Shown in pieces: positions 1 to 64,000 of a stretch of 64,000 bases of DNA; the first letter of the stretch is position 1, and each line of letters starts with the position of its first letter. This DNA comes from Lineus longissimus (taxonomy: Eukaryota > Nemertea > Pilidiophora > Heteronemertea > Lineidae). The translations under genes and the position numbers were made by a program. Where the stretch lies: the NCBI RefSeq assembly GCF_910592395.1, contig NC_088319.1, positions 1,612,001 to 1,676,000 on the forward strand, given 5' to 3'. The notes under the pieces are model-generated. The model saw only the letters and a program-made list of their open reading frames with translations, did not search any database and had not been told where the DNA came from.

Positions 1-45
1 GAATAATGACTGTACTGTCTCGAGTCAAAGATTGTGTCCAAAATA

Positions 46-229
46 CAATAGAACCTAGTATTAAGGACACCGTTTTGGTAGTTTTAGTTGTCCTTTTGAA
101 TAAGGAGTTGTGCTGATTACAAGAGGTCAAACTGTGTTGAAAACGCCATTCCGGGACCAAAATTGGTGTCCTTATAAGAGAGGTTAAGGTCCGGTTAAGG
201 GAGGTGTCCACTAAGGGAGGTGCCACTAT
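46..229. mobile_element. Short pogo/Tigger-like inverted-repeat element (diverged copy)
   Basis: A degenerate member of the window's commonest repeat: AATAGAACCT at one end, GTGTCCACTAAGGGAGGTGC at the other, with AAGGACACC and GTGTCCTTATAAGAGAGG inside. Consensus ends in better copies read CAGTAGAACCTCTCTATTAA and the complement, flanked by TA. Confidence 0.6.
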
Positions 230-230
230 A

Positions 231-667
231 GTCGTAGTTCCACCTATCATAAAACCCCGTGTTTTTTCAAGAACCGTGTCTTCGCCGTGTGTCAAAAAAC
301 CCGCGGGGCACTTACACCTATCAGTGGTGTTGGATAATGGTTAATAGCCCCGGCGACAGGTGTGCTGTAGGTAGGGAGCTCTCCTGTGTTTCTTTCCCGT
401 CGGAGGGGGATTTCGCATGCGCAATACCGTGGCAACTACACCGTGCCATCTGTCGCCGGATCTTAGAACTTGCAATTGCCGTGTCTATTCAGATTCCACC
501 TATCAAAAAACCCGTGTTGAACACGGGTCTAAATTAGCCCCCGATTAGCCCCATCGAGCTCGATGGGGCTAACAGACACGGGGATTTGACACACGGGTCT
601 ATTTAGACACGGCAATTCATGGGTGTAAGCGCAAAAGACACGGGGATTTGATAGGTGGAAGTACGAC
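231..667. mobile_element. 437-bp MITE with 19-bp terminal inverted repeats, copy 1
   Basis: It starts GTCGTAGTTCCACCTATCA and ends with the complement of GTCGTACTTCCACCTATCA. The interior has a perfect palindrome, TTAGCCCCATCGAG/CTCGATGGGGCTAA, near 535-572, and repeated ACACGGG motifs. A second copy at 23091-23525 is nearly the same length. There is no coding capacity; the open frame at 259-537 lies wholly inside it. Non-autonomous DNA element, superfamily unassigned. Confidence 0.85.
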
Positions 668-1942
668 TTATGTACTTGCTAACTTAGTGCTATTCGTGCC
701 CAGATGGCACATGTACATGTACATGTAAGGCTGTAATTATCATTTTCCACCCCCTGTTCAGTCAACAGCTTGTCTGGAAGATTGTTCGGTAGAAGCCAGC
801 TGTGGACACAGTCTGCTCATTGTCTCTCTGTGTTGAGTCCCCAGGCAATCAGATTCATCCTATAATTAAATTTTGTGTGAATGAGGAGAGGTTTGATGCT
901 GTGATTGATACGTTATGCAGTCGACTGTGATCTTTCACTGATAGTGTCGTTTCATTGATTTTCAACCCCCCCCCCCCAAGGCTTACGTGTATTTCAAATT
1001 TACACAATAACTCCAGGCCTCTCGGGGTTTACCTGGAACGAATGTCGAGATCGTTTTTATAGCATTGTTGAAAAACATCTCGCGAGCCATTTGTCTGCCT
1101 CATTGACTGCAATTTTATAATGGTCTAAAAATTGGCGATGTTGCATTTGTATTGTAATGTAGTACAATTTCTAATGTAAAAAAGGCTCATTTCCATTGAG
1201 TAAAATGACAACTGTCCCACTCCAAGAAGAGGGGCAAAAATTACAATCCAACTCTGGCAAGGAAAAATTGAGGGTACAGTAAAAGAAATGCATTCACCCA
1301 AATTAAAAGTTACGAGGGACCAGGTTTGTGAGACTTGTGGCCTGTACCTTGTGATGGTATACATGCTTCCCGAAATTGGTGGCTTGCATTGGAACTAACT
1401 TTTTCCCCCTTGTCCGTCATTAAAGGCATTCAAGTGTGTTGGTCAACCATGACTATCTTCTTTGTCCCTCCACCATAAGGCCTAGTTTCCCCTTATCACT
1501 ATTTCGGACACTCAGCGCCCCATTTCAGGAAAGGTTATATTCATCGATGATTGGCCACCATCAGGGACTTAACTGTGAAATGTCTGTGTTCTGGGGAAGA
1601 AATTGCCCTGACAAAAGGTACAAGATTTTACAGGTTGTTTTTTCAACCATGCATAAAAATAATGAAATTCATAAATCAGCCCATAAACCGTGACAAGTAG
1701 GAAACACACATCAACTTCAACATAGCGCATTTGTAGGATGAGTGAGTTTTGTATCCATGGCAACCAAAGTTAATTATCACATTGTGGATTATTGAAGATT
1801 TTATATGCATGAATTCGGCAGTCTAATCTAATTTCGGCAGTCTAATCTCATGTGGGAGTACGACTCCTTGATAAAGAAAGAATTGTTATGGTCTGTCCCG
1901 CAGTGAAGGGGGACCTGAGTGTGTTAGCTCCATGCTGATCAG
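668..1942. other. Gene-free stretch left of the acyltransferase exon
   Basis: No exon with protein similarity or splice-consistent frame was recognised here. It includes a C-rich tract at 967-978 and a near-palindromic ACATGTACATGTACATGT at 709-726. It may hold the missing acyltransferase first exon or its first intron, but nothing supports a specific call. Confidence 0.5.
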
Positions 1943-2390
1943 TACAGAGAAACCTCTCTACTAAGGACACCCTTGGGACTGACATAGTGCTGTCCTTAAA
2001 GGAGAGGTGTACTGATTACAGGGGTCTAATCAAGTAGAACCTCTTGGTTTAGGACACCCTTGGCCTGAGGACCGACAAAGGCTGTCTTTAATAGAGAGGT
2101 GTCCTGATTAAAGGGGTCAAATCAAATAGAACCTCTTGGTCAAGGACACCCTTTGAACTAACATCTAGTGCTGTCCTCGATAAAAAGGTGTCCGGATTAC
2201 AGAGGTCATATTGAATGGAAACGATCAATTTGAATCCAAAACTAGTGTCCTTAATAGAGAGGTTGTCCTTAATAATAAGAGAGGTGTACTTTTACGTAGA
2301 TTCCACTGTTTGAAAGTGTATCAGTACTGTAGAACCTCTCTACTAAGGACACCCGGGGTCAAGCAGGTCAACCTCTCTGCTAGAGTGCAA
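1943..2390. mobile_element. Pogo-like short element with internally repeated left half
   Basis: Left-end sequence recurs three times at roughly 85-bp spacing (AACCTCTCTACTAAGGACAC, AACCTCTTGGTTTAGGACAC, AACCTCTTGGTCAAGGACAC). The usual right half follows (ACTAGTGTCCTTAATAGAGA). Another left end starts at 2326 (GTAGAACCTCTCTACTAAGG) and stops near 2390, only 50 bp before exon 2440. Confidence 0.8.
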
Positions 2391-2439
2391 ACAATGACAT
2401 AATGTAGTCCCATAACAATCTTTCTTTTTTGTTTTTCAG

Positions 2440-3157
2440 CATACCCAGTTTCTCTAATCCACAGATACACTCTGTTTGGAAAGTCACCGTTAACCCAACA
2501 TCTATATTTCATCTTCTTTGGGTTAGGACTGAGTTACTTCAATTTTGGTGAGTACGACGCATGAATTTATCCATAGTTTTTGCCATAGGGAAGGAGGGGG
2601 GGGGGGGGCACGGCTGTTCACAGCAATATCTTGACCAGAGGCGTTTCTTGAATGATCCATTATCCATAGGCTTCCTTGATCTTGATGTTTTCTGGGATTT
2701 CTTCGATTTGAGAAAAGTAGGCCTTCGATCAAGCTTCATTGGTTGCCTGTAGCAGAAAGGATTGACTTTAAGGTGTTGCTTCAGGTGCACAAGTGCCTGC
2801 AAGGTGCAGCTCCCCAGTATCTGATGGACCTCATTTCTAGAAAACTTGCTGCTCGCAGGACCCGGTCCACTTCCTTCATAGAACTAGAGGTTCCGAGGAC
2901 CAAAACGTCATTTGGTGACCGCAGTTTCAAAAGCTATGGACCGCGGTTATGGAACACTCTTCCATGTCACATTCGAGACTCTGAGGACACTGAACAATTC
3001 AAACGAGCTATAAAGACATGGCTGTTTGTGAGAGCTTTTGGGGAGGGAGCGCTGTGAGCAAGGACCACCATGGAACAGCCCTCATAAGAGACTCATTTAT
3101 CTTTTTAGCTCACCTCTTAGCAGAGGTGAGCTTATCCCATACCGTGGCGTCCGTCGT

Positions 3158-3210
<53 letters not shown>

Positions 3211-6200
3211 CGTCGTCCATTAGCAGGGCACGTTTCGTAACTGTTAGAGCTATTGAGTTGAAACTTGGTACACATGTACCCTTATGTAATGACACCTTGG
3301 AGACCAAGTTTCGGTCCGATTCGTTTCATGGTTTGGCCACCAGGGGGCCAAACGTTAAAAGTGAAAATATGCAATATCTCCCTTAATAGTAGTCGGGAAA
3401 TTTTGAAAAAAATATGGTAGGTACTTCTAGCAAAGGTGCATCATATATCCTCCGGGTTTTTGATTTGACCTCCTTTTCAAGGTCACAGAGGTCAAATGGT
3501 GTAAATTGGCCGTTAGGATGTAACACGATGGCACGTTTCTAAACTGCAATGACTATTGATACCAAATTTGGTACACATTTACCCCTTAGTCAGGTGATCT
3601 CAGGGACTGAAGTTTGGTCCAATATGATTCACCACTTGACCACCAGGGGGCAAAATCCAAAAACCTTAAAAATGTGATTATTCCTTAACTTCTTGCCCGA
3701 TTGCCACCAATTTGATATCATGGGTACATCTAACAACCATACAGTATATGTCACACAGGTTTTTAATTTGACCTTCTTATCAAGGTCACAGAGGTCAAAT
3801 GGCATAAATTCGCCGTCAGGCCGTAACTATGGCACGTTTCTTAACTGCAATGACTATTGATCACAAATTAAGTACACATGTACCCCTTGGTCAGGTGATC
3901 TCAGGTACCGAAGTTTGGTGCGATCTGATTTGCCGTTTGGCCTCCAGGGAGGGGGCCAAATCCTAAATTCTTCAAAATGCCATTATTCCTAGTAATGACT
4001 TGCCCGATTGGCACCAATTTTATATCATAGGTACATCTAATTCTAACAACCATTCAATGTGTCACCAGGGTCTTCTTTGATTTGACCTACTTTTCAAGGT
4101 CACAGAGGTCAAATGTACTGTAAATTGGCCATTTTGGGGAAATTGTAATTGCTTGGACCTACATCAAACCTCACACTACATGACACAATACCATGCTCTT
4201 TATCCATCTTTCCTCCACATGAGGTGAGCACAATGGCCCTGGCCATTTCATTTATTTTTCGAAGAATTTGGGCAAGTGCTGCATGGAATAGCAGATCTTG
4301 TGCTCTTAGCTCTTTATAGCAGTCATCCTCTGCTGAATGAAGAAAAATGCATTCTCGTCTAATGTGCTCACTACCTTGCTGATAGATGTAATAAATCCTT
4401 GTTAGATGTCGCTCGTTAACTTAGGATGGCAAGACATTTACCATGTAAGAGAAGAAGAATCTTAAATCAGGCCCAGCTACCAAAGTTGGGGGGGCCCAGC
4501 CAATTAGGCGTGAAATTGAAATCAGGTGCCTGCTCACAAACACAGAATGAGATGCAACAAACAACACTGTAATGATTTTTTAAGGTTGGATCTAAATTCT
4601 GAATATTGAAGAAGAAGAAGAAGATATAATGAGGGATGTCGGTGTGGCACCGTGGGAACCTCAGCACCTGTCACCTCAGAGGTCCCAGGTTCAATTCCAG
4701 GTCGGCCCTGGTACCCTCGTGTGTTAGACTAGAGAGGGCAACTCTCTTCGATGGCAGAGGTTTCCTCCGGGTCTCTGGTTTCCTCCTACTTACAATACAT
4801 GTATTACATACAATCGCCCAATATTGCTCATAGAGAGCTTATAATGTCGTTATTGAAGTTCAGCTCTAACTTCAATGCAGTAAAGTTTGTTTATTATAGT
4901 GTCAGCCCTAGTGAAAGGGCCAGCAAGCTTTGGCTCATGAGACACTCTTTACTTCCAAACTCCTGTCTCTAATGGCAGTCGTCTGGCGAGAAGGCAGTTT
5001 GTACCCTATAGCTGGTGGCTAACCAACTGGCCGCATCGGTAAGAGGTCACCAGCGGGCCTCGAACCTTCGACCTTCCGTTCACGAGGCGGACGCTTAACC
5101 ACTTGGCCATCGAGATCGGGATACATCGAGATATATTCTTCTTTCCGATTCGTTGCAGGTTCTGAGATCGTGTTTGGACTAGCGAACGTTTTGATCATTT
5201 ACCTGGTGCTGCTGGTTGTTGGTGGTAATCTACCCAGTGTCATATTTTCATTTGTTTTCAACATTGTAAGTATAATTCGAGTTTTTTCCTGGCTTTCGAT
5301 TTGAGCGTGTCGGACCAACCAGCATTTTATCAAGTTTCCGCACGGATGGTTGCTGTACGACGTCCACAAAAATTTGCCTGTCAACAGTAAGTTGAACACG
5401 CTGCTCCTATGTGCTGGTGTTCCTTCCTGAAATTTGGAAAGGCAGGGATTTTGGAATAAGGAAAGAAAATGGCAGGATGAACTGATAAAAGGGGCAGAGT
5501 TCGCACTCTTCTGTGATAGAAAACGCATAGCTGTTTTGAAAAAGGGCACGGAGCACTCTACAGGGGCAGAGTAGGCCTACTGTGCCCTTCTCTATTTTCA
5601 TCTTGAAGAAACGCAATGCTGTATTAAAGGATATTTGAGGGGGGAGCTCTTGCCAAAGCCATCACCTCTTCACAGGAGGTTGTGTCGTGAAGGGCTTAAT
5701 TCGTCCCTATAAGGGGCCTTCGACCCCAAATCCTCTTGGTAGCCCTCCATGGTACAACTTCCTGTGACCTCTCTGACGTCACAACAGATTGCAGAAAGCA
5801 GTCAGTTGAGTATAAGCATTGACAAGTTTTAAATTGACTCAATCCAATGTTGTTGTTTTCAGGGCTACCTCGTTATAGCGTATTATTATACATCTTCCCA
5901 AAACTATGATATCAAATGGACCACGCCTCACTGTGTGCTCACGCTCAGGCTAACGGGACTTGCCTTCGACGTCTACGATGGCACAAAAAAACAGGTACAG
6001 GGTACTTTGGGGGCGGGATTGAAGTAAGAAGAGGGCGTGCAGATGATGTCATCATGGAAAACGATACCATTTACGATGAGGCAACCAGAACTGCTTGGGT
6101 TGTTGCAAAATATGGAAGAGGTCAAAAAGCAGTCAAACATGACCAAATCACATTTCATTTACTTTAACTTTTTCAAGGCGTTTTAGAATAGAAATTGATA

Positions 6201-9200
6201 CCTCACTGACACTGTCGGTATTGGTTATGTCACCAAACAGCACTTTGTCGGTATTGGTTATGTCACCAAACACCACTTTCTCGGTATTGGTTATGTCACC
6301 AAACACCACTTTCTCGGTATTGGTTATGTCACCAAACACCACTTTCTCGGTATTGGTTATGTCACCAAAAACCACTTTGTCGGTATTGGTTATGTCACCA
6401 AACACCACTTTGTCTGTATTGGTTTATATGTCACCAAACACCACTTTGTCTGTATTGGTTAATGTCACCAAACACCACTTTGTCGGTATTGGTTAATGTC
6501 ACCAAACACCACTTTCTCGGTATTGGTTATGTCACCAAACACCACTTTGTCAGTATTGGTTATGTCACCAAACACCGCTTGGGAGGTATTGGTTGACTCA
6601 GCAAACACCGCTTGGGTAGAGCCGCCATTTTGCCATTTTTGGTCGCTCCCTCGGTTTTGGTCTGCATTTTAGATCCGCCCTTGCGGGGTTTGGTGAGACA
6701 ACCAGTATGATATCCATTCCTTTGACCACCACGCTCCTCTCATCAGTCATTGTATGGTTTGTTGTTCTCTGATTTCAGGAAACGCTTTCCGCTGATCAGA
6801 AGAAGACAGCGTTACGCACGATGCCTTCCATATTTGAGGTGTTTGCACACATGTACTTCCCCTGTGCCTTCCTAGTGGGACCCCAGGTAATCATTTGACC
6901 CTGCAACCAGCCCCAATCAGCTTTAATACGTGTAATATATGGTCCAGTTGCCCGTCTGAGGGCATTTTACTACAACACAGTCGCCCAAGTTTTCATCTGC
7001 GGTTCTGAGGAACTGTTGAGTGCAGCTGTGGTTCCCATCAGCAAAATATTTTGGGCAGCAATCTTGGGAGGCCAGCCACCATGCAAGACCAGAAAGTGGC
7101 ATAGAAGTGTCATGGATACAGCCATGTGTCCTGGTAGCCGAGTCGAAGTGTTTAAGGCGTCCGCCCCGTGAAAGGAATGCCGAGAGTTCGAGCGCTGTTG
7201 GTATCTCTTTTGATGTGGCCAGTTGGTTAGCACCAGCTAGGGTACAAACTGCCTTTTTGGCAAGGCGCCTGGTATAAGATAGGAGTTTGGAAGAAATGAG
7301 TGTTCATCCAGAGCTAATTTTTATGATTCCATATATTTATTGAAAATAATCAAAATTGCCAACTCATCTCCGATGTCGTCTCAGACTAGGGCAACATTTT
7401 TTAATTGGAAATACGTCCTGACATGGTTGACCTAGAAACGACTCTTGATGCTAGTCGGGTCATGAACTGAAACGTAACGTTGCTAACGCAATGCTAATCA
7501 TGTTTTCAGCTTCCCATGAGGCGGTACCAGGACTTTGTTAGCGGTGCATTTGCGGACACAGTTACAGGCAGTTTGCCTGCATGGTAAGTTCAGACACTTT
7601 CCATAGAGTTCATGGTAAAAACTAGTTGCAGATAAATAGTGAATTTATTCAGAGTTGTCTCTGCCTTTAAATCTCCCAGACAGAACTTTTAGTTGTGACT
7701 TAGTGCTTTCGGATTTTATTTGTTCAAGAATCAGACTATTTGAGTTGATATTAGACGAGAGTTATGTAAATGTTGTGTACATTTTGAAAATAGGCACTCT
7801 TGATTGGACTGAACTCTCTTGGCAGTGAATTTTGGTGACAGAAATACAGGTTTCATTTTGTCTGTATCATATTTTTCTGTCTCCAGATGTGATATGTAGG
7901 ATTTTTGAAGGAGTTTCATATTTTCCCTCCTGAAAATGATTTAATTTGCAGAATTAGAAAAAGCTATGCCCCAGCTCTCTGGAGAATTTTCAATTTTCAA
8001 AATCAGACCGAAAATATGAATTTTAGAGATATTTTTGCTGGAAAAATGGGCAATTTTCACAAATTTTAAGATTTCGTTCTCCATCGCATCCCTCTGTTAC
8101 TAAATATGTACAGTGAAACCTCTCCTAGTGGATACCTCTATTAGGGACAGTGGTTAGGATCCCAAATGGGTCCATTACTATACAATTTGACCTATATAGT
8201 TGCTACACCTCTCTATGAGGTATAGCATTTGTCTGTACCAAAGGGTGTCCTTATTAGAGAGGTTCTTCTAGAGTTTTAGGAGCAACTGCAGAATAGCCGG
8301 GACACTCTGTGCTAAATGATAGGAATGTGTACATAATGTACAGAGGGACAGAGTGTACATAATGTACAGAGGGACAGAGTGTGCATAATGTACAGAGGGA
8401 CAGAGTGTGCATAATGTACAGAGGGACAGCGTGTGCATAATGTACAGAGGGACAGCGTGTGCATAATGTACAGAGGGACAGCGTGTGCATAATGTACAGA
8501 GGGACAGAGGGTACATAATGTACAGAGGGACAGAGTGTACATAATGTACAGAGCTACTACTATCCCGGCTATTCTGCAGTTAGGCCGAGTTGTATTTTGC
8601 TTACATCGTTTCTATCCCCGTTCTTGATTGGTTTTTTTCAGCGTTGGCCTCGCGACTATCCGCATGTTGGCGGGGTTATGTTATATCGCGATTTACCAAA
8701 TAGGCCTGTTATACTTCACAAAAGAATTCATGGAAACAGACGAGTTCTTAGTGAGTGATGCAAAAAATAACACAACATTGAGAATGCCTTTCCAGTCGTC
8801 TTTTGTGAATTTCTTCTGAGTGCAGTCCTGTGTCTATTTCGCAAGTGCTCCTTGTGGCTATCTGGCACCCCTCGAATGAGAAGTGAGAGCTGCCATTTGA
8901 GTTGGAAGTGACCATTTTTCGTTTGAGGGGTGAGCAGGTGTGGTCTTTGTCTCTGTTTGTTGAATAAAAAAAAACCGAAAAAAAACACCTTTCGGTGAAT
9001 AATGAGCAGTGGTGTGTGTAACTTCTGTCCCAAGTCAAATACACCTGAAAAGTTTTGAAAAGCTGAATTGCGCGCAAGTTCAGGTTTTTCTAGCCAGCTG
9101 AATTTAATTTTTATAGTTGAAACATCTGTTTTCAGCACACTCTCCTAGAATTAATTTGAAATTAACAATTGAAATTTGAAACTTTGTAGCGTTTACATTA

Positions 9201-11156
9201 TAATTTCTATGAAAATGATAGTGATAGTTGATATTTACACATTGGAATGTTCTAGGATAAGGTTTTTGGCCCACATGATGGTATAAACTGCCGAATCTTG
9301 CCTCTTCACTATGGTGATGCAAAAATTTATGAACATTTTTTTGGCAGATCTTGAAATTTCTTTCGGTCTCTCCAATGGCAATGAGATGAATACTTGGCAA
9401 TTTTTATTTTCGCAAATCCAAGTTATTCCGCAAAAATAAAATTGGCAAATTATTAAAAAAAAATTACCGTTTTTTCCCGCACAAAAATAACCATCTATCT
9501 CTTTGGGAGCACATCAGCATCTTTGGATACAAATTGATGAAATTTTCTCTTCTATTTTGGTCCCCAAGGCACAGTAAAGTGACTTCCATTGCCTACTCTG
9601 TTATCTTATAATGATTTCTGAAGAACGATATCCTTTGAAAAAATGATTCAGTTCCTTTTAAAACGTATCAGGCACCATTCTATCTAAACATGTCAGTTGG
9701 TCCTAAAGCGGTTCAAAATAGTCAGGGAAAGCATCATTGGTTGGACTCGGGGCAGTTGCTGCATTACTGTAAAACGCCATATTTTCCTGCCTTTTTTTAA
9801 CGACTTGCTAAAATTCCAGAAAAAATAAAAAAAATAATTTTGACGCAATTTCCAGGTTTTTTCTGATAAAAAAATTGAATTTTGCGATTTCTATTTTTGC
9901 AAATCACGTTTTCAAAGCCGCAAAAATAAATCGCCCGAGAAAATTTTTGCGGTTTACGGTAGCAATTTTAACGTTTCTTTCTAACTGTTTGGCATGATCT
10001 CAATGGTAGTGCTTGTGTTTTTTGTAGTGTGATACCCGGGGCTAAACGACTTTCCGTGGGTGTCTTGTACATAGCCATCTACCAGGTCCTTGGAATCTAC
10101 TTCGATGAGCAGTACATGATCACCGATGAGTTTAATGTGAGTGTTGCACTTTATTTGTGTTTTTAACACATATGTTACCCGTCACAGCAAAACCAGTCGC
10201 ATGTCGCACAGAAGATGAGCCTGAATGACACCAGGAGATAATGGAAGAAATTGATGTTGTCCGATTTCACAAAAGGCAGGCAATAGAGAAATGAACAAAC
10301 AGGCCGTCTCAACCTGCCAAGCTCAGAGCGACATGCGCCTGGTTTTGCTGTGACGGGTCACATATAACACGTTTATTTTAATATTCTACATGTATAATCT
10401 TTTTTTGCGAGATGCATTGCTGGATGGGTTAAGCTAAAGACTCCTACTAGTGCCAGGTTACGTTTAAGTCATCAAATGAAAACTTAGTGCCGAGAAAGGA
10501 AAAAGCAGGCCATTTGACATATATGCTGAAAATTTTATGACATTTGTTGATGCTTGGCCTGAAGACACTATAAGGGAAATTATCAATAAAGAATTTTGAC
10601 AAAATTCCTTTCATCTCGGAAACACTTTTTGATAATACAATTAACAATACAACTTATCTGTCTTTTGGCGGATATTTAAAAACGGGTGGCAAAGTTGGCA
10701 CTTTTTGGGCAAAGTTTTATGGGACCTTTCAAATTCAGTTCACATGTTTTTCTCCATTTTGCGTTCTTTCTTCAATCATCCTCCCTACAGACCTGCCAAC
10801 GAGTACACATCGAAGTATTGATACTCTTTTTGACCAACGGAAATGAAAAAAATATCCCTTGACTACTGGATTTTGCAAAGGAAACTGCATTAGATATCAG
10901 ATAATAACTCCAAATTAGAAAAAAAAGTGGCTGAAAATATTCTAAAATCCGGTTCAAATAAACGCTATTTGGACATTTTTAGGGTTGGCAGGACTGGTTC
11001 CTTTTATTTCATCTTTAATTCTATCAAATTGTTCTTCTGTCCAACTTACATGTTTAAACAAGGAGTTTCATCCCAAAACAAGACGTATCCATTTTTAGCT
11101 CAGCTGACTAAGTCAGCCGAGCTTGTCAAATAAGTTGTTCAGTGGCGTCCGTCTGT

Positions 11157-11190
<34 letters not shown>

Positions 11191-14100
11191 GTTAAACCCA
11201 TGGTGCACATTTTGTAACCGTAAGACCTAGAGACTTCAATTTTGCATTTCTGGATACTTATGGTCAAACTCTACTTTCAAAACAAAATTTGTCGCCATTC
11301 GACCTACTTCCTGCGAGCGAGAGTGCATGAAGGAAACTGGCCTATATCGGCCTAGGAGCAGCAGAATTAGTCAAAATATGCTCTAATATTAAGATAAAAT
11401 TCTTGAAAATCTATTTTATTGAGAAAAAGTTCAAAATTTTAACAGGAGAGGGCGCTACCTGCCTTTTGATTATTTCTGCCGATTCAAATTCCCGCCCGAT
11501 GACGTCAGCCATCAATGAAGTCTCCTATTTGCCAGTTCTCAAAACATGGCAGCTAGGCCTACACAACAAAAGCAGCAGCTCCAGGAATAAATCACTGTTC
11601 ACTTCAGCTTCGTAATCGATTGTACCCCCACTTTATTATGTTTTGTGTGGTGTTCCTATTCAATCAACGATGTAAGGCCTTATTATGTTGGTTTTAATTG
11701 AGAAGGCGCATTATAAGCGGCGTACGAAATACCGAAGCGGAGACAAAATGGCGGCATGTTGTTTACTCCATGTGCAATAATCTTGGAGCTCAATGACACT
11801 CAAGTACCCAATTTTCTGCTTAAAAAGTAGTCTGGTAGGCGATATTATCACTAGTTCGTTTCAGGTAGTCATAAGGTGTTTAGGGACTACTTTCAGAAAT
11901 TAGTTCTTGAAAATTTGGCCACATTTCTGTGAAAACGATATCGGAAGTGCATGCTCTGTTCGCGATGACATCGCCAATGTATTTTGAAGTGGAGAATTCC
12001 CACAGTATGTGCAGTGAATCGGCATGATTCTGTTCGCCTATTAAGTTTTAGTTCTACGATTCTTTCATGAGTAAAAAGTAGACATTCTAAGCAATGCAAT
12101 AATGTCACTCCCATAAAAATTGATTGGAAATTGAGGGAGCTACGGCATTCTGTTCGGCAACTGGCAGCGCTGAAAAAATACCAAATGGCACATTTTAAAA
12201 AGCGCTCATTGGACAACGTAGGGAACCGTCAGAAATGACGTCATCGCTGGTCTAAATAGAAAACTACGGTGGCGCAGTGGTTTAGCATTAACTTCGTCAT
12301 GCAAGCTTCAGCAACAAAACGATTTCTCATGAATGATTTATTTGATCATCATCAGCTTGTTTCCCCTGATAGTTAAAAAAATGATTTACAATTTCCATCA
12401 AAGTTTTCTATTTTGTGTATGGTCACAAGTTATTTAACTGGCAAGGAGCCAAGCAGTTTTGAATATTCGCAGGAAAATACTTCGTACTTGTTAACGAGGC
12501 TATGACAATGAGTATCCTCATTCATGGCATAAACTTCATGTTTCGGTAAATATTTTCATACAATGATTTCACCCGAATTATGGTCAGGATTGAGGAATGA
12601 ACAGTGGCATAATTATGTCAACCAAAAACATTGGTACCGTAGTGAACGCAAAAGGATATCAAATACCATGGAGCATGCCATTTTCATGCAAAATGAACTA
12701 AACACCGGGAAGATATTAATGATATTAACTCAGCTGAGCGCCAGGCCCTTGGGCCTCTTGTTGTCTTTTTGAGAAAAAATGGCTTCGAAGTTTGGAACTG
12801 AAAATGCATCAGGAAAATATTTGAGATTTTCTTTCATTAGAGTTTTTCAATTGGCCTAAATGCTCTGAAATTTGGAAGACAGACAGGTCATTGAATGGGC
12901 ATTACCAGGGTATGGGTAACCCCAAAATATTGGATATGGTGCGTATTGGATTTTGCGATGAAACTTCAAATGTTGTGGGGGGCAGTGGTAGGTGCTGGTG
13001 CATGAAATTATACTTGTGAGAAGTTTACAACCTTCACTGCTAGAATGAAAGGAAACTGTTTACGGGCAATACAATGCCCTTACCACACCTCAGTGGGTAT
13101 CGAAGCAATTGTTTACATCATCAAGTCATATGCGAGCTTCTGAATGGAGCCCTATTGTCCATATATTCGTCAGGCCGAGTCTAGCTTACTGATCTGTGCT
13201 GTACTCATAAACAGAAGAGAGTGAGTTTCTGAATGGAGCCCTATTGCAGGCCCTATTGTCCACATGTTCATCAGGCCGAGTCTAGCTTACTGATCTGTGC
13301 TGTACTCATACACAGAAGAGAGTGAGTTTCTGAATGGAGCCCTATTGCAGGCCCTATTGTCCACATGTTCATCAGGCCGAGTCTAGCTTACTGATCTGTG
13401 CTGTACTCATAAACAGAAGAGAGTGAGTTTCTGAATGGAGCCCTATTGCAGGCCCTATTGTCCACATGTTCATCAGGCCGAGTCTAATGCTGGACTTATA
13501 AACCAGAATTGAGAAGGTTCATTTTCACCTGCCGAGAAAATGTGACCCGCCATGGCAAGATGAGTCGCATGTCGCTCAGAGCTTGACAGGTTGAGACGGA
13601 CTGGTTGTTCATTTCACTATTGTCTGCCTTTTGGGAAATCTGAGTGTATCAATTTCTTCTATTTTGTCCTGGTGTCATTTTAGGCTCATCTTCTGTGCGA
13701 CATGCGACTCATTTTGCCGTGGTGGGTCACAAATGTAGAATGTAGGCCTTAGCATGTTGGTGGTGCAAAATGCACTTTTACCCCAAAACACCCCAGAGAA
13801 ACGATTTTTTTTCTGAGATAACTGCATAGGGTCTTTAGGAATTGCTTCCAATTCGCACCGCAGAGCCCATTCAATTCAAACAAAACATTAACTAATGGAC
13901 TTCAGTAGATCAACATGCGCCAGTCGTTGTGATGTCATCCTTTAAGACCAGCAGGTGTCACCTGTCATTCTGGTGACGCCTGCTCATTAAAGGATGACCC
14001 AGCTAAATGTGCGCATTATTACTGATCTCTGTGGCGTAAAATGACATTTGCACATATGTTGACATGTGTCGGAAGCATATTTCAAGGGGAAAAAAATGTT

Positions 14101-17100
14101 GTTGGTGCCAAAAGAATTTTACACTTTTGAAAAAAAAAGTGAATAAACTCTTATTTCTGCTGTTAAAAACCCAATCTGAACTTTTCACCCTGTTCAGGAA
14201 ACATTGTGCGGCAACTAAAAACCCACTAAAAATGATAGAATGAGTTTGATAGCGAAGCCATCCTTAAAGGTAACCTATAGCAAAACGCTTACAAAAATGG
14301 GGAGTTTTGAACGGCCCGGTTAAAACCTGAGGCGGGAATAAGCTTCCATTGATAAATGTTAGCAGTTTCGAGTTCCCCACAGATAGTTGATTATGTAGCC
14401 AATGAGCTGCATAAGAAGTAATCACCAATTTAGTTATTTTTACCACGTTCAGTTAGTCTAAATAAAGACTCGTGCCACAACTGGATCTCTTTAATGATAA
14501 TGTCACTATACTTAGCTTGTTAACCCTTTACCATGGGTGGTTTAGAATCTAGGGAGGGACATTACTAGGCCACTAAAGTGATTTTGCCCATCTTTGATGT
14601 TGGAAAACGTAGCTCATTGTTCCAAGTTTAAGATAATGTGGACAAATAAGTCGAATTTCCCTGAATGTTAAATGTAAATAGAACTATTATACTACTATGC
14701 TTGGTCCACGGTTACAGTCAAAAGTTATAATTTATTTTCTCTTACTTGCAGGACATATCGTTTCTTGGTAAACTCCTCTACATTGCCATATGGGGCAAAG
14801 TCACACTCTATAAGTATGTGGCGTGTTGGCTCATTTCAGTAAGTATATCAACAACTGCAGTCAGTCCATTTTCGGTAACAAATTCAGCTCTCCCAGAGAT
14901 TTCTGCCACAGACCTCTGCGGTCAGGGTGGTGTCCTTTGGCCAGTATTCCTCTCTATTCTTCTTTAGGGAGCAGGTCTGAAGCCACAGAGCCCCAGAGCT
15001 TTGTGGTCAGGGTAGTGTCCTTTGGCCAGTATTCCTCTCTGTTCTTCATTAGGGAGCACGTCTCAAGCTGGAGCCTGCCCTCAAGCTCCTCATTCACATC
15101 CAGTAGATTCTCGTAACCCTATTCTGTGAACGTGTTTCCCGAGTCAGCAGTGTCCTGTACGCGGATGATAGATCGTCAACCCAGCTTACTGATCTCACCT
15201 GCTTTTATTACAGGAGGGCAGCTGTATGATGATTGGCCTCTCGTACAACGGGAAGGATGAAAACGGCAACGATTTATGGGATGCGTGCGCGAATATCAAA
15301 ATCCGCAAGTTCGAATTGGCGCAGTCGGGATCAGCTATGGTCACGAGCTTCAACTTGAACACAAACGTTTGGGTGTCACAGTAAGTAAGAAACCAATCCA
15401 AGAGCTATCCAGGCCCTTAGTAATTTACAATCCTTCGTGCTGGCCTGGCATTTTATCGAGATGCTTGTCTAAACGTGTTAAATGTGTCTAAATTTGCCAA
15501 AAATCATCATCGCGTTCCACAGTCATGCGGCCATTGGGGCAACACTGTACTATTGGACAGTTCGGCACCAATCAGCAGAGTGGATCAGGTCCCTGGCCTT
15601 AATCATCATCGATATTATGTTCCACAGTCATGTGGACATTGGGGTAACACTGTACTATTGGACAGTTCGGCACCAATCAGTAGGGTGGACCAGGTCCCTG
15701 GTCTTAATCATCATCGCGTTCCACAGTCATGCGGCCATTGGGGCAACACTGTACTATTGGACAGTTCGGCACCAATCAGCAGAGTGGATCAGGTCGCTGG
15801 TCTTTCTTGCAGTCCAGTCTGTTTGTCATCCATCTTGATTCTCTGCGCTGAAAATTGTCCAGAATTTCTTATGTACCGGTACGTAACAATGGGAGGGAGG
15901 CAATTTGAAAAGTTTAGGCCCATTTTGTGTGTACAGTAGAACATCTCTATCAAGGACACCCTCGTGACTGACAAGTGATGTTCATAATAGAGAGGTGTCC
16001 TGATTAGAGAGGTCAAATTGAATGGAAACAACCAATTTGTGGTCAAAACTAGTGTCCTTAATAGAGAGGTTGTCCTTTACAGAGAGGTGTCCGCTAAGGG
16101 AGGTTCCACTGTACATGTTTGTGTGCCTATAGTTTGGCGTTTGGTTTTAGTTTACGGTGAGAGAAAAATTATCATTTTTCTTTTCCTTAAGAAAATCGAA
16201 GACTCTTGTATCCCATTTCAGGTATGTTTATAAACGATTGCGCTTCCTCAACAATCGTCAGCTATCGCAAATTGGTGCATTGGCGTACCTCGCCATCTGG
16301 CACGGGATTCACTCTGGTTACTATAACTGTTTCCTATTCGAGTTTGTCGTCATCAAATTCGAACGTGATGTAAGTATCCGAAAAGGTTCATCATCTTATC
16401 GTTTTAGACACAGAAACATTTTTGATCAGATGTTATTTTCCTGGTACAAGTTTCCTGCCAATGACTTCTTCGGTACACTGCCCAAAGAAGGCTACTGTGA
16501 TAGCATTGCTACACAGCCCGGGTTGTTCAAAGCAGGCTTTGTGACTTACGCTAGTGTTACTTACTGTGGCGTTAGCCTTAGTTCTTAACTGAAGGAGATA
16601 ACGTCAAGCTAAGTTCATGCCAGCATTGGTGATAACGTATGGTTTGAATACCAGGTCCATGTCCTCCTTGCACATGGTGGCCTACCAGATATTTGAGACG
16701 GCTCATCGAGGCCTTTGTCCAGGGGTTTGCATGTTTCTGAGGAGTCAGACACTATCAGGTAACACTGGGACACACTGACAAAGGCTCTTCCAGCCCGGCC
16801 AGGCTCCAGCCAGCCACGGACACAGTCGTTGACGTTTAACTGTCTGCCAATTAAAAAGTCATGATCAGATCCCAAACTACTTGAGTTCGCTTGACATCCC
16901 ATCTGACCTGTGGAGGTGCGATTTATACCGACACATGAAAAGTACACTTATACAGTCCCAGTCACAATTGACATACCTTCCGCTTCACGAAAGCTGTGCA
17001 CAGTCTACGCTCTTGTGCACGCATACTTGTTCTGATAATCCTCCTGCCCGAAAGGTGGCGTAATTTGTGCCCTGCTCAAAAGTTACGTGGATCATCGTGG

Positions 17101-19794
17101 ATTAAACATTCCTGCAACCTCTGCGTATGGATTTGCGTAGGTTGCTTGTATAGTGTGCATAACATGCACAAATTTAGGGATGTCTCTTTTGATAGGGACT
17201 GTATATTCCACAGGCTTATTGCATGTAGTGTGCATGACTTTATATGCTTTCGTTCCAGTTTGCTTCCATAGTGCGAGATATTCCAATCCTGTCCAGTATC
17301 GCTGACAACAAACCACTGAAACCAGCCCAGTTTGCCTTGCGGAAATTGTACCAAATGTTTATACTGGGGTACCCGTTAGTTAGTTTTTGCCTGCTAAAAT
17401 ATAGGAAATGGGGTGTGGTAAGTGGACGTAGTGTTGTATACTGTTCATAGGTGTCGCCAGGAGAGGTTTTGGGGTCATGTGACATCGCGTCCTTTTTGGC
17501 CGGGTCTGTTCCAATACTATTTGATTGTAAAAGTTGAAATTGAAAATTTTGATGAGCAGCATGGATGTATTATTGCTGACTCAGCACTTAAGTCAATTGG
17601 TTGATGGCATGGGCATTTTCAAAGTGTTCCAATAGCACCCTCTATAGACATGTGAACAAACTATGATAAAAAATCACGCCCATTCAGGCCAGTCGATAGT
17701 GTAGGGGACGCAACATGTTGTTTTTTTTTAAATTTCGAAATCAAAATTTTCAATTTTGTCTTTCTGCAATCAGTAGTGTTGGGACACCCCTAGCCTCAAT
17801 CACAAGAGCAGACGCACAAAAAGTCACACCCTCTCAACAACCTCGCAACACCTATTATTATAATCAATGTCGTATTTTTCAGTTCGAAACGATAGTCCGC
17901 GACGTCCCCCTATTGACCAATATAAGTAACAACACGTTCTTGAAACCAGGGATAACCATTGCTAGGAAATTCTACAACTTATTAATCTGCGGATACCCAC
18001 TAATTAGTTTCTGTCTTCTAAAATATAGAAAGTGGGGGTTGGTAAGTGGTAGACGCGTTAATTACTAATTAGGCTAAGGTCGTCCTGGAGAATCGGTTCC
18101 CCAGCTTGTCGGGCATCAGGCAGGTGCTCCAACTTGTCGAGGAGGCCTGTCTCGGGATAAGAAGAAGGTAACATTCTTGGTCTGATGGGGACCAGATTCT
18201 CAAGGGTGAGGTTGGTTGCTTCTAACTAGTTAACGAGTAATCGAGTAATAGCGTGGAATTTTGCAAAGCACTTGTTTTATGGTCAGATTACGACATGTGA
18301 AGGGTACATTGACGAGCTTCACACAAAATGAGTGCTTTGAGGAATCCTCGTCTTTGCTGATGATGTTTGTGTTCTTAACTAATACTAACCCTTATATTTA
18401 TAAACTATCCTGGCAAGCCGTAACTGATTACACAAGTTTTTAACTTGCAGTCGCAATTCCAGAATTGACCACTCATTGTTGGATGTTCCAAGATGTTAAG
18501 TGATGTTTCATTTGTTGCATTGACAATTTGGGCTGTCCATAAAGTATTCACACACCAAGGGGAGGGGGGGGGGGGGTGGGCCAGAGTGTACAAGGTGTGT
18601 ACAGGGGGGGGGGGTAGGGGGTGTCTATCCCGATGTGTATGTATGCAACTGAAGCACTTTTTGGGGGGACAGTCTGTTTGCAGTGCGCATCATCTCGTAA
18701 TAATGTTCTCAGTCACACTGCGCTTGCCTTGTGGCTTATTTGACACTGATGGCTAAATGCCATGCACTGGAATGCATTCAAATGCATTGTGTCGATACAT
18801 GATGAGAAAGTTATTTTTGGCTATCGCTGCATACGTCACGATATGATCGGTACGTCGTAGTGAAGTTGAAATACTACCTGGTATCCACTGACCCATTACT
18901 ATACTAGATAGCATTTAACATTTATGTGATTGCAGGTTAAAAACTTAGGAAAACGAGTGATTTGCCAAGGTGATAATCAGCCATAACCCGGCATTTTAAT
19001 CTTACTATTCTGGTGGATCTAGAGTTAAAATTTGCTCAATCCCTCCCATAATACTTTATGGTATGCTGTTAAAATTGTCTATCAGGTTCAGTTACTTTTA
19101 TAAAATAACCCTTCCCTATACCGTTATGCATGTTTTATGGGTATATTCCCAGCTTGGTTGGTTCAATTCCCGTCTGTGAAAGTAACATCACATATCAATG
19201 AACTTTTATGTTATTTTCAGTTCGTTTGCTTTAGTTCTTTCTATCAGTTCAAGAGGAATCTCAAAATTCCATTTGTACATATTTATGTTCTGTTTATTAT
19301 GAAATTTTGTAAGGGTAGGACCGCAGCCAAACCTAAGGGGTTGTGATTGCGTGGTATTGGAAACAGGGAGGCAGGTAGGCCCGGGGCCGGTCTTCTGCTT
19401 CACACAGTCAACCTTCAATTTTAACTTGTGTATCGCCATCTATAGTATTGGAACCAAACTGATAAAAAAGACAACAAAAAACTAATGGATCAGTGGATGT
19501 AACATGTTTAAAGAGACTCGATCCAATGGTGTAAATTTATGTTTTTTTAATACATGACTTACTGTGCACGTCATCCGCACCTCGGATGACATGTGCGATG
19601 ACGTGCTGTGCACATCGTCTGCCGTAAAAAGGGTAACATTGAGCATTTTGTATTTCTAGGTGTATAGAAGTATTTTCTACATCGGACATATATGGTTCTA
19701 TTCTTGGCCGTTAGTCTACATCTACCTGAGGAAAACTGTGCTGAAGAAGAAGCGAGCTGAGGAAAAACGTACAGATGGAGAAATGAAGAAGTAA
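2440..19794 (+). CDS. LPCAT3: Lysophospholipid acyltransferase 5-like (MBOAT family), 5' end missing
   Basis: An ER membrane enzyme that transfers acyl groups, typically polyunsaturated, from acyl-CoA to lysophospholipids in the Lands cycle. Exons: 2440-2547, 5159-5265, 5863-5994, 6779-6886, 7510-7583, then 8642-8750 or 10028-10136, then 14752-14838, 15214-15380, 16222-16369, then 17259-17417 or 17883-18041, then 19660-19794. All junctions are GT-AG and phases agree. One copy of each duplicated exon gives 443 residues plus stop. That is close to vertebrate LPCAT3 (487 as I recall it) minus about 45 N-terminal residues. Recognisable blocks in order are YFNFG, YYYTSSQNYDIKWTTPHCVL, FLVGPQ, WGKVTLYKYV, WDACANIKI, SFNLNTNVWV and WHGIHSGY. 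The last two functional marks, Asn of WDACAN and His of WHGIHSGY, are the conserved MBOAT pair. Many hydrophobic helices are visible. The lysine-rich C-terminus ends MKK and is not a canonical KKXX signal. The first exon, which must end in phase 1, was not found in 1-2439. The family call is firm; the substrate is inferred. Confidence 0.95.
2715..3057 (+). mobile_element. 3' fragment of a non-LTR (LINE) reverse transcriptase
   Basis: The open frame carries LHWLPVAERIDFKVL, CLQGAAPQYLMDL and SYGPRLWNTLPCHIR, a signature common at the C-terminus of CR1/L2/Jockey-type LINE ORF2 proteins. It is a 5'-truncated relic inside the acyltransferase intron, 168 bp after the exon donor. No catalytic RT motifs are included. 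Confidence 0.75.
3105..4251 (+). mobile_element. 1.14-kb interspersed repeat with hairpin end and (GTC)n, copy 1
   Basis: It begins with a hairpin, AGCTCACCTCTTAGCAGAGGTGAGCT, split around GCAG. GGCGTCCGTC and a (GTC)n microsatellite at about 3160-3215 follow, then internal near-repeats of about 330 bp (GGTCACAGAGGTCAAATGG occurs three times). It ends GAGGTGAGCACAATGGCCC. A near-identical inverted copy lies at 55177-56317. Poly-Arg and poly-Ser frames across the microsatellite are not genes. Confidence 0.88.
4640..4880 (+). mobile_element. tRNA-derived SINE-like copy
   Basis: A pol III B-box-like GGTTCAATTCC lies near 4689. The tail TTTCCTCCTACTTACA plus CAATCGCCCAAT is shared with the copy at 53295-53680. 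Confidence 0.65.
4940..5113 (-). mobile_element. tRNA-derived SINE, minus-strand copy
   Basis: The minus strand reads TGGCCAAGTGGTTAAGCG (A box) and AAGGTTCGAGGCC (B box), then a tail with CCAGTTGGTTAGCCACCAGC and GGGTACAAACTGCCTTCTCG. The same tail occurs at 7124-7285. It ends 45 bp before exon 5159. The tRNA fold is not intact enough for a functional tRNA. Confidence 0.8.
6218..6600 (+). repeat. 34-bp intronic minisatellite, about 11 copies
   Basis: The unit is CGGTATTGGTTATGTCACC plus AAACACCACTTTCT. It lies in the intron between exons 5863-5994 and 6779-6886. Related sequence at 27008-27180 (CGCCAAACACCACTTGGGTAG) suggests the array grew inside a copy of a dispersed element whose ends resemble GATACCTCACTGAC. 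Confidence 0.95.
7124..7285 (+). mobile_element. tRNA-derived SINE, plus-strand copy
   Basis: A-box-like TAGCCGAGTCGAAGTGTTTA and B-box-like GAGAGTTCGAGCGC are followed by GGCCAGTTGGTTAGCACCAG and GGTACAAACTGCC, as in the copy at 4940-5113. Confidence 0.75.
8109..8270. mobile_element. Pogo-like short element, diverged copy
   Basis: Left end TACAGTGAAACCTCTCCTAG, right end GGGTGTCCTTATTAGAGAGG. It lies in the intron before alternative exon 8642. Confidence 0.7.
8284..8581. repeat. 26-bp minisatellite bracketed by a 19-bp perfect inverted repeat
   Basis: AACTGCAGAATAGCCGGGA at 8284-8302 has its exact reverse complement at 8563-8581. Between them are about nine 26-bp units (ATAATGTACAGAGGGACAGC plus GTGTGC) at about 8328-8553. 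In RNA the 19-bp arms could close a stem whose loop is the array. The right arm ends 60 bp before the acceptor of alternative exon 8642. Confidence 0.95.
8642..8750 (+). CDS. LPCAT3: LPCAT3 alternative exon, copy A (109 nt)
   Basis: This exon follows the acceptor TTTTTTCAG and ends at GTGAGT. It starts one base into a split Cys codon and ends in phase 0, exactly like copy B at 10028-10136. It encodes a membrane segment containing GLCYIAIYQIG and ending MTDEF-like (METDEFL). Sixteen of 36 full residues match copy B. It lies at the place where vertebrate LPCAT3 has the block with LKRLSLGLFYL. At 109 nt it would shift the frame if spliced together with copy B. Confidence 0.88.
10028..10136 (+). 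CDS. LPCAT3: LPCAT3 alternative exon, copy B (109 nt)
   Basis: Acceptor TTTTTTGTAG and donor GTGAGT bound this second copy. Length and both phases equal those of copy A. Its start (VIPGAKRLSVGVLYIAIYQ) is closer than copy A to the vertebrate LPCAT3 sequence IIPALKRLSLGLFYL as I recall it, so this is probably the ancestral or canonical form. The YIAIYQ core and the closing TDEF are shared with copy A. Confidence 0.9.
10171..10365. mobile_element. GTGACCCG-ended inverted-repeat MITE, copy 1
   Basis: Left end TACCCGTCACAGCAAAACCA, right end TTTTGCTGTGACGGGTCACA. It lies 35 bp after alternative exon 10028. Family copies: 13541-13731, 22648-22873, 36181-36370. Confidence 0.85.
11095..12770 (+). 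mobile_element. 1.7-kb interspersed repeat with hairpin end and (CATC)n
   Basis: It begins TTTAGCTCAGCTGACTAAG with a matching TCAGCCGAGCT, then GTGGCGTCCGTCTG and (CATC)n near 11157-11190. It ends CTCAGCTGAGCGCCAGGCCC. Organisation is parallel to the 3105-4251 family, but the sequence differs. No coding region was seen. Confidence 0.65.
13133..13490 (+). repeat. 101-bp tandem repeat, about 3.5 copies
   Basis: GTGAGTTTCTGAATGGAGCC starts at 13221, 13322 and 13423, with a partial earlier unit from about 13133. Intronic in the acyltransferase; no open frame or splice-consistent exon. Confidence 0.95.
13541..13731. mobile_element. GTGACCCG-ended inverted-repeat MITE, copy 2
   Basis: Left end TGTGACCCGCCATGGCAAGA, right end TTTTGCCGTGGTGGGTCACA. 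It shares the TGTCGCTCAGAGCTTGACAG core with family members. Confidence 0.85.
14905..15070 (+). repeat. 82-bp tandem duplication in intron
   Basis: GGTGTCCTTTGGCCAGTATT and GTAGTGTCCTTTGGCCAGTA recur 82 bp apart just after exon 14752-14838. Confidence 0.85.
15214..15380 (+). CDS. LPCAT3: LPCAT3 exon with catalytic-region Asn
   Basis: This exon follows TTTATTACAG and ends before GTAAGTAAG. It opens EGSCMMIGLSYNG and contains WDACANIKIRKFE and TSFNLNTNVWV, both close to vertebrate LPCAT3. The Asn in WDACAN belongs to the conserved MBOAT Asn/His pair. It ends in phase 2, and the split Gln codon is completed by the exon at 16222. Confidence 0.93.
15503..15805 (+). repeat. About 100-bp tandem triplication in intron
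   Basis: TTCCACAGTCATGCGGCCAT (middle copy TTCCACAGTCATGTGGACAT) through ATCAGCAGAGTGGATCAGGT occurs three times. The repeats create an open frame over 15475-15939 that matches no acyltransferase residues, so it is not an exon. Confidence 0.95.
15932..16113. mobile_element. Pogo-like short element, well-preserved copy
   Basis: TACAGTAGAACATCTCTATC at the left and GGGAGGTTCCACTGTA at the right form terminal inverted repeats with flanking TA. The interior also has AGAGAGGTGTCC and GAGAGGTTGTCC, repeating the end motif. It begins CAGT..AACCTC, as pogo/Tigger ends do. Confidence 0.88.
16222..16369 (+). CDS. LPCAT3: LPCAT3 exon with catalytic His
   Basis: Acceptor CCCATTTCAG, donor GTAAGT. It encodes YVYKRLRFLNNRQLSQ, then LAIWHGIHSGYYNCF, which contains the MBOAT-signature His. 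It ends in phase 0 with FERD, where either of the two duplicated 159-nt exons can join. Confidence 0.94.
16515..16640. mobile_element. CCCAGTTGTTC-type short element, copy 1
   Basis: CCCGGGTTGTTCAAAGCAGG, then TAACTGAAGGAGATAACGTC, shared with copies at 35267-35385 and 52877-53014. Better ends read GGGCCCAGTTGTTC and its complement. Confidence 0.7.
17259..17417 (+). CDS. LPCAT3: LPCAT3 alternative exon, copy 1 (159 nt)
   Basis: The acceptor is CGTTCCAG and the donor GTAAGTGG. The exon encodes exactly 53 residues in phase 0/0, starting FASIVRDIPIL and ending SFCLLKYRKWGV. It matches copy 2 at 31 of 53 positions, with the last 12 residues nearly identical. It corresponds to the stretch just after the catalytic His block, where vertebrate LPCAT3 has a helix ending in FCLFTWDKWLK. 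Confidence 0.9.
17883..18041 (+). CDS. LPCAT3: LPCAT3 alternative exon, copy 2 (159 nt)
   Basis: The acceptor is TATTTTTCAG and the donor GTAAGTGG. It has the same length and phases as copy 1, from which it is separated by a 465-bp intron. It starts FETIVRDVPLL and ends SFCLLKYRKWGL. The middle (residues 23-34) differs most between the copies, while the entry and exit ends are conserved. Both copies are fully open with good splice sites, so neither looks like a pseudo-exon. Confidence 0.9.
18559..18622 (+). repeat. G-run cluster with quadruplex potential
   Basis: GGGGAGGGGGGGGGGGGTGGG-type runs (18559-18580) and ten G plus TAGGGGG (18604-18621) lie on the sense strand of the acyltransferase intron after alternative exon 17883. 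G4 formation is inferred, not shown. Confidence 0.8.
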
Positions 19795-21120
19795 GAGGGT
19801 GGGGTGGTGAAAATTATGACATTCAAAAAGCATGCGACTTCTATGAATTATGACGTTATGACCATGTAGTGGTCAAATGTTATCTTGAGTGCACCCTGAC
19901 CTTTGCGTTGCAACTTTCAGCCAGTCCATGACAAATTCATTTTTGATCATTTCCCCTGAAAGTGATGATTACCTGGTTCGTTGAATTAGCATTGAATCTT
20001 GAAACAAATAACATTTTTGTATAGGAACCAACTGAATTATGAGCAAATGAGTTTCAAATACCCAAGACCCTTTTTAGTTGCCCTACATACAATGTTACTT
20101 AATACAGTCGGATTAAAATTAAACATCCGTTTAGCTACATTTGAAAGGCCTGGTCAATTTCAACATACCCGCTTCATGGGTAATTTGCGAGTTTGGTTTT
20201 GAAACATTGATGATGTCTATATGTCTTTTTCAGGACAGAGTAATATTCCCGCTAGACCAACGAAAATATATGCAGAATGGCAACATCACTGATCCTGGCT
20301 GTGAGGAAATGTGTATAGCAAAGAAATATATGTTCCGTGGAATAAAAAGTAGCTCTGAGTGGTAGTTTTCCAAAATGTGTAGAGCATCCTTGTGACTCAT
20401 TATTGGAACCTCGTCCTTCGGTCTGTAAATATTCATGAAGAATCATTGGGACGAGGTTGAAAATGATCGTCATCCAAACCTGCTGTCATGATAGGATATG
20501 TCGTGTATTGGACAGTAGTGTTGCGGTTGTTTTGGCCCCAAGTCTTTTTGTCCCTAGTCCCTAGGTTGGTCGGCCTCCTCGGACAAGATGCAACAAAAAT
20601 CCCAAGTTGAACATTGCAAATGAACTGCAAAGTGGTCTTTCTTAGTGTGGCAACTTGATACCATTAAGGTGGGGAGAAAAACTGTTAAGAAGTTTGTCAA
20701 AAAGTGACTTTGAAAATCAAAATGATGTAAATAATATCAATGGCTGTTCAAAATCTGACAGTTCCTGAATCTGACTTTCAGTCTGTCACAAAATAAAATC
20801 GGACAACAGGGATGTGTGTCTAACCCTTGGGGTTAAATATATCACTGGGAATACAGCAAATACAATGATTTTGAATCAAATCAGACCATAGATTCATGGG
20901 GTGTGGAAGGCTGAATGATGAAGGGCTTGGGGGCAAAACAACCAGATGATGTGGACCATTTCTCCAGCTCAGGCGTGAGCTTGAATTTATCAAAAATTTT
21001 ACACAGAACTTTTTATAAAAAGTGATCATTTTTTGTCAACATCAATCGTTGTGTGATGTGACATGTTGGTTTTTTATTGGTGGTGTTTTTTTTTTAGTAA
21101 AATCGAATAAATACTTGAAC
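19795..21120 (+). other. Probable 3' UTR and flank of the acyltransferase
   Basis: No further coding exon fits after the TAA at 19792-19794. AATAAA motifs occur at 20792-20797 and 21106-21111, the latter after a T-rich stretch. Nothing else was recognised. Confidence 0.5.
21106..21111 (+). terminator. Candidate polyadenylation signal
   Basis: AATAAA about 1.3 kb after the acyltransferase stop, followed by a T-rich stretch (TTTGTTGTTGTTTTTCC). AATAAA at 20792 is an alternative. Confidence 0.35.
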
Positions 21121-21288
21121 CTTTGTTGTTGTTTTTCCTAGCTTAATAACAAACTGGTCTTATATTAGAATGCTTCTGGGAAAACTGTTTATTTTCCATC
21201 CAACACAAAAGTGTACGTTGTAAAAGTCGCAGCACCGAAACATTTCGATGTCAGTTCATGCAGAAATGAATCAAAACATCCAGATTGG

Positions 21289-21632
21289 CAAATTGAAATA
21301 ATTTGATTGGCAAATTAAAATATTTTGATTGGCAAATTAAAATATTTTGATTGGCAAATTAAAATATTTTGATTGATTGGCAAATTGAGATAATTTGATT
21401 GGCAAATTGAAATAATTTGATTGGCAAATTGAAATAATTTGATTGGCAAATTAAAATATTTTGATTGATTGGCAAAATGAAATATTTTGATTGGCAAATT
21501 GAATTTTTTTGATTGATTGGCAAAAATTTGATTGGCAAATGGAAATAATTTGATTGGCAAATTAAAATATTTTGTTTGGCAAATTAAAATATTTTGATTG
21601 ATTGGCAAATTGAAATTTTTTATTGGCAAATT
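21289..21632 (+). repeat. AT-rich 21-26-bp minisatellite
   Basis: About 16 units of TTTGATTGGCAAATTAAAATA with unit lengths varying through an optional extra GATT. The open minus-strand frame here is a product of the repeat. Confidence 0.95.
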
Positions 21633-22647
21633 GGTACAAGTTAACGTAGCACCATATCAGTTATCTAACATTCACGATTTAGTATTTTGTGGGTGGTTTA
21701 AAATGGTCAACTAGGTGTTTGGTTGTGACTGTCGGCTTTTTTCCATTCCCAAGTTTGTCGCTTGCAGAAAACAGCAATGTTCGATGTTGCGTCCGACGTA
21801 TAGCAAACTCTCCCATTTACGAAGACATAAGGAACTTTTGGTGCGAGTCTTATAGTTTATATATCATTTATTCATCTGTGAAAATTTCATGTCTATGTCT
21901 CTAGAAGAAAGGGTTTGAATCTGGTGAGAAAGAAATTCTGTTTGTATATATTCATGGAGGAATCTTGCACCGGGATATCAAAAACTGTCTTGACATAGTC
22001 GATAGTCACCACCTGACTAGATGTAGCACTTCCGACTAGTAATTTTTTTTGAAATGGTAGAAGTTTGTAGCTGAGATATTCAAATTGTATTTGATAAAGA
22101 TTATTGTGCGTTCTTGATTGATTTTTTTGTAAAGATTTTATCGACATAGTTTGTAAAACTTGATCGCTGTGTTGTCATAATCGCTTGAAAGACAATTTTC
22201 TCAAAGAAATCGTCATAGAAGTTTTGTATTTCAATGTTTCAATAATTCACTGGTTTGTATGCTGTAAACTTAGAAATATTCGTGCGACATTTATTTCGCA
22301 TTTACAGATTATCGCGGAAAAAGATATTGCAACGAAAATAGAAGTCTACATGTGATTGAAATGACTGCTCCATGCTCGTCAAACACTAAGTTAAAACTAT
22401 GCCAAAGTTGCACGTTCATGAAACAGCGAATATTTCCATGTTTACAGTTATTTATTGTAATATTAGTTCCACTGGTAATGGACTGGATTTGTTAGTTCCT
22501 TTGAAAAAAGAACATCGGTCCAAGTTGCAGTTTGTTAAAAGGTCAACTTGGATGTGGGATGTGTTTTTCATACAAAAATGGCTTCGAGCAGGACGGCAAC
22601 TTCATCAAACAGGATCATTGAAAAATCATTCAACTGCAATAAACAAT

Positions 22648-22873
22648 ATGTGACCCGCTCTACCAAAACTAGGCGCTTGTCGCATCTGAACTTGACAGGT
22701 TGATACGGACTTGTTGTTCATTTCCCTATTGTAGACCTTTTTTGAAATCTATTACAAACTGATTTGGTCACATTTCACAAAAGGTCTACAATAGGGAAAT
22801 GAACAACAAGTCCGTATCAACCTGTCGAGTTCAGATGCGACAAGCGCCTAGTTTTGGTAGAGCGAGTCACATA
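22648..22873. mobile_element. Near-perfect 226-bp palindromic MITE (GTGACCCG family, copy 3)
   Basis: Two arms of about 100 bp (for example AGGTTGATACGGACTTGTTG and its exact complement) surround a spacer of about 25 bp. The ends read ATGTGACCCGCTCTACC and its near complement. It would extrude as a long hairpin. Confidence 0.93.
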
Positions 22874-23090
22874 TATTAGAACTGGGTGTAGCCATCTGCC
22901 TGCCTGAAATTCACAAGCCATGTCCAAAACCGCCTCGTAACACTGGCGAAAATCATTATCAGAGATCAGCATCAGTGTGATACTACCAGTGGCGGTGCAT
23001 GGTGTCAAGTTTGGGTACTATCCTCCTGGTCGGGTAAATCACATGCCCAAGTTGTCACTTTGAAGTATGTCTTGAAGGGTGGAGATAATA

Positions 23091-23525
23091 GTCGTAGTTC
23101 CACCTATCATAAAATAAAACCCGTGTTTTTTCAAGACCCGTGTCTTCGCCGTGTGTCAAAAAACCCGGGCTGCACTTACTTACACCTATCAGTGGTGTCA
23201 GATAATGGTTAATAGCCCCGGCGACAGGTGCGCTGTAGGTAGGGAGCTCACCTGTGTTTCTTTCTCGTTGGAGGGGGCGCAATACCGAGGCAACTACACT
23301 GCGCTATCTGTCGCCGGATCTTAGAACTTGCAATTGCTGTGTCTATTCAGATTCCACCTATCAAAAAACCCGTGTTAAACACGGGTCTAAATTAGCCCCC
23401 GATTAGCCCCATCGAGCTCGATGGGGCTAATAGACACGGGGATTTGACACACGGGTCTATTTAGACACGGCAATTCTTAGGTGTAAGCGCAAAAGACACG
23501 GGGATTTGATAGGTGGAAGTACGAC
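23091..23525. mobile_element. 435-bp MITE, copy 2
   Basis: Same ends and interior palindrome as 231-667, with a few small indels (an 8-9 bp loss after GAGGGGG). It sits next to TA on both sides. Confidence 0.88.
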
Positions 23526-23922
23526 TAATATTCTGTCAAAACTCTCGCCTCTAGGGATTTCGACTCAATTTTAGCTCCAACTTCAAGGGTTTTGGTGTCA
23601 ATGACCAGGCACTGAGGGTTCAATTCCCTAATTCAAATATTAACTTGGCAACAATTGATCAATATTGATGTGAATTTGGTCTTGAAGTCATTTGTGTACA
23701 TGATCTCAGTGTATTTGTCTTTCATTAGCAATGATTTGGTGAGGTTTTCTGCTTGATATTTAGACATTATAGCTCAAGACTGTGCCCTGCAAACGAGTGA
23801 TTCATATCACTGCTTCCTGCAATTATATCATTGCTACTAGGTGCGATAAAAGATCGCTTGTCTGCAGAGAACTGATAAAAGCTGGGTTTGATGATTGCAT
23901 GTCACAGGCACCTGATGATCCC

Positions 23923-23984
23923 GCAAACAGGCAATTTTTGCTGCAAACAGGCAATTTTTGTCGCAAACAGGCAATTTTTGTCGC
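23923..23984 (+). repeat. 21-bp tandem triplet
   Basis: AAACAGGCAATTTTTGTCGC-like unit repeated three times. No gene was recognised around it. Confidence 0.85.
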
Positions 23985-24875
23985 ATGTGGTCATGATCAC
24001 GGATCCCAGCGATTTCAATGGGTGCTTTGCGGGATGTTTTAGTAATCAGTATTCTAAATCTTCGGATGTGTTTACTGGTGATTTGAATTCAGTCGTCATG
24101 ATTACTTGATATGACCTGAATACTTGTTCTTTGCTCATGACGTGCAAAAGACGTCATAAACGTAATTTTGGACGGAAAACACGGTGGTTTTGGATGGCAA
24201 AGATACAAAATAACGTCAGAGGTACAGGAATGCTCTCGTGAAGTGTTCTTTAAACTGCACTTTTTTGCGCCTCAAAAAAAAATTCTCAAAAAATTATGTT
24301 TTCACGACTTTTGGTTTGCCCTGCAATATTTCTCTCCTTTTTCTGAGACCCCCCCATTTTTTAGCCAATCGAGGTCTTTCGCGAAATCCGTGAAAGAAAT
24401 GCGGAACGAATTTGATGGTTATGAGGGGTGTCGCTTTTGACGTATCAACCATTTTGCTGTTCAAGACCATTCGTCGTTGTCATTCAATGTTGCGAACGTC
24501 TCGCGTACGGAATCTATATAGCTATTCATTCTTTCCATCTTATGTTTTCGCGCAGGACCGGACCAACTTAACATGGTGTAAATATTTGTCTAATAACAAG
24601 TTGTTATTTTTGACATTCATGACTGTTTTGAAAATGTTTCTGGAATGGTGAATGACTGAGAAGGTAATTTGGGCTGGTATTAGCTTCGGGCCAAGTGTTT
24701 CTTTTGTATCAAGCTTGAACATATCAATTTTTCTATTCCTCTTGTTCTAATAAAGATGTTTATATATGTCGTTGGTGGTGTGACCCTTCTGCAAGTATGG
24801 AATTGGCTGGGTCCCCTACCGGTGTATAACGGTGCAAGAAGGTTACAGTTAAAAGTGCTTAAAGATACAGTTTAC

Positions 24876-25327
24876 CTGTGACACACTATCAAAATCATCC
24901 CAACTGACCAAATTTCTGTGCCATGATATCGCAACTTGGAAAACATCGAGATTGAAATGGCAGGCGTCTTGGTGCCAATAATAAAGACGTTGTCTGTGGA
25001 CGCGTTTATGTTGGTGAAAATGATGTCATACCATGTAAAGTTCAAGGCTGAAGCCAGCGTTTCCCTGGCTGTTGGGTAGCCTGTGTCAGCGACGTCGACC
25101 AGAGTTCTTGGGGGGAAATCCCCAGCCAAACATAAATGGGCAGCCATTCGAACCTGAAATCGGGAGTTTCTGGGTTGTTGTAAATGCCCTTGAAAAGCAT
25201 TGTAGTTCGAATCTTCTTGCTCTGTGAAGAAATCCAAGGTCTCCTGTGATTTGTACATAGGATACCCAGCCGGTTCCAGAATTGCGGTGATCTGGGTCAC
25301 CCTGCCACTCTCATCCAAAATTGTAAA
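24876..25327 (-). CDS. Orphan protein-like block, possible terminal or partial exon
   Basis: A 147-codon open stretch on the minus strand beginning FTILDESGRVTQITAILEPA and containing RMAAHLCLAGDFPPRTLVDV and NASTDNVFIIGTKTPAIS. A good donor, CACAG/GTAAAC, ends it at 24876. No convincing acceptor precedes it; a TAA stops the frame at 25328. Composition looks protein-like. The opening LDESGRVTQ is reminiscent of SnoaL/NTF2-like folds, but that is a guess. It could be an exon of an unfound gene or a decayed remnant. Confidence 0.35.
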
Positions 25328-25499
25328 TTATTTTTGTACATAAAACAAGTCCAATCAAATGGCTTTGTCACCATGTATAATTTTGTCTAATTTGTGGTTC
25401 CTGGGCAACAATACTCCAGTCATTTCTCGCACTCATTTTCTCCCGTCATGGCAATATTTAAAAACTGCTTGCTGTATAGGGTGACGACGCACTTGTAGG

Positions 25500-25698
25500 A
25501 CAGTGGAACCTCCCTTAGCGGACACTTCTCTATTAAGGACAACCTCTCTATTAAGAACAACCTCTCTTTTAAGGACACTAGTTTTGGTCCCAAATCGATT
25601 GTCTCCATTCAATTTGACCTCTCTTATCAGGACAGCTCTCTTTCAAGGACAGAACTTGTCAGTTCCGAGAGTGTCCTTAATAGAGAGGTTCTACTGTA
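25500..25698. mobile_element. Pogo-like short element, inverted orientation
   Basis: It reads CAGTGGAACCTCCCTTAGCG to AATAGAGAGGTTCTACTGTA. Three tandem CTCTATTAAGGACAACC-like motifs near the left end show internal amplification. Confidence 0.88.
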
Positions 25699-25699
25699 C

Positions 25700-27996
25700 T
25701 CGCTATTAGGCACAAGAAATGAATTTGCATACAAATCCTTGTATTCTAGTATTTATTGCTTGCATGTCCTTCATTGAGATGTGGTTGTGTTTATCTGTAT
25801 TGTGACACTATTTCTATAGGCATTGTACAATTGTTCATACCACCAGCACCTTGGGGAATCGGTACCTCAGCTTCTCGAGAACTAGGCAGGTGTCCCAACT
25901 TGCCGAACTGGCCTGAAACAGTAGAATAAGGTGGAGAAGTTCATTACTAGCCCAGCAAACTTTAAAAGGCAATGCACATCAATTACCCTTTATAGATATT
26001 GTATAAGCAGTGTTTCCCGTGCATATTTATAGAGTTTTGTTGAACAACTTGAGGATGGTCAAAGGGGCCATAATACTTCAAATTTACCAGTGCCGCCATA
26101 TCATTCAAATCAAATTTAGAGAAAATTGGTCCGAGACCAACCATTTTGTTTGTTTCAAGTTGAGTTCCTTTGAATGTTGATTGAACATTTGTTCCAGTTC
26201 GAGGTTGTTTTTCTTTAACATGTAGATATGTGCACTGTTATAGTTGTTATTTATTTGAAGATCAGGCCACACCAATGGTTATCCTTGTGTTGAGGGCACC
26301 CTATAGCTCATGGATCACCAGGTACGCAGGACAAAACTTCCAGAATACTATATTTGTGGCCTAAATAACTCTTCGCCAAGCTGTCAAATGCTGTATTAGA
26401 ATTACAACTGTAAGTCCCAAATCCTGGTTTTGAATCCTGCTATCGGACATTTCTGTATTCCCTGCTGTGATGTTTCTGGTCAGTGTGAAACAAACTTGCC
26501 ATCTCCATATCTCCTTGAATGTCTCTACCCTGTATTGTGATGGAGATTCCAAAAATATCAGTGTCAACTTTAGGGATGTTGGTGGCCATGCGTACATTCA
26601 GAAATTACTCGTAGAAGCTACATTTGTATAGAGAGGTTAGGCACTGTCTTGATTCCTACTCCTATTATGAATTGGTTTTTGAACTCGGGAGTCGTTTTTG
26701 GAACTCAAGATGTCAGGAAGTGGTTAGACCCGAGTTGAAATGATATGACTGCTTTCGTTTTCATTGACAAAACTGTCAAGTAGTTTATACTGCAGAGTTG
26801 AAATGAGTTCATGCCACGATCGTTTCCCAACGGTAGGCTTCCATTCAATTTCATGACTGAAATAACTAAGGACAGGAACTCTAGAACACTTGGTTGCAGT
26901 GGAGCACTGCGCCTTGTTTTGGCGGCAGCGGTTTGTTATGGTTTGGCTACCATAACCACTTGGGTTCGTGCAGGATATATTGAAACAATCAAAATCACTT
27001 TGAGGTGTTTTCGAAATTGATACCTCAAGGTTGGCATTTGTTGCCTCGCCAAACACCACTTGGGTAGAAGTGTCATTTTGCCCAAAACCTTGGCTGTCAC
27101 TTCAGTTTTGGCTGACATTTTAGCTCCTATCTCTCAGTTCTTGGTGAACCCCCCAATACCGACAGTGAGATATCGATCCCCACAAACTCCTGTATCCAGT
27201 GACATCTTATGTTGGGCGAGAACTGCCTTGTAGGGAGTATGAGTCAGGACGGTGCGCAGCCTGTTGGATATTTAGAAGTCCACCTGTTTAGAATCGGTTC
27301 TCTTCTACGTCCCCTGATGAATGTTAATCATTCGCTTGTGTCTGATTGGTCGAAATTTACACAACCAAGTGTATTATTTTCATAAATAAATAATCACTGA
27401 ATCAGAATATGTTTCTTTTTGATTTCATTGATTCATTTTCATAAATTAGGAATTTGGTGCCCTATGTTGATGGAGGAATGTGCTGATGTTGTTTGTTAGT
27501 GAGGGCCCTCTTTTACAGATGGAGAGTAGGCCTACTATAAATTACTGACGAACAGTACTAACAGTTCCTTCTCGGAGTTCAGAGTTTTCGGACAGAAGAT
27601 TATTTTGATACTTATGCAAGAAGTCTCACTAATACCGACCAAAACAGTCTTGGTTTAACCATAAAACTTTTAATCACCAGATTGAAATATCAATGAGTTC
27701 AGGATAACCTCAAGATTTATCATTTTGTTCATCATCTGTCTATCTGAACCTTGCATCTGCCCATATCTGCAGACCCACAATTAGTTTTATAAGAACAGTT
27801 TGCCAAATTTCCCCCTATTTGACCCAAATATTACTTCACAGTATTTTTGCAAGTGACCTTCAGTCCTCCCAATGGATTATTGAAGGAGAGTGCTGTCGGC
27901 TCACAGAACTATTTGACAAATTTCAGGCCCAGTACTGAAAGTACTGATATGGGTTGGTAGCCGTGATCCGTCCCTTGATCTTGAGATCGTCCATCA
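25700..27996. other. Intergenic stretch with one small protein-like block and repeat remnants
   Basis: A minus-strand open stretch at about 26605-26440 reads NVRMATNIPKVDTDIFGIS and then SLFHTDQKHHSREYRNVR before a stop. It resembles coding sequence but lacks clear splice sites. A remnant related to the 6.2-6.7 kb intronic element lies at 27008-27180. Nothing else was recognised. Confidence 0.4.
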
Positions 27997-30900
27997 TCAG
28001 TGTTTTAGTTGAGCTGTTGTGACAGCTGTGTTTATACCACAAATTCCAGCTCCTCGTTTGATCCAGAAGTAGCCCTTGAGGCCCCACTTGGGGCCCCAGG
28101 AATTCTTCACGACCCAGTACGGTGTGTTCCCAAACCATCCGGAGTGTACGCCAAAACCGGTGATGAGGACCGCTGAAATACATAAGCCATTTGGTACTTA
28201 AGTGTTTTTCATATTGTGCTGGCCAAAGGTACTCAGTTGAACTCAGGAATGTGACCAGATCACCTTACCAAAAGATAGTGGTGTTGCACAACACTAGATT
28301 ATCCTTAGGGTAGGCCTCACCAATGCTCTTTCACGGAGTCAGTCGGTCAACTATGACACCAGCTGCCCAGGCCTGTGTAACATTTTAATTTGTCCTTTGG
28401 CCAAATTTATCGGGAAAACCCTTTCAATTTGAATACTATGTGTAACGAGCACTCTAGTTTGTCTCTGGCAAACTGGGATGCCGAGAGTTGGTTGTTGCTT
28501 ACCGTGATCTAAAGTTTTAGGGTTGCACATGATTGGATCGAATACCCCCGAGTGATAGAACTGTAGGAGTTCGGCGTTGAGGGCCACGGATAACGGCCCG
28601 GTCTCCATCAGTTGGTGGGCCATGGTTGTCTCGTTCTGAAATGATATAGCTCGATGAAGATCAACACTGTGAGTGGTAAGTTTGTGATGAATTATAACTG
28701 AACTGTTCCAGATTTAGAAAGTATAAATTCCGGGAGGGGGGCGCTCCCTTAGAAGGAGTACATATACATGTACCTCTAGTTATAAAGGTCCAGGAGAAAC
28801 TGGGTGGTCTGCTTGGGAATTATCTGTATAACTGTACATGTAATGTTGAGAACTCCATCTGCCCCAATTTAACTTGCTAACCATTCATTGGCAGAGTAAT
28901 GCTCCCTAAGAAGTCGCAAAAAACATGTTTTTGACAATGATTTTTAGCGAAAAATTTCAAAAAGAGTCATTCCCTCCCCCTCCCAGAGAGCACTTTCCCC
29001 CAAGACAGAAAGCTAGCTACGCCCCAGCCATTTTGGTGTGCCGGGATAAGACCCAAGAAATCCTTTACCTGGTCTATTGCCTTCCATCCAGTCACATTCA
29101 ACCCGGGCACAAACTTGGTCTTGTCGAGTTTGTCGAAGCATGTGACGTTACACCACCAGACGGGAGGACCGCAGAGGGTCTTGTTGAAGCCCGGGGGTGC
29201 ACACACGAAGCACGTTCCAGGGGCACCGCCGGCTCCTGCACAGTATTTGTAATCAGCCTCAGTTTCGAGGCCGCCCTGAAAAAGAATTCAGTGTGGACTG
29301 TTTACACATGCTTTGAGATCAATTAGGAGTGAGATAGGAGGTCTATCCCGTCTCCATCTTCATGACTTTCAGGATCAATTAGGCTGGTCCACTTACCACT
29401 TTTTGGATAAATTGATAAGCAAGGTACGGCCATCCACCAAACACGCCACAATCTGCCCGACCTCTGCAAGTCGAAGTGGTATAGAGATTAGAATTATTGT
29501 CTATAGATCTTAACCAGAATGAAAGGCTATAAAGTAGCGGTCTTCTTTTACTATTTCAGTGTGGTATTTGCTGGCATTTCAGCAGTATTTGCCAGCATTT
29601 CAGTAGTATTTGCCAGCATTTCAGCAGTATTTGCCTGCATTTCAGCAGTATTTGCCTGCATTTCAGCAGTATTTGCCTACATTTCAGCAGTATTTGCCTG
29701 CATTTCAGCAGTTTTTGCCTGCATTTCAGCAGTTTTTTCCGGCATTTCAGACTGTACTGTGGTCTACTTTCAACTCCAAGGACCAGTCACAACCTTGTTG
29801 GTCATTTATATTTCAATATCAAGTTGAGAGCTGTGAATTGGATATCAACAAGTTGGGTGTGTCGTAAGTGGTAGAAGCTTGCCCAGGAAAACTAGACTTA
29901 TCTTAACTTGGGACTCTGACTGCCTGGTAGACTTAGCTTCCCAAATCTGAGACCTAATGCCTGAATAATGCTTGGTCAAGGTAGGCCTACTATTTAATGG
30001 TGACAAGACCATCATGTGAGGAAACACTCTTTACTTGTGAAAGAATTTCCAACATACTTTGGGACGTCTTCTCCACCGTCACAGTCGACCACCTGTTCGA
30101 CGGAAAGGGACGTCAGGTTGTGACCTGCCATGGCCCACTGTCCCTCGATGTTACCAATGGTACTGCAACAGAAAAAGGGAGTTCATCAGTCTTTTTCAGA
30201 CTCCTGTGCAGTCCATTTCATCATCCTGATCGTCTTTGATCCTCAGTACTGACCAACAGGAAGAGGCTGGTCCACTGCATCCAGAGTGTAGTCTTTTCAA
30301 GATTTATTCCTCTTCCAAGGCAGGATGACCATTTTGTAAGCCACTATTGTTATATAATATTAATAAGGTTACTTTCAAACAGTACTGTAGTGTTGCAGTT
30401 CTCCCGCCAAACTCAAGGCCACATTTTGTACAATGCTTTCCCCTGATTGGTCAGTTTCGTTACGTCTTGTCAGGGTATAAAAACCCGCACGCGCTTCCGC
30501 GCAGCCCCTTCTTAGTTTTACCAGATCTCTCTCGCGTGTGCACGAGGAGACTGGCTGACGATAAGCACGTTTGTCAAGTCAAAGTTTGTCAATAAATTCA
30601 TGATCGCATACTCGGGACACTCGTTTTACCGTGGTTTATTCCATAGAAGGATGCAGGACGTGTCAAGGACCTCGGAAGGCAACCAGTAGTTTCAACTAAG
30701 CTACGGAGGATTCAGAATATAACACTATAATTTGTCACCAATTGGGTTTATTAGCCTAGCGACACGGTCTTCAGCCGGAGGTAGAATCCATTGCTCGCTA
30801 CTCCGATTTCGAACCTGGTGGGGTAATCATCTTACCCTTGTTAAGTCACAAGGTACGAGATGTCTCGGTTTTATGTCTCATTTGAAGGTTGAGCAAGCAA

Positions 30901-33016
30901 TTTAGGGTTGAGTGTCTTGCTCAAGGATATGAAGACGAAACACTATGATCCTTCCGAGAGTCCAACAGACACCTCCTGATAATGAGACTGGCGCTCTAAC
31001 CATAATGCAACTCGTATGGGACACACTGCCCCCGAAAACATCACTGCAAAAGAAGAAATGTGAGTTTTCATACCTGAATGCCCAGCAGGTTCCGCCACTT
31101 CCTTGGTCCTTCACGTCTGTCACCATCCCCTTCTCGTTCCAGTCAAACGCCGTCGGCAACGGGGCATTGAAATCTGTCGTCGTGTATTTTGAATTAGGAT
31201 GGACAGGCGCTTCTCTCTTCGGCATGAGGATTTTGGAACGGAACTCGGCGTATGACAGGTCGGCAAATTTGTTTGGTGCAAACTTCAATTCGCGTCCCCT
31301 GGAAAGGATATCAGGACTTTATAGCAAATTGCACTCGCATAATATTTCTACTGGTCCAAATGCTTAGCCCAAATGGTATGGTCCTGGCAATCCCTTCTAA
31401 ATTTGATGGACAGAACCATTTTCAATTTTCTAAGATTTTCAGTGAGAGGGAGACTGGTCAAACAGAAGAGACAATTGGCTAGATGAAGATTTACAAAATA
31501 GGCACTGGTGCAGTGGTGGATCAAAAATTTAGGAGGGGGGTGCAGCCCAACCTTGGAAGTGAGTGGTAATCTGAGGCCCTGCTCCCCTAGAAAGATTGGG
31601 TATTGCATTGTTGGATAAGTTAGATAGCTTACTCATATTCTTTGTTTAGAGAGATGATCTTTCGGACATTTTCCTGGAAAACCTGGAACCGCTCTTCATC
31701 TTTTTCTAGCGTCTTGTAAAATTTCCCATGGATCCCTTTCCATGACCTATAAGAGATTTTGTAAATTTTAAAGTTTGAAATGGGCTACTAGTAAAACATT
31801 GATATCATTCTTCTGCAAGTGATCTCACGGTCGTGTGTTACCATATTTGCATGACTTGGCCAAGTGACTCTGCCTCCTCCCATGTGGAGGAGCCTATATC
31901 CCTACACAGAGCAATGCAGGACTAGACTCCTAAGGCAGTGCATTGCATCACCCTGATTAGATCTCCTCATGGTGAGGGACAAGGCTGGTTCACTGCATCT
32001 GGAGTGTATGCAGGACCTACTGTGCTGCATTTTTGCTGGAATTGACCAGCTAATAGTGCGTATTTCAAGTTGAATATATGACTCTTTGATTGCCCATCAG
32101 TACAGTGCCGGACAGAAATTGAACTTTGTTAGAAATACATGTGTTGATCAATGTCAAAGTGATTCATTCAACGCACATTGATTTTTAGTCAAAAATAAAT
32201 TGGTCAAAGAATCTTATTTGGGTCAAGGCTGGCAAAACAATAGAAAGTCCTTAACTATTTGGTACTAGGACATGAGGGTCCATGGTCCCTATTTCAGGAC
32301 AGGCAAATAAACATGCATATACACACACAAATATCTCAAGCTTGACTTACCCAAAAAGCTCTCTCATTTCATCTTCACTGAAGTCGACGTCTTGATGTTG
32401 ATCAAAGCTTAAGACAGAAAATAAAGTACATTAAACTAGTAGTTAAGCTGTTTGATATCTAAGATCGACGTGTGTAACCAGCTTGTAATATACAGTAGAA
32501 CCTCTCTATTAAGGACACCCTCGCGCCTGACAAGTGCTGTCCTTAGTAGGGAGGTGTCCTGATGAGAGAGGTCAAATTGACTGGAAACAACCAATTTGGT
32601 GCCAAAACTACTAACTAGTGTCCTTAATAGAGAAGTTGTCCTTAATAGAGAGGTGTCTGCTAAGGGAGGTTCCACTGTAGTTTATTTGTCTTGGGCTATA
32701 TTATCAGAACTCTTTCAAAACGAAGTTAATGTCAATTTCAAGGGCGGGAGTAAGTTCTTTGTTTTCCAGAGATCAGACTCCGACCCTTGAAATTGACATT
32801 CATTTCATTCTGAAGGAGTTCTAATTGCTTTAAGATTTTAGGTTTTAGCCAAAATGGTGGTCCCCTTAAGGACACTTGGGTAGCTCTTCTAGAGCTAAGG
32901 ACAGATTGACAGGGCTGCTGAAAGATATTTCTGCCTTACCTGAAATACATTGCTGCCTGACCAACAGCGGCCATCATCAGGACGCAGGCCACGAACCAGA
33001 GATGTGACGAAGTCAT
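27997..33016 (-). CDS. Papain-family (C1A) cysteine peptidase with Cys-rich insertion, complete
   Basis: Secreted or lysosomal endopeptidase. Coding exons in transcript order: 33016-32940, 32407-32351, 31746-31633, 31298-31074, 30162-30058, 29463-29397, 29275-29069, 28635-28503, 28172-27997. They total 1161 nt, 386 residues plus TGA, all GT-AG with agreeing phases. A signal peptide (MTSSHLWFVACVLMMAAVGQ) is followed by an I29-type propeptide with an ERFNIN-like spacing (ERFQVFQENVRKIISLN) and NKFADLS. The mature start is near PLPTAFDW. Catalytic residues are visible: Gln and Cys in DQGSGGTCWAF, His in LDHAVL, Asn in VVKNSWG. The usual Cys three residues before the catalytic Cys is Gly. Residues after GGLETEADY carry an insertion with six Cys not seen in ordinary cathepsin L. 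I recall similar papain-like peptidases in protists and invertebrates but cannot check. Cathepsin L-like in class; no specific name assigned. Confidence 0.93.
29069..29275 (-). CDS. Cysteine peptidase exon encoding Cys-rich insertion
   Basis: A phase 0/0 exon of 69 codons. After GGLETEADYKYCAG it runs through TCFVCAPPGFNKTLCGPP and WWCNVTCFD to GLNVTGWKAIDQ. Seven Cys fall in about 45 residues where cathepsin L has a short loop with one or two. Asn-Lys-Thr, Asn-Val-Thr and a second Asn-Val-Thr are possible N-glycosylation sites. The neighbouring exon at 29463-29397 supplies RADCGVFGGWPYLAYQF. Confidence 0.9.
29562..29755 (+). repeat. 21-bp minisatellite, about 9 copies, inside a peptidase intron
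   Basis: The unit TATTTGCCTGCATTTCAGCA plus G is a multiple of three and so stays open in several plus-strand frames. It lies in the cysteine-peptidase intron between exons 30162-30058 and 29463-29397, on the opposite strand to the gene. Not coding on present evidence. Confidence 0.93.
30201..30296. mobile_element. Short dispersed repeat (ACTCCTGTGCAGTCC family), copy 1
   Basis: GACTCCTGTGCAGTCCATTT to GGTCCACTGCATCCAGAGTG. Relatives at 31918-32012 and 42429-42520 share the GTCCACTGCATCCGGAGTGT end. Confidence 0.65.
30386..30728 (+). mobile_element. Candidate solo LTR in peptidase intron
   Basis: Ordered LTR-like signals: CCAAT box on the minus strand (GATTGG, 30445-30450), TATAAAAA at 30476-30483, AATAAA at 30591-30596, then a short tail. 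Possible ends are TGTAGTGTT and AACACTA. No clear target duplication or second LTR was found, so this is tentative; a host antisense promoter is the alternative. Confidence 0.45.
30770..31015 (-). mobile_element. tRNA-derived SINE-like copy in peptidase intron
   Basis: The minus strand has GGTTAGAGCGCCAGTCTCAT, tRNA-like, and a GAGCAAGACACTCAACCCTA tail typical of invertebrate tRNA SINEs. It ends about 60 bp from exon 31074. Not a functional tRNA: the B box and acceptor stem are not intact. Confidence 0.6.
31074..31298 (-). CDS. Cysteine peptidase exon with prodomain end and catalytic Cys
   Basis: Acceptor ATCCTTTCCAG and donor GTATGA (minus strand). It covers KFAPNKFADLSYAEF, the activation region, the mature N-terminus PTAFDWNEKG, and DQGSGGTCWAF. 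The canonical papain motif is QGxCGSCWAF. Here the first Cys is Gly and Ser is Thr, while the nucleophile Cys and oxyanion Gln are kept. Confidence 0.92.
31918..32012. mobile_element. Short dispersed repeat (ACTCCTGTGCAGTCC family), copy 2
   Basis: Diverged copy ending GGTTCACTGCATCTGGAGTG, between peptidase exons 32351-32407 and 31633-31746. Confidence 0.5.
32491..32679. mobile_element. Pogo-like short element in peptidase intron 1
   Basis: TACAGTAGAACCTCTCTATT at the left and GGGAGGTTCCACTGTA at the right, flanked by TA. One of the best-preserved copies. Confidence 0.9.
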
Positions 33017-34281
33017 ATTGACAAGAGGAACCACCAAGCCCCGAGGTATCCTGGACCCAAAAATCAAAGCCGAGTGCCTACTGTCTAATAATACAGTAGA
33101 CTTATCACTCAAACAAGTCAGGAGTGTGTTGATATATACGATAAAATATCATGTGAAAGTTGTTATCGTTGCTGACCTAATTAAAGTGGGACAATAAGCC
33201 TATGATAGAACAGGCCTTTGATCTGGGACAGGATTCCCAATCATTGATTTCTGAACTGTACCAGGTCCAGAAAGTCCATCATTTGAAAGATTGTAATGGA
33301 CCAGCTGATACTTACACTAGATTCTTCGATCTAAGACCTGTTGTGAATTCGAAAAACTTCAGTCACGACGGAATATGATGTCATGACAACATCTGAGTTG
33401 GACAATTTAGGCATTATTTATAAAAACTGACATGTTAAATGGTATCAAACAACCATGTTCATGATCAATATTGAGGACTGGTCTTATATTGGTGAAATTT
33501 AAGTTATGTTATGTATTTGCTTAATTTTTAAAGACTTGTCTAATACTGTTGGGGTATGTTGAGGGCATTGGAGTTTGGATTCATTATTTCATTGTCTGTC
33601 TTGCCATACATTTTCATTCCTGGTCCCTTCGGAAGAGGTCAAGGCAACTTTGGAATTGGCCAGGGAGAGAAGTGGATGCAGAGCAGCATATTTTGGCCAC
33701 TTCAGTTAAAACCTTGACAACATGGTTCAAGCCATCGTCACTTTGCCAGGTGGCAGTCATTCCCGATTCCACATTTTAGGTAGCTCCAAAGGCGAGCCGT
33801 CGGACTTTGCATGGAATTTGGGTTCAAGCCTGGGTCCCAGCATGTACATCACGGATCAAGTCCTCGCTCCTTGCCACCCGTGAAAAGATGTGAAGCAGTG
33901 GTCTAGCTCGAGACTGTCTATTCCTGGGGAAGCTAGATTTCCGAGACTAATACAGCAAAGAACAGAATTGGGAAAATCGACGCCAAAAGAATATCCCTGA
34001 GATATCATTTCAAAGAGAGCAAACTCAATATTTCGTGAATACTTTAGTTTTATTGACTAGTCTGTAGGTACATGTACATTACAAGACTCGTGTGATATCA
34101 CAGGCAAACCTCTCTGAGTAACGCTTGATCTTCCAGGATTTTTAGAAATTTGAAATTGAATTTGAAAATTTCCAATTGCTTTAATACGAACTCAATACAA
34201 ATTCAGCATTGCTGTTGTGATGTATTTTGCACTCAATTGGCAAGGCACAAATTTCCAATCCACAACATAACCGTGTTCAAA
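33017..34281. other. Spacer: peptidase upstream region and NUDT8 3' end
   Basis: Both neighbours are transcribed leftward, so this holds the cysteine-peptidase promoter (near 33017) and the NUDT8 3' UTR (near 34281). A minus-strand AATAAA lies at 34054-34049. A 75-bp AT-rich segment at 34148-34225 has a diverged relative at 57545-57612. A weak tRNA-like motif (GTTCAAGCCTGG) lies near 33820. No TATA box was recognised. Confidence 0.5.
34049..34054 (-). terminator. Candidate NUDT8 polyadenylation signal
   Basis: AATAAA on the minus strand about 230 nt after the NUDT8 stop codon. Position only; no transcript data. Confidence 0.45.
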
Positions 34282-37200
34282 CTACTGTTTTAATCTAAGA
34301 TTATACCATCCAGGCGCACATATCGTGAAACTGAAATGAAGAAAGATAGCTGTCAGACCCCAAATTTGATATTTCTGCCCGCCAAATACTGGCATCGTAT
34401 AACTGTCCATATTCCTCATGCTGGATGGAAATCGATTTCGTTCTTTCTCCCGGATTCGAAATATTGTATAACGAGCGCTTCTTGGATCACATAGCGACAC
34501 GATAGGACATGTGAATACCTCCTCTACCTAAAAATAGATACTGGTATCTGAGAAATTCATACATTCTGGCACGAATCAATAAAGAGGAGTCTTTATTTAT
34601 TTTTGGTTCTAGTCTGGTGAGCGGATCATAGGTGTATGTAGCATCTGCAGGATTGATGCCAAGCGACTGTCGAAATCGTCATCTGGTAACGTTGTGACGT
34701 TCACTGGCATTAGTAGGACAAAGAATCATTAACGATCAGTCTTTCAGGGTGTCCTTAAAAGTGAGGTGTCCGCTGAGGGGAGTTCGTCTGTATTTCCGTT
34801 TTCCCTCAAATAAGTGAACCCTTATGCTAGTGACAAGGAATTGGATCTTTTTTATATGAAATACTTTATCTGAAAGAGGCTCAGGCCAGCAAATATTAGG
34901 GAATAAGAAATTATGCACAAAAGCTCTAGGGCTCTGTGGCAGCATTCCCTAGGACAGTAGACTGTTACCAGAAACAGACTGACTGTCTAGCGTGCATCTC
35001 AAACATTTTAAACGCAGAAGAAGAAATTACACCGCTAATAAGTCGAAATAGCTACCTCATTTTCATCCAGTTTTAAATCTGTGACGTCTACTTCTCCTAG
35101 GTTGGCTATCACACCCCACACAGCATATTTACCAGCTTTCTGGAATAAAAAGTTATCAAATCAAAGTTCCATGTCCCTGCCAACGTCAATTTGTACTTGT
35201 AGCTCACCGCACCAAAACCTCGTTCTTCAAATTTTGTTGACATTAACTTTGAGAATAGTCCCGTAGGCCCAGTTGTTCAAAGCAAGTAATATCACTAACG
35301 CTGGCGTTAACTTAGTGTCAGTCTAAAAGGCTTAACTGAAGGAAATAACGTCAAGTTATGTTACGCCAGTATTCGTGACAAAGTTTGTTTTTAACGACCG
35401 GACCCTGCTCTCTACTTGTCTTTTCAAAAGTTATCTCCCAATCTCTCTATTTTTCCTCTGCATGTACCAATTCATATTACTTAAATATTTTTTTTTCCTG
35501 ATGATGTTAATAAGCATCATGACTGGATCATTTTGCTATCGACTTTTCTTATTCTCGTATTCTTTGCAAGTCATGACACGCAATGAAAACTTCCTGCAGG
35601 TGAAACGGTGTTCTCCACAGGGCCATTTGTCAGGCCGTCCCACCCTACCTTGAGAAAACCCTGCAGAGAACTCTGATGAAACTTTCCTGGAAGACTGGAA
35701 CATACTTACACTCGGAAATCCAGACTTCATCATTCCCCAGATGTCCACACGATCTGATGGAGAACTCTGATGAAACTTTCATGTAAGACTGTACCATACT
35801 TACACTCGGAAATCCAGACTTCATCATTCCCCAGACGTCCACACGACCTGATGGAGAACTCTGATGAAACTTTCCTGGAAGACTGGAACATACTTACACT
35901 CGGAAATCCAGATTTCATCATTCCCCAGACGTCCACACGATCTGATGGAACACCAAGCTCCTCATAACACTCTCTAACAGCCGTGTGGATTAAATCGTTA
36001 TCACTTGGATCCATTTTACCACCTGGAAAACTGAATGCAACAAAGGTTCCATAATCAAGACACCATTCCTTTTAGAAAGAAGTACAAAGTTACAAATCTT
36101 CAGTACTTGTCATTAGCCACACCAGGTTATGTTCACACTTCAGTTTCATTTAAATGCTAGGGTGACTCTATGGGTGCCAATATGTGCCCGTCACAGCAAA
36201 ACCAGGCGCATGTCGCTCTAAGCTTGTAGGTTGAGACAGACTGTTAATTTCACTGTTGTCTGTCTTTTGTGCCATGAAAGTACATCAATATCTTCTATTA
36301 TCTCCTGGTGTCATTTGAGCTCATCTCCTGGGCGATATATATGCCTGGTTTTGTGGCGACGGGTCACATACATATAGTTTTTAATCTTGCACCATTTTCT
36401 AGTGTGTATAAACCATCTCAGTGTACAGAGGCAAAAGCATTCTTGGCAGGCTAAAGAAGTTTTCTAACACCTCAAAATTTGGATGAATATCTTGCAGGGC
36501 ATTTTGGCCACGGACGTCTCTTGTGATTCAGAGAGTAGATAGAGCAGTTAAAGGGAACTGAAACCGCCAAGCCAGTTCGTATGACCTCGTTTTCATTTCC
36601 CGCGTATCGGGTGATCAGAACGAGGCATGAATGAAACATGGCGCCTAGCTGTCAATCATTGAGTGACGTCACTACTATGGAATTTACTACGAAAACTCAT
36701 GAATGAAAGATCGCATGACTCACGTGATTCTCACATGATTCTCAATAATAACAAATTGAAATGCGCATGCTCGGGCACTGGGGGCGGAGCTACAAATCTG
36801 AACTCGAATAGGAAGTTGGAAAATTGACTTTCTTGGGGGGTGAAAGTCGAAAAGTTGAATAAATTGCTCGGCGGTTCCAGTTCCCTTTAATATGAGTGTA
36901 TTGTTCCCTGCAAGACATAGCACGATTTGAGAGCTTAGGTAGAGTGACTGCCAAGGAAGCAGAAGGTCTTGAGTTCAAACCCCTGCTTTTCATTCGAACA
37001 ACCAATTCTCACCTGACTTCCCCCTGATGATCGTTCAAGTCCGTCGCCCTGAGAGTGAACAGAACTGACGGCTCACCATTCACTGTACAGAAGGGAATCA
37101 GAACACAAGCCCGAGGACTCTCACGCCCAGTTTTCCCATCATACATCCACGGAAATTTCATCAGTTCCTTCGAGGTAGCCAACGCTTTCTGCACCCTGTG

Positions 37201-37440
37201 TTTATTTGCATCAGAGAGGATATTTTCAATAGTAACTTTTTCCATATTCTGTGGATGACTTTTAGCACTAAAGTTTGTTGAAAAGGTGCCGGTAACCGAT
37301 ACCCGTGGAGCGTCAAGTGATTTAGGATTGATGACTTTGGAGATAGGGGAACTTCTGTGAAGGTGCCTTTGAAAGTTTTTCATAACTGTACACCTTCGGT
37401 ATATGACTGTTAAACCTTTGGAAGAACTATTTCTCAACAT
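34282..37440 (-). CDS. NUDT8: NUDT8-like mitochondrial Nudix hydrolase (CoA diphosphatase type), complete
   Basis: Nudix enzyme expected to cleave CoA or related nucleotide diphosphates in mitochondria. Coding exons: 37440-37013, 36030-35898, 35139-35056, 34527-34282; 891 nt, 296 residues plus TAG. The ATG at 37440 gives an N-terminus rich in Arg, Lys and Ser and poor in acids, as in mitochondrial presequences; a second in-frame ATG lies at 37383. The CoA-hydrolase block before the Nudix box reads RACVLIPFCTVNGEPSVLFT. The Nudix box is SFPGGKMDPSD followed by TAVRECYEELGV, with the REcyEELG core intact. GGKMDP replaces the more common GGKxExGE, as also in vertebrate NUDT8 as I recall it. The C-terminal YTMPVFGGQKYQIWGLTA also fits NUDT8. 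Neighbouring NUDT7 or NUDT19-type enzymes are the alternatives. The exon 2 donor is tandemly repeated (see the separate entry). Confidence 0.9.
34738..34792. mobile_element. Pogo-like short element fragment
   Basis: Right-end piece with GGGTGTCCTTAAAAGTGAGG and GTGTCCGCTGAGGGGAG, inside the last NUDT8 intron. Confidence 0.6.
35267..35385. mobile_element. CCCAGTTGTTC-type short element, copy 2
   Basis: GGCCCAGTTGTTCAAAGCAA to TAACTGAAGGAAATAACGTC, in NUDT8 intron 2. Confidence 0.7.
35640..35940 (-). repeat. 94-bp tandem repeat x3 spanning NUDT8 exon 2 donor
   Basis: On the plus strand CTTACACTCGGA recurs at 35705, 35799 and 35893, a period of 94. Read on the minus strand, each unit holds the end of exon 2 (encoding VDVWGMMKSGFPS), the donor GTAAGTATG and about 50 bp of intron. 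All three donors are identical. Only the first (exon ending at 35898) keeps the frame to exon 3. The second adds 94 nt and the third 188 nt. A stop occurs at 35730, before the third donor. Confidence 0.95.
36181..36370. mobile_element. GTGACCCG-ended inverted-repeat MITE, copy 4
   Basis: TATGTGCCCGTCACAGCAAA at the left and GTGGCGACGGGTCACATA at the right, in NUDT8 intron 1. Confidence 0.82.
36548..36890. mobile_element. 343-bp MITE with 21-bp inverted ends
   Basis: Left end TTAAAGGGAACTGAAACCGC and right end GCGGTTCCAGTTCCCTTTAA are inverted copies with one mismatch. In NUDT8 intron 1. The TTAA ends would fit a TTAA-targeting (piggyBac-like) element, which is inference. Confidence 0.85.
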
Positions 37441-38154
37441 CTTTTATCTTTTGGTGGAGATTGCTGATTCATTTCCAAAACTACGCAAACTGAAAATAAG
37501 AAATGTGTTTGGATCAAATTAAATTAAGTTCAGTGAAACACTATATTTATTAATAAAAATAGTTAAAACAGTGCACTGCCAATGACAAACCCGACGTATG
37601 CTGGTCAGAAGATAAAAAACAACTTCAAAGAAGCTATAATTATATGATATGGTGTTAATCCGATAGTCTTAGCCAATATATGCCGATGATTGATGGTTTA
37701 TTCGACTAGTCAACGTCGTATGCTATTGCTAGCTGTGTGTGCACATGACGACCCGACAGCACCGTCAACCAAATTCCAGCTGTGGCCGCAGCCTACGACC
37801 TCTCATATAACATCCTCCAATCCCTCTTTTTCATGCAACAAAACGTCACAACCGGTTTGTCCGACAACCGAAACTATACAAATCAGCAGTGTACAGCGCA
37901 CACCGTTTTCTTAGGCCGAGTTTCCTATAAACGGACATCAGTTTTGAAACATGATTTCTTTCTTTATTTCAGAAACGATTGCACCCAAAATTACGACAAA
38001 CCTACATCAACAATAGCTGCTGGTATCAGATCAATAAAACATCTCAAATTCTTTTAACTTCTGACAAAATCATACCTTTTATTCGACACACACAACAGAG
38101 ATGGCACTTTTGGTACTCAGAAAAGCAGGCCACGAAAACAGGCACGTTTTGGTC
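37441..38154. other. NUDT8 upstream region
   Basis: No exon or obvious core promoter motif was recognised. It contains AT-rich stretches near 37530-37560 and ends at the fold-back element. Confidence 0.45.
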
Positions 38155-40100
38155 TCGTTAGGGAGTTTTTCCCAAATGTACGCGATGATGACGTGCACCA
38201 TTAACAGGACGTAACATCTATTTTAAAATGCGTTTCCAGAGTGATTGCATGAGGACAACCCATTTGTGTCGTATATCACTGGAGACGCCCGATTCCCCTG
38301 ATTCTGCAGGATGTTAAATCGGGCATTTAAGCGTCGCATTTTCTCCTAGCTCTGTTCACCATCCCAAATGGCATCCAAATGGCAATATTGCCAATTGGGC
38401 AGGACAATCACGAAAACTCCAAATACTATACATTTCTTCCTGAATAATTCTTACAGTACACCATTCTCCCGTGAAAGACAGTTGCTTACGCTAAACAAAA
38501 ATTTAAAAAAATCGAGGGTCAACCATTGAACCTTTGAGATATGTTGAATTTTGCATAAATCAGTGAAAAACGCGCCAACTGGCACTGGACGGCATTTCAA
38601 CACGGGGCCGACGCACATCCCAAGTTCAGTGTGCACATACGTCGGCAACAACAGTAAAATGCGTAGTTTCTTGTTGGCCGCCTATTAAGTAAGGCTCTAG
38701 GTTTCAGAAATTCCATAAAAGATGTCTTTGCCAAAACAACTGGTAAATCAACACTGGCGTACTGTGAGGACCAAGAAATCAATGATTTTTTAGGAACTAC
38801 GGTTAGGGCTTGGCCGCACATGAATACAAAAAAGGCCCTAATGAGACCTTATACTCAATAGCCGGCTAACAAGAAACTACGCATTTTACTGTTGTTGCCG
38901 ACGTATGTTACACTGAACTTGGGATGTGCGTCGGCCCCGTGTTAAAATGCCGTCCAGTGCCAGTTGGTGCGTTTTTCGCTGATTTGTGCAAAATTCAACA
39001 TAATTATCTCAAAAGTTCAATGGTTGACCCTCGATTTTTTTAAATATTTGTGTAGCGCAAGCAACTGTCTTTCACGGGAAAATGGTCACTGTAAGAATTA
39101 TTCAGGAAGAAATGTATAATATTTGGGGTTTTCCGTGATTGTCCGGCCCAATTGGCAATATTGCCATTTGGGATGGTGAACAGAGCTAGGAGCAAATGCG
39201 ACGCTTATGATTTATTTAAACAAATAAAATGCCCGATTTAACATCCTGCAGAATCAGGGGAATCGGGCGTTTCCAGTGATATACGACACAAATGGGTTGT
39301 CCTCATGCAGTCACTTTGGAAACGCATTTAAAATAGATGTTACGTCCTGTTAATGGGGCACGTCATCATCGCGTACATTTGGGAAAAACTCCCTAACGAG
39401 ACATTAGGTCTCATTAGGGAGTTTTTTGGTATTCATGCGCGGCCAAGCCCTAACCGTAGTTCCTAAAAAATCATTGATTTCTTGGTCCTCACAGTACGCC
39501 AGTGGTTATGTAGCAGTTGTTTTGGTAAAAACATGTTTTTGGAGTTTCTGAAACCTAAAGCGCTACTCAATAGGCGGGTAACAAGAAACTACGCATTTTA
39601 CTGTTGTTGCCGACGTATGTGTACACTGAACTTTGGGTGTGCGTCGGCCCCGTGTTGAAATGCCTTCCAGTGCCAGTTGGGGCGTTTTTCGCTGATTTGT
39701 GCAAAATTCAACATATCTCAAAAGTTTAATGGTTGACCCTCGATTTTTGTTTAGCGTAAGCAACTGTCTTTCACGGGAGAATGGTCACTGTAAGAATTAT
39801 TTAGGAAGAAATGTATAATATTTGGGGTTTTCCGTGATTGTCCGGCCCAATTGGCAATATTGCCATTTGGGATAGTGAACATAGCTAGGAGCAAATGCGA
39901 CGCTTATGATTTATTTAAACAATTAAAATGCCCGATTTAACATCCTGCAGAATCAGGGGAATCGGGCGTTTCCAGTGATATACGACACAAATGGGTTGTC
40001 CTCATGCATTCACTTTGGAAACGTATTTTAAAATAGATGTTACGTCCTGTTAATGGGGCACGTCATCATCACGTACATTTGGGAAAAACTCCCTAACGTT
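38155..40100. mobile_element. Nested fold-back element with long inverted arms
   Basis: The left arm (38155-38850, starting CGTTAGGGAGTTTTTCCCAA) is the reverse complement of 39400-40100. Between them lies a further arm copy (about 38862-39402) in right-arm orientation. Shared landmarks include ACATCCTGCAGAATCAGGGG and GGCAATATTGCCATTTGG. The arms exceed 500 bp at visibly high identity. No transposase frame was found. Confidence 0.9.
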
Positions 40101-40925
40101 GAATACTGCCCTGTCGATTATTAGTGATAAAAACCACAAGGAGCCTGAATGTTGGGAACCCATAAGTGTTAGTTATCAAAGACTATCAAATAGGCATGGT
40201 GTTTTCCTAACGAAACTAACGAGTGTCCTGTCTCCTTTATAATCCATGTTTATTTCACATCTTTAGCGCCAGGTGCCGAGAGCAGTATTCGGCATCACGT
40301 CGTGGCAAGATCGAATTGACGAGGCGCACATCATCGTCGTTTCGTATCTTCTCAATGATGGATTAACTAGGCAGATGTGAGAGAAGAAGCAGATTCTGGA
40401 TGGATCTTGTGAGGTCGTTTAAATCTCGGCGTCGTATTACAACCAGGTAGGATTGCTTGAAACTATCTTGTTTAGTTATACTGCAGTATGTATTTACAAT
40501 TATGCAATCATATTTAAAGGTGTCTATTTCTATTTTGCAATTGTTTTTGCAAACGATATTTTTTTATAACAAGGTCATGCATCAAGGTATCTTATTACAG
40601 CAGTTGGCTTTCTTATCTTAAACTTTATATTTCTGATTCTAAAATCATCTTGCAACTGTTACAGACTCGAGGCATTTATCTATTTTTAGGTTTTGAGTTT
40701 GGATTCAGAGTATGAGATAACTGTTTGATTAGAGATTAAGTATATAAGGTAAGATGGTACAATTATATCCACCATGTGCATAAATGTGTATTGCCTGCTG
40801 TTTTCTATAAACTGAGGGGCTATATAATTGTACCTTGTTACTTTACAGTTTTTAAGTAGTGGTGCAGCAGAATTTGGGTCACATCACCTCGTTATTCTTA
40901 CAACCTGAACAGTGTACTTGTCATT

Positions 40926-41130
40926 AAAGGGGTACGCTGTTCATAATTACTTGTGGTCCAGGAAAATAGAAATGCAGTTGTACACAATGCCATACTGCAG
41001 ATGCATACAAATTTGCTGAAACTTGGTACGTATATCATTTGTATATCTGTCTACAATACGGTACTGTTGAAATTCATTTCCAGTACATATTTACAAAATT
41101 AGACATTTTCAAATTTAATTACAAATTTCG
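40926..41130 (+). mobile_element. TTAAAGGGGTACGC-ended short element, copy 1
   Basis: TTAAAGGGGTACGCTGTTCA, then TGGTCCAGGAAAATAGAAAT and an AT-rich body. The same sequence in opposite orientation lies at 54325-54524. Confidence 0.75.
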
Positions 41131-41499
41131 AATATTTAACAAAGGGTGAAGACCTTTAAAAAAGACTTGGTTAAGAGTAAAAAATAAATATCTTTGTTAG
41201 TGACTCGGTCTCCTGAAGGAATAACAATATCAGAAATCCTGTTGTGCTCAGTGAATTTATATTGCATTCCCTGATAACGTAATATTGTTGGTGCCTCTTC
41301 ATTTTGTTCAGGTTGTGTCATTTTAAATCAAAATCTGGTGACAGCTTATTATGGTTGAGATTGGTTTTATTTCCCAGGGTACGGCCTTGTCCCCAGACAC
41401 AGTGAAAAATTAATGACTTTGAAACATGACAAGATAAACCAGGAAGCGACGATTTAGCCCCTGGATATTTTTACGTCAAGGTGCTATGAGAAAGTAACG

Positions 41500-41935
41500 A
41501 TAAGAGTTCCAGTGGTATTCAGTGGAGTTTAATTGGTTATAACTAGTGGCACCTCAGTGGTAACACGAGGTTTATTCAGTAGTAACCAGTGTAATTCCTG
41601 TGTAAAGTAGTGTAGTTCCTAGTGGTTTTACCAGTGGACTTACAATGGTGTAACCAGTGGAGTTCCAGTGGTAACCAGTGGAGTTCCAGTGGAAACCAGT
41701 GGAATTCCAGTGGGAACCAGTACATTTACAGGGGTAACTAGTGGAGTTCAAGTAGTATAACTTCAGTGGTAATCAGTTGAGTTCCAGTGGTTTAACCAGT
41801 GGTTTAACCAGTGGACTTACAGTGGTATAACCAGTGGAATTCTATTGGTGTAACCAGTAAAGTTCCAGGGGACACCAGTGGAGTTCCAGTGGTGTAACCA
41901 GTAGAGTGGTAACCAGTGGGGTTCCAGTGGTTCCT
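41500..41935 (+). repeat. About 20-bp minisatellite (CCAGTGGAGTTCCAGTGG)
   Basis: Roughly twenty irregular units of ACCAGTGGAGTTCCAGTGGT, many with an added GTAA or TTAA. Not in any recognised gene. Confidence 0.95.
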
Positions 41936-42428
41936 GACCGACGGTTTATCATGGATTCATTCAACAGGGCACGGCCTTGTTCCCAGACATGGGCGAAAAA
42001 TTAACAATTTTGAAACTTGGGGAGACAAGTCCGGAATCCCTTCTCACCTGGTGTCATCTCAACTCCTCTCTAATTATCGATCATTGTCTTAACAGCTATA
42101 ATCATACATGTCGATTTGTTGGCCTTGTCATGTCACAGCCCCTTCTCGACAACAACACGGAAGCCTGAAAAGGGCTTGTTATTCAACCGTTTAGTCCGAG
42201 CAATTTGTGCCCAGGGTATTGAGCAGAGTCGTAATTGCCACAACTCTTTGGCGGGCTAGTTAGATGGATTCATGTTGTGTCTATCTTGCTTTGTAATTGA
42301 TATTTTTGATCTTTGCTTTGTTGGTGTGTTTTGGATGGGATTTTTTTCGAATGTTTCAGTTTGTAAACATGTGAACAAGGGTGTAAATATGGTAATCACT
42401 AGGTGTGATTTTGTGGCGGCCTATTGTG

Positions 42429-42520
42429 GACTCCTGTGCAGTCCATCTCGTCATCCTGCTGGTACTTCCTCTATGTGACAAAATGAGTCTAGTCCACTGC
42501 ATCCGGAGTGTAGCCTCTTG
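42429..42520. mobile_element. Short dispersed repeat (ACTCCTGTGCAGTCC family), copy 3
   Basis: GGACTCCTGTGCAGTCCATC to GTCCACTGCATCCGGAGTGT. Confidence 0.65.
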
Positions 42521-43017
42521 CTTCTAAAGTGTTCATCAGTAAAAATCTTTTTGAAAAATAATTCGACTCTAAAACTATCAAGAATATTTTTTTACACCCT
42601 GTATACTTGAAGATGAGCTCAGGAAGACATCTGACACATCTGCTAATTAATCAATTACCTCCGCGGTCGTCGCTGGTGCCAATCAAACTTGAAAGTGGAG
42701 ACCAATCAATGGTTACTTTGACAATCAGGTTCTCTGCGGGAGATTGTGTCGCCCTATCAAACAACGACAACAACGAATAGGAAATTACTTATTGGAATCG
42801 GTTGATCCAGCGGGAGCTGTAGTTTAGTGAAGTCTTACGAGCGGTTGCTGAAATTCAATAGTGGTCTGAACTGTTTGGGATTGTGGTCAGTCGTGGTCCC
42901 CGCTGGGCTCCTTGTCAAGTTTGCTAGAAGCTTCAAGCACTTTGATGGAGTGTTCTGTAGAGTCTGTGGACGAAAGTTTCTCAAAGACTATCGTCAAGGG
43001 AACAAGAGCAAAGAAAC

Positions 43018-43305
43018 TACAGTGGAACCCCCATAGCGGACACCTCTCTAATACAGACAACCTCTCTATTAAGGACACTAGTTTTGGTCCCACACTGGTT
43101 GTTTCCATTCAATTCAACCTCTCTAATCAGGACACCTCTCTATCAATGATAGCACTTGGTACAGACAGATGCTTTGTCCTTAATTGAGAGTTGTCCTGAC
43201 TACAGAGGTCAAATGCAATGGAAATGACCAGTTTGGAACAATATGCAGTATCCTTATAGAGAGGGTGTCCTTAATAGTGAGGTGTCCGCATTAGGAGATT
43301 ACTCT
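43018..43305. mobile_element. Pogo-like short element, long compound copy
   Basis: TACAGTGGAACCCCCATAGC at the left, followed by about 285 bp in which CTCTCTAATCAGGACACC-type and AGAGGTCAAATGCAATGGA motifs occur in both orientations, consistent with two overlapping copies. Confidence 0.8.
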
Positions 43306-43597
43306 GAAATTGATTTCTGATGGTAACTCGTATATATTTGGTTTTGGTGTGATCTCAGATTGTCCTTCATCAGGTGACATTGACACTTAGCAATGATAAG
43401 ACAACCGATGGGACAGATGGCATCTCTGGCGATCAGTCCGGCTCAACAGATTTTTCCCAGGTCTCCCAGGGGTGTAAGGGCTGAAAAGCTAATGGTATGT
43501 TGGGTATTTTTAAACCCTGTCTGACTTCTATTTGAAAACTTTTCTGTACCTTATTGTTCCAAATGAAACTATCAGTTGAATTTACCATACATATATA

Positions 43598-43764
43598 TAA
43601 GTGGAACCTCCCTTAGCAGACACCTCTCTATTGAGGACACACTCTCTATAACTGTCACTAGTTTTGGTTATTTACATTCCATTCGACCTCTCTAATCAGG
43701 ACACCTCTCTAATAAGGACAGCGTGTCAGTCCCGAGGGTGTCCTTAATAGAGAGGTTTTACTTT
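43598..43764. mobile_element. Pogo-like short element, copy
   Basis: AAGTGGAACCTCCCTTAGCA to GTGTCCTTAATAGAGAGG. Only about 290 bp from the previous copy. Confidence 0.8.
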
Positions 43765-44813
43765 ATTTGTACTGTTTCTAATGTCATTTAACATAAATCA
43801 TCGCATCAACATTATTCATTGTTTTGATTTGGAATTAGGAAAAACATGCCTCGTCATTATTCTTTTTCACAATATTGTTGCAGGAAATCAGAAATTAGGC
43901 GCCATGCGTATCAAATTGGAATTCTTGTATGACAATATTGCAACAGGATATGCAATCCCAGGGGTATCACTCTACATACAGGGTGTAGCAGAAAGGGCTT
44001 GATGCAGGGTGGTGTTTTTTAGTTACGGTGTTGGGTCCAGTGCAGGGCACACACAACCCGTAATTTTTAGCCTGACCTCACCAAAAGCCCGCAGGGATTT
44101 CACCCAGACCATGTTGAAAATCCATGGGAGCCAATAAAGGCACTTCTGAACACACATCTTGTAGGCTTAAGTGTACAACTTCCAGATTAAGTGAAAAAAA
44201 TTCAATCAGGGGGACGGGGTTAATGCAAAAGTGCTGATTTAAGCTTTGGGTTGGGTTTGGAAATGACCCAACTAAATGGGTTAAGGTTGAAAATCTTCTG
44301 GCCAGGGCGAGGATGTTGTTAATAGGCCTAATAAGGGTTACAAAATTGATTGGCTCAGGCCTTTGATGGTCAAGTCAGAAAGTCACATATACAAGGGATA
44401 TAGTATTTGAAATACATGTAGTACTTTTAGTACCTGTCACGAAGTCCCTGAATGTTTGGGTCGGGGGGGGGGGCATATCCTTCTGTGCACAATATGAGAC
44501 CACAAAGTACCAATGTTTGTTCAATAGCATTCCGCGAAGATGACGTCACTGCAGCTGCTGCCCTCTATTTCCCCATCGCTGAATTACAGGCAATGTCGGA
44601 CAAAATGCGGTTTCGTAATGGGCTCAGGCTTTCTAACTTGGGCAGTTAGATTCAATCTGGCACATGTCCGAGTGTTGGAAATACTACATAATTGTTCTGA
44701 ATATTTCTCTCTCTGACTCTATGGTATCATTCATGCTAAAAACAATGCAGGGTCAAAGATAATTTACTTTGGAATAAGCTCAAATGCGTAGAAATAAGTG
44801 TCGATGTCCGCCT

Positions 44814-44872
44814 GTCACGTGACTAAAACGTCATCAATATCTTATGCAAATGATCTTGTGAGCTATAAATAG
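44814..44872 (+). promoter_or_regulatory. Compact promoter-like cluster: E-box palindrome, octamer, TATA
   Basis: In 59 bp: GTCACGTGAC (44814-44823), AACGTCATC (CRE-like, from 44827), the octamer ATGCAAAT (44844-44851) and CTATAAATAG (TATA at 44864-44871). Octamer plus TATA is typical of histone H2B and snRNA-type promoters. No histone or snRNA follows. The first downstream ATG (44994) opens a 50-codon frame. Orientation is from the TATA/ATG layout; activity is inferred. Confidence 0.5.
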
Positions 44873-44993
44873 TAACTTCGCGGCATGCTATTACCCCAGA
44901 CACCTTACAATTTACAGAAAAATTTACAAGCAAGTAGTTCAACACAACGCTTGAGTGTTCAAACAATATTTCTAAGTCAAAGCCAAAGTCAAG

Positions 44994-45146
44994 ATGTTTA
45001 CTAAATTGCATAAAAACTTTGTAAATCCACAATGTAAATTTGTCCTCGAAGGCAAAGTCAGTGTTGGACAGCCATGTTGTTTTGGTACTGCATGTAGTGT
45101 GCAAACCTTTACCAGTCTTGGAGAAGGTGACTCTCGAATGGGTTGA
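44994..45146 (+). CDS. 50-residue small ORF below the promoter-like cluster
   Basis: The first ATG about 120 bp after the TATA box (context AAGATGT). The predicted product starts MFTKLHKNFVNPQ and contains VGQPCCFGTACSV. There is no similarity I recognise and no signal peptide. After its TGA the same frame stays open for about 40 codons and another frame reads KVTLEWVETMIRINVQQG, so it could instead be a decayed longer gene. Confidence 0.25.
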   Translation: MFTKLHKNFVNPQCKFVLEGKVSVGQPCCFGTACSVQTFTSLGEGDSRMG

Positions 45147-45537
45147 AACTATGATAAGAATCAACGTCCAACAGGGTTGACGTCGTTAAGCATTCTGATG
45201 GGTCGCAAGTCGGGTGAGTACAATCTTAGAGGTCTATACTGTTTTTCTTCATTGCATTTACCGAAATGAACATTGCTGCAGTGGAGTTCTCATTGCAAAT
45301 TGCTGAAGCTTGTCACAATCACCTGTGATGACCACTGCAGACAAGGGGTTATTGTTGCATGTGACTATGAGGGCAGGTCGCATCAACAAAATTCACTCGT
45401 TTGTTGGGCACTGAAGGATATCACGAAAAGAGTCATGGATCTCTCCTGATGATGTCTCGCTCTTGGTTGATGGCAAACAGGAAACGAGACTGAGAGGTGC
45501 AAAAATGCTTTGAAGTGATAACTCCTTATCGTTCCAG

Positions 45538-45624
45538 GAAGCTCTCGAGAAAAACTGTGCAAAGATCAAGAGCTGTATTGCTCGCAGTCGCCAACCAGTT
45601 CTTTTTAAAAACTTTCTTGTGCAG
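45538..45624 (+). CDS. Candidate 29-codon exon of unknown gene
   Basis: An open 87-bp block between acceptor-like CGTTCCAG and donor-like CAG/GTGCGT, encoding EALEKNCAKIKSCIARSRQP and then VLFKNFLVQ. The preceding 250 bp has protein-like pieces in different frames (VIVACDYEGRSHQQNS; DDVSLLVDGKQETRLRGAKM) interrupted by stops, suggesting a frameshifted pseudogene. The family is unknown. Confidence 0.25.
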
Positions 45625-46422
45625 GTGCGTTTCTTCAAATCAAATATCAAATGACAGATATGACATTGACTGAGCTTGGTAATACGGCGTTGAGATGTCC
45701 TGGTCCCGGGTCATGGTATCGATAACATATATCCGGTTTCAAAGATCACACCTAAGTGTTCTGTGGGTGAGGCTGTACCCCTCCTTTCCTAAATTCTGAA
45801 TCCACCTCTGCATGAATAATTCCCAACTCCTGAAGATTCCTCAAGTTGACATCTCCCGATCGTCAACAACAATTTTCTGACTCCGTCTTCTGCGTTGATT
45901 CAAGACATCGCTAAAGATGATTCCTGTGTTTTTTCATCGATTACTATCTGTGCTTCGGTACAATGCCATTAAATACCGACAATAGCGTGAGTGGCATTTG
46001 GAGTCAAAGAAATTACACGGGTGCCTCGGAGAGTTATCCAGGGCTCCGTGGCTAATCACACAATTATCCCTGATTGTTAGCGATGTGGAAGCGAAGTCAG
46101 TGGATTTCTGATAAGAATTTGAGTTGAATTTAAAGGCTTGCTTCACGAAATGTTATTTTTACAAGCAAAAGAGTTTAACCTGGAGGTCGAGAAAAGAATT
46201 TCTTCAAAAATGCTCAGGTTTCACCAATCTAATGTTGATCAATTACTACAAAATCAAAATAAAGGCACTGGAACATCATAACTGTCTCAGAACTTGTCGT
46301 CACCATTCCATTGAACAGTTTGATCAAGTGACCTTATGCACCATAATAGCTTCAATTGACTATTCAGAACCAGTCTTGGATCAGTGTAACTAGAGTATGT
46401 GCTGATCATGGTACAGTACAAT

Positions 46423-46592
46423 TAGGCCCAAATTCATAAAGGGCGTTTAAGGGTTAGACATGTACAACTTCTCTCTAATCAGTTTCAGGGCCTATTCGTA
46501 TTCTGTGAAGATTTGCATGAAGGGCCAGAATCTGTCTATTCAGTAGTTAAACGCTGTTTTAAGCTAAACGCCATTTATGAATTTGGCCCTAA
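46423..46592. mobile_element. 170-bp MITE with inverted ends (GGCCCAAATTCATAAA)
   Basis: Left end TAGGCCCAAATTCATAAAGG and right end the complement (CCATTTATGAATTTGGCCCT), with GCGTTTA beside each. Confidence 0.88.
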
Positions 46593-47944
46593 GGGGATAT
46601 GGAGTCGTACAACTTCCTGCTCTTAAACGGGACGTTTAAGAATCAAAGGGCTGTAAGCTTGTTGCTCAAATCTGACCCTGTGGCAAGCATCCTGACCTTT
46701 TGTCAAAATAAATCCATACTCAACGGTTTAGCATGGTTCGTCACAAGATAAAGCCATGATTTGCGTTTTTTCTCAGGCTTGTCTGACGTGCACTTGCCTG
46801 ACTACACATCCCCTTTAACCAGCTGACCTTCTAATACCAACAGAATCATGTTTTATTACATTCCTGCCTTGTTCAAAATGTCGAAGTTTATGGCACAGAA
46901 AAATCTTTAGAAATTGATCATTGATATGTAGATATATTGCTTAATATCACACCAAACACTGATTTATAACCGTTTTGCGATCTGATTAAATATTTTACGT
47001 GATTTATTTGGAATAACTTGCAATCTTTAGCATTCCATATTACGCCTTTTATATAGTTCTATCGGCAGTGTGAATGAGTTGAATTTGCTGATCAACGGGT
47101 CTGTATTCAGAAAGGACATGCTCGATAGAATAGGGTTTAATTGCGAAATAACTTTGACTCAAACCTCCATGACCACTGTCCAAAATATTGCTGGTTTAAT
47201 GGTCCCTCTCTTAAGGGTATGCCACTTGTGTACATTGTTTTTTCTTTTGGCTCCGGTAAATACAAGCACAAATGTACACATTGCAGTAGTGCAGTTATTG
47301 TGCATGCAAATTCCTGTAATTTGGCATGTATAGTACTTGTACGTCAGTCTACACATTCGTGTTGATGAAATTTATTTTCTGGACGGACTTGTATTTCCAC
47401 AGTTGGAAATTTTCAAATTCAAGTTAAATTTTCAAATTTTTGACAAACAAAGTAAGCCTTTTAACATGCTTATTTGAACTGTAAATTGTAATTTCAAAGC
47501 CAAACATTGAGTGAATAGAGTGCAACCTCCTGTAGCAGATACCTCTCTGTCAAGGAAATTGGATATCCAATCAAGGTAATCTATTTTAACCTTGCTTTAC
47601 GATGGTATGAATACAGTGAATTTATTTGTGGTTTTATATTTACGATTCTGTCGAATGCAAATTAACCCATTTGCTGTGAAATTTCGTGATGGAAATAAGT
47701 ACCACAGTGTAGAAGTTGATTGGGCAGCCAACTGCTTGATAAAATGCCCTCAATTACCCGCCTACTCCTTTAAGAGGTGTCTGTCATGAGCACCATTTCA
47801 CAGCTCAGTGAATTACAGCGAGGTTCTCCATTAAGTTGCTTAATTCACCGCGAATTACACCTTACGGTGTGATTTTAAACGTGTCAATAATTTATCAGAG
47901 TGCAATGTTACATTCAATATGTTTGCTCTCCTGAGCAATCTTTT

Positions 47945-48330
47945 TTGTGATAATTTTTGTAGGTATCAGAAACAAAAATCAGTTGTTTGCGAGGCACTTA
48001 AAGATTTTTCTTTAATGATATTGATTGTTGATAGTCTCTATGTGATAATTGTTGTAGGTCTCAGAAACAAAAATCAGTTGTTTGCGGGTCACTTAAAGAT
48101 TTTTCTATAATGATATTGATTGTTGATAGTCTCTATGTGATAATTGTTGTAGGTATCAGAAACAAAAATCAGTTGTTTGCGAGGCACTTAAAGATTTTTC
48201 TATAATGATATTGATTGTTGATAGTCTCTATGTGATAATTGTTGTAGGTCTCAGAAATAAAAATCATTCGTTTGCGAGGCACTTAAATACTATTCTAATG
48301 ATATCGATTGCCGAAAACCTTTATGTAAAT
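47945..48330 (+). repeat. 95-bp tandem repeat x4 upstream of the M13 gene
   Basis: GTAGGTATCAG or GTAGGTCTCAG recurs at 47959, 48054, 48149 and 48244. The A and C versions alternate, suggesting a doubled 190-bp unit. Each unit includes ATAATTGTTGTAG, acceptor-like. No exon is recognised here. Confidence 0.95.
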
Positions 48331-48764
48331 ATCATCAGTTATCTCTAACTAACATGCAGCAAAGTTATTTATTGATAGTCTGCAAATTGAACGAGACTAC
48401 TATTGTGGATCGTGAAATTAATTGCCCAGATAAATCATCGCCTTTGTTTGAATGATTCATTCTTTAGATCCACTTGCAGACCATGTTTCGCAACTTTGTT
48501 CGACATTTTTTAGATATTTCATTTTCTTGTGTTAGTGTTGATTTATAAACTTTTCGACACCTCCTTTTGTTTTTGGGAATGTTGGAATTTTCTCCGTCGC
48601 GGAATGAAGATACATTGAGTTCAGTTTGATTTGTTTTTATTCCTGGACTGTTTACAATGGTCTTGGCTTGGAAAATCCTGCAAATATTATTTCAAGGAAT
48701 TGAGATATCGAACTGGCGGTATTGGGTCTCTCACCAGTTTTTGGGTGCACCAGCGAGGGAGCTT

Positions 48765-49100
48765 CAAAGGGTAACTCGAGTCAAATTTCACCATAAAATG
48801 TTTTAGCTGTTTTTGACAAATGACTACGTCACTTTCTCATAAATCGGTAAGGTTTTCGAATCGAAATGCACATTTTCTAGAAATTGATGGTTTAATCCCG
48901 CCCGGACGGCTTGCTTCGATGCCGTTTTCGTTGATGACGTCACAACATGAACATTTTCGCGGTCGCGGTGGTTTACATTCAGCGATTTTATAATAAATCT
49001 AATCAAAAATGGAAAATTTGAGCTTTACATTTGTGATCAACAATTAAAAACGGACGTATTTCCGCAAAGTTGTAAATCACATCATAGTATCACTTTAAGA
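48765..49100. mobile_element. 336-bp interspersed element, copy 1
   Basis: AAAGGGTAACTCGAGTCAAA to CATAGTATCACTTTAAG, nearly identical to 52070-52407. The ends are imperfect inverted repeats (CTTAAAGGGTAACTC against CTTAAAGTGATACTA). Confidence 0.88.
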
Positions 49101-49442
49101 TTATGATTTACAGCCTGACAACTTAACGCACTGCACGTACGTGATTTTTGTTGCCACGTTTTATAACCTAGCATATTTTGCCGCCTAAACCGCCTTATTT
49201 TCACACCTCTCTTAATTTTGCCAATTCCAGAGAATTTTGAAGAAAAACATTTCTTTGGTTTCTCTACAGTAAAAAAAATGAATTCTCACAACTTTTATCA
49301 CGGGTTGATGATTTCGCGAAATTAAAAAGCCCAGGGAATTAGGTGCTTTACCGTATCGCAAAGCATCGGCAAGTCATAAAGAAGGACTATAACACATAGA
49401 TGAAATATTTCTATCAATCTTTTTATCTGTTTGATCTTTCAG

Positions 49443-49827
49443 ATGTTATGAACAACAGGATATAGCCTTCCATTAAACAAAAACATCGCAACAAGTATCG
49501 TGGATATTGGATCGACGTCTCACCACTTTTTATCAGACGCCATGCGGAAGGGTATGCAGGACTGTAACGGTGGCACGGAGCTTCACCCCTTAGACACGAA
49601 AACGGACAACTCCGAGGTTAAAATGATTCAGAATAACAACAGACTCTTACACGGCGGACCGGCAGAAAATGGCGGACCAAAAGTGCGCGTTCAGAAACAT
49701 AAAACATTCACTCGACGGCGGACGAAGATGGAACTTTATCTCATCGCGTTGTGCGTGCTGCTGTTTTTAGCGTGTGTTAGTTTCATCATCATAGCATTTA
49801 CACGGGATCAGCAAAACAGATCACAAG
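49443..49827 (+). CDS. M13 peptidase first coding exon: cytoplasmic tail and membrane anchor
   Basis: It begins after the acceptor GTTTGATCTTTCAG. The ATG at 49542 has a GCC before it and a stop codon upstream in frame. It encodes a tail of about 66 residues, RRRTKMELYLIAL, then a long hydrophobic segment, and ends DQQNRSQ plus one base at CACAAG/GTAAGA. The last 24 bases and the donor recur twice downstream at 152-bp spacing. Confidence 0.9.
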
Positions 49828-52800
49828 GTAAGAAAACGACTTTATTTGGTGCATATTGTCAAGAATATATAAAGACTAAGAATGTAGAAGTAATTATACA
49901 ACAGCATTTTATCCAGCACTAGGTTCCAAATTCCGACACAAGGGGGCTTTTATAAGGGATCAGCAAAACATATCACAAGGTAAGAAAACGACTTTAGTTG
50001 GTGCATATTATCAAGAATATATAAAGACTAAGAATGTAGAAGTAATTATACAACAGCATTTTATCCAGCACTAGGTTCCAAATTCCGACACAAGGTTTTT
50101 TTTATAAGGGATCAGCAGAACAGATTGCGAGGTAATATGAAGCAAATTTGTTTTGTTTTTATGCATATTATCATGAATAAATAATAAATAAGAATGTGGA
50201 AGCACTGCTATACCAGATACAGCAGCACCCTATCTAGCTCTAGGTTCCGAATTCTGAAACTAGGGGGCTTAAATGAAAACCATACAAAAGTCTTTCTTCA
50301 ACATTGTGCTCATCTAGTACCAAGGTCGTTCAATTTCATTCATGATGTCGTTAATCTCGTTAAGTTGATCTAATTAGCAGTCACTTAGCGAGCAGCCTGA
50401 CATCAATGTACTTGGCTTCTCTATTCTAATCATCGCCTCGGGGATGTGACATTTGAGTTAACCCTTTCTTTCAAGCCGGATGAATGTCACTTTAAGGGAG
50501 CACGCTAGAGTTATTTTGAAGCAAAAAAGTAGAACGCAAAAAGCTGAATTGTGTTTCTCATTCTGGAGGCCCTCTATAGGCCATGGACCGTATCTAAAAG
50601 AGGGCTTAGCTTTTGAATTCCTCAATGTCGTCATGAAAGACATATTTTTGTGTTTCGCTCACACATGATCGTCTGATACAGACATGGACACCCGCAATTT
50701 TCTCTCTACCAGTTATCTCCGGCTTACAGTAGTTACTTCAATGCTGGCTCACCATCTAAAGCAGTGATTTTGAGGCGAATTGTAGTATTTACTGTGGGTT
50801 GGGGATATGACCTCGAAAAAATAGGAAAACTTTTCCAGCAAATCCTACCTCGAACTAAGGCATGCCCTCGGGCAATGTGGTGCCAATCCTCCAGGGTGCA
50901 TAATCTCAATGAAAAACAACTACAATATGATAAAGACCGTTTTTTATTTTGCTTCCGATGCAAGGCATCCAGGAACTCCGACAAAGGAAACAGCCAATAC
51001 TATCACTCGAAGCGAATATCACGGCCAGTTACGGTCATCTCAGTCGCTTTAATCTCCCGTTAATAACCTTCCGTCACTCTGTAGGCGACACGTCTCTTGA
51101 ATAACGATAGTCTGTTGAGAAACACGATCGCATCTTGAGTATGGTTTATCCGTGATAAGCGTGGCGTTTACGACGTCAGGAAACTTGTCACAACTTCGAT
51201 CAAAGATGACTGGGGCTGTAACAAAAGCCGGTGTTTTCCGTCGATGTCTTGAGGTGGTTATTACTGGCCAGGGTTTAGCTGTGTAGAGGCCAGTGAGATT
51301 TACTATTGGTAATCCCGGCCAGGGTCCAGATGTGCGAGATTACATTGGTGATCAAATCAGAGCGCGCTGCAGTCTTCTGTCAAGTCCTATAACTATCCAC
51401 ATGAATCGACCTTGAGCAAGTCACTTTATTTATCCCACCTTTGTGATGAGACACAAGCCTACTTATCCTGCTTGGCCGTAAATGGACTTATAGGGACACC
51501 TCGGGCACAGGATAGCTAATTACAAAATCACAGCCACAGTTTACCAACGGGCCTACAAGGGCTTCGATGGTTTAATGATGATAATGATGATGATGAAAAG
51601 TCTGTGATAAGCCCTTTTGAAATGATTGCCCTGTTGTCAAAACAGTTATCGATCAGACCTCATACAGCATCTCATCCAGCGTTAACCACAAGATCAAGCA
51701 GAGTGCTACCTTTCCCTGGGAGTTTTAATGGCCGCTTGAAACGAGGGATCTCCGTCCGGCCGGAAAATAACGAGGCTGACATCCGCTGGTATAATCAAAG
51801 TGATGATACCATTTTGAAAGATGACACATTAACCCTACAGTGGTGGACGACAGGTTTCATGTCACTTTGTCAAGGAAATTTGAGATATATTTTATACATT
51901 GTCAGGCCTGTTTATTCTTTGTGAGGGCCTGGTTTTCAAAGATGACACGTTGATTTAAACCCTACGATCGTGGATGGCAGGTTTCAGGTCACTTTGTCTG
52001 GGAAATCTTTCAGTGAAATCTTACACGTGGTGTCAGTCTTACACTACACGGGCCATTTTACACTTTGACTTAAAGGGTAACTCGTGTCAAATTTCACCAT
52101 ATAATGTTTTAGCTGTTTTTGACAAATGACTACGTCACTTTTTCATAAATCGGTAAGGTTTTCGAATCGAAATGCACATTTTCTAAAAATTGATGGTTTA
52201 ATCCCGCCCGGACGGCTCGCTTCGATGCCGTTTTCGTTGATGACGTCACAACATGAACATTTTCGCGGTCGCGGTGGTTTACATTCAGCGATTTTTATAA
52301 TAAATCTAATCAAAAATGGAAAATTTGAGCTTTACATTTGTGACCAAACATTAAAAACGGACGTATTTCCGCAAAGTTGTAAATCACATCATAGTATCAC
52401 TTTAAGGCAAATTGATTTGTGCAATATGCTAAAATCATTTTGAAATAAGTCGAAATTACACTTTCTGAGGTGGATTTTCACCAAGGGTTTTACACATGAC
52501 TCTATAAGGTTATTTTTCGATTTGACCTGCTTTTTGGCATCCAGGCAGCCATCTTGAAATCTTTGGCATTTTTCGCCATTTTGCATTACACCGTCCGCTG
52601 TTGAGCAACATTTAGGCACACACACTGACGGGGAATAACTGAAATAGGCTGCGGCTCTTTACGGCATTATTAGATAAAAAGCTCGTAATCAAAACCCACC
52701 TCAAGAAGATGAACATGGCCAAGTCCGGGAGATGCCAGTGCAAGACATCTGATCAGACACAAGAGCATGTGCTCCAGAACTGCGAACTCTGGACACCGAG

Positions 52801-55800
52801 AGATGGGCCACCTGGCCATACGGTGCATCATTGGAGACCAGGATCTGGGGATTTAGGGAGGAACAAAATGACAGCCAGGGCTGAGTTGTTCAAAATAGTG
52901 TTAGTTTTAATGTAAACATTTTAATGGGTTAATCAGAAAGAGATAACGTCCTTAAGAATACTTAGCGTAATCGTTAGGGATAACGTGATTTTTGTGCTTA
53001 GAACAACTGGGCCCAGGTTTATATTGGCAGCGGTAAGCACAACTCGGTCAGACATAGGCCTGGTTCTGTCGTATAGCCAAAAAAGAAAATTAAACCTAAG
53101 AAGAAGAAGAAAAGCTAAATTTGTGGGTTTTTATGTCATTGCAGGTGCTTCGTCCGATATTTGTTTAACAGAGCATTGTGTAAGAACAGGTAAGATGTTG
53201 GAGAATTGCTTTTGGGCAGGAAAATCCTTACATGAGCGGAAAACAACCAAGTACAATGTATGGTATACCACAGGAGACTTCAAAAGCATCATTAGGCACT
53301 AGGTCTGTCAGAGTGGCCAGTGGGACCAGCCACGCCATCATCTCTGAGGTCCCGAGTTCGGTTCCTGGTCGGCACCGGTGTAATGTTTTTGAGTGTTTCT
53401 ATTTTTGAGTGTTTCCCCTCATTGTTTGGGAACGCTAAAAGATAGATTGACAAGTTTTTCTGTGTTTCCCCCTATTGAAAAGTCATGGTCTCTCTAACTG
53501 CCTATTGTTTGGAAACACTGACACATGGGAAACAACCACAGATGTTACACCGGCACACTCATGTGATAGCGAGAGCGACTATCTTTCGACAGTGTAGGTT
53601 TACTCCTACTTACATTACAATCGCCCAATGTTGTTTAAGGAGCTAATAATGTATGTGTTGACACTCAGCTCTCAACTCGATATCAGGCTGACCAAATTAT
53701 GCATCTATGCACATAGTTTGCTTTGTGGAGGAATTGAGTTGAGAAGTGTTGTTTAGTACAGTAAAACCTCTCTATTAAGGACACCCACGGGACTGACAAG
53801 TACTGTCCTTAAGAGAGGTGTCCTGATTAGAGAGGTCAAATTGAATGGAAACCACCACTTTGGGACCAAAACTAGTATCCGTAGAGAGGTTGTCCCTAAT
53901 ATAGAGGTTTCCTCTAGGGGAGGTTCTATTGTATCGTCAAAACTCTTGATACAACTTGGCAAACTTTGTTCACGAATGTGGATATGATGTTGACCCCTTA
54001 AATCAATCGACAGTGTTGACCCCTTAAATTAATTGACAGTCTTTAGTGTGATTGATTGCAGCATCTTAGCGATTCATCCGCTGATATGATGTGAATAGAT
54101 ATTGGATAGATCATATCTTCGATGGCAGAATAATTGCTACTATGATTGATCATGGGGTGATCAGACTTTTCTGCTGGCACTGTATAAGATTCAACATGTC
54201 AAGAATTCAGTTCTCCCATGACTGAGGTCTTTGTGTTGGCGTGTCCAGTTATAAAAATGCCCAATTTTTGTGCCAAATTTAATAAAGGCCTACGCCGTTC
54301 GTTAAAAGTTTGAAATCTGTAATTGAATTTGAAAATTTCAAATTGTGTAAATACGAGTGATTATAAATTTCAATTATACCGTTGTATAGACAAATATACA
54401 AATACTATAAATACCTAGTTTCAGCAAATTTGTATGCATAATAACTGAACTGGCATTGTGTATAACTGCATTTCTATTTTCTTGGACCACCAGTAATTAA
54501 AAATGGCGTACCCCTTTAAATCACAAAAAATTCTTAAAAACTTAAAATTGCACAATTTTAATTTCGTGAAATTACATTTGCATTCAATTTTTGCAAATGA
54601 TATCGATTTCCCAGAAAAATTAAAATCGACAAAAAGAATTTGGATTTTAAAAAATGGAAGAAATTTCGCAGTACTCCAAATTTTAAATTGTGAAAATTTT
54701 TATTTTATTTTATTTTATTTATTTTATTTTAGGAAAATTTCAAGAAATACGCAAATGATAAAAAACAAATAGATGCTACATTTTCGGATTTGCGGTATCA
54801 TTTTCTTTTCAGCTGCACAACTCATGGATGCCATGGACCCGACGGCCGACCCGTGTGACAATTTCTTTCAGTATGCGTGCGGAGGATGGAATAGAAAAAA
54901 TGTCGTCCCCGAGGATAAGTCCAGTTTTAACACGTTTGAAAAGTTACACGATGATCTTCAGGTTACATTGAAAGGTAAGAATAGTACAGGCTTTTTCAGA
55001 AGTGAATGTCCACGTCCTTTTTGGCTGCTGTGGAAACTACTGGACGGATTTCTTCAAAGTTTGGTTTTTCTTGAAACTCATTTTGGTACTCGGATATATG
55101 CAAAAAAAATTATTGCTTAACAATGGTTACTGAAATATAAAAGTCCTCTCAGGTCTAAAAATTAGACTTCAGAATGAAATGGCCAGGGCCATTGTGCTCA
55201 CCTCATGTGGAGGAAAGATGGATAAAGAGCATGGTATTGTGTCATGTAGTGTTAGGTTTGATGTAGGTCCAAGCAATTACAATTTCCCCAAAATGGCCAA
55301 TTTACAGTACATTCGACCTCTGTGACCTTGAAAAGTAGGTCAAATCAAAGAAGACCCGGGTGACACATTGAAAAGTTGTTAGAATTAGATGTACCTATGA
55401 TATAAAATTGGTGCCAATCGGGCAAGTCATTACTAGGAATAATGGCATTTTGAAGAATTTAGGATTTGGCCCCCTCCCTGGAGGCCAAACGGCAAATCAG
55501 ATCGCACCAAACTTCGGTACCTGAGATCACCTGACCAAGGGGTACATGTGTACTTAATTTGTGATCAATAGTCATTGCAGTTAAGAAACGTGCCATAGTT
55601 ACGGCCTGACAGCGAATTTATGCCATTTGACCTCTGTGACCTTGACAAGAAGGTCAAATTAAAAACCTGTGTGACATATACTGTATAGTGGTTAGATGTA
55701 CCCATGATATCAAATTGGTGGCAATCGGGCAAGAAGTTAAGGAATAATCACATTTTTAAGGTTTTTGGATTTTGCCCCCTGGTGGTCAAGTGGTGAATCA

Positions 55801-56212
55801 TATTGGACCAAACTTCGGTCCCTGAGATCACCTGACTAAGGGGTAAATGTGTACCAAATTTGGTATCAATAGTCATTGCAGTTTAGAAACGTGCCATCGT
55901 TACATCCTAACGGCCAATTTACACCATTTGACCTCTGTGACCTTGAAAAGGAGGTCAAATCAAAAACCCGGAGGATATATGATGCACCTTTGCTAGAAGT
56001 ACCTACCATATTTTTTTCAAAATTTCCCGACTACTATTAAGGGAGATATTGCATATTTTCACTTTTAACGTTTGGCCCCCTGGTGGCCAAACCATGAAAC
56101 GAATCGGACCGAAACTTGGTCTCCAAGGTGTCATTACATAAGGGTACATGTGTACCAAGTTTCAACTCAATAGCTCTAACAGTTACGAAACGTGCCCTGC
56201 TAACGGACGACG

Positions 56213-56262
<50 letters not shown>

Positions 56263-59200
56263 ACGACGGACGCCACGGTATGGGATAAGCTCACCTCTGC
56301 TAAGAGGTGAGCTAAAAAAACAAACATTGATTGAAGAAATCAGTCTAGTAGTTTTCGCACAGCGTCCAAAAAGGACGTGGACATTTACTTCTGAAAAAGA
56401 CTAGAGCAGAATTGACCTTGATTTAGTCAAAACTGTTTTTGATGGTAGATTAGGATTTCTCTTGATATCATTTGATATTCGAACCTTACTTTTAAAATTG
56501 TGATTAATTTTACTGAACTCGATCTTGATCAAATTTAATCAGAAATAAATCATCGCAAAATAAATTTCCTCCTGATCGATTATCGCTGGCAATGCAAATT
56601 TTACACGCACAGATTACAGCAGTAAGAAATTTGTCAAACTCGTTCCTTGGTTCCTTTCTATGGACTCTAATGCATTACGTGTATTGTACTGTATTACCCT
56701 GGGAATGAGGTTGCCTTGGCGCTAATTTGATAAACGTATCAGACTAATCAAATTCACCTTCGGAGATTTCATTTCATCGATTGCGTTTCCTGGGGCAGAT
56801 TAGGTGAAGTCACTTTCAGTTAATAGTGTCATGCTGCAATTTTAACTCCCGACCCCTGAAGTCAGGTGTAAATGTTCTAATTTTCTCGGAGAAAGATGTG
56901 GGGATTTTTGACTCGGGTGTTAAATTTCAAGATGATGAAAAAAGCGTGCATTCTGCAGAAACGTTTCTTTCAGCAGTGCGGTTTGCGACCGGTTTTAGCT
57001 TTGACAAGATATCAGTCTGAGGATGTCCCCTGGATATTGTGTGGATGCACGGCTGTGAATTTCCCGATTATTCTATCCTATTCCAGAATCCCAATATTCA
57101 TTTTAGAGTAATTCTGTCAACCGAAAAAAACGCCTCTGAGAAGTCTTCAAAGATGTCCTTATGCAAGAGATAATCTCGTAGAAATAATAAAAATTGTGGT
57201 GATGAAAATGTACGTGGGTGCTATTGTACTTTGAATGTTCTCTGAACGGAGTAGCATTTATTTTCTCTTTTTCATTCGCATACTTCAAATGAACGCATCT
57301 CCGTCTTTGATTGCAGAACACGTTTATTTAGAAGAAAACTGTTTTCTTTTAAGTGGATATACTGTCTTTTATGTCTACATCAAACATTTGGCAGTCGCCA
57401 GCCGAAGTTCTGTTGATAGTCAAGCTGTATTTGACAGTTGAAGGGGAAGCATTTATTTGAAATCGTGAATTTCTCAGGAAGCAGTTTGTTGCTGATAAAG
57501 ATATCTTCTGCAGATTTGATTTGTGGGCAAATTTGTTTGTTCAAAAATTTGAAAATTGAAGTTGAATTTGTGTTAATACGTACTGAGTATGAATATCAAC
57601 ATTGCTGTTGTGTCGACTGATGATTCTTGAAAGATTATGTTTGCACTCTACTCTTAAAACTAAAAAGCCACAGCCGCACTTGCTCCATAAAGAGTTAATG
57701 ACGATCCATAGATTCTGCCATTTCACGCACGTCCTTAAATGCGATTAGCCCCCCCAAATCAACGACTCGCGAGTCTTACTGGAATGTAAGAAGCCACTTA
57801 AGTTGTTGTCATCTCGGCTTTTCAACAACTACTTTCATCTTCGTAAGGTTGCCGTCAGCATGCTAATTAACCCGACACCTAACAGACGATATTAGCTATG
57901 TTGACTTCAGAGCACAGCTCGGATCAGATTCTGATTCTGGCTGAATGTCTGTTTTTACAAGAAGTGGATGGCAAATTAGGAGCAGGATTTACGTGTTTTG
58001 ATAATCTGTGTTCATTGGCTAGAAAAACTAGAATTTATATAAATCTTGCCAAAAAGGTGTATTTATAAATACATGAAAGACAGATTCTAAAAGAGTGGAA
58101 TTTTTTCTTTGTTTGCCTCGGGTCCATTCCGTCAAATCCAACACAGCAGTTGCAACTCGGTTGCATCATCAAGATCTCAATCAAAAATTAAGACTGCTGG
58201 TGCAAAAACAAAGCCAAATGTATCCACATTGTAATTGATGCAATTTAGAATGAGTGCGGACCCTAATCATAAATCAGCAGCACCATATAAAAAATCCGAC
58301 AACTTGACAATTCTCCGCCATTTCCCTAAAAAAGGTCATTAGCTTCGGTTTGAGTTTAAGAGCAAAATAGAGTGGCAGTGAACTCTTCCGTCTGGCCAAA
58401 AAATCTCCATAACTATCATAGTGTATGTTACAAGATCATGGGTTGCAAGCAATTCCAATTAATTTGATGCACTTTTCGATTTCTTCCAGCTATTAGCCGA
58501 TGGTGTTGGAAAAACTCTTGATTCGCGAACAGACTCTTCGAATCAGACAAGGCTCAGAACCCTGGGAACTAAGATGGCTTATCAACACTGATATTCAATT
58601 TATAACAGCATTGTTTACTATACAAGATTTTGGAAGTACATCGGACCAGATTTACTCAGATTTTTTATAAGTTTTAGAAATATATTCTACCAACCATTCT
58701 CTGTTGTTCCAGCTTTATTAGAAGAGCCGAAAATCAAATTTGATTCGGATGCAACATATAAAGCCAAGATCTTGTATGCTTCATGTATTAATAACAGTAA
58801 GTACCCTATAAAGCCAAGATCTTGTATGCTTCATGTATTAATAACAGTAAGTACCCTATAAAGCCAAGATCTTGTATGCATTGATAACAGTAAGTACCCT
58901 ATCGAGCCAAGATCTTGTATGCTTCATGCATTAATAACAGTAAGTACCCTATCAAGCCAAGATCTTGTATGCTTCATGCATTAATGACAGTAAGTACTCT
59001 ATCAAGCCAAGATCTTGTATGCTTCATGCATTAATGACAGTAAGTACTCTATCAACCCAAGATCTTGTATGCTTCAGCGCATTAATGACAGTAAGTAGGC
59101 CTATTCTATCAAGCCAAGATCTTGTATGCTTCATGCATTAATAACAGTAAGTACCCTATCAAGCCAAGATCTTGTATGCATTGATAACAGTAAGTACCCT

Positions 59201-62200
59201 ATCAAGCCAAGATCTCGTATGCTTCATGCATTAATAACAGTAAGTACCCTATCAAGCCAAGATCTTGTATGCTTCATGCATTAATGACAGTAAGTACTCT
59301 ATCAAGCCAAGATCTTGTATGCTTCATGCATTAATAACAGAAAGTACCCTATCAAGCCAAGATCTTGTATGCTTCATGCATTAATAACAGTAAGTACCCT
59401 ATCAAGCCAAGATCTTGTATGCTTCATGCATTAATAACAGTAAGTACCCTATCAAGCCAAGATCTTGTATGCTTCATGCATTAATAACAGTAAGTACCCT
59501 ATCAAGCCAAGATCTTGTATGCTTCATGCATTAATAACAGTAAGTACCCTATCAAGCCAAGATCTTGTATGCTTCATGCATTAATAACAGTAAGTACCCT
59601 ATCAAGCCAAGATCTTGTATGCTTCATGCATTAATAACAGTAAGTACCCTATCAAGCCAAGATCTTGTATGCTTCATGCATTAATAACAGTAAGTACCCT
59701 ATCAAGCCAAGATCTTGTATGCTTCATGCATTAATAACAGTAAGTACCCTATCAAGCCAAGATCTTGTATGCTTCATGCATTAATAACAGTAAGTACCCT
59801 ATCAAGCCAAGATCTTGTATGCTTCATGCATTAATAACAGTAAGTACCCTATCAAGCCAAGATCGTGTATGCTTCATGCATTGATAACAGTAAGTACCCT
59901 ATCAAGCCAAGATCGTGTATGCTTCATGCATTAATGACAGTAAGTACTCTATCAAGCCAAGATCTGGTATGCTTATGCATTAATGACAGTAAGTACTCTA
60001 TCAAGCCAAGATCTTGTATGCTTCATGCATTACTGATAGTAAGTACTATATCAAGCCAAGATCTTGTATGCTTCATGCATTACTGATAGTAAGTACTATA
60101 TCAAGCCAAGATCTTGTATGCTTCATGCATTAATAACAGCAAGTACCCTATCAAGCCAAGATCTTGTATGCTTCATGCATTGATAACAGTAAGTACCCTA
60201 TCAAGCCAAGATCTTGTATGCTTCATGCATTAATAACAGTAAGTACCCTATCAAGCCAAGATCTTGTATGCTTCATGCATTAATAACAGTAAGTACCCTA
60301 TCAAGCCAAGATCTTGTATGCTTCATGCATTAATAACAGTAAGTACCCTATCAAGCCAAGATCTTGTATGCTTCATGCATTAATAACAGTAAGTACCCTA
60401 TCAAGCCAAGATCTTGTATGCTTCATGCATTAATAACAGTAAGTACCCTATCAAGCCAAGATCTTGTATGCTTCATGCATTAATAACAGTAAGTACCCTA
60501 TCAAGCCAAGATCTTGTATGCTTCATGCATTAATAACAGTAAGTACCCTATCAAGCCAAGATCTTGTATGCTTCATGCATTGATAACAGTAAGTACCCTA
60601 TCAAGCCAAGATCTTGTGTGCTTCATGCATTGATAACAGTAAGTACCCTATCAAGCCAAGATCTTGTATGCTTCATGCATTGATAACAGTAAGTACCCTA
60701 TCAAGCCAAGATCTTGTATGCTTCATGCATTGATAACAGTAAGTACCCTATCAAGCCAAGATCTTGTATGCTTCATGCATTGATAACAGTAAGTACTATA
60801 TCAAGCCAAGATCTTGTATGCTTCATGCATTGATAACAGTAAGTACCCTATCAAGCCAAGATCTTGTATGCCTTATGCATTAAGGTGCAGAGATACTGGG
60901 TGAATTCTTTATAGTCCGAAACCTAAACAGGAAATGAAATGAAAAATGCTTTTTGCTATAACTTATATCATGTATCAATTAGGGGTCAGTCAACACACGG
61001 TATACATGTAGTACAGTGTCACCATTCAGCATGACCTCTCTAATCAGTACACCTCTCTAAAAAGGACATACCTGTCAGTCCCGAGGGTGTCCTTAATAGA
61101 GAGATTCTACTTCATCATATTTCCTCTTTCAGCACAGATTGAAGAGATCGGTGATCAGCCATTAAAGGATGTCCTGCTAAGCGTTGGAGGGTGGCCCGTA
61201 GTGCAGGGTGATTGGGACGAATCCAAGTTTCACCTTGAGGCGATGCTGACGAAACTGAGGAAGGAATATAACGCGCCGATATTTATCGAGTCGTTTGTCG
61301 CGGCCGATGACAAGAATTCCACTGTTCGCATTCTCCAAGTAAGAAGTACCGAGGAACGTCCATTAGGGCCTTGCATTAGGGGGTTTCTGCTAAAGCAGAA
61401 TGGCAGGGGGGCCCTGTTGCCCTTTTTTTCAAAAGAAAATGCTTTGCCATTTTAAAAGAAATAAGTAAAAAGTTTGTTTCTTCAGTTTTTATGATTAGTA
61501 GAAGTGGTCTGACACCTGATAAAAGGCGTGTTTTATAATACACAATTGCTTCCTTAAAATCTCTTTTGTACCATAAAACTATACAAATTGTTGACTTCAA
61601 ATAAAAGTAGAAATTGCCACGATGAAAAATGCCCTTTTTTGGCTGAAAATTACTCCTGCCTTTTTTGAGTCCAAAGTTGTCCTGCCTTTTGAAATCCTAG
61701 CTGAAACACTAATTCCTTCTTGTTTCCCTATGTTCTAGATAGACCAAGCTGGGCTCGGTTTTCCAAGCCGTGATTACTTCTTGGAGACGAAGCGGTCTGA
61801 TCATGTCGAGGCTTATGTAAAATATATGACGAGTGTCGCGGTGCTGCTGGGAGCGGACAAAGCCAGGGCCGACAGGGAATTTGCCGAGATGTTGAAATTC
61901 GAGACGGAACTTGCCAACGTAGGTATCATATGAAAAAGTGATCAAATTTGATTCCATGTTTACTTGGATATTGGTGGATTAAGGCCCTTGTCATCAGAAC
62001 ATTGAAAGCGGGGGCATAGCTAGCAGGGGCATGGGAGTATAAGTCTCCCTAGAAGTCATATCACTAAAAATGGGGTTTTGTGTGTGATTTTGGCCTGAAA
62101 AATGTCATTTGGCCCACCAAGAGCGAGCCTTGCTCCCTCCTCCAGTCCAGGCCAAAAAGCTTGCTATGTTCCTGTAAAGGGCGTATATCACCATGAGGTT

Positions 62201-63878
62201 CAGGATTGGAACAGATAAGCATGGTAGGGTATGATCAAATCTTCTTCAAATATCTTTAAGATAGCCCCACACCTGAAAATATTGGTAGCCGATATATTGT
62301 CTGCGTTTGACCTCAAACTCCAGATCACCATGACACAGACTGAAAAACAAGATACTGGGGCCCTCTATATGAAGATGACATTAAGAGAACTGCAGCAGAA
62401 GGTCCCGGAGATCCAATGGCTCTACTACTTCAATGGCTTAGTCGAGGAAGAACTCGATGAAAATGAGAAAGTCGTCCTCTTTGCGCTGAAGTATTTCAAG
62501 AAGTTGGGAAAACTCCTGAAGTCCACACCAAAAAGGTAAATGGCCAGTCTGCTGTACAGATATGCCAATATTGATTCAAAAAATGTCAGAACTTTATATA
62601 CTGGCAAAGTATATGACTCTGTTTTGACATGACAATTGCAGCAGCCATGTTGAAGAGTGTAAGTCACTCTCCCTGACCCTACAGTGTCAATCACAATTGA
62701 CATCCTTGAATTCACGTACGTTATGCGCAATGTACATACATGCAACCTATGTGCAGGTTGCACCAATGCTTCAACCACAATCTACGTAACCTCGCGCACC
62801 TTCACAGCAAAACCACTGCGTCAGCTGCACACAGCTCACGCAACACCAGAAAAGCCAATGTCGAATTATACTATCATTTCTTCAGGACTTTAGCCAACTA
62901 CCTGCTCTGGCGAGTGACCATGGGTTTTGCCCCTGAGCTCACGGAACCATACCAGCTCGTTAAGAACCAGTACATAAAAGTCCTACAGGTTAGTTTAAAG
63001 GCCTCGCTCTTCCATTTGTAACAGCAGTGTGAAAGCAATATATAGTTTGAAATTTGTCTTTGACAATCTTGCTTCTTGTGAGCAGCAGCAAAGCCAAACA
63101 TGTCAGTTTTATGTTGTGTAGAACGCTGGCTTAAATCCAGCATGCTTTAGGCAGATGACAGATCATTTTGAAATAGTGTAAAATATTGAATTATAAGCTG
63201 TTATTGTACTAGGATATTATAAACTCTAAAACAATATTGGGTAATTTGTAACGTAATGTAGGAGAAAACCAGAGTGGTAGGAGGAAATTTTGCTGTCAGA
63301 GAGCCTCATGATTCTCTCCATCACGTGGAGATGTGCACTGAGCAGGAGTCGAACCAATGACCTCAGAGGCGACAGGCACAGATGTTAATTTTGAACATTT
63401 TCCCACCACTGCCGTTATGATTTTCTGTGTTGATTGGTGCGTTCAGTGAGCGATTGAAACCACTCTGATGATTCTGATTTGGTGCCTAATTATATTGGCA
63501 GCATCTCACAGAGAAACGGTAGTCATATTTCCAGTGATTGTGGGGGTAGGGACGAAACCACCTATCACAAGTGTTGGGAACTTGGCCGATTGCAGATGGC
63601 CGCTCATGTAGCATTGATGAGACTCCTTGTTGCACACTGTTTGTCTACGTTTTATACAGGGTGTATCTAGGGACAAAGTTCGCTGGCAGAAATGCGTTGA
63701 ATTCGTCAACGAGAGAATGGGGATGGCCGTCGGTGCGATGTTCCTCCGAGATAACTTCAAGAAGGAGAGCAAGGTCGTTGCCTTGGAGATGATCAGCGAC
63801 ATTAGGGACGCTTTCAATGAAATCCTCTTTGAAGCCGATTGGATGGATGATGAAACCAAGATGGTTGCTAAGGAAAAG
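49443..63878 (+). CDS. M13 metallopeptidase (neprilysin/ECE-like), N-terminal two thirds, runs off window
   Basis: Type II membrane zinc endopeptidase of the neprilysin/endothelin-converting-enzyme family, which trims extracellular peptides. Exons: 49443-49827 (ATG at 49542), 53145-53189, 54813-54974, 58713-58796, 61133-61338, 61739-61918, 62324-62535, 62886-62988, 63660-63878, all GT-AG with agreeing phases; 499 residues so far. An in-frame TGA at 49449 and no other ATG before 49542 support the start, and the exon begins after a splice acceptor, so the 5' UTR is split. A short cytoplasmic tail ends in RRRTK before a hydrophobic anchor (residues about 67-90). The ectodomain shows PCDNFFQYACGGW, KAKILYASC, LLSVGGWPVV, AADDKNSTVRI, GLGFPSRDYF and EADWMDDETKMVAKEK, all family hallmarks. 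HExxH and the third zinc ligand lie to the right of the window. Which M13 member it is cannot be told. Confidence 0.95.
49804..50270 (+). repeat. 152-bp tandem repeat x3 spanning M13 exon 1 donor
   Basis: GGGATCAGCA starts at 49804, 49956 and 50108, a period of 152 bp. Copy 1 contains the exon end and CACAAG/GTAAGAAAACG. Copy 2 keeps CACAAG/GTAAGAAAACG unchanged, and copy 3 has diverged to GCGAG/GTAATATG. Copies 1 and 2 also share the AGCACTAGGTTCCAAATTCC segment, so the unit covers coding end, donor and about 128 bp of intron. Confidence 0.95.
52070..52407. mobile_element. 338-bp interspersed element, copy 2
   Basis: TTAAAGGGTAACTCGTGTCA to AGTATCACTTTAAG. It differs from 48765-49100 by a handful of substitutions and single-base indels. 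Confidence 0.88.
52877..53014. mobile_element. CCCAGTTGTTC-type short element, copy 3
   Basis: GGGCTGAGTTGTTCAAAATA to TTAGAACAACTGGGCCC, forming inverted ends. It lies 130 bp before M13 exon 53145. Confidence 0.75.
53295..53680 (+). mobile_element. tRNA-derived SINE-like copy with internal insertion
   Basis: B-box-like GAGTTCGGTTCC near 53354 and the tail ACTCCTACTTACATTACAAT shared with 4640-4880. The middle holds extra TTTGAGTGTTTC repeats. Confidence 0.6.
53757..53933. mobile_element. Pogo-like short element in M13 intron 2
   Basis: TACAGTAAAACCTCTCTATT to GGGGAGGTTCTATTGTA. Confidence 0.88.
54325..54524 (-). mobile_element. TTAAAGGGGTACGC-ended short element, copy 2
   Basis: Reverse orientation of the 40926-41130 copy; it ends ATGGCGTACCCCTTTAA. 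It lies in M13 intron 2. Confidence 0.72.
55177..56317 (-). mobile_element. 1.14-kb interspersed repeat, inverted copy 2
   Basis: Reverse complement of 3105-4251 with very few differences over the whole length, including the (GAC)n tract at about 56213-56262. In M13 intron 3. Confidence 0.92.
56318..58712 (+). other. M13 intron 3, unannotated remainder
   Basis: No exon, repeat array or element copy was recognised apart from a fragment at 57545-57612 related to 34148-34225. Confidence 0.5.
58713..58796 (+). CDS. M13 peptidase exon 4, ending inside a 43-copy minisatellite
   Basis: Acceptor TTGTTCCAG; 84 nt in phase 1/1. It encodes LLEEPKIKFDSDATYKAKIL, then YASCINN, with the conserved Cys. 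Its final 36 bases plus the GTAAGT donor are copy 1 of a 50-bp tandem array. Only this first donor restores the frame into the exon at 61133 (split Thr codon, then QIEEIGDQPLKDVL). Confidence 0.9.
58761..60880 (+). repeat. 50-bp minisatellite, 43 copies, each carrying a 5' splice site
   Basis: The unit contains AAGCCAAGATCTTGTATGCT, then TCATGCATTAATAACAG/TAAGTACCCTATC. I count 43 occurrences of the GCCAAGATC core or a close variant. Two early units are 42 bp instead of 50. Copy 1 is coding plus donor; the rest lie in the following intron. Of 42 donor positions, about 40 keep GTAAGT; exceptions read ACAGAAAGT near 59340 and ACAGCAAGT near 60130. Variants cluster: copies around 58990-59090 and 59930-60000 share TAATGACAG, and the 3' end is rich in TTGATAACAG, indicating local homogenisation. 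There are no unique spacers. Confidence 0.97.
61010..61115. mobile_element. Pogo-like short element, half copy beside M13 exon 5
   Basis: TGACCTCTCTAATCAGTACA to GTGTCCTTAATAGAGAGATT. The right end lies only about 17 bp before exon 61133, so the element's edge probably supplies part of the polypyrimidine/branch region. Confidence 0.75.
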
Positions 63879-64000
63879 GTAAGCATGGCAACTGTTGCTA
63901 GGCAACAGCAATAAGACATGTAGATTGGAATGGGTATAAAACAATCATATTGACAGATTTGATCAATGTTGACCCTAGGTTGCTAAGGAAGATGTAGTCA

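Follow-up and report, generated by a model that had tools for sequence, protein, structure and literature searches.

The 5' splice site of a coding exon in a neprilysin-1-like gene of Lineus longissimus has been amplified into a 50-bp minisatellite of 43 units. We note that, of the 42 units long enough to include a donor, 40 carry an intact GTAAGT, the authentic site among them; the donors are nearly identical in sequence, the first alone keeps the reading frame open, and the units show no detectable constraint (Table 1). The array was found in a window of 64 kb, the whole stretch of DNA analyzed here. It is probably a neutral minisatellite that was born over a donor and is tolerated because splicing selects the first donor, with the later donors mostly ignored.

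Table 1. Exons, donor-spanning arrays, and donor positions described in the text
Feature	Position	Strand	Basis
NUDIX-domain exon, donor GTAAGTATG at 35897, next exon from 35139	35898..36030	-	PF00293 (E 2.4e-9), join
Third donor-spanning array, 94 bp, 3 copies	35666..35949	-	Tandem Repeats Finder, donor copies
Transmembrane exon, presumed start Met to donor GTAAGA at 49828	49542..49827	+	5' end of exon taken at Met
Second donor-spanning array, 152 bp, 2.2 copies	49797..50125	+	Tandem Repeats Finder, donor copies
Neprilysin-1-like exon 4 (transmembrane exon counted as exon 1), 84 nt	58713..58796	+	Acceptor TCTCTGTTGTTCCAG, donor GTAAGTACCC, in-frame joins, homology
50-bp minisatellite, 43 units, 40 intact GTAAGT	58757..60883	+	Tandem Repeats Finder, unit alignment
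Authentic (first) donor GTAAGT	58797..58802	+	Sole position among 42 that keeps the frame open into exon 5
Units 2 to 42, 41 later donor positions (39 GTAAGT, 1 GAAAGT, 1 GCAAGT), all leading to a stop	58807..60848	+	Unit alignment, joins
Truncated final unit, no donor	60849..60883	+	Unit alignment
Exon 5	61133..61338	+	In-frame join; "isoform X2" (P0001) begins at its first Met (MLTKLRKEY)

A neprilysin-1-like gene with an exon end inside a minisatellite

Judged by homology, the gene is a neprilysin-1-like member of peptidase family M13 (neprilysin/ECE). Nine joined exons give a 499-codon open frame, which begins at a presumed start Met (49542), includes a transmembrane segment, and extends to 63878. 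The last seven of these exons encode 388 residues whose similarity to ECE-1 (5.9e-83) and to neprilysin (3.9e-76) runs across the joins. When the 388-residue stretch was used as a query for homologues, with the best 120 of 132 matches considered, the matches listed included a 546-aa protein, "neprilysin-1-like isoform X2 [Lineus longissimus]" (P0001), with 100% identity over 70% of the query. P0001 carries PF05649 and PF01431 together with the zinc-site motif HExxH in the form VIGHEITHGFDD; the exons in the window end before this motif. The M13 assignment of the initial annotation is thus borne out, both by the N-terminal M13 domain in the window and by the domains of P0001. The name "X2" suggests that the databases also hold a longer isoform of the peptidase.

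Exon 4 has phase 1 at both ends and joins exon 5 in frame through the donor at 58797, and the ECE-1 and neprilysin chains align across its joins to the neighboring exons. Its last 40 nt (58757 to 58796) are the exonic part of the first array unit. The in-frame join uses an acceptor at 61132, which is separated from the end of the array by 249 nt and has its own pyrimidine tract. In the tandem-duplication model of intron gain, donor and acceptor both derive from the duplicated unit; intron 4 was considered as an intron of this kind and rejected, since its acceptor lies outside the array.

Tandem Repeats Finder reports 42.7 copies with a 95% match and a score of 3736, and a unit-by-unit alignment to the consensus divides the array into 43 units, the final one truncated, each of about 50 bp and made up of the 40-nt exon tail followed by GTAAGTACCC. 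Thirty-eight units are exactly 50 bp long, copies 3 and 9 have a 7-bp deletion, and copies 7 and 25 measure 57 bp and 49 bp, respectively. The donor reads GAAAGT in copy 12 and GCAAGT in copy 28, and copy 43 lacks the site. GTAAGT is found 40 times within the array versus 13 times on the same strand in the remainder of the window, a concentration far beyond chance. There are 17 distinct unit types, arranged in a patterned order, and the consensus is matched exactly by 18 of 42 units. The initial annotation had described a 43-copy minisatellite grown from the exon's splice site, and Tandem Repeats Finder, the unit alignment, and the joins all uphold this anatomy; its figure of 36 nt of exon per unit should be 40, and of the 42 further copies that it counted, correctly, 39 rather than about 40 have an intact GTAAGT.

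Each unit also contains a weak acceptor-like AG, with scores of 2.28 and 1.64; eight real acceptors score between 1.04 and 4.23. Units 1 and 2 together with the exon fold better than shuffled sequences (z -2.67) because each unit has a palindrome of 10 nt, CAAGATCTTG, that can pair with its counterpart in the next unit; a mid-array stretch shows no such advantage over shuffles (z -0.18), although the palindrome is intact in 39/43 units.

Neither AATAAA nor ATTAAA was found in the array or in the rest of intron 4, and introns 1, 2, and 3 contain 5, 3, and 4 such hexamers, respectively, and no GTAAGT. The proposal that U1 bound along the array protects the intron from premature polyadenylation therefore has no local support.

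Joins from the later donors

Each of the 42 donor positions was joined to exon 5 and the frame followed from exon 3 to exon 9. The frame stays open for donor 1 only. Every one of the 41 later positions runs into a stop, which for 40 of them is one shared codon early in copy 3; from donor 2 the first stop falls slightly further on, within frame-shifted exon 5 sequence. The expectation that only the first donor would be in frame was thus correct, and the predicted stop in copy 3 holds for all later donors except the second. Exon 4 would measure 84 nt with donor 1 and 2126 nt with donor 42. After a later-donor join, the longest frame that begins with Met is the one starting MLTKLRKEY in exon 5 in 38/41 cases; for donors 7, 9, and 25 it begins farther upstream.

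The later donors closely resemble the first. The nine bases of donor 1 (ACA followed by GTAAGT) recur unchanged at 37/41 later positions, the 40 nt of exon upstream are nearly the same, and donor 2 has a score of 2.21, like donor 1. Because so many positions share these nine bases, it is possible that the later sites act as decoys that compete with donor 1. In studies of duplicated donors, U1 can bind each of several strong competing sites, and position then decides between them, which leaves room for decoy use here as well.

Variation among the units

Thirteen types of exonic substitution occur relative to the consensus of the 42 units, of which 11 are nonsynonymous and two synonymous, whereas random change would be expected to give 77% nonsynonymous and 23% synonymous types. 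Two of the 13 represent the exon's own state versus the consensus, namely, AAA to CAA (Lys to Gln) and TGT to TGC. The exon's Lys codon AAA is retained in copies 1 to 3 only, being replaced by Gln in 39/43 units and by Arg in 1/43. The initial annotation had recognized only synonymous change in the copies, which is incorrect, and with 11/13 exonic types nonsynonymous we reject selection for coding sense. Constraint on the donor was also sought across the sites of the unit: one of the six donor sites is variable versus 14 of the 44 others (Fisher P = 0.65), and better conservation of the donor than of the rest of the unit has no support. Neighboring units are identical in 19/41 pairs, compared with a mean of 8.0 and a maximum of 15 in 5000 shuffles, as expected from local slippage. 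The similarity of the units is best read as recent amplification, not constraint.

Two smaller arrays over donors

Two smaller arrays in the window have the same anatomy and were overlooked initially, one at the transmembrane exon of the peptidase gene and the other at a NUDIX-domain exon that we take to be NUDT8-like. In the former, the donors at 49828 and 49980 both score 4.97 and a decayed third copy at 50132 scores 1.93; joins from donors 2 and 3 run into a stop. The NUDIX donor joins the exon from 35139 in frame, and no stop is met for 34 codons in an exon 3 segment whose length was set arbitrarily at 120 nt. The three donors of this array (35897, 35803, and 35709) have equal scores, and the later two shift the frame and lead to stops. 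An array at 13149 to 13486 with three GTGAGT motifs was considered as a further exon case and rejected, with stops in all six frames and no exon recognized.

Twenty exons were checked for donor-spanning copies: nine belong to the M13 peptidase, two are NUDIX exons, four come from a papain-type peptidase, and five come from an MBOAT gene. The papain-type and MBOAT exons were chosen by codon and splice-site scores and by reading, and Pfam backs pieces of them rather than every exon. Downstream copies spanning the donor are present at 3/20 exons, and none of the 20 has its 5' end covered by an upstream copy, although two of the 20 tested 5' ends are not known acceptors (the start codon of the transmembrane exon and the open reading frame start of the first NUDIX exon). 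Outside the big array, a downstream spanning copy is present at 60 of 580 random positions, at 33 of them without an upstream copy; over the whole window, 45/400 random positions have a downstream copy. The frequency at donors is not significantly higher, with P = 0.34 against any downstream copy (60/580) and P = 0.10 against first units (33/580), both comparisons being post hoc. The window as a whole is rich in tandem arrays by Tandem Repeats Finder, and exon ends are not spared. A single array falling on a donor is thus unexceptional, since 33/580 random positions sit in first units. With two further exons of this anatomy within 64 kb, a genome-wide survey of L. longissimus would probably find more donor arrays.

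Discussion

Minisatellites with multiple splice donors are a known kind of element, and the L. longissimus case is set apart by a longer unit, many copies, and the lack of a later donor compatible with the protein. Turri, Cuin, and Porter reportedly described in 1995 a human minisatellite, in IFI6, with multiple splice donor sites. The IFI6 repeat is about 12 bp long and keeps the frame, and its later donors add residues. As in IFI6, a minisatellite offers several donors to one exon, here in 40/42 units, and the authentic donor of the exon appears to lie inside unit 1; unlike IFI6, the Lineus repeat spans about 50 bp, 40 nt of it exonic, and a stop follows the use of any later donor. According to PMC4526556, two downstream repeat units of the IFI6 (6-16, G1P3) minisatellite act as donors and yield three mRNA species. 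Minisatellites at exon-intron boundaries are likewise described, in PMC2812944, as altering splicing in human segmental duplications, with a mean of four 30-bp units that make novel introns or longer exons in young paralogues; intron 4, in contrast, has its own acceptor, and its copies would be intronic if donor 1 is used. A third comparison is VNTR6-1 of TERT, which according to PMC11830802 has a 38-bp unit in 24 to 66.5 copies, changes splicing, and gives decay-prone isoforms. The Lineus array is similarly an intronic repeat of comparable unit size and copy number, but the mechanism proposed there involves G-quadruplexes, located some 3.5 kb upstream of the exon whose splicing changes, rather than duplicated donors.

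We favor the following account. A tandem duplication over the boundary of exon 4 and intron 4 would have arisen by chance and given rise to the 50-bp minisatellite, which slippage or unequal exchange may then have expanded to about 42 units of neutral intron sequence. The spliceosome would take donor 1 and define the short 84-nt exon, giving a functional mRNA, and occasional use of a later donor would produce frame-broken transcripts that are probably degraded. In support, exon 4 fits its neighbors in frame only through donor 1; we infer from the sequence this choice of donor, the degradation of other products, and the neutrality of the array in expression. It is very improbable that the assembler created the array or its length. 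The 18 consensus-identical units mean that the length could be misjudged, but the 17 unit types in patterned order speak against an artefact, and the species genome is described in PMC8593623 as assembled from 79-fold PacBio long reads, with HiFi libraries and Hifiasm, which makes a spurious array of 2.1 kb unlikely. The window is tied to this published assembly through one protein match, that to P0001. A process directed at donors, repeatedly duplicating exon ends in this genome, would account for finding donor-spanning downstream copies at three exons and upstream ones at no 5' end; we hold this to be very unlikely, as the enrichment is not significant and was tested after the fact.

The start of P0001 bears on whether the later donors are used. 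P0001 begins exactly at MLTKLRKEY, where 38/41 later-donor joins predict a start; skipping of exon 4 is an unlikely source of it, since 84 nt keeps the frame. Together with the nine-base donor shared by 37/41 later positions, all 41 of which lead to a stop, this counts against the neutral reading, and use of the decoys could be considerable. In that event, U1 would sit on many sites, intron-proximal ones would sometimes win, and the yield of full-length product would fall with array length, as a copy-number rheostat. An intronic VNTR that alters splicing with allele length is known from TERT (PMC11830802), although by other proposed means. Appreciable use of the decoys is nonetheless unlikely in our view, as the decoys carry no sign of selection and a promoter in intron 4 or retention of the intron predicts an identical protein start: followed upstream, the exon 5 frame has no Met before a stop, so that either of these fits the X2 start too. 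A promoter near the exon 4/5 boundary, unrelated to the array, could likewise yield an N-terminally truncated peptidase, as in P0001 and in a protein of Tubulanus polymorphus (P0027) whose first residues, MNTTQIK, fall at the exon 4/5 boundary by alignment. These two proteins are gene models from databases, however, and a product without the membrane anchor and the first part of the domain may not fold; we regard such a promoter as improbable.

Returning to the neutral minisatellite that we prefer, the boldest alternative is a length-tunable splicing attenuator, in which as many as 39 additional intact U1 sites would compete with donor 1, output would track U1 level and allele copy number, decay would remove the decoy products, and several genes would tolerate donor arrays. 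On the sequence evidence this is quite unlikely, though if it were true the worm would represent a natural library of donor-competition experiments. The array is of use in any case: because 37/41 later positions share the nine bases and a near-identical 40-nt exon stretch precedes them, the later donors differ from donor 1 almost solely in position, and thus provide a natural test of the role of position in 5' splice-site choice.

Repeats within and around the array

A 10-nt palindrome, CAAGATCTTG, occurs once per unit of the 50-bp minisatellite that spans the exon 4 donor, at 58765-58774 and at the equivalent position in 38 other units. It lets adjacent copies pair, as RNA or DNA, and might thereby favor expansion.

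We note that in a second nemertean, Tubulanus polymorphus, the neprilysin-1-like protein model P0027 starts with MNTTQIK, likewise exactly at the exon 4/5 boundary.

The junctions of the NUDIX-exon array have a 2-bp TC in common. No exon was recognized at the 101-bp array with its GTGAGT motifs. The two triplet runs have frames encoding poly-Arg or poly-Asp, have similar flanking surroundings, and both lie close to arrays with a 301-bp period; they are perhaps copies of a single dispersed repeat.

Other repeats in the window
Feature	Coordinates	Strand	Unit	Copies
NUDIX exon tail plus donor	35666-35949	minus	94 bp	3
Transmembrane exon tail plus donor, neprilysin-1-like gene (tandem)	49797-50125		152 bp	2.2
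Array with three GTGAGT	13149-13486		101 bp	
Triplet runs (two)	3152-3217; 56206-56268		CGT/GAC	~20 each
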